A stretch of 52,765 nucleotides of DNA from a bacterium (GTDB lineage Bacteria; Campylobacterota; Campylobacteria; Campylobacterales; Sulfurimonadaceae), in assembly GCA_018824305.1 (NCBI GenBank), contig JAHJGM010000033.1:1-52765 (forward strand), written 5' to 3'. The first letter of the stretch is position 1. Every line of letters begins with the position of its first letter. Of the stretch, positions 1 through 52,765 are shown one piece after another. The position numbers and the translations under genes were made by a program. The notes under the pieces were generated by a model. The model did no database searches. It was not told where the DNA came from and saw nothing but the letters and a program-made list of their open reading frames with translations.

Positions 1-30
1 AATTATAAGATAGTTTAAAGATTTCATTTG

Positions 31-36
31 TATAAT
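31..36 (+). promoter_or_regulatory. -10 box of trxA promoter
   Basis: A perfect TATAAT lies 38 bases before the trxA start, with no clear -35 element. Transcription would begin near base 43, leaving a leader of about 31 bases that contains the AAAGGAA ribosome binding site at 58-64. Confidence 0.55.
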
Positions 37-73
37 ACAGCAACTAGATAACAAAAAAAAGGAACTAAAGATA

Positions 74-391
74 ATGGGTAAATATATAGAACTTACTTCA
101 GCGAATTTTGAAGAAACAATTAATGAAGGTGTGGTATTAGTAGACTTTTGGGCTCCTTGGTGTGGACCTTGTCGTATGATCGCTCCTGTAATTGAAGAAC
201 TGGCAGAGGATTTCGACGGAAAAGCGAAAATCTGTAAAGTAAACACTGATGAAGAGCAAGATATTGCTGTGAAGTTCGGTATCCGTTCAATCCCGACTAT
301 TCTTTTCTTTAAAAACGGTGAGATGGTAGAGCAAATGGTCGGTGCAGCTTCAAAACAAGCTTTTGAAGATAAACTAAATTCTCTTCTTTAA
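74..391 (+). CDS. trxA: Thioredoxin
   Basis: A 105-residue cytoplasmic thioredoxin, the usual length for the family, which reduces protein disulfides and is recharged by thioredoxin reductase. The active site WCGPC is at residues 29-33 (Cys30 and Cys33), and the cis-proline is Pro74 in the SIPT motif. The ATG follows an AAAGGAA ribosome binding site. It is the first gene of a short operon with a membrane thioredoxin-fold protein and trxB, so carrier and reductase are made together. Identity is not in doubt; whether it is the only thioredoxin in the genome cannot be seen here. Confidence 0.97.
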   Translation: MGKYIELTSANFEETINEGVVLVDFWAPWCGPCRMIAPVIEELAEDFDGKAKICKVNTDEEQDIAVKFGIRSIPTILFFKNGEMVEQMVGAASKQAFEDKLNSLL

Positions 392-403
392 TAGGAAAGT
401 TTG

Positions 404-889
404 ATGGCTAAAGGAGGCAAAAGCCTTTTTAGCATCACTACTATTTTCGCTTCTTTCTTCGGTGCGGCTATGATAGCAGGCGCTTTTGCATACTTCAACT
501 ACAAATTCTCAGAGTACAAATTCATAGATTTCGGTACATGGATCTTTTATGAAAAAAATGATATTTTTAAACCCGTTGATGATAAATATATTGTGATTTT
601 ATATAGTTCAAAAGATAAAAATACCGAAGAAGTGATCTCAAAGGTTAGCGCTCCATATAAAGTCATAGCAATAGATTTTTATCAAAACAGTTTTGATAAT
701 ACGAAAAGTACGATCTTCTTACGTTCAGGTACTAACACGAATCTGCAGTTTATCCAGAGGTTTAATATCTATCATTCTCCATCTATTTTCATTATAAAAA
801 AAATCAAAGAGACTCTTTATAAACAAGATAGTATGATACGAAAATTAGATACATTAGATCAAATTGATAATAAAATAAGAGAGTTATAG
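404..889 (+). CDS. Membrane-anchored thioredoxin-fold-like protein without cysteines
   Basis: A 161-residue protein with one membrane segment at about residues 8-30 and a soluble C-terminal part. I do not recognise a named family. The soluble part reads like a degenerate thioredoxin fold: a hydrophobic strand (KYIVILYSS) where CxxC would follow, a second strand (YKVIAIDFY), and a YHSPSIFII segment resembling the cis-proline strand. There is no cysteine in the whole protein, so it cannot do thiol exchange. Start chosen at ATG 404, after AGGAAA at 394-399; a TTG one codon earlier is less likely. It sits between trxA (12 bases upstream) and trxB (directly adjoining), which suggests a partner or scaffold role. 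The fold is inferred. Confidence 0.85.
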   Translation: MAKGGKSLFSITTIFASFFGAAMIAGAFAYFNYKFSEYKFIDFGTWIFYEKNDIFKPVDDKYIVILYSSKDKNTEEVISKVSAPYKVIAIDFYQNSFDNTKSTIFLRSGTNTNLQFIQRFNIYHSPSIFIIKKIKETLYKQDSMIRKLDTLDQIDNKIREL

Positions 890-1849
890 ATGGAAAGTCA
901 AATATTGGATTGTGCGATTATAGGCGGTGGTCCGGCTGGACTTACTGCCGGACTTTATACGACACGCGGCGGTCTTTCAAATGTAGTGATGTTTGAAAAA
1001 GGAATGCCAGGTGGTCAGATAACACAAAGCAGTGAGATAGAAAACTATCCCGGTGTCACGGGCGAGATCACGGGAATGGATCTGATGATCCCATGGCCCG
1101 AGCAGTGTCAAAAGTTTGGCTTGAAACATGAGATGGTAGAGGTGACTCGTATCTCGCATAAAGAGAATGGTAACTTTATCATTCATAGAGGTGATGGAAA
1201 AACACAAGAAGCTTACAGTGTCATCGTCTGTACAGGTTCGACTCCTCGCCGTGCGGGATTTAACGGGGAAGATAAGTTTTTTGGACGAGGCGTGAGTACT
1301 TGTGCTACATGTGACGGATTTTTTTACAAAGGTAAAGAGGTTGCAGTCCTTGGCGGCGGTGATACAGCTTTAGAAGAGGCTCTGTACCTTGCGAAGATCT
1401 GTACAAAAGTTTACCTTATCCATCGTCGTGATACGTTCCGTGCTTCACCAAATACAGTCGAGCGCGTAAAATCGACACAAAACATCGAATTAGTTTTAAA
1501 CTCTTGTCCCGATGAAGTCTATGGCGATGCAATGGGTGTGACAGGTGTACGTGTCATAGATAATGATGGAAAAAGCAGAGAGATCAATGTGCCGGGAATA
1601 TTTACATTTGTCGGCAATAATGTAAACAATCAGGTGTTGATGCAAGAGGACGGGACCTCTTTATGTTCATTGAACAGTGCGGGTGAAGTTATCGTAGACT
1701 TAAGTATGCGAACCTCTGTGCCGGGTCTGTTTGCAGCGGGTGATATTCGAATCGAAGCACCTAAGCAAGTCGTTTGTGCAGCAGGTGACGGTGCCGTGGC
1801 AGCACTCAAAGCGATCTCTTATGTAGATGAGAAATTAAGCCATAAATAG
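890..1849 (+). CDS. trxB: Thioredoxin reductase (NADPH)
   Basis: A 319-residue flavoprotein that passes electrons from NADPH through FAD to thioredoxin. The FAD-binding GGGPAG is at residues 12-17, the redox pair CATC at 138-141, a second GGGDTA nucleotide motif near 155 for NADPH, and a C-terminal FAD motif around AAGDIR. This is the normal low-molecular-weight layout. The ATG directly follows the stop of the preceding gene with no gap, implying translational coupling. With trxA it forms a complete cytoplasmic thioredoxin system. Confidence 0.96.
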
Positions 1850-1876
1850 AATAAATAAAATTAAGGAATTGAAATA

Positions 1877-2647
1877 ATGATAAAAGTTGGAGTCTTTGGC
1901 GCAAGCGGGAGAGTTGGTCGTTTACTGCTGGATGATCTAAAATTAGAGGAAAATATGTCTCTAGCAACGGTTTATGTAAGAGAGAGTCTTGATTTTTCGA
2001 TCGATCCGTCAATTTTAGTGACAAACAATCTACACACTTTTTTACATGCTTGTGACATCGTTATAGACTTCTCTCTTCCTGAGGCCTGCCAAGGATTGTT
2101 GGAAGAGGCCATCAAAGCTCCTAGACCATTGGTCATAGGAACTACCGGACTTGATTCTCATCAGATGAATCTTTTAAAAGATGCCAGTGAGCTTATGCCT
2201 ATTTTGTATGCAACAAACATGTCCTTGGGTGTTGCTCTTTTAAGCAAACTTGTTTATTTGGCATCTCAGACATTGGAAGATTTCGATATAGAGATAGTCG
2301 AACAGCATCATAGACATAAAAAAGATGCTCCAAGCGGAACAGCATTGACTTTAGCACACAGCGCTGCAGAAGCAAGAGATCTTGATCTTGATAAAGTGAG
2401 AGTAAGCGGGAGAAACGGTAATATCGGAGCAAGAACAAAAGATGAGATAGCTGTTATGGCACTGCGCGGCGGTGATATTGTCGGACGTCATACGGTCGGT
2501 TTTTACAATGACGGTGAGTTTATCGAATTAAATCATACGGCGACTAGCAGAAATACTTTTAGTAAAGGGGCAATACGCGCCGCAAAATGGCTCGTAGATA
2601 AACCCTCGGGATTGTATAACATTTCAGATTGCTTAGAACTTTCGTAA
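1877..2647 (+). CDS. dapB: 4-hydroxy-tetrahydrodipicolinate reductase
   Basis: A 256-residue enzyme of the diaminopimelate/lysine pathway that reduces the cyclic dihydropicolinate precursor with NAD(P)H, feeding both peptidoglycan and lysine synthesis. The N-terminal Rossmann motif GASGRVG is at residues 8-14. The family signature with catalytic His144-His145 and Lys148, followed by DAPSGT, is at 142-155. The ATG has an AAGGA site 9 bases upstream. It lies 27 bases after trxB, so it is probably co-transcribed, and a strong hairpin terminator follows directly. Length is normal. Confidence 0.96.
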
Positions 2648-2655
2648 GCTAATTT

Positions 2656-2683
2656 AAAAAAGAGCGATTTTAGCTCTTTTTTT
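2656..2683 (+). terminator. Rho-independent terminator after dapB
   Basis: A stem of A-tract plus GAGC (2656-2665) pairs with GCTC plus T-tract (2673-2682) around a seven-base loop, and the run of T continues to 2683. It ends the trxA-trxB-dapB unit. Confidence 0.85.
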
Positions 2684-2684
2684 G

Positions 2685-2690
2685 TATAAT
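2685..2690 (+). promoter_or_regulatory. -10 box of purF promoter
   Basis: TATAAT preceded by TTTG, directly after the dapB terminator. Transcription would start near 2697 and give a leader of about 77 bases before purF. I saw no clear purine-riboswitch fold in it. Confidence 0.5.
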
Positions 2691-2773
2691 TCCAAAATAT
2701 ATTTATAAGAACTATAAGTTTTACTTTAAAAATAGTTTTTTTGAATCTATTTACCATATACAAGGATTTTATC

Positions 2774-4132
2774 TTGCTTGAAAATATGAATGAAAAGTGT
2801 GCAGTTGTCGGAATATTCGGTCATAAAGAGGCTTCTAAATTAGCATACTTTTCACTGCATGCACTGCAACATCGCGGACAAGAGGCTGCTGGAATATCAT
2901 CGGCTGACGGAAAAAAACTTCATACTATCAAAGACAGAGGTCTGGTTACGACTGTATTTGATGAGAAGAAGCTGGAGACTCTAAAAGGCAAGAACGCGAT
3001 CGGGCATACAAGATACTCTACCGCAGGTGACGATTCGATCTTAGATGCGCAGCCGGTATTTGCAAGATATGACCTTGGCGAGATGGCTATTGTTCATAAT
3101 GGCAACCTTACAAACGCACAAGAGGTTCGTGATGCTTTAATAAAAAAAGGTGCGATTTTTCAAACTTTTATGGATACGGAAAATCTTATTCACCTCATAG
3201 CAAAAAGCGAACAAGAACACTTGGTAGATCGTATTATCGATGGTGTAAAACGTATTGAAGGCGCTTTTTCTTTAGTATTTTTGAGCCGCACAAAGATGTT
3301 CGCGATGCGTGACAGATTCGGGTTTCGCCCTTTGAGTCTTGGCAGAATCGGTAACGGTGGGTACGTAGTCGCAAGTGAGACTTGTGCATTTGATCTTATC
3401 GGTGCTAAGTATATACGTGATGTGGAACCCGGAGAACTGTTGATATTTGAAGAGGATAAAGCACCTCAAAGTATCAAAGTCTTTGAACCTACGCCAAAAC
3501 ATTGTATTTTTGAATATGTATATTTTTCTCGTCCGGATTCAAACGTTTATGGGCAAAGCGTGTATCAGATGAGAAAAAATATGGGCGTTGAACTTGCAAA
3601 GATCAAGCCGGTCGAAGCAGATATGGTCATCCCTGTTCCCGACGGCGGTGTTCCGGCGGCTATCGGATACTCTCAAGGAAGCGGTATTCCTTATGAGATG
3701 GGGATCATGAGAAATCACTACATAGGACGTACATTCATCGAACCGACGCAAGAGATGCGCGATCTTAAAGTGAAGATGAAACTCTCTCCTATGCAAGATA
3801 TTATCAATGGAAAATCCGTGATAGTCGTCGATGACTCCATAGTGCGCGGGACGACATCCAGAAGAATCGTTAGGATGCTAAAAGATGCAGGTGCAAGAGA
3901 GGTTCATATGAGAATCTCTTCTCCTCCGACTACTGATCCATGTTTTTACGGTGTAGATACTCCTGACAAAGACAAACTGATCGCGGCGAATATGTCAATA
4001 GATGAAATATGTGATTTTATTGAAGCCGATTCTTTGGCATACTTGTCAGAAGAAGCACTTTTAAGAAGCGTTAATGAAAACAGCGAAGATAAATACTGTA
4101 CAGCTTGTTTTACAGGTAAGTACATAGTATAG
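2774..4132 (+). CDS. purF: Amidophosphoribosyltransferase (first step of purine synthesis)
   Basis: A 452-residue enzyme that transfers glutamine amide nitrogen to PRPP. The N-terminal half is a class II glutaminase, the C-terminal half a PRTase with the PRPP loop VVDDSIVRGTT. I chose TTG at 2774 because AAGGA at 2762-2766 is seven bases upstream; the in-frame ATG at 2786 is too far from it, and a TTG at 2741 lies before the ribosome site. This start leaves an eight-residue propeptide before Cys9, the expected catalytic cysteine, as in the Bacillus-type enzyme whose propeptide is removed. Four cysteines matching the Bacillus 4Fe-4S ligands are present (KHC, DPC, CTAC). Confidence 0.95.
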   Translation: MLENMNEKCAVVGIFGHKEASKLAYFSLHALQHRGQEAAGISSADGKKLHTIKDRGLVTTVFDEKKLETLKGKNAIGHTRYSTAGDDSILDAQPVFARYDLGEMAIVHNGNLTNAQEVRDALIKKGAIFQTFMDTENLIHLIAKSEQEHLVDRIIDGVKRIEGAFSLVFLSRTKMFAMRDRFGFRPLSLGRIGNGGYVVASETCAFDLIGAKYIRDVEPGELLIFEEDKAPQSIKVFEPTPKHCIFEYVYFSRPDSNVYGQSVYQMRKNMGVELAKIKPVEADMVIPVPDGGVPAAIGYSQGSGIPYEMGIMRNHYIGRTFIEPTQEMRDLKVKMKLSPMQDIINGKSVIVVDDSIVRGTTSRRIVRMLKDAGAREVHMRISSPPTTDPCFYGVDTPDKDKLIAANMSIDEICDFIEADSLAYLSEEALLRSVNENSEDKYCTACFTGKYIV

Positions 4133-4135
4133 GTG

Positions 4136-5101
4136 ATGAAAACAAAACAGATCTATACTTTTGGTAGATACCTGAGTGATAAGTTTGGTACAAAAGTTCA
4201 CAAAACTGCGGTCTCAATTTCCGGTTTTACCTGTCCAAATATAGATGGAACCGTCGCAAAGGGCGGATGTACGTTTTGTGAAAACGACTCATTTAGCCCT
4301 AGCTTGGACAGTGTGAAACCGCTCAAAGGGTTTTATCTTAATCTTACTTCTCTTGAAAACCCTTTTTTAGAAAAACAACTTCTTCAGCTTGAATCACAAT
4401 TTAATGCTCTCAGTTCTCGTCAAAAGAGAGAGTACGGCGTCAATAAATATCTTGTGTATTTTCAATCTTTTACAAATACCTACGCTCCGTTTGAGACACT
4501 GAAGGCTCTTTATGATAAAGCACTCTCTTTTGATGATGTGGTAGGACTAAGTATAGGGACAAGAAGTGACAGTATCACGCAAGAGACACTGAAGTATCTC
4601 TCGGAATTAGCAAAAGACAAAGAGATATGGATCGAGTTTGGGATACAGTCAGTTTATGATAAGACATTGGAGCGGATCAATCGCGGACATAGCAGTGCAA
4701 ACGTTAAAGAGTGGATTTTAAAAGCGAAAGATGCAGGTCTGAACGTTTGCGGACACTTGATATTCGGTTTGCCCGGTGAAGATAAAGCGATGATGCTCGA
4801 AACTGCCAAACAAGCTTATGAATGGGGAATAGATTCTGTCAAGTATCATCCTCTTTATGTCGTTAAAAAAACAGCACTTGCCAATGAGTATGCACGTGCC
4901 GAATTCACGCCTATCAGTGAAGATGATTATCTTGATGTTTTAAATCAGGCGATTTTGATGAAGCCTGAACATGTAAGCGTGCAGAGAATCACAGCCGGTA
5001 TCGATGATGATTCATTGATCGCACCTGCTTGGTGCAAAGATAAGAATGAACAGATAAGAAATATCAATGCCTCTTTAAAAAAAATAGGCTTGAAGTATTA
5101 A
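4136..5101 (+). CDS. Radical SAM protein, YhcC / TIGR01212 family
   Basis: A 321-residue radical SAM enzyme. The iron-sulfur motif is in the segment CPN...GGCTFC near residues 28-43, with the spacing seen in YhcC and Elp3-related proteins, where the first cysteine is about a dozen residues before the CxxC. GIQSVYD and GLPGED segments match the barrel. The substrate of the family is not established to my knowledge. It starts four bases after the purF stop; GTG at 4133 is an alternative start, and the ribosome site is weak, consistent with coupling to purF. Its stop overlaps the stop of the gene on the other strand. Confidence 0.88.
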   Translation: MKTKQIYTFGRYLSDKFGTKVHKTAVSISGFTCPNIDGTVAKGGCTFCENDSFSPSLDSVKPLKGFYLNLTSLENPFLEKQLLQLESQFNALSSRQKREYGVNKYLVYFQSFTNTYAPFETLKALYDKALSFDDVVGLSIGTRSDSITQETLKYLSELAKDKEIWIEFGIQSVYDKTLERINRGHSSANVKEWILKAKDAGLNVCGHLIFGLPGEDKAMMLETAKQAYEWGIDSVKYHPLYVVKKTALANEYARAEFTPISEDDYLDVLNQAILMKPEHVSVQRITAGIDDDSLIAPAWCKDKNEQIRNINASLKKIGLKY

Positions 5102-5646
5102 TGCGCTTTGATAGTCGTAAATTGTGTCACTTGCTCAAAGTATGGCGGATAGTCGAACATGACTCTGAAGCTTTGTGCTTTTTTTGGTTTTAGATTCTTT
5201 GCCACAACAAATCTTTTGACTATTGTTTGGGGTTTATATAAGATATTCATCCCCCCTCCGAAAAACTCAATCAATCCGCTAGGACTGAAAAAAGATCCCG
5301 GCTTTATGTTCCCTGTCTTATGGGCTTTATTGACAAGTCTTATCTCAAGAGTCACCTCTCCGATAGTATAGTTGCCGATGTTTTGAACAACACCCGTATA
5401 TACGATTTTTTCCAGAGAAAGGATCCTATGGTTTTCAACATTGCCAAGATATACTTTTTTTGTATATTTATCAATTGCGACAAGGGTAAAACCAACGACT
5501 AAAACAATGATCAAGACGATGGAAAATATCATAGATATGACTATCTTTCTTTCCTGCTGTTTTAATGCAAAAAAAACTCCAAGAGCAATCAACGATATCC
5601 CTACCAATACGACTAAATAGTGCCAAACTGTGAAATAAGTAATCAT
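5098..5646 (-). CDS. Small two-helix membrane protein, probable DUF2393 family (copy B)
   Basis: A 182-residue protein with two N-terminal membrane helices (about residues 8-27 and 35-57) and a C-terminal domain likely outside the membrane. The ATG at 5646 has AGGAG nine bases upstream; a TTG two codons earlier is less likely. The overall plan matches the gene just upstream, and the two reading frames overlap by four bases. I associate this plan with DUF2393 proteins of Campylobacterota, from memory only. The function is unknown. The stop codon overlaps that of the convergent radical SAM gene. Confidence 0.8.
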   Translation of the reverse strand: MITYFTVWHYLVVLVGISLIALGVFFALKQQERKIVISMIFSIVLIIVLVVGFTLVAIDKYTKKVYLGNVENHRILSLEKIVYTGVVQNIGNYTIGEVTLEIRLVNKAHKTGNIKPGSFFSPSGLIEFFGGGMNILYKPQTIVKRFVVAKNLKPKKAQSFRVMFDYPPYFEQVTQFTTIKAH

Positions 5647-6155
5647 CTGCAATCTGCTCCTAGTGAGATATTATACTCTTTTGAGTAGTTAAAAGGCTCG
5701 ACAATGATCTTTACTGCTCTTGTCTCATCTTTGAGTATATTATTCTCAACAATCGACATTTTTTTAAATGGATTAAGCATAAATAATTTGTTTATTATAA
5801 CATTGCCGGATACTTTATATAGATTGGCACTGATCGTACATGTAGAAAAATCTCTTTTTGACTCATTAGTAATCGTCCCTGTTACAACGACTGCCGGGGT
5901 GAAGGTCAACTCTTTTGAATCAGTGACGACACAACTGTTTTTATATAAAATCTTATGAAGTTCGATATATCCGACAACTGGTCCCACAAATAAAGTTAAG
6001 GCGCTTAAGACTAACATTATCGTCGATATGATATGTTTTTTTCTTAGAAGAAGGGTTATGACAAGAAGAAGTAAAAATAAAATAAAAATCCCGCCAAACA
6101 ATGCGTAATCATAGTTTGTGAGCCCCTCAAGAAAGGCGAGGATTCTGTTTTTCAT
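5643..6155 (-). CDS. Small two-helix membrane protein, probable DUF2393 family (copy A)
   Basis: A 170-residue protein with two membrane helices near residues 18-37 and 43-65, then a domain that includes 'VVVTGTITNESKRDF', resembling the 'VYTGVVQNIGNY' strand region of its downstream neighbour. The pair look like diverged paralogues that arose by tandem duplication. The start ATG overlaps the hisIE stop as ATGA, so all three genes are translationally chained. Function is unknown; linkage to histidine synthesis is probably operon convenience and not pathway membership. Confidence 0.8.
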   Translation of the reverse strand: MKNRILAFLEGLTNYDYALFGGIFILFLLLLVITLLLRKKHIISTIMLVLSALTLFVGPVVGYIELHKILYKNSCVVTDSKELTFTPAVVVTGTITNESKRDFSTCTISANLYKVSGNVIINKLFMLNPFKKMSIVENNILKDETRAVKIIVEPFNYSKEYNISLGADCR

Positions 6156-6832
6156 GATTCTCTTGAGTTCTTTTCAGCGATACCGCTGATGTCAAACCTG
6201 CGCGCAAGCTCTTGCTTGATGCGATCAGGTGAAATATTTTTATATGCAAGCGCGACAAGCATATGATATGTAAGGTCCGCCGCTTCATAGACCATCTCGC
6301 CTTCATCGTTATCTTTAAATGCGAAACTAAACTCTCCGGCTTCTTCAACCACTTTTTTTAAAATGGTGTTCTCGCCTTTACTAAAGAGTTTTGCTGTCCA
6401 TGAGGTAGAAGGATCGGCATTCTTTCTCTCTTGAATGGTATGGTACAAGGTATCTATGACTCCATACATCGCATTCGTATTTACTTCGACATCGCTCTGT
6501 ACATTTCCAGATGTTAGCTCGGTAAAAAAGCATGAACGTCTTCCTGTATGACAAGCTACACCCTCTTGAGTTACTTTTATAAGCAGAGTATCGTTATCGC
6601 AGTCGATGTTAAAAGAGCGGATCGTCTGAATATGTCCGCTGCTCTCACCCTTTTTCCAGATGCGTTGTTTGGAACGTGAAAAGTAGTGTGCTATCCCCGT
6701 CTTTAAAGAGAGTTCTAAAGCTTCTTTATTCATATACGCCATCATCAAGACTTCATTGTTTGACGTGTCTTGGACGATTACAGGCAGAAGTTCTTGTTTG
6801 TTCCAATCAACACGATTAAGTATCTCTTGCAT
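6152..6832 (-). CDS. hisIE: Bifunctional phosphoribosyl-AMP cyclohydrolase / phosphoribosyl-ATP pyrophosphatase
   Basis: A 226-residue fusion that carries out the second and third steps of histidine synthesis. The N-terminal HisI domain shows FSRSKQRIWKKGESSGH, the DCDND metal site and the CHTGRRSCF segment. The C-terminal HisE domain shows the helical KKVVEEAGEF and EAADLTYH metal-binding motifs of the MazG-like fold. Length is typical for the fusion. The ATG has AAGGAAA five bases upstream. No other his gene is in the window, so the pathway is dispersed in this genome. Confidence 0.95.
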   Translation of the reverse strand: MQEILNRVDWNKQELLPVIVQDTSNNEVLMMAYMNKEALELSLKTGIAHYFSRSKQRIWKKGESSGHIQTIRSFNIDCDNDTLLIKVTQEGVACHTGRRSCFFTELTSGNVQSDVEVNTNAMYGVIDTLYHTIQERKNADPSTSWTAKLFSKGENTILKKVVEEAGEFSFAFKDNDEGEMVYEAADLTYHMLVALAYKNISPDRIKQELARRFDISGIAEKNSRES

Positions 6833-6845
6833 TTGTTTCCTTGCG

Positions 6846-6875
6846 CTAAAAAGGCTTACATGTAAGCCTTTTTAG
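6846..6875 (-). terminator. Perfect 30-base palindrome acting as terminator after the SPFH gene
   Basis: A 15+15 base perfect inverted repeat, made of an A-tract, GGC and the 12-base palindrome CTTACATGTAAG at 6855-6866. It includes the stop codon of the SPFH gene, and the T-run on either strand makes it potentially bidirectional. It stands between the SPFH gene and hisIE, so hisIE may depend on read-through or an unseen promoter. Confidence 0.75.
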
Positions 6876-7951
6876 TTAGTTGATGTAACTTTATTACGAG
6901 ATTCTTTCATATCGACCCAGATATTAGGAGTCGAACCGCCAGGTGTTAAAAAGATCTTTGCATCTTTATTTGTTTGCAGTGCTTCATTAAATTTGCCTTG
7001 AACTTTGATCTGTTCAAGTTGTAAAAGTTGCGCCGTCAATGATCTTGCTATAAGTAGGTTTGCTTTTGCATTTGCATTTGCTTCTATGGTGATTGCTTGT
7101 GCTTTACCCTCTGCTTCTATCTTAACAGCATTTGCCATACCTTGAGCTTCAGCTGCACGTTTTAAAGCTTCCTGTTTTGCACGAGCGACCTCTTGTTCTG
7201 TACGTTGTACTTCCTGTTTCGCGATTTGAACACGTTCTATCTGCTCTTTTACTTTTTGCGGAAGAACGATCTCACGAAGTTGGACAGATTGTAAGATCGC
7301 AGGAGAGTTTGGCAATGCTTTTACATTGTCGCTTACTCCGGCTTCGATCTTTGCCGCGATAGTATTTCTCTCATTTGGAAGAGACTCTGCATCGTAGTTC
7401 CCCACAACGTTTCTTACAACGTCACGTACCACAGGGTTGATGATCTTGTCTTCCCAGCTAAATCCCCAGTTGGAGATCGTCTGTGCTGCAAACTGAGCGT
7501 TTAGTCTGTATTGGACTGTCAGTTCGATGGAAACAGGCAGACCGCGTCTGTCAAGGACAGTAACAGCAGGTTTTGTTTTGATTCCGTCACCTTGGTCACT
7601 TTTCTCTAATCCGCTTGCATAATTGATGATCCTGACTTTTGTATCGACTGCAAAAACTTTTTGAATCACCGGGATGATAAAGTGTAAGCCGGGCAGAAGT
7701 GCCTGCTCTTGATATTTTCCGTTTGTAGAAAGGATCCCGCGCTCACCTTCGTTTATGATAACAAAAGGTTTGGCAATAACCAAAAGAAGAACTAAACCGA
7801 CTATAAAATATAGGATGATCGATTTACCGCCTCCAAAATTAAAATCTATCTTTGGAGGTCTCGGTGCTTTTGGCGATGAGTTGTCTCCACCGCTAAATCC
7901 GCCACCTTGACTCTTCTTTTTGTTAAAATAATCGTTCATATCTGATGCCAT
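6872..7951 (-). CDS. SPFH / band-7 membrane protein, prohibitin- or HflK-like
   Basis: A 359-residue protein. The first 45 residues are polar and rich in Gly, Pro and Lys; one membrane helix follows (about residues 44-63), then an SPFH domain from about residue 65 to 250, and a long Ala/Glu/Gln/Lys-rich coiled coil (about 235-310). This is the plan of prohibitins and HflK/HflC, which form ring assemblies around membrane proteases such as FtsH. There is no adjacent hflC, so prohibitin-like is the safer name. The ATG has AAGGAAGAG upstream. It lies 110 bases downstream of ilvE on the same strand. Confidence 0.88.
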   Translation of the reverse strand: MASDMNDYFNKKKSQGGGFSGGDNSSPKAPRPPKIDFNFGGGKSIILYFIVGLVLLLVIAKPFVIINEGERGILSTNGKYQEQALLPGLHFIIPVIQKVFAVDTKVRIINYASGLEKSDQGDGIKTKPAVTVLDRRGLPVSIELTVQYRLNAQFAAQTISNWGFSWEDKIINPVVRDVVRNVVGNYDAESLPNERNTIAAKIEAGVSDNVKALPNSPAILQSVQLREIVLPQKVKEQIERVQIAKQEVQRTEQEVARAKQEALKRAAEAQGMANAVKIEAEGKAQAITIEANANAKANLLIARSLTAQLLQLEQIKVQGKFNEALQTNKDAKIFLTPGGSTPNIWVDMKESRNKVTSTN

Positions 7952-7987
7952 TTATCTCTTCCTTTTTATGTTGTCTAATCTTTACGA

Positions 7988-8058
7988 GCTTCTTGAAGAA
8001 GCGAGCTTTAGTGACCACAGCGGTCCAAGCGAAGCAGAAAGGATTTTATTCTTTCTGC
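7988..8058 (-). other. Structured spacer between ilvE and the SPFH gene: three short hairpins
   Basis: Within 71 bases there are three inverted repeats: GCTTC/GAAGC (7988-8002), GACC/GGTC (8013-8025) and GCAGAAAG/CTTTCTGC with a nine-base loop (8034-8058). The last could terminate ilvE, although no T-run follows it on the minus strand. The series could also be an RNA processing site or an intergenic repeat. Confidence 0.4.
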
Positions 8059-8061
8059 GGA

Positions 8062-8982
8062 CTAATTAATGTATGTTAAGTAATGCTCATAATCTTTGTT
8101 GCGACCAAAAACTATATCAAAATACATGGATTGTAACTTTTCAGTCATCTCTCCTCTAGCACCGTTGCCTATCTCTCTTGCATCTACATTGCGAACAGGT
8201 GTTATCTCAGCAGCCGTTCCCGTTAGAAAAGCTTCGTCCGCAACGTAGACATCCTCTCTGGAGATACGTTTACGAACAACTTCGATTCCAAGGTTTTGTG
8301 CCATCTCGATCACAGTTTTTTGTGTGATAGATTCTAATGAATTGTCGTTTGGAGGAGTGATAAGTTTTCCATCTTTTACCATGAAAAAGCTTGCCCCGCT
8401 TGCTTCAGCGACGTACCCTTGATCATCAAGTAAAAGAGCTTCATCATAGCCACAGTCGATAGCTTCATATTTTGCCATTTGTGAATTCAGATAGTTTGCC
8501 GTAGCTTTTGCTTTTCCCATATTTGAGGTGTTTGCAGGACGAGTCATAGATACTATTTTGAGCTTTATTCCTTTTCTCATCCCTTCTTCACCAAGATAAG
8601 CACCCCATTCCCAAGCAGCTAAAACAGTTTCAACAGGCGCATGTTTATGATAAACACCCATAACACCATAGCCTAAAAATGCAAATGGACGGATATAGAC
8701 ATTATCACCTGAAAACTCGTTTTTTCTTAGAAGCTCTACTTGCGCTTTGTTTAATTCATCTACACTATATGGGATCTCCATAAGAGTCATTTTTGCGGAC
8801 TCTTTCAATCTCTTAGTATGATCGTTTAAACGAAAAATTGCATAGCCTTTGGCTGTTTTATATGCTTTAGTCCCCTCAATTACACCATTTCCATAGTGAA
8901 GAGTGTGAGATAAAACATGCACGTTCGCATCATCCCAATTTACAAATTTTCCGTTCATCCAAATATATTTGGCTTTATCCAT
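8062..8982 (-). CDS. ilvE: Branched-chain amino acid aminotransferase
   Basis: A 306-residue fold-type IV PLP enzyme that performs the last step of valine, leucine and isoleucine synthesis. The N-terminal LHYGNGVIEGTKAY motif, the PLP lysine in MGKAKATANY near residue 158, and the C-terminal LTGTAAEITPV segment are all present. Length is exactly typical of the bacterial BCAT. The ATG follows a GGAGAC site. D-amino-acid aminotransferases and aminodeoxychorismate lyases share the fold, but the length and motifs favour IlvE. Confidence 0.94.
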   Translation of the reverse strand: MDKAKYIWMNGKFVNWDDANVHVLSHTLHYGNGVIEGTKAYKTAKGYAIFRLNDHTKRLKESAKMTLMEIPYSVDELNKAQVELLRKNEFSGDNVYIRPFAFLGYGVMGVYHKHAPVETVLAAWEWGAYLGEEGMRKGIKLKIVSMTRPANTSNMGKAKATANYLNSQMAKYEAIDCGYDEALLLDDQGYVAEASGASFFMVKDGKLITPPNDNSLESITQKTVIEMAQNLGIEVVRKRISREDVYVADEAFLTGTAAEITPVRNVDAREIGNGARGEMTEKLQSMYFDIVFGRNKDYEHYLTYIN

Positions 8983-9019
8983 TCTGTTGTCTCCGTTGTT
9001 GCCAAAGTTAAAGTCAGAT

Positions 9020-9025
9020 ATTCTA
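9020..9025 (-). promoter_or_regulatory. -10 box of ilvE promoter
   Basis: TAGAAT on the minus strand, giving a start near 9013 and a leader of about 31 bases. It lies in the 146-base divergent gap between ilvE and mlaA. Confidence 0.4.
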
Positions 9026-9128
9026 CCAAAATAGCTATTTGTATTTTATTAAATTTGTATGAAAGATAATTAATAAGGTAATTAAAAGAACTATATAGAT
9101 ACTATTTTGTTATATTTGTGAGGTGCTG

Positions 9129-9854
9129 ATGCGTTATTTATTATTACTGCTTTTTGTTGTAATTTTTAGCTCCCACGCGGAAAGTATTGACGATTTTGAT
9201 GATGAGTATGTTGAAAAGAAACAGGAACCTTTCGACCCACTCAGCGGTTACAATCGGGTGATGACAAACTTTAATGATTATCTTTATATGAATATATTAG
9301 ACCCGTATCTATTTAAAGGTTATGATTATGTAGCTCCAAAAGTTGTCCGTTCCTCGATACAATGTTTTTTTGACAATCTGAAATTTCCTATTACGTTTGT
9401 CAATAATCTTTTGCAGTTGAAATTTAAAAGAGCATGGGTCGATATCGAAAGATTCGGTGTCAATACGACGATAGGACTTTTTGGTTTTTTCGATCCTGCT
9501 TCTACATGGCTGAAGCTCGAAAAAAGTGATGAAGACTTTGGTCAAACACTCGGTTATTACGGTGTAGGGAGTGGGTTTCCTATTACACTGCCATTTTTTG
9601 GACAATACAATTTGAGAGATCTGGTCGGTGTGACTGCAGATGCTGCGGCTGATCCGCTTTATTATGACGATTATCGAAAATACAATATGATTACAAACAA
9701 ATATGAAGCGTGGGGCATCGTAGTTTACAAACAATTTAATGAGGGTTCCCTCAGAGCAAAAGAGTATAAAGAGTTTAGAAAAGATGCGATTGATCTGTAT
9801 CCGTTTATCCGCGATGCTTATGAACAAAATCGTAATATGTTGATTAAGGAGTAG
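9129..9854 (+). CDS. mlaA: MlaA / VacJ-family outer-membrane lipid asymmetry protein
   Basis: A 241-residue protein of the MlaA family, which forms a ring in the outer membrane and removes misplaced phospholipids. Visible family features are DPLSGYNRVMTNFND, the VRSSIQCFFDNL segment, FGVNTTIGLFGFFDPA, and the DFGQTLGYYGVGSGF motif. The signal peptide ends near SHA, with no cysteine in a lipobox, so it is probably not a lipoprotein, unlike the E. coli protein. Start ATG 9129 follows GTGAGG; a GTG at 9123 is possible. It opens an operon with mlaC (2-base gap) and an RND exporter. Confidence 0.92.
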   Translation: MRYLLLLLFVVIFSSHAESIDDFDDEYVEKKQEPFDPLSGYNRVMTNFNDYLYMNILDPYLFKGYDYVAPKVVRSSIQCFFDNLKFPITFVNNLLQLKFKRAWVDIERFGVNTTIGLFGFFDPASTWLKLEKSDEDFGQTLGYYGVGSGFPITLPFFGQYNLRDLVGVTADAAADPLYYDDYRKYNMITNKYEAWGIVVYKQFNEGSLRAKEYKEFRKDAIDLYPFIRDAYEQNRNMLIKE

Positions 9855-9856
9855 GA

Positions 9857-10438
9857 GTGAGATCATTTTTTGCGATTTTGATTTTAGGTATGTTTTTTAC
9901 GTTAAGTGCGAGTATCGAGGATGATATTACAAACACTTTAGTTGTAAACAGCGAGAAAGTCACATCGATTTTAAGAGATAAGAATATGCCGATAAAAGAG
10001 CAGGATGTTGAGCTTATCCGTGTCGTCGATCCTCTTTTTGATTTCGATCTTATGGGCAGACTTTGTCTTGGAAAGAGCATCTATAACTCTCTTTCACAAG
10101 AGCAAAAAAGTAGATTTCATGATGTATTTAATAGAAGGATCAAAGAATCATATATCAGCAAGCTGCATCTCTATACAGATGAAAAACTGGAATTTCAAAG
10201 AGCTGAGAGAGTTAAAGATACGCGCATTACGGTTTTAAGCTATTTCATCACAAAAACAGAGAGAAAGCCGGTTTTGTATAAGTTTTATGAGACAGATAAT
10301 AAAAAATGGCTGATCTATGATGTGGATATCTTTGGAGTAAGTATCGTACAGACGTATAGAAATCAGTTTTCCGCAGCATTGAAAACAAAGACTTTTGAAC
10401 AGTTCGTAGATGAACTGGACCTCAATACAACAGAATGA
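9857..10438 (+). CDS. mlaC: MlaC / Ttg2D-family periplasmic phospholipid-binding protein
   Basis: A 193-residue protein with a signal peptide (about residues 1-19) and the Ttg2D fold, which shuttles a lipid across the periplasm. Family features include the DFDLMGRLCLGKSIYNSLSQ helix, the FHDVFNRRIKESY helix and the KKWLIYDVDIFGVSIVQTYR strand near the C terminus. The start is GTG at 9857, with AAGGAG five bases upstream. It overlaps the downstream exporter by four bases. Its partner is presumably the adjacent MlaA and, by position, the RND exporter; an HpnM role is also possible because HpnM is an MlaC relative. Confidence 0.92.
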   Translation: MRSFFAILILGMFFTLSASIEDDITNTLVVNSEKVTSILRDKNMPIKEQDVELIRVVDPLFDFDLMGRLCLGKSIYNSLSQEQKSRFHDVFNRRIKESYISKLHLYTDEKLEFQRAERVKDTRITVLSYFITKTERKPVLYKFYETDNKKWLIYDVDIFGVSIVQTYRNQFSAALKTKTFEQFVDELDLNTTE

Positions 10439-12876
10439 TGATAGAAAAATTTTACGCAAACAGGGTTGTCAAGTATCCTAAGATCACCCTGTTTTTATTG
10501 CTGTGTGTCGTGGTATTTTTATCTTTTTATATTCCAAGACTCAGCGTTGATGCATCCGCAGAAACACTGCTTTTAGAGGATGATAAAGACCTTATCTATA
10601 CAAGAGAGATAAACAGCAGATATCAGGCACCCGATTTTTTGGTTATTACATATACACCAAATGCTCCTTTATTGAGTGATGAGAGTTTAAAAAACTTGAG
10701 AAGTCTCAAAAATGATCTGGAGTCTTTAGATTTTGTGGATAATGTTATTTCGATCCTTGATGTTCCCCTTTTTAAAAGCCCTTCCAAACCTTTAAAAGAA
10801 CTATTGCAGAATATCCCTACTTTAGAGTCAAATTCGACGGATAGAGGATTGGCAAAAGATGAGTTTCTGTCCAATCCGATATATAGAAACAATCTTGTCG
10901 GAAAGGATTTTATAACCACCGCAGTCGTTATAAATCTCAGAGAAGATAAAAAATTCAAGATACTTTTGGATAAAAAAAATAGGACCAAAAAAGCAAGCGA
11001 TATACAGGAATTTAAAGATTATAGAGAGATCAAAAGGCAAAAAGAGCATCTTAATCTGCAAGAAATAAGGGGTGTCATCGAAAAGCATTCAAACGATGCC
11101 CAGTTGTTTTTAGGCGGCGTAGATATGATAGCCGATGATATGATCACTTATGTAAAAAGTGACATAAAAACTTATGGGACGATTGTTCTGCTTATTTTAG
11201 TACTGATGCTCTATATAGTGTTTAAAGAGTTAAAGTGGGTATTTATCCCCGTTATTATTTCAACAGCTTCCATCATGGCTACAACAGGGCTTTTTGGATT
11301 GCTTGGATTTGAGGTTACGGTCGTCTCATCCAATTTTATTTCGCTTCAGCTTATCGTTACAATCTCCATAATCATACATCTGATGGTAAGATATAGAGAA
11401 CTTTTTATCACACAAAATGAGTTGTCTCAAAAAGAGTTGGTCTTACAAACGGTCACATCCATACTTAAGCCCTCTTTCTTTGCGATCATCACGACAATCG
11501 CAGGATTTAGTTCACTTGTTCTGTCCGGGATCTTGCCTGTTATCATGCTTGGCTGGATGATGAGTATTGCGATCTTTGTGTCCTTGGTCATCATATTTTT
11601 GAGTTTTCCCGCTATCTTGGTCTTGATGAAAAAATCCGATAAAAAAATATATTTCAAGCCGAGATTTTCATTGACTGCTTTTTGCTCGCATCTGGTAGAA
11701 AAACACACAACGGCTGTAGTCGTATCCAGTTTGTCGATTTTTGCTTTGAGTATGGTTTATACATTCGATATACGTGTTGAAAACAGCTTTATCAACTACT
11801 TTAAGAAATCGACAGAGATATATAAGGGGATGGAAGTTATAGACCGATCTCTCGGTGGCACAACGCCTTTGGATGTCATTATCGACTTTCCAAAACCAAA
11901 AGAGGAATCTGCAAAAATTCAGCAAGAGAGTGGCTCTGGGGATGAGTTTGATGAGTTTGAAGATGAATATAATGCCATTAAGAATCAAAATCAGTATTGG
12001 TTTAGTGCCGATAAGATGGACGTGGTCCGCAGTGTTCAAAATTATCTTGAGTCGGTTCCGGAAATAGGCAAGGTGTTGTCTTTGGGAAGTGTTTTAGAAC
12101 TGGGTCGAAGCCTGAATGATGGCAAAGAGTTGGATGATTTTGCCCTTGCCATGCTTTACAATGAACTGCCTCAAAAGTTTCGCAAAATCGTATTGTCGCC
12201 ATATGTGAATATTGAAGCGAATCAGGTCAGGTTTTCAATGCGTATCGTGGATTCAAATCCAACGTTGCAGCGTGACAAACTTCTAAAAAAGATCAAATTT
12301 GATTTGGTGCATAAACTAGGACTGAAAGAGGAAAATGTCCATATCTCCAATCTAATGGTTTTATATAACAATATGCTTCAGTCTCTGTATAACTCGCAGA
12401 TAAAGACTCTTGGTCTTATGCTCGTTTTGCTGGGCGTTCTTTTCTTGGCCGTGTTTCGTTCATGGAAGATCATGATGATAGCGATGATCGTAAATATCAT
12501 CCCGATATCTCTTATCTTCGGTGTAATGGGCTACCTTGATATCCCTCTTGATATGATGAGTATCACTATTGCTTCCATTGCAATAGGAATAGCAGTCGAT
12601 GATACAATCCATTATCTTCATAGATATAAGAAAGAGTATTATAAAGATTGTGATTATATAGAAGCTATGAAAAGGTCTCACCAAAGTGTCGGTTATGCGA
12701 TGTACTATACATCTATAACAATAATGATAGGATTTTTGGTGCTTGTTTTATCTGAATTTACACCTACGATATACTTTGGGCTGCTTACGGTTTTAGCAAT
12801 GTTTAGTGCATTAATGACAGACCTTTTACTGCTTCCCGCATTATTGCTGATTTTAAAACCATATAAAAATAGATAA
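10435..12876 (+). CDS. RND-superfamily exporter of the MMPL / HpnN type
   Basis: An 813-residue membrane protein with one N-terminal helix, a large periplasmic loop (about residues 35-230), a cluster of helices (about 235-400), a second periplasmic loop with an acidic linker (about 430-640) and a second helix cluster to the end. This two-repeat plan is that of MMPL/HpnN and SecDF-like proteins. The TM4-like segment of the second half has GIAVDDTIHYLHRY, with acidic residues suited to proton coupling. It overlaps mlaC by four bases and has no membrane-fusion partner. By pairing with MlaC, as HpnM pairs with HpnN, I infer lipid export or retrieval; the substrate is unknown. Confidence 0.88.
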   Translation: MMIEKFYANRVVKYPKITLFLLLCVVVFLSFYIPRLSVDASAETLLLEDDKDLIYTREINSRYQAPDFLVITYTPNAPLLSDESLKNLRSLKNDLESLDFVDNVISILDVPLFKSPSKPLKELLQNIPTLESNSTDRGLAKDEFLSNPIYRNNLVGKDFITTAVVINLREDKKFKILLDKKNRTKKASDIQEFKDYREIKRQKEHLNLQEIRGVIEKHSNDAQLFLGGVDMIADDMITYVKSDIKTYGTIVLLILVLMLYIVFKELKWVFIPVIISTASIMATTGLFGLLGFEVTVVSSNFISLQLIVTISIIIHLMVRYRELFITQNELSQKELVLQTVTSILKPSFFAIITTIAGFSSLVLSGILPVIMLGWMMSIAIFVSLVIIFLSFPAILVLMKKSDKKIYFKPRFSLTAFCSHLVEKHTTAVVVSSLSIFALSMVYTFDIRVENSFINYFKKSTEIYKGMEVIDRSLGGTTPLDVIIDFPKPKEESAKIQQESGSGDEFDEFEDEYNAIKNQNQYWFSADKMDVVRSVQNYLESVPEIGKVLSLGSVLELGRSLNDGKELDDFALAMLYNELPQKFRKIVLSPYVNIEANQVRFSMRIVDSNPTLQRDKLLKKIKFDLVHKLGLKEENVHISNLMVLYNNMLQSLYNSQIKTLGLMLVLLGVLFLAVFRSWKIMMIAMIVNIIPISLIFGVMGYLDIPLDMMSITIASIAIGIAVDDTIHYLHRYKKEYYKDCDYIEAMKRSHQSVGYAMYYTSITIMIGFLVLVLSEFTPTIYFGLLTVLAMFSALMTDLLLLPALLLILKPYKNR

Positions 12877-12947
12877 CTAATTGAAACAAAAAATAAAATT
12901 GCTTATTTTTTAAGCAATAATAACTGTTTTTCTAGCAAAATCTTCGG

Positions 12948-12953
12948 TACAAT
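12948..12953 (+). promoter_or_regulatory. -10 box of glnA promoter
   Basis: TACAAT, giving a start near 12960 and a leader of about 26 bases. No sigma-54 GG-N10-GC element is evident. A small hairpin (ATTGCTTA/TAAGCAAT, about 12898-12918) just upstream may end the RND operon. Confidence 0.4.
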
Positions 12954-12985
12954 ATCTACAATAATATAAGTTCAGGAGAAATTTG

Positions 12986-14416
12986 ATGGGAAAATTTGTT
13001 AATAACGTAGAAGAGTTCTTTACATTTTGTAAAGAGAATGAGGTTCAATTTGTGGACCTTCGTTTTACAGATATTAAAGGTACGTGGCATCATGTTACTT
13101 ACCGTATGAGTGCAATCAATAAAGAGAATTTAGAAAGTGGTGTCCCATTTGACGGTTCTTCAATCGAAGCTTGGCAACCGATCAATAAATCTGACATGCT
13201 TTTAAAAATCGATGTTCCAACTGCATTTTTAGATCCTTTTACTGCTGATCCTACAGTAATCATCTTTTGTGATGTTTATGATATCTACAAAGGTCAAATG
13301 TATGAAAGATGTCCTCGTTCTATCGCTAAAGCTGCTTTGAAACATGCAGAAGCTTTAGGTATCGCAGATGCTGCTTACTTTGGTCCTGAAAATGAATTCT
13401 TCGTTTTTGACGATGTGAAGTTTATTGATAACATGAACGAATCAGGTTATAAAATAGACACAGAAGAGGGTTCATGGAACTCTAACACTACTTACCCGGA
13501 TATGTACAACAATGCTCACCGTCCAGGGATCAAGGGTGGTTACTTCCCGGTAGCTCCGACGGATTCTATGGTAGACCTTCGTGCTGAGATGATGATGGTT
13601 TTAGAACAAGTCGGTTTAGAAGTTGTTCTTGGTCACCATGAAGTTGCTCAAGGTCAAGGTGAGATCGGTGTTGTTTTCTCTGATATCATCGGTGCCGCTG
13701 ATAATGTTCAAAAACTAAAATATGTTATTAAAATGGTAGCTCACCTGAACGGTAAAACAGCTACATTTATGCCAAAACCAATGTTTGGCGATAACGGAAA
13801 CGGTATGCACGTTCACCAATCTCTTTGGAAAGACGGTAAAAACCTTTTCTACAAACAAGGTAATTATGCAAATATCTCTGATATGGGGATTAATTACATC
13901 GGTGGTATCTTTAAACATGCTCGTGCTGTTGCTGCGTTTACTAACCCGACAACGAACTCATACAAAAGACTACTTCCAGGTTTTGAAGCTCCAAGCGTAC
14001 TTACATACTCTTCTCAAAACCGTTCAGCATCTTGCCGTATCCCATACGGTGCCGGTGAAAAAGCTACTCGTATTGAGATGAGATTTCCGGATTCTACTTC
14101 TTGTCCATACCTTGCATTCGCTGTAATGATGATGGCTGGGCTTGACGGTATCAAAAACAAAGATATCCCTGTTGGTCCAATGGATGAGGATCTTTATGAA
14201 CTATCTTTGGACGAGATCCGTGAAAAAGGGATCCCTCAAATGCCACACACTCTACGTGGTGCATTAGAAGCATTGATTCGTGATAACGAGTTCTTGCAAC
14301 CTGTATTTACTCCAGAGTTCTTAAATGCTTACCAACATTACAGATTTGAGCGTGATGTATGGCCAGATGAAGGTCGTCCAACTGCTTATGAGTTTAAAAC
14401 TACTTATCAGTGTTAA
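12986..14416 (+). CDS. glnA: Glutamine synthetase type I
   Basis: A 476-residue enzyme that fixes ammonia onto glutamate. Family motifs are the DGSSIEAW turn, the PENEFF metal site, [24 protein letters not shown] with the active-site His, and the NRSASCRIP stretch. An EDLYEL segment near residue 400 contains a tyrosine at the place of the adenylylation site of the GSI-beta class, so covalent control is possible if a GlnE exists. ATG 12986 follows AGGAGAA. Codon use looks highly biased (many GGT, CGT, GCT), suggesting strong expression. Two hairpins follow the gene. Confidence 0.97.
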
Positions 14417-14420
14417 TCTC

Positions 14421-14449
14421 TTACATGTAAGCCTTTGGCTTACATGTGA
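14421..14449 (+). terminator. Hairpin after glnA built from two copies of the TTACATGTAA palindrome
   Basis: A 13-bp stem (14421-14433 with 14437-14449, one G-U pair, three-base loop) whose arms each contain the ACATGT core. A second hairpin, ATACCC/GGGTAT around TTT, follows at 14451-14465, and then a short T-run. This is probably the glnA terminator, although the T-run is distant. Confidence 0.55.
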
Positions 14450-14541
14450 AATACCCTTTGGGTATAAACCGCTTTTTCAAAAACTTTCTTAAATTCAATC
14501 ATATATATTTTGTTTTAAAAAAACTCATTTGCAAAATTGGC

Positions 14542-14547
14542 TATAAT
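14542..14547 (+). promoter_or_regulatory. -10 box of leuA promoter
   Basis: TATAAT, giving a start near 14554. The leader of about 52 bases opens with a nine-base inverted repeat (14553-14561 with 14574-14582). I see no leucine-rich leader peptide or T-box. Confidence 0.5.
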
Positions 14548-14605
14548 TGCGCAAATAATTGTAAAGAAGAGTGCAATTATTTAATTTTTCAAGTAAAGGA
14601 TTCAT

Positions 14606-16273
14606 ATGAATCACATTAAAGAGGGCAAATACCGCCCGTATCCGCAAATAGACTTGCCAAATCGTACTTGGCCTTCTAATACTATTACAAAAGCACCGAT
14701 ATGGTGTAGTGTTGATCTTCGCGACGGTAACCAAGCGTTAATCACACCAATGAATATGGATAAAAAACTTGAACTATTTGCACTCTTACTAAAACTTGGA
14801 TTTAAAACGATTGAGGTCGGTTTCCCATCAGCTTCAAAGGTGGAATTTGACTTTTTACGCCGTTTGGTTGATGATGGATTGATTCCCGATGATGTGACTA
14901 TACAAGTCCTTGTTCAGGCAAGAGAACATCTTATTGAAAAGACTTTTGAAGCTTTAAAAGGTGTTAAAAAAGCGATTGTTCATTTATATAACTCGACATC
15001 GGTTGCACAAAGAAAGATCGTCTTTAGAAAATCTCAGGATGAGATCATCGCTCTTGCATTGGAGGGTGTGGATCTTGTTAAAAAATATGAGAAAAATCAT
15101 AAGGGTGAGATCGTTTTGGAATACTCTCCAGAGAGCTTTACCGGTACGGAGTTGGAGTTTGCCGCACGTATTTGTAATGCTGTGACTGCAAGATGGGGAA
15201 TATCAAAAGAACGTCCCGTCGTTATCAACCTTCCGGCAACTGTGGAAGTGGCAACTCCTAATGTCTATGCAGATCAGATAGAGTGGATGAGCAGGCATCT
15301 TGACAATCGTGAACATGTGTTAATATCTACACATACTCATAATGATAGAGGCACGAGCGTTGCAGCGACTGAGCTCGCATTATTGGCGGGTGCCGACAGA
15401 GTAGAGGGGACATTGCTTAGTAACGGTGAGAGAACAGGGAATGTCGATATCATCACTTTGGCACTGAACATGACGACTCAGGGTCTTGACAGCGGGCTTG
15501 ATTTTTCAAATATCAACGAAGTCTTGGATGTGGTCGAGAGATGTACGGAAATAGATACACATAGCCGTCATCCATATGTGGGAGAACTTGTCTATACGGC
15601 ATTCTCCGGTTCACATCAAGATGCGATCAACAAAGGCTTGGCATTTCAAAAACTAAAAAATGATCCATTGTGGGAAGTCCCGTATCTTCCTATAGATCCA
15701 GAAGATGTCGGACGTTCATATGAGGGTATAATCCGCATAAATTCCCAATCGGGTAAAGGCGGAGTCGCTTATATCTTGGAGCATGAGTTCGGATATCAAC
15801 TGCCTAAGAAGATGCATCCCGAGTTTGGAAGAATCATACAAAGAGTTACTGATGTCGAGGGTAGAGAGTTAAACAATGACGAGATACTCGATATCTTTAC
15901 TAAGACATATTTAGAATCAAACGGCGGTGTTGAGCTTGTGGATTTTGCGATCAGCTCTCCGACGTCAAAAGATAAGAATGTCTGGTGTAAGCTGACATAT
16001 ACATGTAACGGCAAAGAGATCGTCTCAGAGGGGCAGGGTAACGGCCCAATTGATGCGTGTAAAAATGCACTTTCAAAAGAGTGTGAATATAATTTTAAGA
16101 TCAAATCATACTCTGAACACTCTTGCGGCGAACAAAGCTCGGCAAACGCAGTAGCATATATAGAGATAGAAAACATGGAACTGGCATCATTCTTTGGTGT
16201 AGGAGTAGACAGCGATATAACGATCGCTTCTATAAAAGCACTTTTTTCCGCACTCAACAGAGCTTTTAACTAA
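14606..16273 (+). CDS. leuA: 2-isopropylmalate synthase, long type
   Basis: A 555-residue enzyme that condenses 2-ketoisovalerate with acetyl-CoA, the first committed step of leucine synthesis. The catalytic barrel shows VDLRDGNQALITPM, the HTHNDRGTSVA metal-binding stretch and the LSNGERTGNVD segment. The C-terminal LeuA regulatory dimer domain occupies roughly residues 430-555 and normally confers leucine feedback inhibition. The N-terminal extension (PNRTWPSNTITKAPIW) and length match the long LeuA2 type found in actinobacteria and fungi. The ATG has AAAGGA five bases upstream. Confidence 0.95.
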   Translation: MNHIKEGKYRPYPQIDLPNRTWPSNTITKAPIWCSVDLRDGNQALITPMNMDKKLELFALLLKLGFKTIEVGFPSASKVEFDFLRRLVDDGLIPDDVTIQVLVQAREHLIEKTFEALKGVKKAIVHLYNSTSVAQRKIVFRKSQDEIIALALEGVDLVKKYEKNHKGEIVLEYSPESFTGTELEFAARICNAVTARWGISKERPVVINLPATVEVATPNVYADQIEWMSRHLDNREHVLISTHTHNDRGTSVAATELALLAGADRVEGTLLSNGERTGNVDIITLALNMTTQGLDSGLDFSNINEVLDVVERCTEIDTHSRHPYVGELVYTAFSGSHQDAINKGLAFQKLKNDPLWEVPYLPIDPEDVGRSYEGIIRINSQSGKGGVAYILEHEFGYQLPKKMHPEFGRIIQRVTDVEGRELNNDEILDIFTKTYLESNGGVELVDFAISSPTSKDKNVWCKLTYTCNGKEIVSEGQGNGPIDACKNALSKECEYNFKIKSYSEHSCGEQSSANAVAYIEIENMELASFFGVGVDSDITIASIKALFSALNRAFN

Positions 16274-16277
16274 GCGG

Positions 16278-16299
16278 ATGTGAAGCAGATGCTTCACAT
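16278..16299. terminator. Hairpin between convergent leuA and the small beta-barrel gene
   Basis: A nine-base perfect stem, ATGTGAAGC / GCTTCACAT, with a four-base loop, placed in the 29-base convergent gap. It lacks a good T-run on either strand, so termination is only probable. Confidence 0.4.
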
Positions 16300-16302
16300 G
16301 GT

Positions 16303-16794
16303 CTAAAATACGAACACTACGATGACTTCGGAGTATGTACTGCTGCACTCTTTAAAATTGGAACAGTCGTCATAATACTCTTGAACCAAACCGGCACCGA
16401 TGTAAGCATTTTTTGAGATTTCTGCTGCTACTCCGGCTCTGGCTCCGTAAGAGTTATAATCATTATAAGGTTTACCCATAAACGTGTGTCTGTAAAAGGC
16501 TCCCATGTAGGGTCTAAAAGTATCATCTAAGGAAAAAAAGTAGGTCAGAGGTATCGTTAATTGGGAGATATCGGGAGAATTGCTAAGCCACTGAGTGTAT
16601 CCGATTCCCACAGCGAGATTATCGATAGCAAAATAATCGATATTCGCGCCCAGCAGAGTATAATTCTTTGTCTCATTATTTACTTCTATTGAAGCTGCAC
16701 CTATGATGATACCAGCACCGATATTGCCCTTACTGAACATATCTGCATGTAGTGAAGCAAAAAGCAGTAAAAGTATAAAAAGAGATCGTTTCAT
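16303..16794 (-). CDS. Small outer-membrane beta-barrel protein
   Basis: A 163-residue protein with a signal peptide (about residues 1-17), alternating amphipathic strands, and a C-terminal phenylalanine expected for insertion by the BAM machinery. Two cysteines close together near the C terminus (DDCSNFKEC) may form a disulfide in a loop. I cannot name a specific family; OmpW- or OmpX-like small barrels are nearest in plan. The ATG has AGGAG upstream. It lies 10 bases downstream of the PBP1A gene on the same strand and is probably in the same transcript. Confidence 0.8.
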   Translation of the reverse strand: MKRSLFILLLLFASLHADMFSKGNIGAGIIIGAASIEVNNETKNYTLLGANIDYFAIDNLAVGIGYTQWLSNSPDISQLTIPLTYFFSLDDTFRPYMGAFYRHTFMGKPYNDYNSYGARAGVAAEISKNAYIGAGLVQEYYDDCSNFKECSSTYSEVIVVFVF

Positions 16795-16804
16795 TTTTTC
16801 TCCT

Positions 16805-18751
16805 TTAAAAGATCAATTCCTCATTTTTCTTCTCTGTATTGTCATTTTTTGGCGGCTTGGATGTATTTGTAAAATACTCCGTTTCATTGGCAATTTTAAC
16901 TTCGATGACACCGTCTGGTTTTGTGAACTTTCTTTTTATCTGCGGATTGCTTTTGAGAAGTTCTTTGTAAAAATAATTAAATGCAGGAGCGGCTGTTTTA
17001 CCGCCTGTCTCTCTTGCATGCATCGGAGTGTTGTCATCATTTCCAAACCATACTACGGTCTCGATAGTAGGCGAGTAGCCTGCAAACCATGCATCGACAT
17101 TGTTATTGGTTGTACCGGTTTTTCCCGCTAATTCTATTCCGCTGACTCTGGCATTGCGGCCGGTTCCTCTTTTGATGACATCTTGTAAAATCGAGGTCAT
17201 AAGATATGTTTGTTCAGGAGATGTAATGTATTTCTTTTTTACCTCTTGGCGAAAGACGACCGTTGAATTTTTTTCCACTTTTTTTATGATGAAAGGTTCT
17301 ACCTGAACACCGTGATTTGCAAAAGAGCTGTAGTATTGTGCCAGTTCAAGCGGCGAGAGCGAAATAGAACCGAGTGATAATGATAGATCTCGAGGCAGGT
17401 TCTTTATGCCGTAACTCTCAAGAGATTGTATCATCGTGTCAAGACCGATATCTGTGACGAGATTGATCGTAGCAAGGTTTCTTGAATGAACGAGCGCTTC
17501 ACGTACCGTGATAAGACCCTTGTAGTTTTTCTCATAGTTCGCCGGTTGCCATTTCATCTCTTCGCCGTCTTTTTCATACTCGTAGGTTTTTGCGATATCG
17601 ACCAATTGCGAAGCTCCCGAATAACCAAGATCGATAGCTACCTGATAAAGAAAGGGTTTAAATGCACTTCCAGGCTGACGTTTACCTTGTGTAGCACGAT
17701 TGTACGAGCTTTTATCATAGTCGATACTTCCTACAAGTGCCAATATGTCTCCGCTGCATGGCTCGATACTGACTAAGGCTCCGTTTAATTGAGATATATT
17801 GGTGTCATTGGAGTCTTCACTGGAAGAGACCCTCTGTATCGCCGAATCATAGGCAAACTTTAGGGCGTCTCTTCCGCTTTTTTGCATATTGAGATCGATC
17901 GTTGTATATATATCATATCCTCCGGTTTTTATATCGGGGAAATCTTTGCTAAGTTCTCTTAAGACTTCGTCGACGATAAAGGGTGCTTGATTTTGAGTGA
18001 GAGTCGAGTCATAAACATGTGGTTGTTCTTTTGTTGCTTTCTCGTATGTTTTCTCATCGATCCAGCCGAGTGAATGCATACGCTCGATAACACGGTTCGC
18101 ACGGCCAAGCGATATTTCGTAATTTTTAGTAGGGGAGTAAAAGCTCGGTGCTTTAGGAAGCCCCACGAGTATCGCCATCTCTTTAAGCGTTAGGTTTTTC
18201 AAGTCTTTATGAAAGTAGCCGTCTGCTGCAGTTTTGATCCCATAGTATCCATGTCCGAGGTATATTTCGTTTAAATAACGCTCTAGGATATCCTGCTTGC
18301 TTAGTTCGCGTTCAAGTTTCATGGAAAAGATAAGCTCTTTTAGTTTTCTTGAAATCTTTTTTTCACGAGTGAGCAGAGTGTTTTTTACAAGTTGTTGGGT
18401 AAGCGTACTTGCCCCCTCTACCATCTTTCCTGCTTTGATGTCTTTAATGATCGCACGAAAGATCGCATCAAAATTCACTCCGGGATGTTCAAAAAAAGTA
18501 GTATCTTCTATGGCGAGCAGTGCTTCGATCAAACGAGGCGGTATCTCATTGAAACTAGCGTAATATCTATGCTCGTCATTAAAAAGATTTGCTATTTTTT
18601 CGCCGTTTCTGTCATAGATCCTAGTTGTCAGCATCGGTTTGTAGTTTATCAGTTTATCCAGATCATAGTTATACTGCGTGAAGTAATAGCCGACGAGTAA
18701 GAAAGGCGATATAAAGATAAGTGAAATAATAGAGATAATTGTTTTTTTCAT
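16805..18751 (-). CDS. Bifunctional peptidoglycan synthase, PBP1A family
   Basis: A 648-residue class A penicillin-binding protein anchored by one N-terminal helix (about residues 5-27). The glycosyltransferase domain shows the catalytic Glu82 in EDTTFFEHPG, then GASTLTQQLVKN and the RKLKE/YLNEIYLG motifs. The transpeptidase domain shows SAFK (SxxK), SRN (SxN) and KTGTT (KTG). All active-site motifs are intact. It polymerises lipid II and crosslinks the strands in the periplasm. The start overlaps the stop of the upstream ABC gene as ATGA. The C-terminal tail is rich in Lys, Asn and Thr. Confidence 0.94.
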   Translation of the reverse strand: MKKTIISIISLIFISPFLLVGYYFTQYNYDLDKLINYKPMLTTRIYDRNGEKIANLFNDEHRYYASFNEIPPRLIEALLAIEDTTFFEHPGVNFDAIFRAIIKDIKAGKMVEGASTLTQQLVKNTLLTREKKISRKLKELIFSMKLERELSKQDILERYLNEIYLGHGYYGIKTAADGYFHKDLKNLTLKEMAILVGLPKAPSFYSPTKNYEISLGRANRVIERMHSLGWIDEKTYEKATKEQPHVYDSTLTQNQAPFIVDEVLRELSKDFPDIKTGGYDIYTTIDLNMQKSGRDALKFAYDSAIQRVSSSEDSNDTNISQLNGALVSIEPCSGDILALVGSIDYDKSSYNRATQGKRQPGSAFKPFLYQVAIDLGYSGASQLVDIAKTYEYEKDGEEMKWQPANYEKNYKGLITVREALVHSRNLATINLVTDIGLDTMIQSLESYGIKNLPRDLSLSLGSISLSPLELAQYYSSFANHGVQVEPFIIKKVEKNSTVVFRQEVKKKYITSPEQTYLMTSILQDVIKRGTGRNARVSGIELAGKTGTTNNNVDAWFAGYSPTIETVVWFGNDDNTPMHARETGGKTAAPAFNYFYKELLKSNPQIKRKFTKPDGVIEVKIANETEYFTNTSKPPKNDNTEKKNEELIF

Positions 18752-19437
18752 TCGCGAAATTTCCTGTTTGCAAAGTTTGCATCTATGAGTGTTTTTGTAT
18801 AGTTGTCTTGTGGAGATTGTAATACGTCTGTCATTTTACCAAATTCTATAACTTTTCCGTTTTTTATGACGCAGATTTCATCACAAAGCATTTTTGCGGA
18901 ACTCATGTCATGGGTGACAAACAGGATCTTAAATCCAAATCTGCTTTGAAGTTCTTTGACTAAATCGATTATCGTGATTTTAGTCTGCGGATCAAGAGCA
19001 GTCGTGGGTTCATCAAGAAGCAGAAGTTTTGGGTTGGTGCTAAGCGATATGGCGATGATGACGCGTTGAAGCTGTCCGCCAGAGAGTTCCGGAGGATAGC
19101 GTTCAAGCAGTGAAAGCTCTAGGTTTACCTGAGAAAAAAGCGTTTCTATCTCCTTCAAGGGTACAAATATCTGGTCTTTTATCTTTGTGAGCGGAGAGAG
19201 TGCCGTAAAAGGGTTTTGCGGAACGAATCCTATGGTCTCTCCCGCGATCAGATTAAAATCGCTCTCTACATGTAAGGTCGATCGCATCTCGTTTGGAAGC
19301 ATGTTTAAAAGAGCTTTTATACTGAGACTTTTACCGCTTCCGCTTTGTCCCACAAGTGCCAGTGACGAACCGATACTAAAATCGATATCGACTAAAGTTT
19401 TTTCTTTATGTGTAATATGAAGCTTAGATACTTTCAT
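18748..19437 (-). CDS. Orphan ABC transporter ATPase, Opp/Dpp-like
   Basis: A 229-residue ATP-binding subunit. Walker A GQSGSGKS is at 30-37, the Q-loop near FVPQNP (71-76), the signature LSGGQ at 118-122, Walker B LLLLDEP ending at 144, and the H-loop His176. It most resembles the OppD/DppD/NikD peptide-nickel group, but it is short and lacks the C-terminal oligopeptide extension. There is no permease or binding protein in the window. It overlaps bioF by 14 bases and PBP1A by four, so expression is coupled to both. The substrate is unknown. Confidence 0.88.
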   Translation of the reverse strand: MKVSKLHITHKEKTLVDIDFSIGSSLALVGQSGSGKSLSIKALLNMLPNEMRSTLHVESDFNLIAGETIGFVPQNPFTALSPLTKIKDQIFVPLKEIETLFSQVNLELSLLERYPPELSGGQLQRVIIAISLSTNPKLLLLDEPTTALDPQTKITIIDLVKELQSRFGFKILFVTHDMSSAKMLCDEICVIKNGKVIEFGKMTDVLQSPQDNYTKTLIDANFANRKFRE

Positions 19438-20530
19438 CTAGCAGCCTTTTTACTCTTTCGCATAGCTCTTGAAAAACAGAGATGTCATCATCGATTCTTG
19501 CGATGATACGCAAGATGGCACTCTCGACGGTCGGTTGTCTGATGGCGCCTATGATGTAACCCTCATTGCGAAGTTCATCCCTTATATCGATCACTTTTTT
19601 ATTGTCTCCTATGATGATAGGGACGACAAGAGAGGGAGTATCTACATGTAGAATCTCTTTGACTATTCTTTGGCGCGCGATTATCTTCTCTTTGAACTCT
19701 CTTTTGTTTTGGAGTATATATTTCAATGAATTGTGTGCCAAAAGCGTGTCATACAGCGAAAGTGAAGTGGCATAGATGATGGGTTTGGCGCGGTTTGTCA
19801 AGTACTCGACAATGTGGGAGGAGGCGAGGATATAAGCGCCAAAGCTTCCGTAAGCCTTGCCGAGTGTACCCATTTTGATGTAGTTTGGTTTTATCTTTAT
19901 ATCAAAAAGGTCATAGACACCCATAAGATTTTCGCCTACAACTCCGCTGCTGTGAGCTTCATCCACGATGAGTATCGCATCCTCTTCGTCACAAATAGCA
20001 AATATCTTTTCATCCATCAGATCGCCATCCATTGAGTAGATACCCTCAACCGCGACTATTTTTCTTTTTGCATCTGAAGCTTGAAGGAGTCTTTTTAATT
20101 CGTCGCTATCGTTATGCTTGAAAAACTCTACATGCAGCTCATTCAAATTACTTGCCAGAACACCCGAAGCATGGAACTTTTCATCCATAAAAAGGGTATC
20201 GCCTTTTCGCACAAGACTCTCTATAAGGGCAATATTTGCATTAAATCCGCTGCCTAAAACTACAGCGTCTTCAAAACCGTTGACCTCGCACAGTGTCGCC
20301 TCGAAATCTTTATGTATCTGATGATATCCGCTTACAAGAAGTGAAGCTTTTGGACTGTGAACGGGATTGAGTGAGAGCTCTTTACATGTAAGGATATGTA
20401 GCTCCTTATTTGAAGCAAGACCGAGATAGTCGTTTGAAGCGAAATCTTTTAAACTATAATCAACGATTTCTCTTGTTCTGTAACGATTTGATTTTTTGAG
20501 CGCTTTTAGCTCATTTACATAGTAATTCAT
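19424..20530 (-). CDS. bioF: 8-amino-7-oxononanoate synthase (or related alpha-oxoamine synthase)
   Basis: A 368-residue fold-type I PLP enzyme of the alpha-oxoamine synthase group. BioF joins pimeloyl-CoA (or pimeloyl-ACP) with alanine in biotin synthesis. Visible features are the FASNDYLGLA N-terminal motif, DEAHSSG at 190-196, and the PLP lysine Lys225 in GTLGKAYG. Glycine C-acetyltransferase and serine palmitoyltransferase share the fold, so the substrate is inferred. There is no ribosome site before the ATG, and a perfect TATAAT ends seven bases before it, so the mRNA may be leaderless. It diverges from the 6S RNA gene. Confidence 0.88.
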   Translation of the reverse strand: MNYYVNELKALKKSNRYRTREIVDYSLKDFASNDYLGLASNKELHILTCKELSLNPVHSPKASLLVSGYHQIHKDFEATLCEVNGFEDAVVLGSGFNANIALIESLVRKGDTLFMDEKFHASGVLASNLNELHVEFFKHNDSDELKRLLQASDAKRKIVAVEGIYSMDGDLMDEKIFAICDEEDAILIVDEAHSSGVVGENLMGVYDLFDIKIKPNYIKMGTLGKAYGSFGAYILASSHIVEYLTNRAKPIIYATSLSLYDTLLAHNSLKYILQNKREFKEKIIARQRIVKEILHVDTPSLVVPIIIGDNKKVIDIRDELRNEGYIIGAIRQPTVESAILRIIARIDDDISVFQELCERVKRLLDESI

Positions 20531-20537
20531 GGGGTGT

Positions 20538-20543
20538 ATTATA
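20538..20543 (-). promoter_or_regulatory. -10 box of bioF promoter (predicted leaderless transcript)
   Basis: TATAAT on the minus strand. Standard spacing puts the first transcribed base at 20531, one base before the A of the bioF ATG. The intervening bases are ACACCCC, with no ribosome site. Confidence 0.6.
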
Positions 20544-20564
20544 ACTAAGTAAGCAAAAAAAGTG

Positions 20565-20570
20565 TATAAT
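20565..20570 (+). promoter_or_regulatory. -10 box of the 6S RNA promoter
   Basis: TATAAT preceded by GTG. The predicted start is near 20577, coinciding with the 5' strand of the 6S closing stem. It is only 21 bases from the opposed bioF -10 box, so the two polymerase footprints overlap. Confidence 0.65.
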
Positions 20571-20575
20571 TTTAA

Positions 20576-20775
20576 CAGTCTGAGTGGTTCGACTACGTGC
20601 TTATGAGAGGGTTCTACGTATACATCTAGCGAACTTTGTAGAAATCTTTGTGTGTCGATGATCTCGTTTGAGGTAGGTTAACTCTGCCGAGAGACTGTCG
20701 CCTGATAAGATTCTCGTTTTGCTAATTTTTTTGCTTTGAGAACCAAAGCGATTTGCACAACGGCTGCTCGGGCTG
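20576..20775 (+). ncRNA. ssrS: 6S RNA
   Basis: The 322-base gap between bioF and purD holds no gene but a structured RNA of about 200 bases. The 5' end CAGUCUGAG (20576-20584) pairs over nine positions with CUCGGGCUG (20767-20775), closing a long rod. The centre has an apical hairpin GGUAG/CUGCC (20672-20676 with 20684-20688). Length, terminal closing stem, central hairpin, a strong TATAAT promoter and position upstream of purD all fit 6S RNA, which mimics an open promoter and sequesters sigma-70 RNA polymerase. From memory, the Helicobacter 6S gene is also next to purD. The large central bubble is not modelled here. No tmRNA, RNase P or SRP hallmark was seen. Confidence 0.78.
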
Positions 20776-20824
20776 AAATAGCTAATTTAGATTATTCTAG
20801 TAATCTAAATTAGCTATTTTTTTA
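20776..20824 (+). terminator. Strong terminator after 6S RNA
   Basis: A perfect 19-bp stem (20776-20794 with 20801-20819), six-base loop and a T-run to 20823. It begins directly after the 6S closing stem and separates the RNA from purD. A TATAAT at 20832-20837 could start purD but would leave a leader of only about nine bases. Confidence 0.85.
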
Positions 20825-20852
20825 TAGATTTTATAATTTCAAGGATTGTTTG

Positions 20853-22121
20853 ATGAATATTTTAGTTGTTGGTAGCGGTGGACGTGAATTCTCGATAGGA
20901 CGTATGTTAAAAAAAGACCCTGTCGTAGAGAAGCTGTATTTTGCCCCTGGAAACGGTGCTACTGACACTTTAGGAGAAAATCTCTCTATCAAAGATTATA
21001 GTGAACTTGCGGATTTTGCAAAAGAAAACGCGATCGATCTGACGATCGTAGGACCTGAAGCCCCTTTAACTGAGGGCATAGTCGATATCTTTAAAGCAAA
21101 AGGCCTGACGATATTTGGACCAAGCAAAGAAGCTGCTCGTTTAGAGGGTTCAAAAGTCTATATGAAAAACTTTTTGGCAAAATACAATATTCCCACAGCC
21201 CGTTATATAGAGACCGATTCTATCGAAGATGCTTTTAAATTTATAGATACGCTTCCTATTCCTGTTGTCGTTAAAGCTGACGGGCTTTGTGCGGGCAAGG
21301 GCGTAATCATCGCAATGACTCACGATGAGGCAAAAATCGCAGTCTCAGAGATGCTCAGCGGAAAAAGTTTTGGAGATGCAGGTCTAAAAGTAGTCGTTGA
21401 AGAGTTCTTAGACTGGTATGAGCTTTCTATGTTTGCGATCTGTGACGGAAAAGATTTCATCCTGCTTCCAGCAGCACAAGACCATAAACGTCTGATGGAT
21501 AACGATGAAGGTCCAAATACAGGCGGTATGGGGGCATACGCTCCGACGCCTTTAGTGGATGATGTGATCTATGAGAAAGTAAAAGAGAGAGTCATCCGTC
21601 CTACGCTTGAGGGGATGCAAAAAGAGGGCGCACCATTTGAGGGCGTTCTTTTTATCGGTCTTATGATTGTCAAAGGCGAGCCGATCACATTAGAGTTCAA
21701 TGTGCGTTTTGGCGATCCTGAGTGCGAGATCTTGATGCCGCTTATGAAAACCCCTGCACGTGAACTGTTTTATAAAGCAGCGACGGGTAAACTCGATGAA
21801 CTGAATGTAGAGTTTGAAAATAAATTTGCCGTAGGTGTCGTGATGGCAAGCGGTAACTATCCATATTCTGATTCTATTCCCGCTGAGATAGTGGTAGATG
21901 AGATAGTTCATGATGAGATAAAAGAAAATACGCATATCTCGTATGCGGGCGTGAAAAAAGAGGACGGCATCCTTTATGCGACAGGCGGACGCGTTCTGGT
22001 CTGTGTCGGTACGGGTGATTCGATCAAACAAGCAAGAGACAGAGCGTATATGCTTTGCGGACAAGTTCATTATGTAGGCAAAAAGCTTCGTACGGATATA
22101 GCGTATCAGGCACTTGAATAG
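20853..22121 (+). CDS. purD: Phosphoribosylamine-glycine ligase
   Basis: A 422-residue ATP-grasp enzyme for the second step of purine synthesis, joining glycine to phosphoribosylamine. It begins with the family motif [16 protein letters not shown]-grasp features include [13 protein letters not shown] near residues 140-152, [19 protein letters not shown] and [12 protein letters not shown] 20853 has AAGGA eight bases upstream; a TTG one codon earlier is unlikely. Length is typical. It leads an operon with an RDD protein, lptD, a PRTase-like gene and pnp, with gaps of zero or less throughout. Confidence 0.96.
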
Positions 22122-22571
22122 ATGAATGAAGAGATCGAGAATCTGCTAGACCGGGAGCAGTTTGCATTAGCATCCATACAAAAAAGGGCATTGGCTTTTT
22201 TAATTGATGAGATGCTTCTGTCTTTTGTATTTATCGCAATCATATGGAACTATTTTGTACAAGCGACAAATATGGAACAGATCATAGACCTTACGAACTC
22301 TTTCGTTCTTGAATATATGGCTTTAAAGATCGTATATCAGACACTGTTTGTTACCATGTACGGAGCCAGTTTAGGCAAGATCGTCACAAAAATAAGAGTG
22401 ATCGAGATCGCAACAATGGAAAATCCAAAGCTGGTCGTATCTTTTAACAGAGCTGTTTTTAGAGTGATCAGTGAGATGATCATGTATCTTGGATTTTTAT
22501 GGGGTATATTAAATCCATCCAGACAAGCTTGGCATGACTTGAGTGCAAAGACATTGGTGATAGATGCGTAA
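22122..22571 (+). CDS. RDD-family membrane protein
   Basis: A 149-residue membrane protein with three predicted helices (about residues 28-48, 64-84 and 112-132). The first holds the RALAFLIDEMLL motif typical of the RDD family. The second contains MYGASLGKIVTKIRVI, and the end contains RQAWHDLSAKTLVID, both usual in this family. RDD proteins are of uncertain function; some are linked to ion exchange, which cannot be decided here. The ATG directly follows the purD stop. The end overlaps the lptD start by eight bases, suggesting coupling. Confidence 0.88.
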   Translation: MNEEIENLLDREQFALASIQKRALAFLIDEMLLSFVFIAIIWNYFVQATNMEQIIDLTNSFVLEYMALKIVYQTLFVTMYGASLGKIVTKIRVIEIATMENPKLVVSFNRAVFRVISEMIMYLGFLWGILNPSRQAWHDLSAKTLVIDA

Positions 22572-24723
22572 ACTTTGGCTGCTACTGATTCTATTTCCAC
22601 TTTATCTTTTTGGTGCGGATAAAGTAGAAGTATACGCCTCTCATCTAGATAACAATGCCGGTATAGTAAAAGCAAGCGGCGATGTAGTCGTACTGTATAA
22701 AGATTATTATATCAGTGCGACGGATGCGATTTATGATAGAGAAAACGGCAATCTAGAACTTTTTGGAAATGTTCGAGCTACGCAAGGTTCGAATTATCAG
22801 CTTCTTGGCGATTACGCAAGATTAAATATCTCGGATAAAGAGAGAGTATTTAAGCCTTTTTACATGTTAGAGCAAAAAAGCCAACTTTGGATGAGCGCTG
22901 ATGAAGGTAACATCAAAGACAAATATTATGATGTGACTACAGGCATGATATCGGGATGTAATCCGAATAAGCCGCTTTGGAAAATAAAGTTTAGCTCATC
23001 TAACTATGACGGTGAAAGCAAATGGATGAATCTCTGGAATGCCAGACTTTACATCTATGATATCCCGATTTTTTATATGCCATATTTTGGATATTCACTT
23101 GACACTACGAGACGTTCTGGTCTTTTGATCCCTGCATTTGGTATCTCTTCGGATGAAGGGTTTTATTATGAACAGCCCATTTATATCGCTCTTACTAACT
23201 GGTGGGACCTGGAGCTTAAGCCGCAAGTAAGGACTTTGCGCGGAAGCGGTTCGTATGAGACATTCAGATTTGCAGATTCTAAGACATCAGGCGGGTCTTT
23301 TACTACAGGGTATTTTAAAGAAAATTCGAAGTATGTTACTTTAAATAGTTTGGCACATGATACTCATTACGGATTTAATTTTCAGTATACCAATGATGAT
23401 TTTTTAAATCGATGGTTTGGTTTTGACTTAGACGGGCAGTCAGGAATATATGCAGATATAAGCCATATGAACGATGTGGATTACATAAACCTTTCAACTG
23501 CCGATACGATCAATAACGCTACATCGAATCAGGTTTTATCTCAAGTCAATATGTTTTACAATACTGATAGAAATTATTTCGGGACATACTTTAAGTATTA
23601 CCAAAATCTTGCATTAGAAAGCAATGCAAAAACTGTCCAAAAACTGCCGACCCTTCAATATCATAACTATTTATCGACTTTCTTAGACGATCATTTGATG
23701 TACGACATAGACTTTACATCGACAAATCTTTATAGGGAGCTCGGGACAAATGCATTACAGAGTACGTTAAATGTTCCCGTCTCGGTTCAGACCTCCATTT
23801 TTGACGAATATATTAATCTAAGCTATGAATCTGTACTGTATGGAGAACATATCACTTTTGGCGGAACAGTCGATCCTACCGCTGTTCAAACAAGTAATGG
23901 CTATCCTGACGGAGTTCTTTTAAGACAATACAATATTTTTGACGTAAAGACAAACATGACAAAAGCTTATGAGGACTTTACGCATACGATGACATTCGGT
24001 TTGGAATATGTCAAACCGGGTTCAGAGGCTGCCTATGGATTTTATAAGACTGAGAAAACGGATTGTGCCTTATATCCTACCGCAGATGTATGCAAGTTCT
24101 ATACGGTCAGCGATGTCGTTGAAAATGTAGGTTTGGATTTTTCCCAGTATCTTTTTGATACGAATGGAAGCCAGTTCTTGTATCATAAGCTTTCTCAGCA
24201 AATATCTTATGCATCAGGCAAGGGAGAATTAGGTGATGTGGAAAATGAACTCGATTATGACATAAGCAAGACGATCAATTACTATAACGATACATTTTAT
24301 AACTATACCCAGCATCAGATATCAAAAACTATCAATTCCCTTTCATACACCGATTCAGGAGTAAAAGTAAAACTTTCATATCTTTATAAAGACAGTTTTA
24401 TCGAACCGACAAGCTCAACTCCCAGATTTACAAGATATTTGACATCTTCATTGACATATAAATATAATGACCATTATAGCTATTTTGGAAATTATAATTA
24501 TGATGTTCAAGCAGCGCTAAAGAAAAGTTCAGAGATAGGTTTTTTATATAGTAAGAGATGCTGGGACTTCGGACTTAGATATGTAGAGAATGTTCGCCCG
24601 ATATTAAGTTCCAATACGGCATCTAAAATAGAAGATAGATATATATTCTTTACGGTAACATTAAAACCCATAGGCGGTGCTGACATGAATTATAGAATTC
24701 CAAAATCTATAAAGGGCGAATAA
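22564..24723 (+). CDS. lptD: LPS-assembly outer-membrane protein LptD
   Basis: A 719-residue outer-membrane protein with a signal peptide (about residues 1-17). An OstA/LptA-like beta-jellyroll domain (about 20-120, with VKASGDVVVLYKDYYISA and ENGNLELFGNVRATQ) is followed by a large C-terminal beta-barrel. The segment PIFYMPYFGYSLD and RRSGLLIPAFGIS is a family hallmark. LptD with the lipoprotein LptE inserts LPS into the outer leaflet; no lptE is in the window. Cysteines occur near residue 139 and in the barrel, so inter-domain disulfides are possible. It overlaps the next gene by one base. Confidence 0.93.
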   Translation: MRKLWLLLILFPLYLFGADKVEVYASHLDNNAGIVKASGDVVVLYKDYYISATDAIYDRENGNLELFGNVRATQGSNYQLLGDYARLNISDKERVFKPFYMLEQKSQLWMSADEGNIKDKYYDVTTGMISGCNPNKPLWKIKFSSSNYDGESKWMNLWNARLYIYDIPIFYMPYFGYSLDTTRRSGLLIPAFGISSDEGFYYEQPIYIALTNWWDLELKPQVRTLRGSGSYETFRFADSKTSGGSFTTGYFKENSKYVTLNSLAHDTHYGFNFQYTNDDFLNRWFGFDLDGQSGIYADISHMNDVDYINLSTADTINNATSNQVLSQVNMFYNTDRNYFGTYFKYYQNLALESNAKTVQKLPTLQYHNYLSTFLDDHLMYDIDFTSTNLYRELGTNALQSTLNVPVSVQTSIFDEYINLSYESVLYGEHITFGGTVDPTAVQTSNGYPDGVLLRQYNIFDVKTNMTKAYEDFTHTMTFGLEYVKPGSEAAYGFYKTEKTDCALYPTADVCKFYTVSDVVENVGLDFSQYLFDTNGSQFLYHKLSQQISYASGKGELGDVENELDYDISKTINYYNDTFYNYTQHQISKTINSLSYTDSGVKVKLSYLYKDSFIEPTSSTPRFTRYLTSSLTYKYNDHYSYFGNYNYDVQAALKKSSEIGFLYSKRCWDFGLRYVENVRPILSSNTASKIEDRYIFFTVTLKPIGGADMNYRIPKSIKGE

Positions 24724-25379
24724 TGAAATGTAATAAAGTAATGCTCGAAAGTAGAGAGAATGCCGCTATAAGGCTAAAAGATATTATCCCTATGTCACAA
24801 ATGAAAAGTGAAGACTGGAAAGTGATAGCGATCTCATCGGGTGGACTCGTTTTGGCATCATATCTGACGAACAAGACGCACAATAAAATAGACTTTTTAT
24901 TTAGTGCACCTATTTATGCCCCGAATAATGATGATTGTGAAGTCGCTCGTGTGAGTGAAACTGAAGAGATTGTCATAAATGAGGAGTTAGTCAGCTCATT
25001 TGGGATAGAATATGATTATATTTATGGCGAAGCTCATAGAAAGCATGAAGATAAAATATTAAGTTATACTTATAGATACAGAAAAGGCAGACAGCTTATA
25101 TCACTGAGAGACAAGATCGTTTTGCTTGTGGATGAGGGTAGTGAGACCGGGACGAAATTCATGCTCGGGCTAAAGACAGTTCTTTCGATGCAGCCAAAAG
25201 CAGTCTATATAGCAGTTCCGATATTGCCAAAAGCAGTATTAGAAGCCCTTGAACCTTTAGCTGATAATATTTTTTATATACAAGCTATAGAAGATTATGT
25301 TCAAACAAGCTGTTATTATGAAAGTCTCGATAATGTCGAGAATGAGACTATAGAAAAATTACTAGGAGACAAGAATTGA
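24723..25379 (+). CDS. Phosphoribosyltransferase-like protein
   Basis: A 218-residue protein with a type I PRTase fold. The PRPP-binding loop is recognisable as VLLVDEGSETGTKFMLGL near residues 138-155 (two acidic residues before a Gly/Ser/Thr loop). The N-terminal part has the strand WKVIAISSGGLVLAS, usual for the first part of the fold. A conserved RGxxL-like opening and typical hood motifs are not obvious, so the substrate base cannot be named. It overlaps lptD by one base and pnp by four. The position before pnp could reflect nucleotide salvage, but that is inference. Confidence 0.8.
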   Translation: MKCNKVMLESRENAAIRLKDIIPMSQMKSEDWKVIAISSGGLVLASYLTNKTHNKIDFLFSAPIYAPNNDDCEVARVSETEEIVINEELVSSFGIEYDYIYGEAHRKHEDKILSYTYRYRKGRQLISLRDKIVLLVDEGSETGTKFMLGLKTVLSMQPKAVYIAVPILPKAVLEALEPLADNIFYIQAIEDYVQTSCYYESLDNVENETIEKLLGDKN

Positions 25380-27550
25380 AATACGATGTTAATTTAGCAC
25401 TAACAAATAAAGAGGAAAGCTACTCATTTAATGAAGTAGCACGTCAAGCTAACGGTGCAGCATGGCTGAGATGCGGCAACACTGTCATACTTGCGACAGT
25501 TGTTATAGATGAGACAGAAGTCGTAGAGGATGATTTCTTACCTTTAACTGTCCAATATATTGAAAAAACATACGCAGCAGGAAAGATTCCTGGCGGATTT
25601 TTTAAACGCGAAACAAAACCCAGCGATTTTGAGACATTGACATCTCGCATCGTCGACAGATCTCTTAGACCGATCTTTCCAAAAGGTTTTGGTCATCCTA
25701 CACAGATCACGGTTATGGTTTTAAGTGTCGATGAGGATGCCGATCTACAAGTACTTGCATTGAATGCAGCTTCAGCTGCTTTATATGTTTCAGATATTGA
25801 TATTTCTTCTTCTATCAGCGGTGTGCGTGTTGCTAAGGTCGATGGAGAGTTGAAATTTAATCCGACTATCAAAGAGCTGAATAACTCGACTTTTGATCTT
25901 TATCTTTCAGGTACGAAAGATGATATATTGATGATAGAGATGAGGTCTCTTGGCTCGACTGAAGTTGAGATGAATGAAATACCTATGGTTGATCCTATGC
26001 TAGATCCAGCACTTATCGCTCAAACGATGCAGATACATTCATCAAACGCAATGCCCGAAGATGAGTTGATAGATATCTTGGCAAAAGCGCAGGCAATATT
26101 GAAAAGTTCAAATACTCTTTATGAACAAGAGTTTAAACCATATTGCAAAACAGTGAAACCATTAGAGCTAAAAGCGCATCATATCGATGAAGAGATGGTT
26201 GCTTATGTGGCACAAAAACATATCTCAGATATAAAAGCCGCTCTTGTTCAGATGGCAAAAAGTGAGCGTTCGACTGCGCTTAGAACTTTGAGAAAAGCAA
26301 TTTTAAAAGAGAAACCTGAGTGGTGTGAACTTGATCTTAAAAATGCAGTAGAAACTGTAAAACGTGATGTAGTCAGAAACATGATATTACATGATAATGT
26401 GCGCGCAGACGGCAGAGCGGTAAATCAAGTACGTCCTATCACGATTGATACAAATGTGCTTCCATCAGCTCACTCTTCATGTCTCTTTACCCGCGGTCAG
26501 ACACAAGCATTGGTAACTCTTACATTGGGCGGTCCAAAAGATGCTCAAATGTATGAAAACCTGACAGATTCTGCAACTCAAAACGAAAGCTTTATGGTAC
26601 ATTATAACTTTCCCGGTTTTTCAGTGGGAGAGGCTTCACCGGTCGGTGCTCCAAGACGTAGAGAGCTTGGTCACGGAAACTTAGCAAAACGTGCACTCGA
26701 ACCTATTTTAAATGATGACGGTCAAACGATACGTTTAGTTTCAGAGATACTTGAATCAAACGGTTCATCATCGATGGCAACGGTATGCGGCGGTTACATG
26801 GCTCTTCGCGCGGCTGATATAGAGACATCTGACGTTATCGCAGGGATTGCTATGGGGATGGTCAGTGAAGGTGACAAACATGTCATATTGAGCGATATTA
26901 TGGGACTTGAAGATCATGATGGCGATATGGACTTTAAAGTTACGGGTTCAAAGAACGGTATCACAGCGATGCAGATGGACATTAAACTCGGCGGTATCAG
27001 CTTGGATGTTCTTAAACAAGCTCTCTATCAAGCAAAAGAGGGACGTTCTCATATTCTTGATATCATGAACGAGGCGATTGGCGAGATAGAGTTTAACGAC
27101 GGTGTCCTTCCTACTACAAGCATCTTCCATGTTGACCCTAGCATCATCGGCGATATCATCGGTCAAGCGGGAAAAACTATCCGTGAGATCATAGAGAAGT
27201 TCGAAGTAGCTATAGATATAGATAAAAAAGTCGGTAAAGTCAAACTCTCCGGCACAAACAAAGATTCACTGTCCGCTGCACAGGAACATATTGAAAATAT
27301 CGCTTCATCTGCAAAAGTAAATAAAGTTGAGTATAAAGTCGGTGATATAGTTGAGGGTAAAGTCAAAAAGATAGTCGATTTTGGTGCATTTATAGAACTT
27401 CCAGGCGGTGTTGACGGGCTTTTACATATCTCTAAAATATCTGATGGCAGAGTAGATAAAGTCTCAGACGTATTAAGCGAAGGCGATGCTATAAAAGTGG
27501 AAATATTAGAGTTTAAAGGCAATAAAATCGGTTTAGGCCGTGCAAACTAA
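25376..27550 (+). CDS. pnp: Polyribonucleotide nucleotidyltransferase
   Basis: A 724-residue phosphorolytic 3'-5' exoribonuclease that forms a trimer and degrades mRNA. It has two RNase PH domains (about residues 1-220 and 310-545, the second with FTRGQTQALVTLTLG and the active-site stretch ESNGSSSMATVCGG), a KH domain (GDIIGQAGKTIREI) and a C-terminal S1 domain (VEGKVKKIVDFGAFIEL), which is complete and nearly at the protein end. The start is TTG at 25376, with AGGAG seven bases upstream. It is the last gene of the purD operon; no strong terminator is visible after it. Confidence 0.96.
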   Translation: MKYDVNLALTNKEESYSFNEVARQANGAAWLRCGNTVILATVVIDETEVVEDDFLPLTVQYIEKTYAAGKIPGGFFKRETKPSDFETLTSRIVDRSLRPIFPKGFGHPTQITVMVLSVDEDADLQVLALNAASAALYVSDIDISSSISGVRVAKVDGELKFNPTIKELNNSTFDLYLSGTKDDILMIEMRSLGSTEVEMNEIPMVDPMLDPALIAQTMQIHSSNAMPEDELIDILAKAQAILKSSNTLYEQEFKPYCKTVKPLELKAHHIDEEMVAYVAQKHISDIKAALVQMAKSERSTALRTLRKAILKEKPEWCELDLKNAVETVKRDVVRNMILHDNVRADGRAVNQVRPITIDTNVLPSAHSSCLFTRGQTQALVTLTLGGPKDAQMYENLTDSATQNESFMVHYNFPGFSVGEASPVGAPRRRELGHGNLAKRALEPILNDDGQTIRLVSEILESNGSSSMATVCGGYMALRAADIETSDVIAGIAMGMVSEGDKHVILSDIMGLEDHDGDMDFKVTGSKNGITAMQMDIKLGGISLDVLKQALYQAKEGRSHILDIMNEAIGEIEFNDGVLPTTSIFHVDPSIIGDIIGQAGKTIREIIEKFEVAIDIDKKVGKVKLSGTNKDSLSAAQEHIENIASSAKVNKVEYKVGDIVEGKVKKIVDFGAFIELPGGVDGLLHISKISDGRVDKVSDVLSEGDAIKVEILEFKGNKIGLGRAN

Positions 27551-27574
27551 AACAAACTTTAAACTTACTTTGAG

Positions 27575-27580
27575 TACAAT
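27575..27580 (+). promoter_or_regulatory. -10 box of atpE promoter
   Basis: TACAAT, giving a start near 27587 and a leader of about 66 bases. This separates atpE from pnp and suits a gene needing a high protein copy number. Confidence 0.45.
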
Positions 27581-27652
27581 CACGCGTTCAAAGTGTTTAG
27601 TAGGGATACGCAAGCCGAACAGACTTTGGTAAAATTTTATATGGAGAAACTT

Positions 27653-27991
27653 ATGAAAAAGATTCTAGTTTTAATGCTAACTTTAGTTGGCGCTGCTTTT
27701 GCTGCTGATGCAGAAACTGCAAAAATCGCTCTAAACACTGCTGATGGTGCATCAGTTGCTGGATTCGCACTTATCGCTGCTGGTGTTGGTCTTGGTCTTG
27801 CTGCTCTTGGTGGTGCTATCGGTATGGGTCATACTGCTGCTGCTACAATCGCTGGTACTGCACGTAACCCGGGTCTTGGTGGAAAACTAATGACTACTAT
27901 GTTCATCGCATTAGCAATGATCGAAGCACAAGTTATCTATACACTTGTAATCGCTCTTATAGCATTATATGCTAACCCATTCATCGGTTAA
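27653..27991 (+). CDS. atpE: F-type ATP synthase subunit c
   Basis: A 112-residue proteolipid that forms the rotating ring in the membrane part of ATP synthase. The two helices are about residues 43-65 and 88-110, joined by the polar loop ARNPG (80-84). The ion-binding carboxylate is Glu91 in AMIEAQ; the usual sodium-type residues are not evident, so proton coupling is likely. The first 18 residues (MKKILVLMLTLVGAAFAA) look like a cleavable signal peptide, an addition relative to E. coli. ATG 27653 has GGAGA five bases upstream. The gene stands alone, away from the rest of the atp genes. Codon use suggests high expression. Confidence 0.95.
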   Translation: MKKILVLMLTLVGAAFAADAETAKIALNTADGASVAGFALIAAGVGLGLAALGGAIGMGHTAAATIAGTARNPGLGGKLMTTMFIALAMIEAQVIYTLVIALIALYANPFIG

Positions 27992-28008
27992 TCTCCGATA
28001 AAACCTCA

Positions 28009-28037
28009 TGTCAGCTTCGGCTGACAAACTCTTTTTC
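28009..28037 (+). terminator. Terminator after atpE
   Basis: A seven-base stem TGTCAGC/GCTGACA closed by the stable TTCG tetraloop (28009-28026), followed by AACTCTTTTT. The T-run is offset by four bases. Confidence 0.6.
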
Positions 28038-28040
28038 TGT

Positions 28041-28125
28041 GCGTCCGTGGTGGAATGGTAGACACGCTACCTTGAGGTGGTAGTGCCCTACGGGTGTGGA
28101 AGTTCAAATCTTCTCGGGCGCACCA
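28041..28125 (+). tRNA. tRNA-Leu (anticodon GAG)
   Basis: An 85-base class II tRNA with a seven-base acceptor stem (GCGTCCG with CGGGCGC), a D-arm, an anticodon stem CTACC/GGTAG holding GAG at 28074-28076, an extended variable arm, a T-arm with GTTCAAATC, and an encoded CCA end. The long variable arm and anticodon identify leucine reading CUU/CUC. It lies just downstream of atpE, four bases after that terminator. Confidence 0.95.
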
Positions 28126-28131
28126 TAATCT

Positions 28132-28347
28132 TTAGTCTTTATTTTCTTCTTTTAGTACTCTTATAAACTTTTTGATACTTTTCTTTTTGGTCTTGATTCC
28201 ATCTATGTTTGCAGTAGGTTGTGATTTGCAGTATTTGCACATTCTGATGCAGGATTTTATTTTGATCTCTGCATTCGGAAAGTTTAAAGTGAGTTTTTTT
28301 GCGAACTTATTTGCTTTTGAGTAGTTTTTACAAATTTTGATTACCAT
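28132..28347 (-). CDS. Small four-cysteine protein, possibly DUF1450-like
   Basis: A 71-residue basic protein with Cys6, Cys33, Cys37 and Cys40 followed by QPTANIDG. The order C...CxxxCxxC then Pro-Thr-Ala and a Gly turn resembles small DUF1450 or thioredoxin-like [2Fe-2S] proteins, but I cannot assign it firmly. The four cysteines could bind a metal or cluster. It is Lys-rich at the C terminus. The ATG has GGAGGGC upstream. It follows the PAS-GGDEF gene on the same strand, 27 bases downstream, and may share its transcript. Confidence 0.7.
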   Translation of the reverse strand: MVIKICKNYSKANKFAKKLTLNFPNAEIKIKSCIRMCKYCKSQPTANIDGIKTKKKSIKKFIRVLKEENKD

Positions 28348-28374
28348 TGTTTGTGCCCTCCATCTTTAAGCAGT

Positions 28375-29751
28375 TTACACTGTAGTCTTCATCTCCACTC
28401 TGTTCTTTCCGTTCTTTTTGGCTACATAAAGAGCTTCATCCGCTTTTTCGAAAAGTGTCGTCTTGTCATCTTCACTATCAAACTCCGTAACACCGAAACT
28501 TGCCGTGATCTTGTCTCTGTAATTGAAACGATGAACTTCTATAAGCTCTCTTAACTTTTCAGCGAGGTTAAGCGCGCCCTCAAGTGAAGTATTGACCATT
28601 AAAATAACAAACTCTTCACCGCCCCATCTCGCGAATATATCGCTTGTCTTTATATTGTTGGAGATAATGCTTGTCATATCGATTAAGATACTGTCTCCGG
28701 CTTGATGTCCGTATGTGTCGTTTATCGACTTGAAGTTGTCTATATCAAAAAGCATCAGAGATAAAGGCAGATTGCTCTCTTTTGCACGTTTGATCTCGGT
28801 TGAGAAACTCTCTTCAAAACTATCTCTGTTGTTTATGCCGGTCAGATTGTCTTTATTTGCTTTTTCTTCTAGAGAATTGGTCATCGTATAAAGTTCGTCT
28901 ACTTTGTTTTTCATCGCTTTATTGATAGTTCTGAGTTGCTGTTTGGTCTCTTCTAGTTCTGTGATGTCATGTCTGATCGCAATGTATTCTGTAATATCGC
29001 CATCCACATCTAAAATAGGTACGACCGTGGTGTCTACGATGTATTGACCGCCGTCTTTTTTCATATTTGTGACGATGCCATGCCAGCTTTTTTTCGATTT
29101 GATGGTATCCCATAGATCTTTAAATGCTTCTCTTTGCATATCGGGATGTCTTATGATATTATGGGGTTTTCCGATCAATTCATCTTTTGTATAACCGGAT
29201 ATTTCACAAAATCGCTCATTGACATAAGTGATGACCCCTTTTGGATTTGTTTTTGAGACGATGTTGCTTAGATCGACAGCTTTTTTATATTCGGTCAAAA
29301 GGTTGGAGTTTTCACTTTTATAGTCATATTTGCCGTCTCTGACGATTTCAAAATTGGAAGAGAGTTCGTTTGCCATCTCTAACGCCAGAGTTTCTATCTC
29401 TGACTGTAGACTAAAAGAAAGATTGCCATTTTCAAAGATTATCTCTTCAACTGAAGTCCTGAGTCTTGTAATCATTGTAAAAAGTTCGGCAGAAGTGACA
29501 TTATAGTTGTTTAGCAGCTGTAAAAAACCCATTTTAGCTTGGCATTCGGATATCGTAGAATTCCATTGAAGCACGCTGATGAAGCAGTCACAAAATTCGT
29601 GGAATATATGTGTGTTTTTGTCTATAAAAGGCAGGGAATGTTTGTGTAGTACATTTTGGACTTCACTTTTTCCAAGCCATTTTTTAATGATCTCATTTCT
29701 GTTTACTCTTAAGAAATATGAGAACTCTTCAGTATTTATAATCTTTATCAT
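28375..29751 (-). CDS. PAS-domain diguanylate cyclase
   Basis: A 458-residue cytoplasmic signalling protein. The N-terminal helical region (about residues 1-150) is unassigned and may be a sensor. A PAS domain follows (about 165-275) with the NPKGVITYVNERFCEISGY motif common to aerotaxis-type PAS domains. A short coiled coil leads to a GGDEF domain (about 300-455) with an intact GGEEF active site, so it should make cyclic di-GMP. The inhibitory RxxD site is replaced by KTSD, so product inhibition may be weak. The predicted -10 is TACAAT at 29771-29776, with AAGAG just before the start. Confidence 0.92.
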   Translation of the reverse strand: MIKIINTEEFSYFLRVNRNEIIKKWLGKSEVQNVLHKHSLPFIDKNTHIFHEFCDCFISVLQWNSTISECQAKMGFLQLLNNYNVTSAELFTMITRLRTSVEEIIFENGNLSFSLQSEIETLALEMANELSSNFEIVRDGKYDYKSENSNLLTEYKKAVDLSNIVSKTNPKGVITYVNERFCEISGYTKDELIGKPHNIIRHPDMQREAFKDLWDTIKSKKSWHGIVTNMKKDGGQYIVDTTVVPILDVDGDITEYIAIRHDITELEETKQQLRTINKAMKNKVDELYTMTNSLEEKANKDNLTGINNRDSFEESFSTEIKRAKESNLPLSLMLFDIDNFKSINDTYGHQAGDSILIDMTSIISNNIKTSDIFARWGGEEFVILMVNTSLEGALNLAEKLRELIEVHRFNYRDKITASFGVTEFDSEDDKTTLFEKADEALYVAKKNGKNRVEMKTTV

Positions 29752-29844
29752 TCACTGCTCTTTATTCTTGATTGTAACATCAAAGTTACAATACTATATT
29801 ACCCTAATTTTAAATAGAATATTCATAGTTTATGGGTAAAAAAT

Positions 29845-29850
29845 TATGAT
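29845..29850 (+). promoter_or_regulatory. -10 box of the Tsx-like gene
   Basis: TATGAT, giving a start near 29857 and a leader of about 25 bases with AAGGA at 29871-29875. It diverges from the PAS-GGDEF promoter. Confidence 0.4.
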
Positions 29851-29881
29851 AAAATATTTTTTTATAAAATAAGGATTTTTC

Positions 29882-30595
29882 ATTAGAACGATATTATTCC
29901 TCCTCCTCATGCTATCGTCTGCCACTTTTGCTTTTTCAACATCAAATATACAGTTACTTTATGGGGACTTTGACGGTAACAGCTACGTATATGATACGAA
30001 TAATGGTGCTAAGACCACAATTACGGCAGAAAACTTCACAAGTATCGAATATGGTACTCTCTATATGTTCGCTGATTATTGTATTGCCGATGATAAGTTC
30101 AAATATCATGATGATAAAACGGATCTTTACGGAGAGATCGCACCGAGAATAAATCTGAGTACGCTTTCGGGCAAAGATCTGAGTCATTCAATCGTAAAAC
30201 AGCTTTATGTATCTTTTCAATACAATGCAGGAGATAAATATAATGCATTTTTATATGGGATGGGCGTAGATTTAGAAGTCGGCGGGTTTGATGTTTTGGG
30301 TGTGGACATGTATAGAAAAAACCAAAACATCGGTAAAGATACTTATCAGCTGACAGCTTTTTATACAACTAAAAAGTTAAAAGATATGTTTTATATGACG
30401 GGTTTTGTCGATTGGACGGAATATGATGTGACGACTCAAAACCAATTTTTGGCAGACATCTTAAAAGTTTCGGATATGCAAAAACTTTCTATCGGGACGG
30501 AGTGGCATTATTACACGCAAAAACCGCTTGATCTCAACTTTCAGACAAGAGTCGTAACGAATGTTTTTCAAGCCATGATCAAATACAGCTGGTAA
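29882..30595 (+). CDS. Outer-membrane Tsx-like channel protein, apparent ATT start
   Basis: A 237-residue predicted beta-barrel resembling nucleoside-channel Tsx / DUF5020 proteins: IQLLYGDF near the start, YMFADY, YGEIAPRINL, and a terminal aromatic (IKYSW). The only in-frame ATG (29909) would leave a signal peptide too short to work. Reading from ATT at 29882 gives an initiator followed by RTILFLLLMLSSATFA, a textbook signal peptide. AAGGA lies six bases before that ATT, and an in-frame stop is at 29870-29872. I therefore infer initiation at ATT, which is very rare. The protein probably admits small solutes through the outer membrane. It converges on cheR with a three-base gap. Confidence 0.75.
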   Translation: MRTILFLLLMLSSATFAFSTSNIQLLYGDFDGNSYVYDTNNGAKTTITAENFTSIEYGTLYMFADYCIADDKFKYHDDKTDLYGEIAPRINLSTLSGKDLSHSIVKQLYVSFQYNAGDKYNAFLYGMGVDLEVGGFDVLGVDMYRKNQNIGKDTYQLTAFYTTKKLKDMFYMTGFVDWTEYDVTTQNQFLADILKVSDMQKLSIGTEWHYYTQKPLDLNFQTRVVTNVFQAMIKYSW

Positions 30596-30598
30596 TAT

Positions 30599-31384
30599 TT
30601 AATACAGATCGGCGTGACCGAAATATACGGCTTTTTCTTTATCTTTTAACATGGATTCCAAGATCTCTTTTGCTTTTAATTTGGTCTCTTTGTCAAAGTA
30701 GATGAGCATGTTTCTTGAAAATACATAGTCGAATTTGCCAAGTTCTTGAAACTCTTTTTCAAAGACGTTTATCTGTGCGAATGTCACTAGATTTTTTATC
30801 TGCTCTTTTAAAACATAATTATTCTCTTTAAAGTCAAAATATTTTGACTTCAAATCATCACTTAGATTTTTTACATTTCTTTCTTTATAGATCGCACGTT
30901 TTGCAAGCTCTAACGCTTCTGTGCTTATATCGATCGCCGTAATGGTAAATTCATGATACGAGACATTTGCCTCTAACAGAGCGATCGCAAGGGAATAGGG
31001 TTCCTCTCCGCTTGCACAGGGTGCGCACAGTATGTCTACTTTTTTATGTTCTTGTTTTACATGATCTACAAAATCATGTATCTGTCTAAGTTCTCTGTAA
31101 AAATATGTTTCATTCGTCGTTATGTAGTTAATGAGGTCTTGTTTGAGTTCCGACTCAGCAAGGACTCGTCTCAGGCATGTTTGGAAACTCCTTATATCTC
31201 TTATCTTGCAAAAGCTGGTCATTTTACTTTTTAAGATACCCTGTTGTCTGTCAAAATTTATACCTGTTTGCTCTTTGATATATTTGCCGATTGGAGCTAC
31301 ATCACTATAGTCTTCGATTTCAACTACTGCCGGTTTATTAGTTGTTTGTACATCTTTTTTATTTTTTTTAAAAAAACTAAACAT
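30599..31384 (-). CDS. cheR: Chemotaxis protein methyltransferase CheR
   Basis: A 261-residue enzyme that methylates glutamates of chemoreceptors using SAM. It has the CheR N-terminal helical domain with TTNETYFYRE, the SAM-binding CAPCASGEEPYSLAI motif, AIDISTEAL, and the FDYVFSRNMLIYFD signature. The first 30 residues are a charged tail. The ATG directly follows the cheB stop, with GGAGA just upstream, so the adaptation pair is co-translated. No receptors or cheA/cheW are in the window. Confidence 0.94.
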   Translation of the reverse strand: MFSFFKKNKKDVQTTNKPAVVEIEDYSDVAPIGKYIKEQTGINFDRQQGILKSKMTSFCKIRDIRSFQTCLRRVLAESELKQDLINYITTNETYFYRELRQIHDFVDHVKQEHKKVDILCAPCASGEEPYSLAIALLEANVSYHEFTITAIDISTEALELAKRAIYKERNVKNLSDDLKSKYFDFKENNYVLKEQIKNLVTFAQINVFEKEFQELGKFDYVFSRNMLIYFDKETKLKAKEILESMLKDKEKAVYFGHADLY

Positions 31385-31975
31385 CTATTCTCCAAATTTA
31401 TTGATATATTTTATGATCTCTTCCAGAGGGAGAATCTTGATATCTTTTACGACCTCTGCTGCTCTCATAGGCATTCCATAAACGATGGCAGACTCATGAG
31501 ATTCCGCTACCGTATCGGCACCGTGGTCTGAGAGGTTTTTCATCCCTGCAACTCCGTCATCTCCGATTCCTGTCATAATAATAGCAAGGATTCTGCAAGG
31601 CCCCTTGATCTTTGCGGCTGAATTGAACAGAGAGTCGATATTTGGATTATAGTTGCTATGGTTGTTTTCAGAGACTGTAAAACTCATGGCATCACTACAA
31701 TCCAACTCACTTTTTTTAGTACAGATATAGATATGAGCATTTTCTATCTTTTGGCTGTTTTGTGCCAGTGAGACTCTTACTCTAGACTCTCTGTCAAGTC
31801 TGGTAGCAAAACTTTGAAGGTATTCATCCCCCATGTGTTGCGCTATGATGATGGTTGCGTCAAAATCATCAGGAAGAGATGTAAGTATTCTCTCAATATG
31901 ACCGGGTCCACCCGTTGATGAACCGATGAGTATAAGTTTGTGTGCTTTATCGCTTAATGATTTCATATTTTGCAT
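31385..31975 (-). CDS. cheB: Receptor methylesterase CheB without receiver domain
   Basis: A 196-residue protein consisting only of the CheB catalytic domain. The triad is Ser20 in GSSTGG, His47 in AQHMGD and Asp140 in GIGDDG. The N-terminal receiver domain of enterobacterial CheB is absent, as in Campylobacter, so CheA phosphorylation cannot control it directly. There is no ribosome site before ATG 31975 or the in-frame ATG 31966. A perfect TATAAT (31982-31987) places the first transcribed base exactly at the A of ATG 31975, suggesting a leaderless mRNA. Confidence 0.92.
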   Translation of the reverse strand: MQNMKSLSDKAHKLILIGSSTGGPGHIERILTSLPDDFDATIIIAQHMGDEYLQSFATRLDRESRVRVSLAQNSQKIENAHIYICTKKSELDCSDAMSFTVSENNHSNYNPNIDSLFNSAAKIKGPCRILAIIMTGIGDDGVAGMKNLSDHGADTVAESHESAIVYGMPMRAAEVVKDIKILPLEEIIKYINKFGE

Positions 31976-31981
31976 TTTAAG

Positions 31982-31987
31982 ATTATA
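31982..31987 (-). promoter_or_regulatory. -10 box of cheB promoter (predicted leaderless transcript)
   Basis: TATAAT on the minus strand in the 20-base gap after the NUDIX gene. Standard spacing predicts transcription from 31975, the A of the cheB start codon. Confidence 0.6.
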
Positions 31988-31995
31988 TACATATT

Positions 31996-32559
31996 TTAGT
32001 TGTTTTCGTCAAAAAACCAATAAAAGGCAACCATCAAACCGGGAGTTTTTTGGAAGTTCGTATCTAAGATGAATTTTTTTGCATCAGTTTTTTTTAGATA
32101 AACGACCTCAATACTTTCCTCTTCCAGACCACCGCCCTCATTTACTTTCATGCTTTCGTCAATAGGAGCATAAAAGAGTGTCTGTTTCGCTCCTGATATC
32201 CCTACGCTTGTATAAAATGATGTTATTTCAGTGATATCGTCCAACGCCACTTCATATCCGCACTCTTCGAAGATCTCCTCTTTTGCTATCTCTTTTAGGG
32301 AGAGATTTTTATCGACGATGCCGGCACAAAGTTCATACATCATGCCGTCGGTTTTATTGTTTAACAAAACCGGCGGACGAAACTGTTTTACGATCACGAA
32401 TGAGTCAAGATCCTTATGAAACAGAAGTATCGAAACACTGTCATGACTGTTGACAGCTTCCCAAGTCCTGTGAATATCGTTTTGTTTATAGTGGATAAGA
32501 AGAGGTTTTACAAAAGAGGGGTTTTCAAGTTTTGTGGTTTCTTTGATAATCGGGCTCAT
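31996..32559 (-). CDS. NUDIX hydrolase, nucleoside-diphosphate-sugar pyrophosphatase type
   Basis: A 187-residue NUDIX enzyme. The NUDIX box is GIVDKN...KEIAKEEIFEECGYE, near residues 80-103, with Lys in place of the usual Arg. The N-terminal part, SHDSVSILLFHK followed by VIVKQFRPPVLL, is like the NUDT14 / ADP- or UDP-sugar diphosphatase branch, which cleaves nucleotide sugars to sugar-phosphate and NMP. The C-terminal FYWFFDE is also typical. Its ribosome site AGGAAA and start codon lie in the arm of a 14-bp hairpin (separate entry), which could link translation to which promoter is used. Confidence 0.88.
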   Translation of the reverse strand: MSPIIKETTKLENPSFVKPLLIHYKQNDIHRTWEAVNSHDSVSILLFHKDLDSFVIVKQFRPPVLLNNKTDGMMYELCAGIVDKNLSLKEIAKEEIFEECGYEVALDDITEITSFYTSVGISGAKQTLFYAPIDESMKVNEGGGLEEESIEVVYLKKTDAKKFILDTNFQKTPGLMVAFYWFFDENN

Positions 32560-32591
32560 ATAATTTCCTACATGTAAGTAGGAAATTATAT
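32558..32591 (-). promoter_or_regulatory. 14-bp hairpin covering the NUDIX ribosome site, start codon and -10 box
   Basis: A perfect inverted repeat: 32558-32571 pairs with 32578-32591 around a six-base loop. In the mRNA direction the first arm contains TATAAT (32590-32585). The second contains AGGAAA (32569-32564) and the first two bases of the ATG. A transcript begun from that TATAAT starts near 32578 and lacks the first arm, leaving the ribosome site free. A read-through transcript from the M23 gene would fold and hide it. Confidence 0.65.
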
Positions 32592-32618
32592 CGTTTACTT
32601 GAGTAATTATCGTAAGAG

Positions 32619-33848
32619 TTAGTTTATGTTTTCATCATTTGGTACATTTGCATTTTTGCTGCTTTCGATCTGGACACCATCTTTGTTTACATAATAGATG
32701 GGTTTATACTCTCCTATTAGCTCAGGTTTTGTTGCAGCTTTGAGATACAGATCTACACTTTGGTTCAAGTTGTCTTTGAGTTTGTCAAATGCGACCTTAT
32801 CTTTGCCTTTGAGTTTATTTGTGGTGACCCTTACCACACGAGCCGGATTTATCGCACGACCATTTTTATAGAGACCAAAGTGAAGATGCGGTCCCGTAGA
32901 GAGTCCCGTTGTGCCGACATAACCGATGATCTGTCCCTGCTTGACATATTTTCCTCGTCTTATACCGCTTTTAAAAGATTTTTGGTGCGCGTAAAGCGTT
33001 ACATAGCCATCTGTGTGGGATATCTTTATCAAGTTGCCATAGCCGTTTGTTCTGCCGCAAAATACGATTCTTCCGCTTCCTGCTGCAACGATAGGAGTAC
33101 CTGGGCGGGCTGCGTAATCTATACCCAGATGGGCACGGTATTTATGTAAGATGGGGTGCCATCTTTTGAGGGTAAAACCTGAGCTTATTCTCGCGCCTCT
33201 AACGGGACGGGCCAGTAAAAAGCCTTCCACTTCGGAGCCGCTTTCATCATAGAACCTGTCATCGGTATATCTATACACATAATGGCGTTTTTTGCCCATC
33301 TGGATCATCGATACATCCAGTGTCGGCATAGAAAAAGGCTTTCCTAGTCTGTACATACGGTCATAGATCATAACGAGTTTGTCACCCTTGTGGATATCTA
33401 CCTTGAAGTTTAGTGAGTTTTTAAATCCCTCTACAAAGATCTGTGCTATCTTTTTTGAGTTTGTCGCTTTGATGATGTCATAATAGGGAGAGTTGTTTAT
33501 CTCTAGAGTAAAGGCTTCTTTCTTTGTCTCGCTGATGATCGGTATGACCTCAAAATCGAGGTTTTCATGTTCTTTCGTGATGTGGATCTGAAGTTCGTCA
33601 TTGACGGGGATCAGTATCTGTTCGATCGATCCGTTATTATCTTCTAAAATCTGATAGTTAACACCTGTTCTGATCTCCTCCGTGATCTGTTTGTCATCTT
33701 TGTCGAGGTTATAATAAAGCGGCTTGTTTGATAAATTTAATCTTTGAAGGAACATAAGATAGGTTTCTCCGTCATCCCAACGAAGATATTTGACTTGCGA
33801 TGAAAAAAGAACCATCGGAATAAAAAAAAGTAACAAAAAACGTAACAT
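32619..33848 (-). CDS. M23 metallopeptidase, Csd3-like cell-shape endopeptidase
   Basis: A 409-residue periplasmic enzyme with a signal peptide (about residues 1-16), a long N-terminal region that in Csd3/HdpA blocks the active site, and a LytM/M23 domain. Zinc and catalytic motifs are HLGIDYAARPGTP (HxxxD), TLYAHQ, and GPHLHFGLY (HxH). It is likely to cut peptidoglycan crosslinks or trim stems and so to shape helical cells, by analogy with Helicobacter. ATG 33848 follows AGG at eight bases; a TTG one codon earlier is possible. It diverges from the PgbA-like gene, as in Helicobacter. Confidence 0.9.
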   Translation of the reverse strand: MLRFLLLFFIPMVLFSSQVKYLRWDDGETYLMFLQRLNLSNKPLYYNLDKDDKQITEEIRTGVNYQILEDNNGSIEQILIPVNDELQIHITKEHENLDFEVIPIISETKKEAFTLEINNSPYYDIIKATNSKKIAQIFVEGFKNSLNFKVDIHKGDKLVMIYDRMYRLGKPFSMPTLDVSMIQMGKKRHYVYRYTDDRFYDESGSEVEGFLLARPVRGARISSGFTLKRWHPILHKYRAHLGIDYAARPGTPIVAAGSGRIVFCGRTNGYGNLIKISHTDGYVTLYAHQKSFKSGIRRGKYVKQGQIIGYVGTTGLSTGPHLHFGLYKNGRAINPARVVRVTTNKLKGKDKVAFDKLKDNLNQSVDLYLKAATKPELIGEYKPIYYVNKDGVQIESSKNANVPNDENIN

Positions 33849-33871
33849 CAATTAACCTAAAAATAAAATAG

Positions 33872-33877
33872 ATTGTA
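33872..33877 (-). promoter_or_regulatory. -10 box of the M23 gene
   Basis: TACAAT on the minus strand, giving a start near 33865 and a leader of about 17 bases, in the 146-base divergent gap. Confidence 0.4.
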
Positions 33878-33963
33878 AGACTATCAAAACTTGACTTATA
33901 AAAGACTTCTTTGCCGCTTTATGAAATATAATAAGTTAAGCAAAAAGTCTAAGGTTTCTTTGA

Positions 33964-33969
33964 TATAAT
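33964..33969 (+). promoter_or_regulatory. -10 box of the PgbA-like gene
   Basis: TATAAT with a start near 33976. The 19-base leader carries a weak AGAGAG ribosome site. Confidence 0.5.
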
Positions 33970-33994
33970 CCAAAGAAAAAAAGAGAGAATTTTT

Positions 33995-34798
33995 ATGGTT
34001 AGATATTTAGCGTTATTTTTGTCACTGTATATGATCGGTTTTGCTAGTTCAATATCACAGCCTATTATAGGTGTAGACGAGGATAAGGCTACTATTAAAA
34101 TAGATAATGTCGATGTGGGAATGAGCGGTTTTGTAATAAAACATATAGATGAGAATCATAGTCTGATACTTAAAAGTGCAGTTGTAAAGAGCTTTGATAA
34201 AGAGGCAAAGACAGCGGTCTTAAAACTAAGCAGTTATGATGTTTTGAAGCAAAACTCTTTGCCGAGCGGCAAATGGGATGTCTCCATCGGAGATGAAGCG
34301 GTGCTTGCATATGGATATTCAAGAGCAGTTCTGATCGCGCCGAACGAGGAGATATATCATCGTATAACAAAGGCTTTGCCTACATTAGAATGGGTACATC
34401 CCGATCTTTTTGCTACGATGCTTTCATCTAACGGTCATCCGACACCTTTGAAAAAGGATTTTAAAGATATGTGCGAAGCGGCATCTGTCGGTCTTTTATA
34501 TTTCTATATACACGAAAATCTTTTTACGCTTGATTGCCAAAGCATGTCGATACTTCAAATAACTGCCGCTCCACTCAAACAAGAGTCTCTGCAGTTACCG
34601 TTTTACTCACGGGTAGAGAAGATAAATGCAAACTGGTTCGGTAAAGGAAGCGGCAGACTTGACGCGTATGATCCCTTTTATTATGAGTATTTGGTAGAAA
34701 ATAATCCGAAAAACGAAGAGCTTTATAATCTCATAAAAAACAAAGAACAAAATTTGACCTCTCTTTTAAATGATTTTGATATCAAGGATGAAAAGTGA
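33995..34798 (+). CDS. PgbA N-terminal-domain-like surface protein
   Basis: A 267-residue protein with a signal peptide (about residues 1-18) and a domain I associate with the N-terminal part of Helicobacter PgbA, annotated as plasminogen-binding. Supporting context: the gene lies between a Csd3-like peptidase and glcD, as pgbA does in Helicobacter. It lacks the long charged C-terminal tail of PgbA to which plasminogen binding is usually ascribed, so that activity should not be assumed. The native role in a free-living cell may be envelope-related. It overlaps glcD by four bases. Confidence 0.72.
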   Translation: MVRYLALFLSLYMIGFASSISQPIIGVDEDKATIKIDNVDVGMSGFVIKHIDENHSLILKSAVVKSFDKEAKTAVLKLSSYDVLKQNSLPSGKWDVSIGDEAVLAYGYSRAVLIAPNEEIYHRITKALPTLEWVHPDLFATMLSSNGHPTPLKKDFKDMCEAASVGLLYFYIHENLFTLDCQSMSILQITAAPLKQESLQLPFYSRVEKINANWFGKGSGRLDAYDPFYYEYLVENNPKNEELYNLIKNKEQNLTSLLNDFDIKDEK

Positions 34799-36180
34799 TA
34801 GATAAAAAACACTTAGAAAACTTTGCAGGTATTGTCGGCAGTGAAAATATATACAGTGATAAAGCACATTTGTTGGCGTACTCTTACGATGCGACACGTG
34901 AACGTTTTGAGCCTGATGCCGTGATCTTTCCTCGTCACGAGCAGGATGTGAGCGATGTCCTGAAATATTGTAACGAACATAGGATCGTCATCGTTCCGCG
35001 CGGAGCAGGCAGCGGTTTTACAGGCGGAGCGCTTCCAAGCAGCGGCGGTATCGTACTTGCTATGGAAAAACATATGAACAAGATCTTAGAAATCGATATG
35101 CAAAATATGGTCGCGGTCGTTCAGCCGGGTGTCATCAACATGGAACTCCAACGTGCCGTTGAAGCCGTCGGTCTGTTTTATCCGCCGGATCCGGCTTCTC
35201 AAGAATATTCGACATTAGGCGGAAACGTCAGTGAAAACGCAGGCGGGATGCGTGCTGCAAAATATGGGATCACAAAAGACTATGTCATGGCGATGCGCGC
35301 TGTACTTCCAAACGGTGATGTCATAAAAGCCGGTAAAAAGACGATCAAAGATGTCGCAGGTTATAACATCAGCGGTATTCTGATCGCTTCAGAGGGTACG
35401 CTTGCCGTAACGACGGAGATCACATTAAAACTTCTTTCAAAACCAAAGCTTACAAAAACAGCGATGGGGATATTTGACAGTGTACATCAGGCGATGGAAG
35501 CGGTCTATAAGACGATGGCGAGCGGTGTGACACCTGTCGCGATGGAGTTTTTGGACAATCTTACCATCCGTGCAGTCGAACAGACTTTCAAAAAAGGTCT
35601 TCCTGTGGATGCGGGGGCTATTTTGGTGACTGATGTGGATGGAAATATGGAAGATGATCTGGAGTTTCAGCTCGCAATTATTGAAAAAGTATTTCGTGAA
35701 AACGGATGCAGTGATTTTAAGATAGCTACTACAAAAGCAGAAGCGGCCGATCTTTGGTTTGCAAGACGTAACGCTTCACCGAGTTTAAGTGTTTATGGAA
35801 GCAAAAAGTTGAATGAAGACGTCACTGTGCCTCGTTCGGCGCTTCCTGCATTGCTGGAGAGATTTTATGCGATCGCTGAAAAATACAATGTAAAGATCCC
35901 GTGTTTTGGACATACGGGAGATGGGAATGTCCATACAAACGTTATGGTAGACGGCAAAGACCCTGAACAGGTTAAAATTGCTTATAAAGCTATTGAAGAG
36001 GTGTTTCAGGCTACAATAGACTTAGGCGGAACCCTAAGCGGGGAACACGGTATCGGTCTTGCAAAGGCTCCATACATGCATATGGCGTTTACACAGGAGG
36101 AGATGAACCTTTTTAAAGCGATAAAAAAAGCGTTTGATCCAAACAATATACTCAATCCTTCAAAAATGGGACTTGATTAG
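34795..36180 (+). CDS. glcD: FAD-linked oxidase GlcD (glycolate / D-lactate dehydrogenase subunit)
   Basis: A 461-residue FAD enzyme of the VAO/PCMH family that oxidises 2-hydroxy acids. The FAD-binding part (about residues 35-215) shows VPRGAGSGFTGGALPSSGG and STLGGNVSENAGGMRAAKYG. The C-terminal part ends with HGDG-like GHTGDGNVHTN, SGEHGIGLAK and FDPNNILNPSKM. The start is GTG at 34795, with AAGGA seven bases upstream, overlapping the previous stop. Partner subunits glcE/glcF are not here, so it may act with a separate iron-sulfur protein or alone; glycolate and D-lactate cannot be told apart. Confidence 0.93.
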   Translation: MIDKKHLENFAGIVGSENIYSDKAHLLAYSYDATRERFEPDAVIFPRHEQDVSDVLKYCNEHRIVIVPRGAGSGFTGGALPSSGGIVLAMEKHMNKILEIDMQNMVAVVQPGVINMELQRAVEAVGLFYPPDPASQEYSTLGGNVSENAGGMRAAKYGITKDYVMAMRAVLPNGDVIKAGKKTIKDVAGYNISGILIASEGTLAVTTEITLKLLSKPKLTKTAMGIFDSVHQAMEAVYKTMASGVTPVAMEFLDNLTIRAVEQTFKKGLPVDAGAILVTDVDGNMEDDLEFQLAIIEKVFRENGCSDFKIATTKAEAADLWFARRNASPSLSVYGSKKLNEDVTVPRSALPALLERFYAIAEKYNVKIPCFGHTGDGNVHTNVMVDGKDPEQVKIAYKAIEEVFQATIDLGGTLSGEHGIGLAKAPYMHMAFTQEEMNLFKAIKKAFDPNNILNPSKMGLD

Positions 36181-36199
36181 AAGATTTAATGGATAGATG

Positions 36200-37003
36200 A
36201 TGAAAAATAAAAAAGAGCTAACGGATATAACCAATCATGTAAAATATCAACTCTCAGACATTGAAGTCGCTCCGCCTCTTTTATATAAGGCGTTATTTAC
36301 GAATATGCTGTTAAAACATGACGTGAATATAGAGGACGAAGAGCATCTTGTCAACAAGATATTGGATGAAAAGCTAGCTGCCATCAACTCAATTCAGGAA
36401 ACTACATCGGCAAATATAGCAAAACTCGATAGTAATGCACAAGAAGCGATTACCGCCATAAAAGAGAAAGATGAAAACAAGCTTGAAGCCATACTAGAAG
36501 AGATGACTTCTCTTCGCAAAGAGGTCGAAAAGTTAAAAAAATCTGTCTTTACCGATACTTTGACTAAAGCGCATAACAGACAATGGCTACATGCGAAATA
36601 TATTAACGGCAATGAATATTTCAACACTTCCGGAATAATGATCTTCATAGATATGAATGGTTTTAAAGAGATAAACGATAATTACGGTCATATAGCGGGT
36701 GATAAGGTCTTAGAATTTACCGCTATGCATCTAAAAAAGACAAAAGCCGATCTCATCAGATACGGCGGAGATGAGTTTTTGATCATCTTCAGAGATGACG
36801 TATCATTAGATCAGGTAAAGCTACTGATGGATACCAATAGAGAACTCTTGATGAAAAAAGAGTTAAAATTTAAAGAAAACAGTTTTCATATAAGTTATTC
36901 GTACGGCATGACATCGTTTAAAAAGAATGATAATTTTCAAGATATCCTCTCTGTCCTTGACACATTGATGTACGAGGATAAAGAGCAGATAAAGAAGCTA
37001 TAG
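36200..37003 (+). CDS. Diguanylate cyclase (GGDEF domain)
   Basis: A 267-residue cytoplasmic protein. The first half is helical with a coiled coil (about residues 60-115, repeated Glu/Lys/Ala heptads). The second half is a GGDEF domain with an intact RYGGDEF site, and the preceding FIDMNGFKEINDNYGHIAGD motif carries the metal and substrate residues. No RxxD inhibitory site is present at the usual distance. The N-terminal half is unassigned. Of two adjacent ATGs (36197 and 36200), the second has better spacing to GGA. It lies 19 bases after glcD and may be co-transcribed. Confidence 0.9.
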   Translation: MKNKKELTDITNHVKYQLSDIEVAPPLLYKALFTNMLLKHDVNIEDEEHLVNKILDEKLAAINSIQETTSANIAKLDSNAQEAITAIKEKDENKLEAILEEMTSLRKEVEKLKKSVFTDTLTKAHNRQWLHAKYINGNEYFNTSGIMIFIDMNGFKEINDNYGHIAGDKVLEFTAMHLKKTKADLIRYGGDEFLIIFRDDVSLDQVKLLMDTNRELLMKKELKFKENSFHISYSYGMTSFKKNDNFQDILSVLDTLMYEDKEQIKKL

Positions 37004-37006
37004 ATT

Positions 37007-40000
37007 TTATTTTATAATATATTTTTGTTTGATGTAGATCTCGTAAAGTATAGGTATTATCAGCAAGCTTAATACCGACGATGTAATAATTCCTCCGATC
37101 ATAGGTGCTGCGATACGCTGCATGATCTCGCTTCCCACACTACTGCTGTACATGATCGGCAAAAGCCCTGCAATGATGGCAAATACCGTCATGAGTTTTG
37201 GTCTCAGACGACGAACAGCCCCCTCATAAACTGCATCTTTGAGATCTGCCGCATTAAAATCTGCACCGTTTTTTTCTAATGAGTCTTTGACACTTTGCTG
37301 CAGATAGACGATCATAACGATTGCAGATTCGGAGGCGATTCCAAGAAGTGCCAAAAATCCTACGATCACAGCAATACTCATACTGAAATGCAGAAGATAC
37401 ATAAATACAAGACCGCCTAAAAGTGCAAAGGGAAGCGTAAAAAATACGATCAGCGAAGCGATGGCATCTTTGAGAGCAAAATAAATAAGGATCAAAACGA
37501 TAAGAATGACGGCAGGGATGATCCAGATGATTTTTGCCATTGCAGATTCAAGATACTGGTTTTCTCCTGCAAACTCCATGTAGTAGCCATCAGGAAGCTT
37601 GATATCTTTTAAGACCTCTTGAGCTTTTGTCTTGTACTCGGATGAACTGACGCCCTCTTTTGGAGTGATATAGATATAGGTCACGGGAAGCGCCATCTCA
37701 CTTTTGATGATGGAGGGACTCTCTTTATATGTCACCTCTGCAAAGGTAGAGAGCGGTACAAATCCAAGAGGTGTTTTTATCATGATATTTTTGATAGCAC
37801 TCAGGGAATCTCGTTCATTCTCTTCAAGTCTCATAGTGATCGCATAACGCTCCAGTCCCTTATAAAGAGTAGAGATTTTAGTACCGCCGATAGCTAAAGA
37901 TGTGTAGCTAAGCAGTGTGTCTTTTGTGATGTTGTATCTTTTTAGAGCTTCCTCATCAATATCGATGTTTAAGTAGTAACCGGCAGTCGTCTTGTCAGCA
38001 AATACGGACATAGTCATATCTAAAGCTTTGAGCTTTTGTTCGATCTGACCGGCAAAAAACTGCAGTTTTTTGGAATCGTTGCCGTAGAGTTTTATCCCGA
38101 TAGGAGTACGAATACCGCTCAGCAGCATATCGATGCGTCCCTTGATGGGATATGTCCAAGAGTTTACAAGTCCTGCTACATGTAAAGCACTCTCCATCTC
38201 CTCTTGGAGTTTCTTATATGTCATCCCTTTGCGCCACACTGATTGCGGTTTAAAAGTAATGATGGTCTCAAGCATCCCAAGGGGTGCAGGGTCCGTAGCT
38301 GTATCTGCGCGTCCTCCTTTTCCAAAGACCGTGTCTACTTCGGGAAAGCTTTTGAGTATCTTGTCCGTTCTTTGTGTGAGCTCTTTGCTTAGATCGATGC
38401 TTGTCCCATAGGGGGTAACGGGCATATACATAAATGTCTCTTCGTTAAGGGTGGGCATAAACTCCCACTTTAAAGAGTTATAAAGAGGAACCGTGGCGGC
38501 TAATGACACAAGGAGTAAAATAAGGATGATATATTTAAACCTGAGGCCAAATGTCAAAAGTGGATGATATAAAAATGTAAAAAAGCGGTTTAAAATGTTT
38601 TTCTCTTCCGAGGGGATCTTGCCGCCTAAAAAATAGATCATCAGTACGGGAACAAGTGTTATGGCAAGAATGGCACCGGCACTCATGGCAAAGGTTTTCG
38701 TAAATGCCAGAGGAGAAAAAAGCATCCCCTCCTGACCGCTTAAAGAAAAGATCGGAAGAAAGGAGACGACGACAAGAACGAGTGCAAAAAAGATGGGACG
38801 GCCGACTAGTTGTGACGATTCTATGATGGCGGCGATTCTCTCTTTTTTGCCTACTTCTCCTTTTTCCTGAAGTTTAAAAAGAGTTTGGTGGGCGTTTTCT
38901 ATCATGATGATGGAAGCGTCCACCATCGCCCCGATAGCGATGGCAATACCGCCAAGACTCATGATATTTGAGCCGATGCCAAAGAGCTTCATCAGTAAAA
39001 ATGTCATACCGATGGTAATAGGCAGTACGATAAGTACGATAAGTGAACTTCTTAGATGCATCAAAAACAGTGCGATGACGATTATGACGATGAGAGACTC
39101 TTCAAAAAGCGTGTGCTTGAGCGTATCTACAGCTTTGTCGATCAGGCTTGATCTGTCATAGGTCGTCGTGATCTTGACATCTTGAGTTTCAAGAAACTTC
39201 AGTCTTTTTTTGACATTTTGGATAGTCCTGTAGACATCAGCCCCGTATCTTACGATGACGATCCCGCCGACCACTTCTCCCTCGCCGTTTAGATCGGCCA
39301 TGCCTCGTCTGCTTGCGGGGATCTTTTCTACTCTTGCTATATTGCCAAGAGTGACGGGCATACCATCTTTAGTGGTAATAACGAGATCTCTGATCTCATC
39401 GAGATCATGGACATACCCTTTTGCCTGAACCATCCATTCATAGCCGTTCTTTACGACGATGCGCCCGCCTGTGTTATCGTTGTTTTGTTTGAGTGTCTTT
39501 GCAATATCTTGTATGCCCAGATCGTATCGCACAAGCATATCGTTTTTGATGCTGACCTGATAGGTCGGGATAAAACCGCCTATGGTCGCAACTTCACTCA
39601 CTCCCTCAACACCCAAAAGGGCGTTTTTATAGTAGTAATCTTGCAGCGTCCTGAGCTGTGCGAGATTTTTTGTCTTTGAAGAGAGTGCGTATTCGTAGAC
39701 CCAGCCTACACCGCTTGCATCCGGTCCCAGTGAGACCTGCATGTTTTGCGGCAGGGTCGATCCGATGGAAGAGAGCTGTTCTAAGACTCTGCTTCTTGCC
39801 TCATAGATATCGCTTCCCTCTTTAAAAATGATGTAGATAAGTGCGTTTTCATAGCTGGAAAATCCTCTTACCGTCTTTATGTTTGGAGTTGAGAGCAGGG
39901 CGGTGATGAGAGGATATGTTCCCTGTTGGTCTATGATGTCCGGTGATTGCCCCGCCCATTTTATCTGAAGTATGACTTGCGGGGGAGAGATGTCCGGAAG

Positions 40001-40114
40001 TGCGTCAAGTGCAGTGTTTTTCATCGACCATATAGAACTTCCGATGATGATGAGCGTAAAGATAAGAAGTAAAAATCTGTTCTTTACACTAAGTTCTATC
40101 AGTTTTTCTATCAT
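37007..40114 (-). CDS. cusA: Heavy-metal RND efflux pump, CusA type
   Basis: A 1035-residue inner-membrane RND pump. The TM4 signature GAMVDASIIMIENAH matches the Cu(I)/Ag(I) subgroup (HME4), whereas the zinc/cobalt/nickel group has a different sequence there. Two porter-domain methionines line up with those that bind Cu(I)/Ag(I) in E. coli CusA: APLGML and RIDMLLSG. I could not locate the third with confidence. It exports metal through CusB and CusC using proton import. The start is ATG 40114, six bases after AGGAG; another ATG is at 40117. It is the last gene of the fixH-like/cusC/cusB/cusA operon. Confidence 0.94.
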   Translation of the reverse strand: MIEKLIELSVKNRFLLLIFTLIIIGSSIWSMKNTALDALPDISPPQVILQIKWAGQSPDIIDQQGTYPLITALLSTPNIKTVRGFSSYENALIYIIFKEGSDIYEARSRVLEQLSSIGSTLPQNMQVSLGPDASGVGWVYEYALSSKTKNLAQLRTLQDYYYKNALLGVEGVSEVATIGGFIPTYQVSIKNDMLVRYDLGIQDIAKTLKQNNDNTGGRIVVKNGYEWMVQAKGYVHDLDEIRDLVITTKDGMPVTLGNIARVEKIPASRRGMADLNGEGEVVGGIVIVRYGADVYRTIQNVKKRLKFLETQDVKITTTYDRSSLIDKAVDTLKHTLFEESLIVIIVIALFLMHLRSSLIVLIVLPITIGMTFLLMKLFGIGSNIMSLGGIAIAIGAMVDASIIMIENAHQTLFKLQEKGEVGKKERIAAIIESSQLVGRPIFFALVLVVVSFLPIFSLSGQEGMLFSPLAFTKTFAMSAGAILAITLVPVLMIYFLGGKIPSEEKNILNRFFTFLYHPLLTFGLRFKYIILILLLVSLAATVPLYNSLKWEFMPTLNEETFMYMPVTPYGTSIDLSKELTQRTDKILKSFPEVDTVFGKGGRADTATDPAPLGMLETIITFKPQSVWRKGMTYKKLQEEMESALHVAGLVNSWTYPIKGRIDMLLSGIRTPIGIKLYGNDSKKLQFFAGQIEQKLKALDMTMSVFADKTTAGYYLNIDIDEEALKRYNITKDTLLSYTSLAIGGTKISTLYKGLERYAITMRLEENERDSLSAIKNIMIKTPLGFVPLSTFAEVTYKESPSIIKSEMALPVTYIYITPKEGVSSSEYKTKAQEVLKDIKLPDGYYMEFAGENQYLESAMAKIIWIIPAVILIVLILIYFALKDAIASLIVFFTLPFALLGGLVFMYLLHFSMSIAVIVGFLALLGIASESAIVMIVYLQQSVKDSLEKNGADFNAADLKDAVYEGAVRRLRPKLMTVFAIIAGLLPIMYSSSVGSEIMQRIAAPMIGGIITSSVLSLLIIPILYEIYIKQKYIIK

Positions 40115-40123
40115 CATAAACTC

Positions 40124-41110
40124 CTAATACAGTCCGTTTATCTGTGCGTCGCTGTCCATCATAAAGAGTGCATTGTCTACGACTTCATCACCCTCGTTGA
40201 GACCCTTGATTATGTAAGTATGAGCATCCATCTCTTTTGCCTCTATGACTTTTGGTTCATACTCCCCTTCATATTCTCCTTTAATAAACACGTAATGTTT
40301 CGCGTTTTTAAAGATGACGGCAGTCGAGGGAAGCGTGAGATAACTCTTTTTTTGCATATCTGTCATGACACTCACATACATGTCGGGAAGCAGAAGATCA
40401 TCTCTGTTTTTTACATCGAGGCGCAGAGTCAGAAGAGCATCTTTTTTGCTGAGTTTTGGGTAAAGCATCTCTTTTGTCGCTTGAAAGTCTCCCACGGGAG
40501 AGATGATCTTAAATCCTGTAAAACTTGAGACAAGGTTGATGTCTTGTGGATAGATGGCGACCTCTACCCAGACATCTTCAAGACTTACAAGTGAAAAAAG
40601 TTTTTGTTTCATTGCAAAGCCTGAACCGTTTACGACGTTTTTTTCAAATAAGTATCCGCTGATGGGTGCATAGATATTGGTGTATCGTGATACTTTTTCA
40701 TCCGTTTGTATGGCATCTATCTCCTCTTTTGATACCCCTAAAAGCAGAAGTTTCTCTTTTGCACTTTCTAGCATCGCCTTGTTGGGGATTCTTTTCGTGT
40801 AATTGAGAGTATTGAGATACTCCTCTTTTGCACGCAGTACTTCGGGAGAGTAAACGGTTGCCAAAAGAGAGCCTTTTGTTACGTACATGTAGAGCTTGTC
40901 GGCTTTTAGAACTTCGATATATCCGCCAAATCTCGGACTTACGTCATAGACAAGAGCATCGTTTTCTTTGATGTAGCCGTAGTATTTTTTACTCTGGGCC
41001 GTCTCGATCTTTTTGACTTTTACGGTCTGTACGCTAAAGAGCTGTTCTACCGTCGCATCTTTAGCAAATATGCTTACATGTAAGAAAAGCAGGATATAAA
41101 GAACTCTCAT
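40124..41110 (-). CDS. cusB: RND efflux membrane-fusion protein, CusB type
   Basis: A 328-residue periplasmic adaptor with a signal peptide (about residues 1-17). It has a short barrel-sandwich with PRFGGYIEVLKAD and YAPISGYLFEKNVVNG, and a compact alpha-helical part (KEEYLNTLNY...LLLLGVSKEEI) as in the CusB subgroup. It links CusA to CusC and in E. coli also hands metal to the pump. The N-terminal methionine-rich site of E. coli CusB is not obvious here, and the FixH-like protein upstream may cover that role. It overlaps cusC by four bases. The 12-base palindrome CTTACATGTAAG lies within the signal-peptide codons. Confidence 0.9.
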   Translation of the reverse strand: MRVLYILLFLHVSIFAKDATVEQLFSVQTVKVKKIETAQSKKYYGYIKENDALVYDVSPRFGGYIEVLKADKLYMYVTKGSLLATVYSPEVLRAKEEYLNTLNYTKRIPNKAMLESAKEKLLLLGVSKEEIDAIQTDEKVSRYTNIYAPISGYLFEKNVVNGSGFAMKQKLFSLVSLEDVWVEVAIYPQDINLVSSFTGFKIISPVGDFQATKEMLYPKLSKKDALLTLRLDVKNRDDLLLPDMYVSVMTDMQKKSYLTLPSTAVIFKNAKHYVFIKGEYEGEYEPKVIEAKEMDAHTYIIKGLNEGDEVVDNALFMMDSDAQINGLY

Positions 41111-42303
41111 AATTTTTCTCCCGTCAGTGCATCCAAAGATGCTTTTGTCTTGTTAAACTCAGCGGTCACGCCGATGAGCTGTTCCTCGAGCTTTAGTTTT
41201 TTGTTCAGTACATCGATGTATTCAAAAAGCGTGTCACCGTTTTTGACCGAATCCTCTACAAGCTCAAAGAGATGTTCGATCTGCGGCATAGACTCCCGTG
41301 TGATGATCTGATACACCCCATAGCCGTTTTGCATCTTTTCATAGAGTTGAGCGATGTTTGAGCTCAATTTTTCCTTGAGATCATTCTCTTCAAAGCTTTT
41401 GGCAAGAAGCAGTTTTCTCGCCGCCTCTTCACTCTCTTTTTCGCTTCCGTACAGCGGCAGTGATGCACCGATGGAGATGCTCGCATAATCAGGATGGTTC
41501 TCTCTGTAATAATATCCTGCTTGTATGTAGGGGTCTATTTTACTTGAGAGCTCTTGTATATGGAGCTGTGCTTTTTGTATGGCGACTTCGGCATCTTTTA
41601 CATGCAGAGCACTTGAGTTTAGGAGTTTCTCTTGATAAAATACCAAACTTTGCGGTTTGCTTACATGTAGGGAAAGTTCTAGATCATCGATTTTTTCTCC
41701 TGCAAGGTAGGAGAGCTTTTCATAAAGAGCATTTTTGAGACTCAGCAGTGAACTTTTTTTGATCTTTTGTTCGCTCAAAGCCAGTTTTGCGGACATCAGC
41801 GCCAAGTGGGTGTTGCTTGAAGTGATGTTATAGGCTTCGTTGAGTGAGATGTTTCGGTTTGTGATCTCTATATATGAATCTAAAATATCGACTCGTTTTT
41901 CTACTTCCCAAAGAGAGTATGCCGTTATTTTTATCTCTTTGGCAAGTTCTGATTTCAGGTTCTCTAAAGTCATGTCCAAAAATCTTTGTTCCGATTCCAC
42001 TTTCTGCGTCTGGGCATCCCGTTTTCCAAAATAGGGGATCTTTTGTTTGATATTTACGGAGCTAAACTGCATCGGTTCCAGCGTTCTGTCTGAGGGATTG
42101 TCAAACTGGATGTCGTTTAGTGTGAAGGAAAGATCGGGATTTGAGAAGTTGCGTGAGATGCTTTTTTGATTCTCGATCGCAGACAACCTCTCCTGCATAC
42201 TCTTTAGCGAGGTATGGTTGCCTAGAGAATACTCTATGATGGAGTCAAGCGTCTGGGCTTGCAACAGAGCAACAAATCCAAGCAAAAAGATGAATGTTTT
42301 CAT
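41107..42303 (-). CDS. cusC: TolC-family outer-membrane efflux protein, CusC type
   Basis: A 398-residue TolC-like protein with a signal peptide (about residues 1-16) and two halves of long coiled helices. It has the QKIPYFGKRD segment and the GASLPLYGSEKE stretch typical of CusC/CzcC-type channels. No lipobox cysteine is visible at the signal peptide end. It completes the tripartite metal pump. It lies nine bases after the FixH-like gene and overlaps cusB. It is somewhat short for TolC but normal for metal-type members of this phylum. Confidence 0.9.
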   Translation of the reverse strand: MKTFIFLLGFVALLQAQTLDSIIEYSLGNHTSLKSMQERLSAIENQKSISRNFSNPDLSFTLNDIQFDNPSDRTLEPMQFSSVNIKQKIPYFGKRDAQTQKVESEQRFLDMTLENLKSELAKEIKITAYSLWEVEKRVDILDSYIEITNRNISLNEAYNITSSNTHLALMSAKLALSEQKIKKSSLLSLKNALYEKLSYLAGEKIDDLELSLHVSKPQSLVFYQEKLLNSSALHVKDAEVAIQKAQLHIQELSSKIDPYIQAGYYYRENHPDYASISIGASLPLYGSEKESEEAARKLLLAKSFEENDLKEKLSSNIAQLYEKMQNGYGVYQIITRESMPQIEHLFELVEDSVKNGDTLFEYIDVLNKKLKLEEQLIGVTAEFNKTKASLDALTGEKL

Positions 42304-42312
42304 ATCCGTTCT

Positions 42313-42693
42313 TTAAATATTAAGCGATGTTCTTACACGCACTTTTTTGCCCTCTTTTGGAGCTATATAGATCCATACCTGCCAAGTCCCGCTCATCGAA
42401 AAGTTTATTTCGCTCTCATACTTCCCGTCCATTAGGGCTTTTGCATCGGTTTCAGTTTCCATTTGAGGCATACCGGGCATCTCGGGCATAAAGACTTTCA
42501 GACTCACTGCGGCATCTTTGTATTTTGCATCTTTTATCAGAAATAACAGTTTGTTATTGCCGGTTGTGAGCGGTTTATCCGAACTGATCGTGACTTCTGT
42601 TCCTCCGCCTTTGGCTACTTTTTCAAAAGCCGCCGCTTGAAGGAGTACGGCTCCTAGTGCAAGTGTCATAAATATTTTGAGTAATCTTTTCAT
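42313..42693 (-). CDS. FixH/YtkA-like Met-rich periplasmic protein
   Basis: A 126-residue protein with a signal peptide (about residues 1-21) and a YtkA/FixH-like immunoglobulin-type domain ending in WQVWIYIAPKEGKKV. The segment MPEMPGMPQM has four methionines in ten residues, a likely Cu(I) or Ag(I) site. It is the first gene of the cus operon. By context I infer a periplasmic metal chaperone or sensor for the pump. The ATG follows AAAGGAC. The family label is from pattern memory; it is not the full FixH of nitrogen fixation operons. Confidence 0.82.
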   Translation of the reverse strand: MKRLLKIFMTLALGAVLLQAAAFEKVAKGGGTEVTISSDKPLTTGNNKLLFLIKDAKYKDAAVSLKVFMPEMPGMPQMETETDAKALMDGKYESEINFSMSGTWQVWIYIAPKEGKKVRVRTSLNI

Positions 42694-42716
42694 CTTCTGT
42701 CCTTTTTCTTTTTTAA

Positions 42717-42722
42717 ATTATA
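42717..42722 (-). promoter_or_regulatory. -10 box of the cus efflux operon
   Basis: TATAAT on the minus strand, with a start near 42710 and a leader of about 17 bases. The tandem 11-base repeats at 42727-42748 lie over its -35 region, where an OmpR-type activator would bind. Confidence 0.55.
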
Positions 42723-42726
42723 TTTG

Positions 42727-42748
42727 GAGTTTGTGAGGAGTTTGTGAG
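42727..42748. repeat. Tandem 11-bp direct repeat, likely response-regulator site
   Basis: Two perfect abutting copies of GAGTTTGTGAG (42727-42737 and 42738-42748). The 11-base period is one helical turn, the usual arrangement for OmpR/PhoB-family dimers. It lies between the divergent cus operon and the two-component genes, covering the -35 zones of both. Confidence 0.65.
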
Positions 42749-42749
42749 T

Positions 42750-42755
42750 TATAAT
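42750..42755 (+). promoter_or_regulatory. -10 box of the copper response regulator (predicted leaderless)
   Basis: TATAAT one base after the tandem repeats. Standard spacing puts the first base at 42762 or 42761; the ATG is at 42761. No ribosome site precedes it. Confidence 0.6.
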
Positions 42756-42760
42756 AGTGC

Positions 42761-43408
42761 ATGAAAATTTTACTGCTCGAAGATGATACGGTTCTCTCGG
42801 ATATATTGATAGATTTTTTGCAAGAGTCGCACAGCGTGACGCATACATACAGTATGAAAGAGGCACTCAGGTTTAGCGAAGAGAGCTCTTACGATCTGTA
42901 TATCTTTGATATCAATGTTGCTGACGGAGACGGTTTGACGCTGCTGCGCGAGGTGAGAAGCTTTTACGATCAGACACCTACCATCTTTATAACCGCTTTT
43001 CACGACATCAAGTACCTCAAACATGCTTTTGATGCAGGGGCAAATGATTTTATACGAAAGCCTTTTGATCTTGAAGAACTCTCAGGTAGAATAGAGAACA
43101 TCAAAAGACATTTTGGGCTGAATCTCATTGTCTCACTCGGTGAAGAAATGGAGCTAAACACGCAGACACATCTGCTCAAGACTCCAAAACATCTTTTTCA
43201 TCTAAGCGCAAAAGAGAGCGAGCTTCTGCATTATCTCTACAAACATAAGAACCGCGTAGTCAGTGTCGATGAGATACTTCAAAACCTTTGGAACTATGAT
43301 GAACTCCCCTCCGGCGATGCGATCAGAACGCTTATAAAAGAGCTTAGAAAATATGTCGGGAAAGAGCACATCATCAATGTAAGAGGAGAAGGATACCGAT
43401 TTGAATAG
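42761..43408 (+). CDS. OmpR/PhoB-family response regulator of the copper island
   Basis: A 215-residue regulator with a receiver domain (about residues 1-115) that has the acidic pair Asp8-Asp9, the phosphoacceptor Asp50 and the conserved Lys in FIRKPF. A winged-helix DNA-binding domain follows (about 130-215), with the SAKESELLHYL and YVGKEHIINVRGEGYRF motifs. It is divergent from the cus efflux operon, like CusR or CopR, so I infer that it activates efflux when Cu or Ag is high. It overlaps its sensor kinase by eight bases. The mRNA appears leaderless. Confidence 0.93.
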   Translation: MKILLLEDDTVLSDILIDFLQESHSVTHTYSMKEALRFSEESSYDLYIFDINVADGDGLTLLREVRSFYDQTPTIFITAFHDIKYLKHAFDAGANDFIRKPFDLEELSGRIENIKRHFGLNLIVSLGEEMELNTQTHLLKTPKHLFHLSAKESELLHYLYKHKNRVVSVDEILQNLWNYDELPSGDAIRTLIKELRKYVGKEHIINVRGEGYRFE

Positions 43409-44516
43409 TTTGGAAAAAAGGTCTTTTTATTCATTTTTGGCGCTTTATATCGGTTCCTCGTTTCTGTTTTTGATACTATCGGGTTTTTGGTATTACAAAG
43501 CGCAAAAAAGCGGACTTGAAAACTCTACATACTATAAGCTCCAGCATTACAGCGATCAGATATCGGGGCTTATCATAAACGCTCAGATGCACTCCAGAGT
43601 CCTAAAACTTCCAAAGCTTGAAGAGGGATATGAGTATTTTTTGGTGAGAACCGATGAGAAGAGAGTTTTTAAGAGTAAGTATTATCAGGAAGAGGGGTAT
43701 TCTCTCCTCGTCTCCACATCGCCGCAGGAACATCTCAATATCGAGTACGTCGTAGTGAAAACAAACGAGTATCATAAGAAACTGCTCGCTTTGCAAAAAG
43801 AGCTCTTCTCTGTTATGTTGTTTATATTTGTACTCATAGTCTTTATCTCTTTTGTATTGTCCAAACTTTTTATGCGTCCCATCCACCAAAAGGTCTTACA
43901 GATAGAGCAGTTCATACAAGATATCTCTCATGAACTCAATACTCCCGTAACGGCACTCCAGATGAGCTCAAAAAGAGCGATGCAAAAGGGTGTGTATGAT
44001 GAGAAGATACTCAAAAACATCTCCATCAGCACCAAGCAGCTTTACTCCATCTACAAATCTCTTGCATACCTCAGTTTTTCAAGTAGTACAAAAGAGCTGC
44101 AAAGCATCAACCTCAAAGAGGTAATTGCCGAGGTCATAGAGTTTTACGGCGAGCTCTGTTTTGCCAAAGATATTTCGATTGTCTCCGATCTGGAAGATGC
44201 CTTTGTAAACATAGACGAGGAGAGGGCAAAACTGCTTTTCTCAAACCTGTTGTCAAATGCCATAAAATACTCCATGCCAAACAAGACCATAACGCTTACC
44301 CTGACCAAAGAGAGTTTTGTCATAGCAGATGAGGGTGTCGGTATCGCAAAAGAGAAAATAGATAAGATCTTTGAGCTTTATGAGAGAGGTTCAAATTTGG
44401 CGGGCGGATTTGGCGTCGGGCTGAGTATTGTAAAACAGATCTGTGATGAAGCGGGAATAAAAGTAGAGGTAGAATCCAAACTAAACCAAGGCACTGCCTT
44501 TAGGCTTAGCTGGTAA
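43401..44516 (+). CDS. Sensor histidine kinase of the copper island
   Basis: A 371-residue membrane kinase with helices at about residues 10-30 and 132-155 enclosing a periplasmic sensor of about 100 residues. The dimerisation/phosphoacceptor motif is DISHELNTPVTAL with the catalytic His. The ATPase domain shows NLLSNAIKYS (N box), DEGVGI (G1) and FGVGLSIVKQI (G2). No HAMP domain is apparent. The start is TTG 43401, with AAGGA about seven bases upstream, inside the end of the regulator gene. The sensor loop has no evident Met or His cluster apart from a few residues, so copper sensing rests on gene context. Confidence 0.92.
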   Translation: MNSLEKRSFYSFLALYIGSSFLFLILSGFWYYKAQKSGLENSTYYKLQHYSDQISGLIINAQMHSRVLKLPKLEEGYEYFLVRTDEKRVFKSKYYQEEGYSLLVSTSPQEHLNIEYVVVKTNEYHKKLLALQKELFSVMLFIFVLIVFISFVLSKLFMRPIHQKVLQIEQFIQDISHELNTPVTALQMSSKRAMQKGVYDEKILKNISISTKQLYSIYKSLAYLSFSSSTKELQSINLKEVIAEVIEFYGELCFAKDISIVSDLEDAFVNIDEERAKLLFSNLLSNAIKYSMPNKTITLTLTKESFVIADEGVGIAKEKIDKIFELYERGSNLAGGFGVGLSIVKQICDEAGIKVEVESKLNQGTAFRLSW

Positions 44517-44521
44517 GGGTG

Positions 44522-44731
44522 TCAGATCAGACCGAGTTCTGCCAAGATCGGTTTGATCCCTTGAGATATCTCAAAAAGTTCTTCATAAAAAAGACCTTCG
44601 GCTTTATCTTCTGCGACCCATTCTTCAAGGCGTTTTATAGTGTCTGATTTTTCCTCTTCGCTTAGATGAGGTGCTTTTTGAACTTCCTCTTTTATTTTTT
44701 CTATATGTTCGTGATGTTTATGTGAACTCAT
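44522..44731 (-). CDS. Small charged helical protein with His-rich N terminus
   Basis: A 69-residue acidic protein with no signal peptide, predicted almost all helical. The start SSHKHHEH holds four histidines in eight residues and could bind a metal. A weak resemblance to small DUF4404-type helical proteins is possible, but I do not recognise it. The ATG has AAGGA upstream. It follows the other small gene by ten bases on the same strand, and both lie between the copper kinase and the copper-type TonB receptor, so a metal role is plausible but unproven. Confidence 0.7.
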   Translation of the reverse strand: MSSHKHHEHIEKIKEEVQKAPHLSEEEKSDTIKRLEEWVAEDKAEGLFYEELFEISQGIKPILAELGLI

Positions 44732-44741
44732 AATCTTTCCT

Positions 44742-44951
44742 TTAATAGTTTTTATATTTACCGGATTTTACATCTTCACGGATGCTGTCAAGTTTTTCTT
44801 GCAGGATATCCAACAAAATTTTTGCAGCTTCATTGTCGTCAGGCTCAGGGACATCCCAGTCGCTTATCTTCATGTTCGCTTTAAACAGAAGTTCAAGTCC
44901 GTTTTGAATCTCGTTTTTTCTGCTTGCCAGCTCTTTTTGCATTACGTCCAT
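44742..44951 (-). CDS. Small helical protein of unknown function
   Basis: A 69-residue acidic soluble protein with two predicted helices joined by a DWDVPEPDDNE linker, and no cysteine or histidine. Not recognised. The ATG has AAGGA six bases upstream, and a TAGAAT at 44977-44982 would give a 19-base leader. It is the first of a two-gene unit with the His-rich small protein. The two proteins have the same length but no obvious sequence match. Confidence 0.68.
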   Translation of the reverse strand: MDVMQKELASRKNEIQNGLELLFKANMKISDWDVPEPDDNEAAKILLDILQEKLDSIREDVKSGKYKNY

Positions 44952-44976
44952 GTTGGAATCCTTTTTATGGTAATCA

Positions 44977-44982
44977 ATTCTA
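44977..44982 (-). promoter_or_regulatory. -10 box of the two-small-gene unit
   Basis: TAGAAT preceded by CTTG on the minus strand, with a start near 44970. The rest of the 163-base gap up to the TonB receptor gene holds a hairpin but no further gene that I can see. Confidence 0.4.
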
Positions 44983-45076
44983 CAAGAGGGAGGCTTAAAG
45001 TTGCATGTAAAATTTTATTTTTTAGTTCTCGGCGGTATGAACGGGGTAAACAGGGTGAATATAAAAAGACCAGAAA

Positions 45077-45106
45077 TGCTTACATGTAGGGAGTTACATG
45101 TAAGCA
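45077..45106 (-). terminator. Hairpin after the TonB receptor built from TACATGTA palindromes
   Basis: A 12-bp perfect stem (45077-45088 with 45095-45106) and six-base loop. Each arm carries a TACATGTA palindrome. It is placed nine bases after the receptor gene. The downstream T-run on the minus strand is weak (TTTCTGGTC). Confidence 0.55.
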
Positions 45107-45114
45107 AAAAAGAT

Positions 45115-47100
45115 TTAGAATTTTAAAGTTAGATTTGTGTAGAAGTAACGGCCAGGTTCGTTTAGAAGCATGACGTCAGTCGATCCTGAAAGCAGTGTCA
45201 GGTCTTTGTATGTGTTGCTGATAGCGTATGCTTTGTCAAACACGTTATCGACGCCAAGGTCAAGTTTTACGTATTTGTTAAACTCATGTGATGCTTTGAG
45301 GTTTAGAACCGACCAGCTGCCGATCTCTTGTTCTCCGTCATCGCTGTCATATTTGCTCCATTTGTCTGTTGCGATGCCTTCTGCTTTTACATAAGAGTTT
45401 TTCATATACTCATAAGTAAGTGCCAAATTGGCTTTTAAAGGAGTGATGTTTGGCAGGTCTCTGTCGGTTTGATTCGTCGCAAGCGTGTCTTTACGACCTT
45501 GTTGGTAAGCGACTCCTCCGTCTAGTGTTACGGTGTCGGTAAAAAAGTATGAACCGTTTACAGAAAGACCGTAGAGAGAAGCATCGATATTTTCATATTT
45601 TGTCGCGATCGTGCTTTTGTTGTTATAGATGATATAGTCTTTGAGTTTTGAATAAAATAGTTTTGTTTTAAGTAAAAAGCTGTCGTAATTGTTCTCTAGA
45701 CTAAGATCCGCTTCGTAGTTTTGAACCTGTTTCAGATCTTGATTTCCTGCTACTGAACCTGAGCTTGATGTAAAATAAAGTTCTTTTGCATCGGGAACGC
45801 GAGATGATTTTCCGATACCGAAGACAAGCTTGTTGTTAGCGTTTAGTTTATAGTTTGTCAAGATGTATGCACTGAGTGCATTATAATTATTTGTATCATA
45901 AGCAGATACATTTGTTTTTATGCTTGTCGAGTCGTAACGAACACCCATTTTGAATGAAAATGCGTCGAATTTGCGGCTGATCTCAGAAAAGAGTGCTGCG
46001 TTGTCCGTGTATGCATCTGGGATGCTGTCTACACCTGTGTAACCGTTTTTGTTAGAGTATTTTCCGTTCCAGTTACGTTTGCTGCCGTCAAGTCCCACGA
46101 GCAGTTCATAGTTTCCTACATCAAGTGTGTTTTTGACTTTTGCACCTTGAGTGTTTGTAGTAAGATGACTGACCATAGCACCCATCATACCGGTCGCGGC
46201 TGCTCTGTAATATGTAGACATTGGATGATCTACATCAGAAGCGTAGTACTGAAGTTCCAGTTTTTTTGAAAGATCACTAAGTTTTTTTATCTCGTAAGTC
46301 ACATCATAGATATTCGAGTTGTCATACATTGCATCCATTGCTGATGATGGGTAAAGGATGTCATCGCTTCTGTTTGCCGTATAGCTCAGGCGAAGCTCTT
46401 GGTTCTCTGTCGGATTTACAAATGCTTTTGCCATTACGGTCTTTTTCTCATAGGCTTGAAGAGAGTCATATTTTGTTTGGTATTGATTCATTGCAGGCAC
46501 ACCGCTTTTTTCCATCTGTGCGACGAAATCATCACCGTTACCGTCTTTGTATTGGTCGCTTGTCTCAGCAGAGCCGCTGATCATTAAACGGATAAGATCG
46601 TTTCCTCCGCTTAGAGTCGCACCGATTTTTTTGTAGTTATAGCTTCCGTATCCTAGGTCAAGTTCTCCTTGAAGTCCTTTGCTAGGTTCTTTACTTTTCA
46701 TAGTCACGGCACCGCTAAGAGTTCCGAAGTTTTCTACGTCATAAGGACCTTCGATGACGTTTATGCTGTCGATGTTGTTTGCCAGTACATGTGATATAGG
46801 TGGATCCATTCTATTTGGACAAGCGCCGTATGTCTTTGTTCCATCAACTAAAACATTGATATCGTCTTTTCTCATACCTCTTAAAACGATGTCGTTTGCG
46901 ATACCGCTGCGGCGGCTGATAGCAATAGAGGGTACAGCTTTTTGCAGTGCGTCTGCCAAGTCGGCGGATTTTATCTGCTCGTGGCTTACATCGCTTAGTG
47001 TCGTTGCATCAACGTTGATAGTCTCAAGCTGTACAGCCTCTTCTGCCATCAATGTCGCGGCACAGACTAAAGATAGTGTTATAAATTTGTTTAGTTTCAT
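45115..47100 (-). CDS. TonB-dependent copper receptor, OprC/NosA type
   Basis: A 661-residue outer-membrane receptor with a signal peptide (about residues 1-19), a plug domain and a 22-strand barrel ending in LTLKF. The plug contains CPNRMDPP near residues 92-99, a motif I associate with OprC/NosA copper receptors, and the loop around MGAM has several methionines. OprC/NosA bring copper across the outer membrane, for example for nitrous oxide reductase. With Cus efflux and the two-component system nearby, this makes an import-export copper locus. The ATG follows GGGAGAGA. Two AAGTGTTA repeats 11 bases apart lie upstream. Confidence 0.88.
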   Translation of the reverse strand: MKLNKFITLSLVCAATLMAEEAVQLETINVDATTLSDVSHEQIKSADLADALQKAVPSIAISRRSGIANDIVLRGMRKDDINVLVDGTKTYGACPNRMDPPISHVLANNIDSINVIEGPYDVENFGTLSGAVTMKSKEPSKGLQGELDLGYGSYNYKKIGATLSGGNDLIRLMISGSAETSDQYKDGNGDDFVAQMEKSGVPAMNQYQTKYDSLQAYEKKTVMAKAFVNPTENQELRLSYTANRSDDILYPSSAMDAMYDNSNIYDVTYEIKKLSDLSKKLELQYYASDVDHPMSTYYRAAATGMMGAMVSHLTTNTQGAKVKNTLDVGNYELLVGLDGSKRNWNGKYSNKNGYTGVDSIPDAYTDNAALFSEISRKFDAFSFKMGVRYDSTSIKTNVSAYDTNNYNALSAYILTNYKLNANNKLVFGIGKSSRVPDAKELYFTSSSGSVAGNQDLKQVQNYEADLSLENNYDSFLLKTKLFYSKLKDYIIYNNKSTIATKYENIDASLYGLSVNGSYFFTDTVTLDGGVAYQQGRKDTLATNQTDRDLPNITPLKANLALTYEYMKNSYVKAEGIATDKWSKYDSDDGEQEIGSWSVLNLKASHEFNKYVKLDLGVDNVFDKAYAISNTYKDLTLLSGSTDVMLLNEPGRYFYTNLTLKF

Positions 47101-47127
47101 TCATCTCTCCCGATTTTATTAGAGATA

Positions 47128-47133
47128 ATGATA
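47128..47133 (-). promoter_or_regulatory. -10 box of the TonB copper receptor
   Basis: TATCAT on the minus strand, with a start near 47121 and a leader of about 20 bases. A direct repeat at 47140-47158 covers the -35 region. Confidence 0.4.
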
Positions 47134-47139
47134 GGAGAT

Positions 47140-47158
47140 AAGTGTTACAGAAGTGTTA
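47140..47158. repeat. Two AAGTGTTA repeats with 11-bp period before the TonB receptor
   Basis: Perfect copies at 47140-47147 and 47151-47158 with a CAG spacer. The spacing of one helical turn at the -35 zone suggests a regulator site. It is not clearly the same sequence as the 42727 repeat. Confidence 0.5.
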
Positions 47159-47179
47159 AGAGAACCTTGTTTGTGCTAT

Positions 47180-48637
47180 TTAGTGAAATAAGTGCAGAAA
47201 ATAAAGCCATCCTGTAACAATGACAGGTCCGATAGCGGCAGTGACAATACCCAGTATCAAAAAATCTTTTGAGACAATCCTGTTGCTTGAATAGACGATG
47301 GCGTTTGGCGGGGTAGATACAGGCAGACACATCGCAAAAGATGCGCTCAGCGCAACTGCGACGGCCACCATCTGAGTCGATTGTTCACTAATGCTCAGGG
47401 CTATAGCTACTACGATGGGGAGCATGATATTTGTAGCAGCTGTGTTACTCATAAAGTTTGAGATCACCACGACCAGATATGAAAATATAAACATTACCCA
47501 TAATATGGAGAGGCTGTCGGTTGATATAAGAGAGGCTATGTAGAGGTCTAACCCGGTCTTGGAGACGGCTAGCCCAAGGTTGAGCCCCCCGATGATGAGG
47601 ATTATCACATCCCATCTGATCTTTGTCATATCATCTGCGTCTAAAACACCAAAGAGAGTAAAACCAATGATAGGAATAAGTGAGACGACAGTTGTGGGTA
47701 TATGATGCAGCGGACCTGTGAGCCACAGTAAAACAGTTAGAGCAAACAAGATGACCGTTACACTTTTTTTCCAGCTTGGAATTGACGAGGTATTTGAAAT
47801 ATCTTTTGTAGAATCGTCGAAATGTTCTATCTCTTTGATAGAGTCGAGGTCAATAAACGTTTCACTTGAAGGATATAGTTTTAAGATAAGGTATCTCAAG
47901 ATCAAAACGACTATAACCGATGGAACAAAAGCCAGTCCTATCCAGCCGACAAAAGAGGGCGCTTTATCTGCCAGTATCCCCACAGCGATCGCATTAGGAG
48001 GAGTACCGATGATAGTCGCCATACCGCCGAGATTTGCTCCTATGACGATCGATAACAAAATAGCTTTTTGAAATTTATTATCGCGGTCGATGTTTGCCAA
48101 AAGAGGGATGACGATCGTCATCATCATGGCAGCTGTGGCTGTATTGGAGATAAACATCGATAAAACATAGGTTATGGCGATAATGCCTGAGATGATATTA
48201 TGCGGTTTGTTTCCGACAAAAAAGAGGACTTTTTTAGCCAGCCAGATATCGAGTTTTGTTTTTGAAGCCGCAGCAGCCATAATAAAACCGGCTAAAAACA
48301 AAAAGACGAGAGGTGATGACCATGGCTGCAGATACACTTCCCACTCTTTTGCACCGGTTGAGAAATCAAAATGATGAAAACCCAAAAGAATGATCTCCAA
48401 AGCGATGATCAACAAAGAAACGGCAAAAGCTGGGATCGCTTCGGTGATCCAAAGTCCGGCAGAAAAAACTAGAATAAAAAGTGTTAAGACAGCTTGTTCT
48501 GAGAGATTGTAATGAGGAACAAAGGCAACTACAAGTGCCAAGAGCAAAGAGATACTAAACGAGGTAAAAACAAATCGGAGAGTGACCGTGTAGGTATCAT
48601 TCAAAAACTTTTTTAACTGCCGTCTTGTATCTAACAT
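47180..48637 (-). CDS. DASS-family (SLC13) sodium/dicarboxylate or anion transporter
   Basis: A 485-residue transporter with about 11-12 membrane helices. The two family Ser-Asn-Thr motifs are ISNTATAAMMM and MSNTAATNIM, and GTPPNAIAVG and STPPNAIVY are the paired re-entrant hairpin segments. The opening region WITEAIPAFAVSLLI is also typical. Members import dicarboxylates, sulfate or similar anions with sodium; the substrate here is unknown. It lies 10 bases downstream of agmatine deiminase on the same strand. Confidence 0.93.
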   Translation of the reverse strand: MLDTRRQLKKFLNDTYTVTLRFVFTSFSISLLLALVVAFVPHYNLSEQAVLTLFILVFSAGLWITEAIPAFAVSLLIIALEIILLGFHHFDFSTGAKEWEVYLQPWSSPLVFLFLAGFIMAAAASKTKLDIWLAKKVLFFVGNKPHNIISGIIAITYVLSMFISNTATAAMMMTIVIPLLANIDRDNKFQKAILLSIVIGANLGGMATIIGTPPNAIAVGILADKAPSFVGWIGLAFVPSVIVVLILRYLILKLYPSSETFIDLDSIKEIEHFDDSTKDISNTSSIPSWKKSVTVILFALTVLLWLTGPLHHIPTTVVSLIPIIGFTLFGVLDADDMTKIRWDVIILIIGGLNLGLAVSKTGLDLYIASLISTDSLSILWVMFIFSYLVVVISNFMSNTAATNIMLPIVVAIALSISEQSTQMVAVAVALSASFAMCLPVSTPPNAIVYSSNRIVSKDFLILGIVTAAIGPVIVTGWLYFLHLFH

Positions 48638-48647
48638 AGAGTATCGT

Positions 48648-49661
48648 TTAGAGAAACTGCATCGTCACACAGTGAAGTGAACCGTGTTGGCGGATAAGGA
48701 CGGAACAGTCGACGCCTACGACATCTCTGTCTTTGAAAAACTTTCTGAAAATGCCAAGTGCTTCCTCATCCTGTTTGACTCCGTAAGTAGGGACGATAAC
48801 TGCACCGTTGATGATAAGGAAGTTCGCATAAGTCGCAGGAAGTCTCTCGTCGTCATAGTAGATGGCATCCGTAAAAGGCAGGGCGATGAGGTTGAGATCA
48901 TATTTGGCTGCCAACTCTTTTAACTGTTCACCCATCTTATGAAGCTGTTCATAATGCTCATCCTCTTTGTCTTCACATGTAAGGTACATGATCGTCTTCT
49001 CATCCACAAAACGTGCCAGTGTGTCGATATGTGAGTCTGTGTCATCACCTGCAAGATAACCGTAATCAAGGTATAAGACTTCATCGATTCCAAGTTTTTC
49101 TTTAAGAAGATTTGTCGTCTCCTCTTTTGAGTAGGAAGCGTTTCTGTTTTTGTTGAGTACGCATTCGGAAGTCGTAAGCAGAAGCCCTTTTGAGTTGCTC
49201 TCGATCGCTCCGCCTTCCAAGATAAAATCGATTGTCTCCATCGGTGTCTTGTAGTACGACGCCAAAGCACGGCTCATCAGAGTATCTAAATGCGCATCGA
49301 ATTTTGAACCCCATCCCGTAAAGGTAAAATCCAGAAGCTTTTTTTCGCCGTTTTCTATGATGGAGATGGCACTGCAGTCTCTTGACCAAGTATCGTTTGT
49401 CACAAACTGCACATACTCGATATTTTTATTTTCGCTGAAGTAGCTTTTAACCAACTCCATATCGTCACAGACTACCAGACATCTCTCATATTTCGCGATC
49501 GCGTTTACGATGTTGACAAAGTTTTCTCTTGCCTCTTCGAGATAATCTATCCAGTCACTTTTTTCATGGGGGAAGATGACCTGGACAAAACTTTGCTTTT
49601 CAAATTCACCCGGAAAGCATCTTTTTTGTTCACAATGGGATATAATTTCAGTATGGCGCAT
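48648..49661 (-). CDS. aguA: Agmatine deiminase
   Basis: A 337-residue enzyme of the pentein fold that converts agmatine to N-carbamoylputrescine and ammonia. Visible active-site motifs are NDTWSRD, EGGAIESN, GDDTDSHIDT and the catalytic cysteine in GSLHCVTMQ near the C terminus. The N-terminal opening FEKQSFVQVIFPHEKSDW is typical, preceded by about 18 extra residues. The ATG at 49661 has GAGG five bases upstream and lies inside the alanine racemase gene on the other strand, so the two divergent coding regions overlap by nine bases. N-carbamoylputrescine amidase is not adjacent. Confidence 0.94.
   Translation of the reverse strand: MRHTEIISHCEQKRCFPGEFEKQSFVQVIFPHEKSDWIDYLEEARENFVNIVNAIAKYERCLVVCDDMELVKSYFSENKNIEYVQFVTNDTWSRDCSAISIIENGEKKLLDFTFTGWGSKFDAHLDTLMSRALASYYKTPMETIDFILEGGAIESNSKGLLLTTSECVLNKNRNASYSKEETTNLLKEKLGIDEVLYLDYGYLAGDDTDSHIDTLARFVDEKTIMYLTCEDKEDEHYEQLHKMGEQLKELAAKYDLNLIALPFTDAIYYDDERLPATYANFLIINGAVIVPTYGVKQDEEALGIFRKFFKDRDVVGVDCSVLIRQHGSLHCVTMQFL
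49641..49646 (+). promoter_or_regulatory. -10 box of alr (predicted leaderless transcript), inside aguA
   Basis: TATAAT; standard spacing places the first transcribed base at 49653, the A of the alr ATG. It lies within codons 6-7 of aguA on the opposite strand. Confidence 0.6.
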
Positions 49662-50681
49662 ATAAACCTCAATAAAAAATCATTTTTTAATAATCTCGAC
49701 ATTATTGCACAATTAACATCATCTAAAGATAAAATAGCGGTGGTTTTAAAAGATAATGCCTACGGTCACGGCATCTCTTTAATGGCTGCATTATGTCACG
49801 AATACGGCATTAAAAAAGCGGTGGTGAGAAATCAGACGGAAGCTCTCAAAGTAAGGGATTTCTTCGACTATATATTGGTTCTTGCAGACATCCCCGATGA
49901 ACCGATAACAAACGTCGTCTATGCACTCAACTCCATCGATATGATCGATAAATTTCCAAAGAATACAAGAGTCGAGATAAAAGTAGACAGCGGTATGCAT
50001 CGCAACGGTGTCAGTATCTATGAACTAGACAGTGCATTTTTCTTGTGTCAGCAGCGGGGACTGCATGTAGAGGGTGTCTTCACTCATCATAGAAGTGCGG
50101 ATGAACTCTCGAGCGAATGGTTTACTCAAGAAGAAAACTTTAAAAAACTCAAAGAGTATGCACTGGAATTGGCAAAAAAATATCAGATAGCAAGACTGAA
50201 CTTTCACTCTCAAAACTCGGCGGCACTTTTTCGAGCAGGTGAATGTCTACATGATATGGTAAGAGTAGGAATCGCGGCTTACGGATGTCTTTATGAGGAT
50301 AAAAACCTTTACAAGGACAGAGGTGTAGAACAGCTGCAGCCGGTACTTTGTCTGTTCGCTTCTAAGATAGCCACGCGAACATTAAAAGCGGGTGAGCGTA
50401 TAGGGTATGGCGGAATTTATGAAGCAGAGAAAGATATGGTAGTCGGCACGTATGATGTCGGTTATGCGGACGGACTTTTTCGTAAAGCCTCAAATAACTA
50501 CAAGACACCGGAGGGATACAGCATACTAGGGCGTATCTCTATGGATAATCTTTCTTTAGACACCGATAAAGAGGATGTCTGTATATTTAACAACGCAAAC
50601 TCTTACGCGGCATCTTGTGATACCATAGGGTATGAAGTCTTGGTGGGTATGAGAGCATATATAAAAAGGAACGTCATATGA
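49653..50681 (+). CDS. alr: Alanine racemase
   Basis: A 342-residue PLP enzyme that supplies D-alanine for peptidoglycan. The PLP lysine is Lys33 in VLKDNAYGHG. The second catalytic base is probably the Tyr in RIGYGGIYEA, and VKVDSGMHRNG-like KVDSGMHRNG is present. The frame stays open upstream to 49566, but homology begins at ATG 49653. No ribosome site precedes it, and the TATAAT position implies a leaderless mRNA. It overlaps the cytochrome b561 gene by four bases and aguA head-to-head by nine. Confidence 0.92.
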   Translation: MAHINLNKKSFFNNLDIIAQLTSSKDKIAVVLKDNAYGHGISLMAALCHEYGIKKAVVRNQTEALKVRDFFDYILVLADIPDEPITNVVYALNSIDMIDKFPKNTRVEIKVDSGMHRNGVSIYELDSAFFLCQQRGLHVEGVFTHHRSADELSSEWFTQEENFKKLKEYALELAKKYQIARLNFHSQNSAALFRAGECLHDMVRVGIAAYGCLYEDKNLYKDRGVEQLQPVLCLFASKIATRTLKAGERIGYGGIYEAEKDMVVGTYDVGYADGLFRKASNNYKTPEGYSILGRISMDNLSLDTDKEDVCIFNNANSYAASCDTIGYEVLVGMRAYIKRNVI

Positions 50682-51256
50682 AAAAGTGGAGCATGAATTT
50701 TAGAATATGGCACTGGGTAAATGCGATTGTGGTACTGGGACTTATCGGAACAGTATTATTAAGAAAAGGGTTCCTTAGTTATAAAACAAATGCACAGATC
50801 ATCCTTGATAAACTCTCAAGCATAGATGTAAGCATCACGCTGGATCAGGCAAAAAGCATAGCAAAAGCGATCCGTGAACCTATGTGGGAGTGGCATATCA
50901 TCTTGGGGTATGCGCTTGCATTTTTGGTCGTTTACCGAATAGTTCTGTTTTTTACACAAAGCGGGAAGCGAAGTTTTCAATTTAAAGAGTTAGATGTACA
51001 TCATAAAATTGTAAGTGCAGGATATATAGTTATCTACGCGGCACTTTTCTTTCTGAGCATAAGCGGTCTTGTTATTCATTTTTATCAGGAGTTGGGTCTT
51101 TTAAAAGATACGGCGCATGACATCAAAGAGCTGCATGAAGCGGTTTATTACGTGATCTTGTATTTCGTACCTTTACATGTAGCGGGCGTGATCATGGCTG
51201 ATATGAAAACTGAAAAAGGGATCACCTCAGATATGATAAACGGCGGTAAAAACTAG
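50678..51256 (+). CDS. Cytochrome b561 / hydrogenase-type b cytochrome
   Basis: A 192-residue membrane protein with four helices (about residues 14-26, 69-90, 108-130 and 152-172). Likely haem-ligand histidines are His12 in RIWHWVN, His in MWEWHIILGY, His in KELHEAVYY and His in FVPLHVAGV. This is the plan of di-haem b-type cytochromes that exchange electrons with the quinone pool. The partner dehydrogenase is unknown. The convergent cytochrome c peroxidase next to it could be a periplasmic electron sink, but no direct link is shown. The ATG has AAGGAA upstream and overlaps the alr stop. Confidence 0.9.
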   Translation: MKKWSMNFRIWHWVNAIVVLGLIGTVLLRKGFLSYKTNAQIILDKLSSIDVSITLDQAKSIAKAIREPMWEWHIILGYALAFLVVYRIVLFFTQSGKRSFQFKELDVHHKIVSAGYIVIYAALFFLSISGLVIHFYQELGLLKDTAHDIKELHEAVYYVILYFVPLHVAGVIMADMKTEKGITSDMINGGKN

Positions 51257-51273
51257 AGAGAAAATCTCTAGTT
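51251..51273. terminator. Bidirectional terminator containing both convergent stop codons
   Basis: A nine-base perfect stem AACTAGAGA/TCTCTAGTT with a GAAAA loop. The TAG of the cytochrome b gene (51254-51256) lies in one arm and the TAG of the peroxidase gene (51268-51270) in the other. There is no long T-run. Confidence 0.5.
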
Positions 51274-52278
51274 CATATCCGGTTTTGGAGTTGTATCCGT
51301 ACAAGCCGGAAGTTGAGGGTAAGTGATAGCGGGTTTCTTGCCATCAAGTGATTTGAAGAACGCTTGGATATCTGCTGCTTCTTTGTCAGTGATCTCGACA
51401 CCGAGCTGGATACGTCCCATCTCTTGGATCGCTTCTTTTAGTGTTGCTACTGCACCGTTATGGAAATATGGAGCCGTCTCAGTGATATTTCTTAAAGTAG
51501 GGACTTTGACCATTCCGTCTTTGTTGCCTTTAAAATCACCGATATGAGCATATTTGTATGGAGCTACTACGCCAAACATCTGCATCTCGCCGCCTAAAGC
51601 TATGCCTGTATGGCAAGTCGTACACCCTTTGTCTATGAAAGTCTTGAGACCTCTTTGTTGCGTTTTACTCAATGCTTTTTCATTGCCTGCTAGAAACTTA
51701 TCATAAGGTGCAGGGGTGACTAAAGTACGCTCAAACGTAGCAATAGTATCAGCTACTAGTTCAAAAGTTATTTTTTTGTCTCCGTATGCTTTTTTAAACT
51801 CTTTCACATACGCAGGCATAGATGTTACGACTGCCACGATATGCTCAGGTGTCGCTGCCATCTCAGGAGCTGCTTGGATCGGGCCTTGTGCTTGGTTCTC
51901 TACATCAGGTGAACGTCCATCCCAAAATTGAGAACTGAAAAATACTGCATTGTAAACTGTCGGAGAGTTTAAATGGTGCGGATTAGCCGTCCATTTATGA
52001 CCGATCGCCGCACTTACACCGTCAACTCCGCCTGTTGCAAGATTGTGACAGGTATTACAGCTGATAAGCCCGCTTTTTGAAAGTCTAGTATCAAAGAAAA
52101 GTTTTTTTCCGAGTTCCACTTTTTCTTTAGTGATAGGATTTTTTGGATTGTCGATCAGCTTATTTAACTCTTTTTTATCTGCGGGAATCGGCAAGAGTCC
52201 CGCATTTTTTGCATCTTGAATCAGTGGTGTAGCCATAAGGGCAACAGCCGTAACAGTACTTAGTATAGCGATTTTCAC
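51268..52278 (-). CDS. Di-haem cytochrome c peroxidase
   Basis: A 336-residue periplasmic enzyme with a signal peptide (about residues 1-17). Two c-type haem sites are visible, CNTCH near residue 74 and CTTCH near 220. The family segments FFSSQFWDGRSPD and GKDGM...TLRNITETAPYFHNGA are present, the latter carrying the distal haem ligand region. It reduces hydrogen peroxide with electrons from cytochrome c and protects a microaerophile. A TATAAT at 52320-52325 and AAGGAG precede it. It lies downstream of an EF-hand gene; a structural calcium is normal in this family. Confidence 0.95.
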   Translation of the reverse strand: MKIAILSTVTAVALMATPLIQDAKNAGLLPIPADKKELNKLIDNPKNPITKEKVELGKKLFFDTRLSKSGLISCNTCHNLATGGVDGVSAAIGHKWTANPHHLNSPTVYNAVFFSSQFWDGRSPDVENQAQGPIQAAPEMAATPEHIVAVVTSMPAYVKEFKKAYGDKKITFELVADTIATFERTLVTPAPYDKFLAGNEKALSKTQQRGLKTFIDKGCTTCHTGIALGGEMQMFGVVAPYKYAHIGDFKGNKDGMVKVPTLRNITETAPYFHNGAVATLKEAIQEMGRIQLGVEITDKEAADIQAFFKSLDGKKPAITYPQLPACTDTTPKPDMN

Positions 52279-52319
52279 ATTTTCTCCTTGAATTTTATGG
52301 ATAATTTTTATCGTTTAGA

Positions 52320-52325
52320 ATTATA
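52320..52325 (-). promoter_or_regulatory. -10 box of the cytochrome c peroxidase gene
   Basis: TATAAT on the minus strand, with a start near 52313 and a leader of about 35 bases. This allows expression apart from the EF-hand gene upstream. Confidence 0.5.
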
Positions 52326-52348
52326 GTCTTAACAAACTTAAACGAGAG

Positions 52349-52726
52349 TTATCTATTTTTGCCTTGCCCCATTCCGTTACCCATGCCTTGTCCTGAACAT
52401 TTACCCATACCCTGACCCATACCGTTTTTCTGCATCATCTTGTTTTGCATCTGCATCTTTTGATGGTTTTGAAACTCATTTCTAGTCACTACTCCATCAC
52501 CGTTTGTGTCTATATCTGAAAAATTTGCAGCATTGCCGGCATTTTTCATCATTTTTCCTGTTTCGGCTTTTGCTTTCATTCTTTCTTGCTGCGCATACTC
52601 AAACTCTTTTTGAGTTAACTTGCCATCTTTGTTGGTGTCAAAATCAGCAAATGAAGGCATGTTTTGTCCCATCGCTGCCATGAGCGAACCACTAATCAAT
52701 AAAGTTGCAATCGTTAAACGTTTCAT
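52349..52726 (-). CDS. Periplasmic EF-hand protein with Met-rich tail
   Basis: A 125-residue protein with a signal peptide (about residues 1-18) and two EF-hand calcium loops: DTNKDGKLTQKE near residues 30-41 and DTNGDGVVTRNE near 73-84, both with the canonical ligand spacing. The tail of about 35 residues is rich in Met, Gly, Gln and Lys, with one Cys, and could bind copper or another soft metal. The ATG at 52726 has AAGGAG seven bases upstream; an open frame continues further upstream but without a ribosome site. It lies 70 bases upstream of the peroxidase on the same strand. Confidence 0.85.
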   Translation of the reverse strand: MKRLTIATLLISGSLMAAMGQNMPSFADFDTNKDGKLTQKEFEYAQQERMKAKAETGKMMKNAGNAANFSDIDTNGDGVVTRNEFQNHQKMQMQNKMMQKNGMGQGMGKCSGQGMGNGMGQGKNR

Positions 52727-52765
52727 CTTAAACTCCTTTAGTGTTTTACCAATTATGGCCAATAG

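Follow-up and report, generated by a model that had tools for sequence, protein, structure and literature searches.

A predicted 6S RNA upstream of purD, facing a bioF-like operon, in a genus of Sulfurimonas relatives

6S RNA in Campylobacterota and the locus studied here

6S RNA, widespread among bacteria, mimics an open promoter and ties up RNA polymerase. In Campylobacterota, its location upstream of purD is already known. The most highly transcribed non-coding RNA of Campylobacter jejuni after rRNA and tRNA sits upstream of purD, is 185 nt long, folds as a 6S RNA and is accompanied by an antisense 13-nt product RNA (PMC3847290). It starts further upstream than a predicted purine riboswitch at the same place, the purD ‘riboswitch’ being a shortened version of it, and its levels are not significantly regulated across growth phases (PMC3847290). 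The same paper also assigns the purD-upstream region of Helicobacter pylori to 6S RNA, with a product RNA reported (PMC3847290). The Rfam entry for this region, RF01069 (‘purD RNA motif’), is nevertheless typed as Cis-reg, that is, as a purD cis-regulatory motif.

The window analyzed here is the whole 52,765-nucleotide stretch of contig JAHJGM010000033.1, from a genus (g1) whose nearest named relatives are Sulfuricurvum and Sulfurimonas. Eight genomes of this genus were available, and the 6S locus was found in seven. As in the original prediction, which proposed a 6S RNA with a divergent neighbor, the locus is a gene-free gap with the positions given there, flanked by a bioF-like gene (19424-20530, minus strand) and by purD (20853-22121, plus strand), which encodes phosphoribosylamine-glycine ligase (TIGR00877, 490 bits, over the cut-off). 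The gap RNA is predicted to be a 6S RNA, an already known RNA now placed in another genome. It resembles the C. jejuni and H. pylori 6S RNAs in lying upstream of purD, in being of similar length (~198 nt predicted, versus 185 nt in C. jejuni), in having a closing stem, a bubble and a terminal arm, and in the sigma-70 -10 box directly upstream. It differs in the divergent bioF-like operon upstream, whose -10 box faces that of the 6S RNA.

Homology, conserved structure, a conserved -10 box, a terminator-like hairpin and gene order together make it nearly certain that the gap holds the organism's 6S RNA, transcribed from its own TATAAT box, folded into a rod with an internal bubble, ended by a terminator and followed by purD, with probable competition from a bioF promoter in this genus only. 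A genus of Sulfurimonas relatives thereby gains a 6S RNA whose predicted boundaries are defined.

Homology and structure of the RNA

Regions upstream of purD were gathered from relatives in the family and the phylum, and a covariance model (R1) was built from 30 sequences, with genus g1 excluded. R1 matches the window over its full length at 20576-20776, with 165.8 bits. Together with the consensus pairs, it predicts both ends of a mature RNA of ~198 nt at 20577-20775 on the plus strand. A cmscan of the gap finds RF01069 as the single Rfam element, at 20638-20773 on the plus strand (80.4 bits, gathering score 41), covering the 3' two-thirds of the predicted 6S RNA. The general 6S model RF00013 (6S/SsrS) has no match in the window even at E values up to 10, nor in the whole genome, where no second 6S RNA was found. 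RF00013 alone is insufficient to reveal the 6S identity of the RNA.

The missing match does not settle the matter, since the general model fails across the whole phylum: RF01069 is over its cut-off in 228 of 249 genomes and RF00013 in none, so that annotation relying on RF00013 misses the 6S RNA of Campylobacterota. RF01069 is present in 57 of the 61 genomes of the family and in 236 of the 249 of the phylum. In four Campylobacterota genomes, the RF01069 match is nested in a full-length RF00013 match of 29.4-38.2 bits (cut-off 46.4), and in a fifth genome, from a family designated f5, RF00013 reaches 45.7 bits against the gathering score of 46.4. Homology to the established 6S family is therefore traced through intermediates, same-locus relatives that match both RF01069 and, below threshold, the full length of RF00013; the window RNA shares the 6S/SsrS architecture, but its sequence is too diverged for a direct match.

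The structure was derived from an alignment of 49 divergent copies, each spanning the RNA from its predicted start through the closing stem. RNAalifold gives a single rod of 42 pairs, 30 of which show two-sided compensatory changes, and the window forms the full set of 42. Pairing is held in 94.5% of pair cells across the 49 homologs, versus 36-49% (maximum 48.7%) when the partners are slid by 1-3 columns, a comparison in which the true register is favored since the structure comes from the same alignment. The two-sided changes are the stronger evidence, with 288 cells versus 83 expected on shuffling, and none of the shuffles reaches the observed pairing values.

The 5' strand of the closing stem (20578-20600, plus strand; segments 20578-20586, 20589-20591 and 20597-20600) pairs with 20755-20773, and 11 of its 16 pairs show two-sided changes that keep the pairing. 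The pairing of the two ends described in the original prediction is recovered, the consensus rod being closed by 20578-20586 with 20765-20773, beyond which more helices stack; in the minimum-energy fold the closure is 20576-20585 with 20766-20775. Further in, a GGUUC helix strand (20610-20614, plus strand) pairs with GAACC at 20740-20744 in 100% of cells, with two-sided changes in two pairs. Above this helix lies a large internal loop (5' side 20615-20628, 3' side 20723-20739), a putative promoter-mimic bubble that we infer from its position to be the 6S central bubble. The terminal arm (20629-20722, plus strand) comprises helices 5-8, defined by consensus structure and covariation, with an apical loop at about 20666-20690. 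The RNA thus has the closing stem, internal bubble, terminal arm and compensatory changes of a 6S rod.

The 294-nt stretch, terminator included, has a fold z-score of -3.96, and none of 200 shuffles is as stable. The unconstrained single-sequence minimum-energy fold is branched, at -62.2 kcal/mol, versus -54.6 for the rod-constrained fold, a gap of 7.6 kcal/mol. The rod of about 200 bases in the original prediction therefore stands on covariation and not on single-sequence energy, and the branched fold was set aside in its favor.

The 6S identification proposed at the outset is upheld by the R1 score, the covariation and the 6S RNAs at the same locus in C. jejuni and H. pylori. RF01069 describes the same RNA, with a model that lacks the 5' ~60 nt and hence the entire 5' strand of the closing stem. 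There is strong evidence that RF01069, which appears to be a 5'-truncated and mis-typed model of the Campylobacterota 6S RNA, should be read in this way, and it favors a 6S RNA acting in trans over the cis-regulatory typing. By analogy with 6S RNAs elsewhere, the RNA would fold so that its internal bubble imitates an open promoter, would bind the sigma-70 RNA polymerase holoenzyme, and would probably be released once the enzyme has copied a short product RNA from the bubble.

The facing promoters

The -10 box of the 6S RNA, TATAAT at 20565-20570 on the plus strand, is read directly from the sequence and is found at the same place in 133 of 136 loci, with TAnnAT in two more. Transcription is predicted to start at about A20577, the A of AGUCUGAG. 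On sequence evidence, the locus has the sigma-70 promoter of its own, and with ~198 nt the RNA length of about 160-200 nt, that mark a 6S RNA. A second TATAAT (ATTATA on the plus strand) at 20538-20543 is the predicted -10 box of the divergent bioF-like gene on the minus strand, 7 nt from its ATG. The two boxes face each other 21 nt apart, as originally described, and the arrangement recurs in all seven genomes of the genus that have the locus, the bioF box lying 6-7 nt away from the ATG and at a distance of 21-23 nt from its 6S counterpart. Dinucleotide shuffling of the 47-nt gap yields the pair of boxes in 0.4% of cases. The distance to the ATG fits the rule gnTAnaAT-N5-9-ATG for leaderless mRNAs (PMC3847290), and a leaderless bioF mRNA is accordingly predicted.

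The bioF-like gene has 8-amino-7-oxononanoate synthase as its top match (TIGR00858, 284.6 bits), under the cut-off of 426, so that its name is probable rather than certain. It is overlapped by an ABC ATPase gene (18748-19437, minus strand), which is in turn overlapped by a PBP1A gene (16805-18751, minus strand). Given these overlaps, the bioF promoter probably drives a mixed operon, and the bioF unit appears also to carry the ABC ATPase and PBP1A genes.

The predicted starts of the two transcripts lie about 46 bp apart, so the polymerase footprints must overlap, which makes promoter competition likely. Geometry and general knowledge make it plausible that the 6S and bioF promoters compete for polymerase, and mutually exclusive firing, as originally proposed, is a fair reading of the geometry. 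The accompanying description of covered ‘-35 zones’ is misleading, since the sigma-70 promoters mapped for C. jejuni lack a -35 box (PMC3847290). At the level of sequence, the facing and overlapping promoters are real and are kept within genus g1, a modest arrangement peculiar to it. In titles and abstracts of the literature, no obvious precedent was found for a 6S RNA with overlapping divergent promoters. Within this genus only, the 6S and bioF-like operon promoters probably compete, with the 6S promoter expected to win, which offers a minor example of promoter interference open to experiment.

A further step would be that, in this genus, the 6S promoter has come to lie next to a leaderless bioF operon, and that 6S transcription continuously represses the operon by promoter occlusion. 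This is improbable, if not negligibly so; were it true, the operon, with its PBP1A gene and a gene of the biotin pathway, would serve as a local readout of free polymerase.

Considerably less credible is the circuit of the original prediction, in which mutually exclusive promoters tie the 6S level to biotin synthesis through feedback between 6S RNA, sigma-70 activity and bioF. The near-constant spacing of the facing boxes in the seven genus genomes with the locus would suit such a circuit. However, bioF was seen beside the 6S RNA in genus g1 only, and the upstream gene is co-directional in 115 of the 134 loci scored (a count in which some genomes enter more than once), in many of them hemD-like from a reading of the protein. 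The bioF unit moreover seems to be of mixed content, a reading of the gap found no biotin-responsive element, and the 6S levels of C. jejuni, with no significant regulation across growth phases, also speak against it. With the bioF neighbor seen in one genus only, the biotin feedback is unsupported and need not be invoked; the predicted 6S RNA, with probable genus-specific promoter competition, is retained.

The 3' end and the linkage to purD

The RNA would end at about 20775, where a 19-20-bp AU-rich hairpin with a T-run (20776-20823, plus strand; stem 20776-20819) is predicted to stop transcription before purD begins. This intrinsic terminator lies directly after the RNA, as had been proposed. 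Its stem is kept with compensatory changes in two loci of the set, L009 and L011, and no hairpin of comparable strength was found in the other four members of the genus. Across the wider set, a strong terminator-like hairpin is present in the searched stretch of 34 of 138 loci. The RNA ends at most 35 nt from purD in 33 of the 138, and the 30 loci of one family, together with a small number of further loci, have a spacer of 15-35 nt. The formation of the 6S 3' end evidently varies among loci.

The linkage to purD is widespread but not constant. In four genomes of family f5 (L148, L149, L151 and L152), where the RNA matches RF01069 with 32-35 bits, under the gathering score of 41, no purD was detected within ~1.5 kb. 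The RNA in this family keeps guaA- and hemD-like upstream neighbors, names that come from a reading of the protein sequences.

These observations bear on the least probable alternative, that the RNA is a cis-regulatory purD leader, a riboswitch or attenuator sensing a purine-related signal with the hairpin at 20776-20823 as a conditional terminator: the Rfam type, the common purD linkage and the short spacers through which purD may arise by read-through fit it, but it is very hard to reconcile with a conserved structure that requires the 5' strand beyond the RF01069 model, with the abundant 185-nt RNA and antisense product RNA of C. jejuni (PMC3847290), with strong hairpins in so few loci, with an unsystematic look that noticed no alternative anti-terminator pairing, and with the family f5 genomes, which make a cis-acting leader inadequate, whereas everything observed agrees with a 6S RNA that stands on its own.

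Another TATAAT is present in the window after the terminator, just upstream of purD (20832-20837); the genus alignment shows no conservation of this box, which is therefore not claimed as a purD promoter. Whereas a strong terminator separates the 6S RNA from purD here, in loci L111-L140, from the family that apparently holds Campylobacter, the RNA ends 15-27 nt before purD. With so little room for a terminator, transcription from the 6S promoter may run on into purD, and processing may generate the 3' end of the 6S RNA in these loci.
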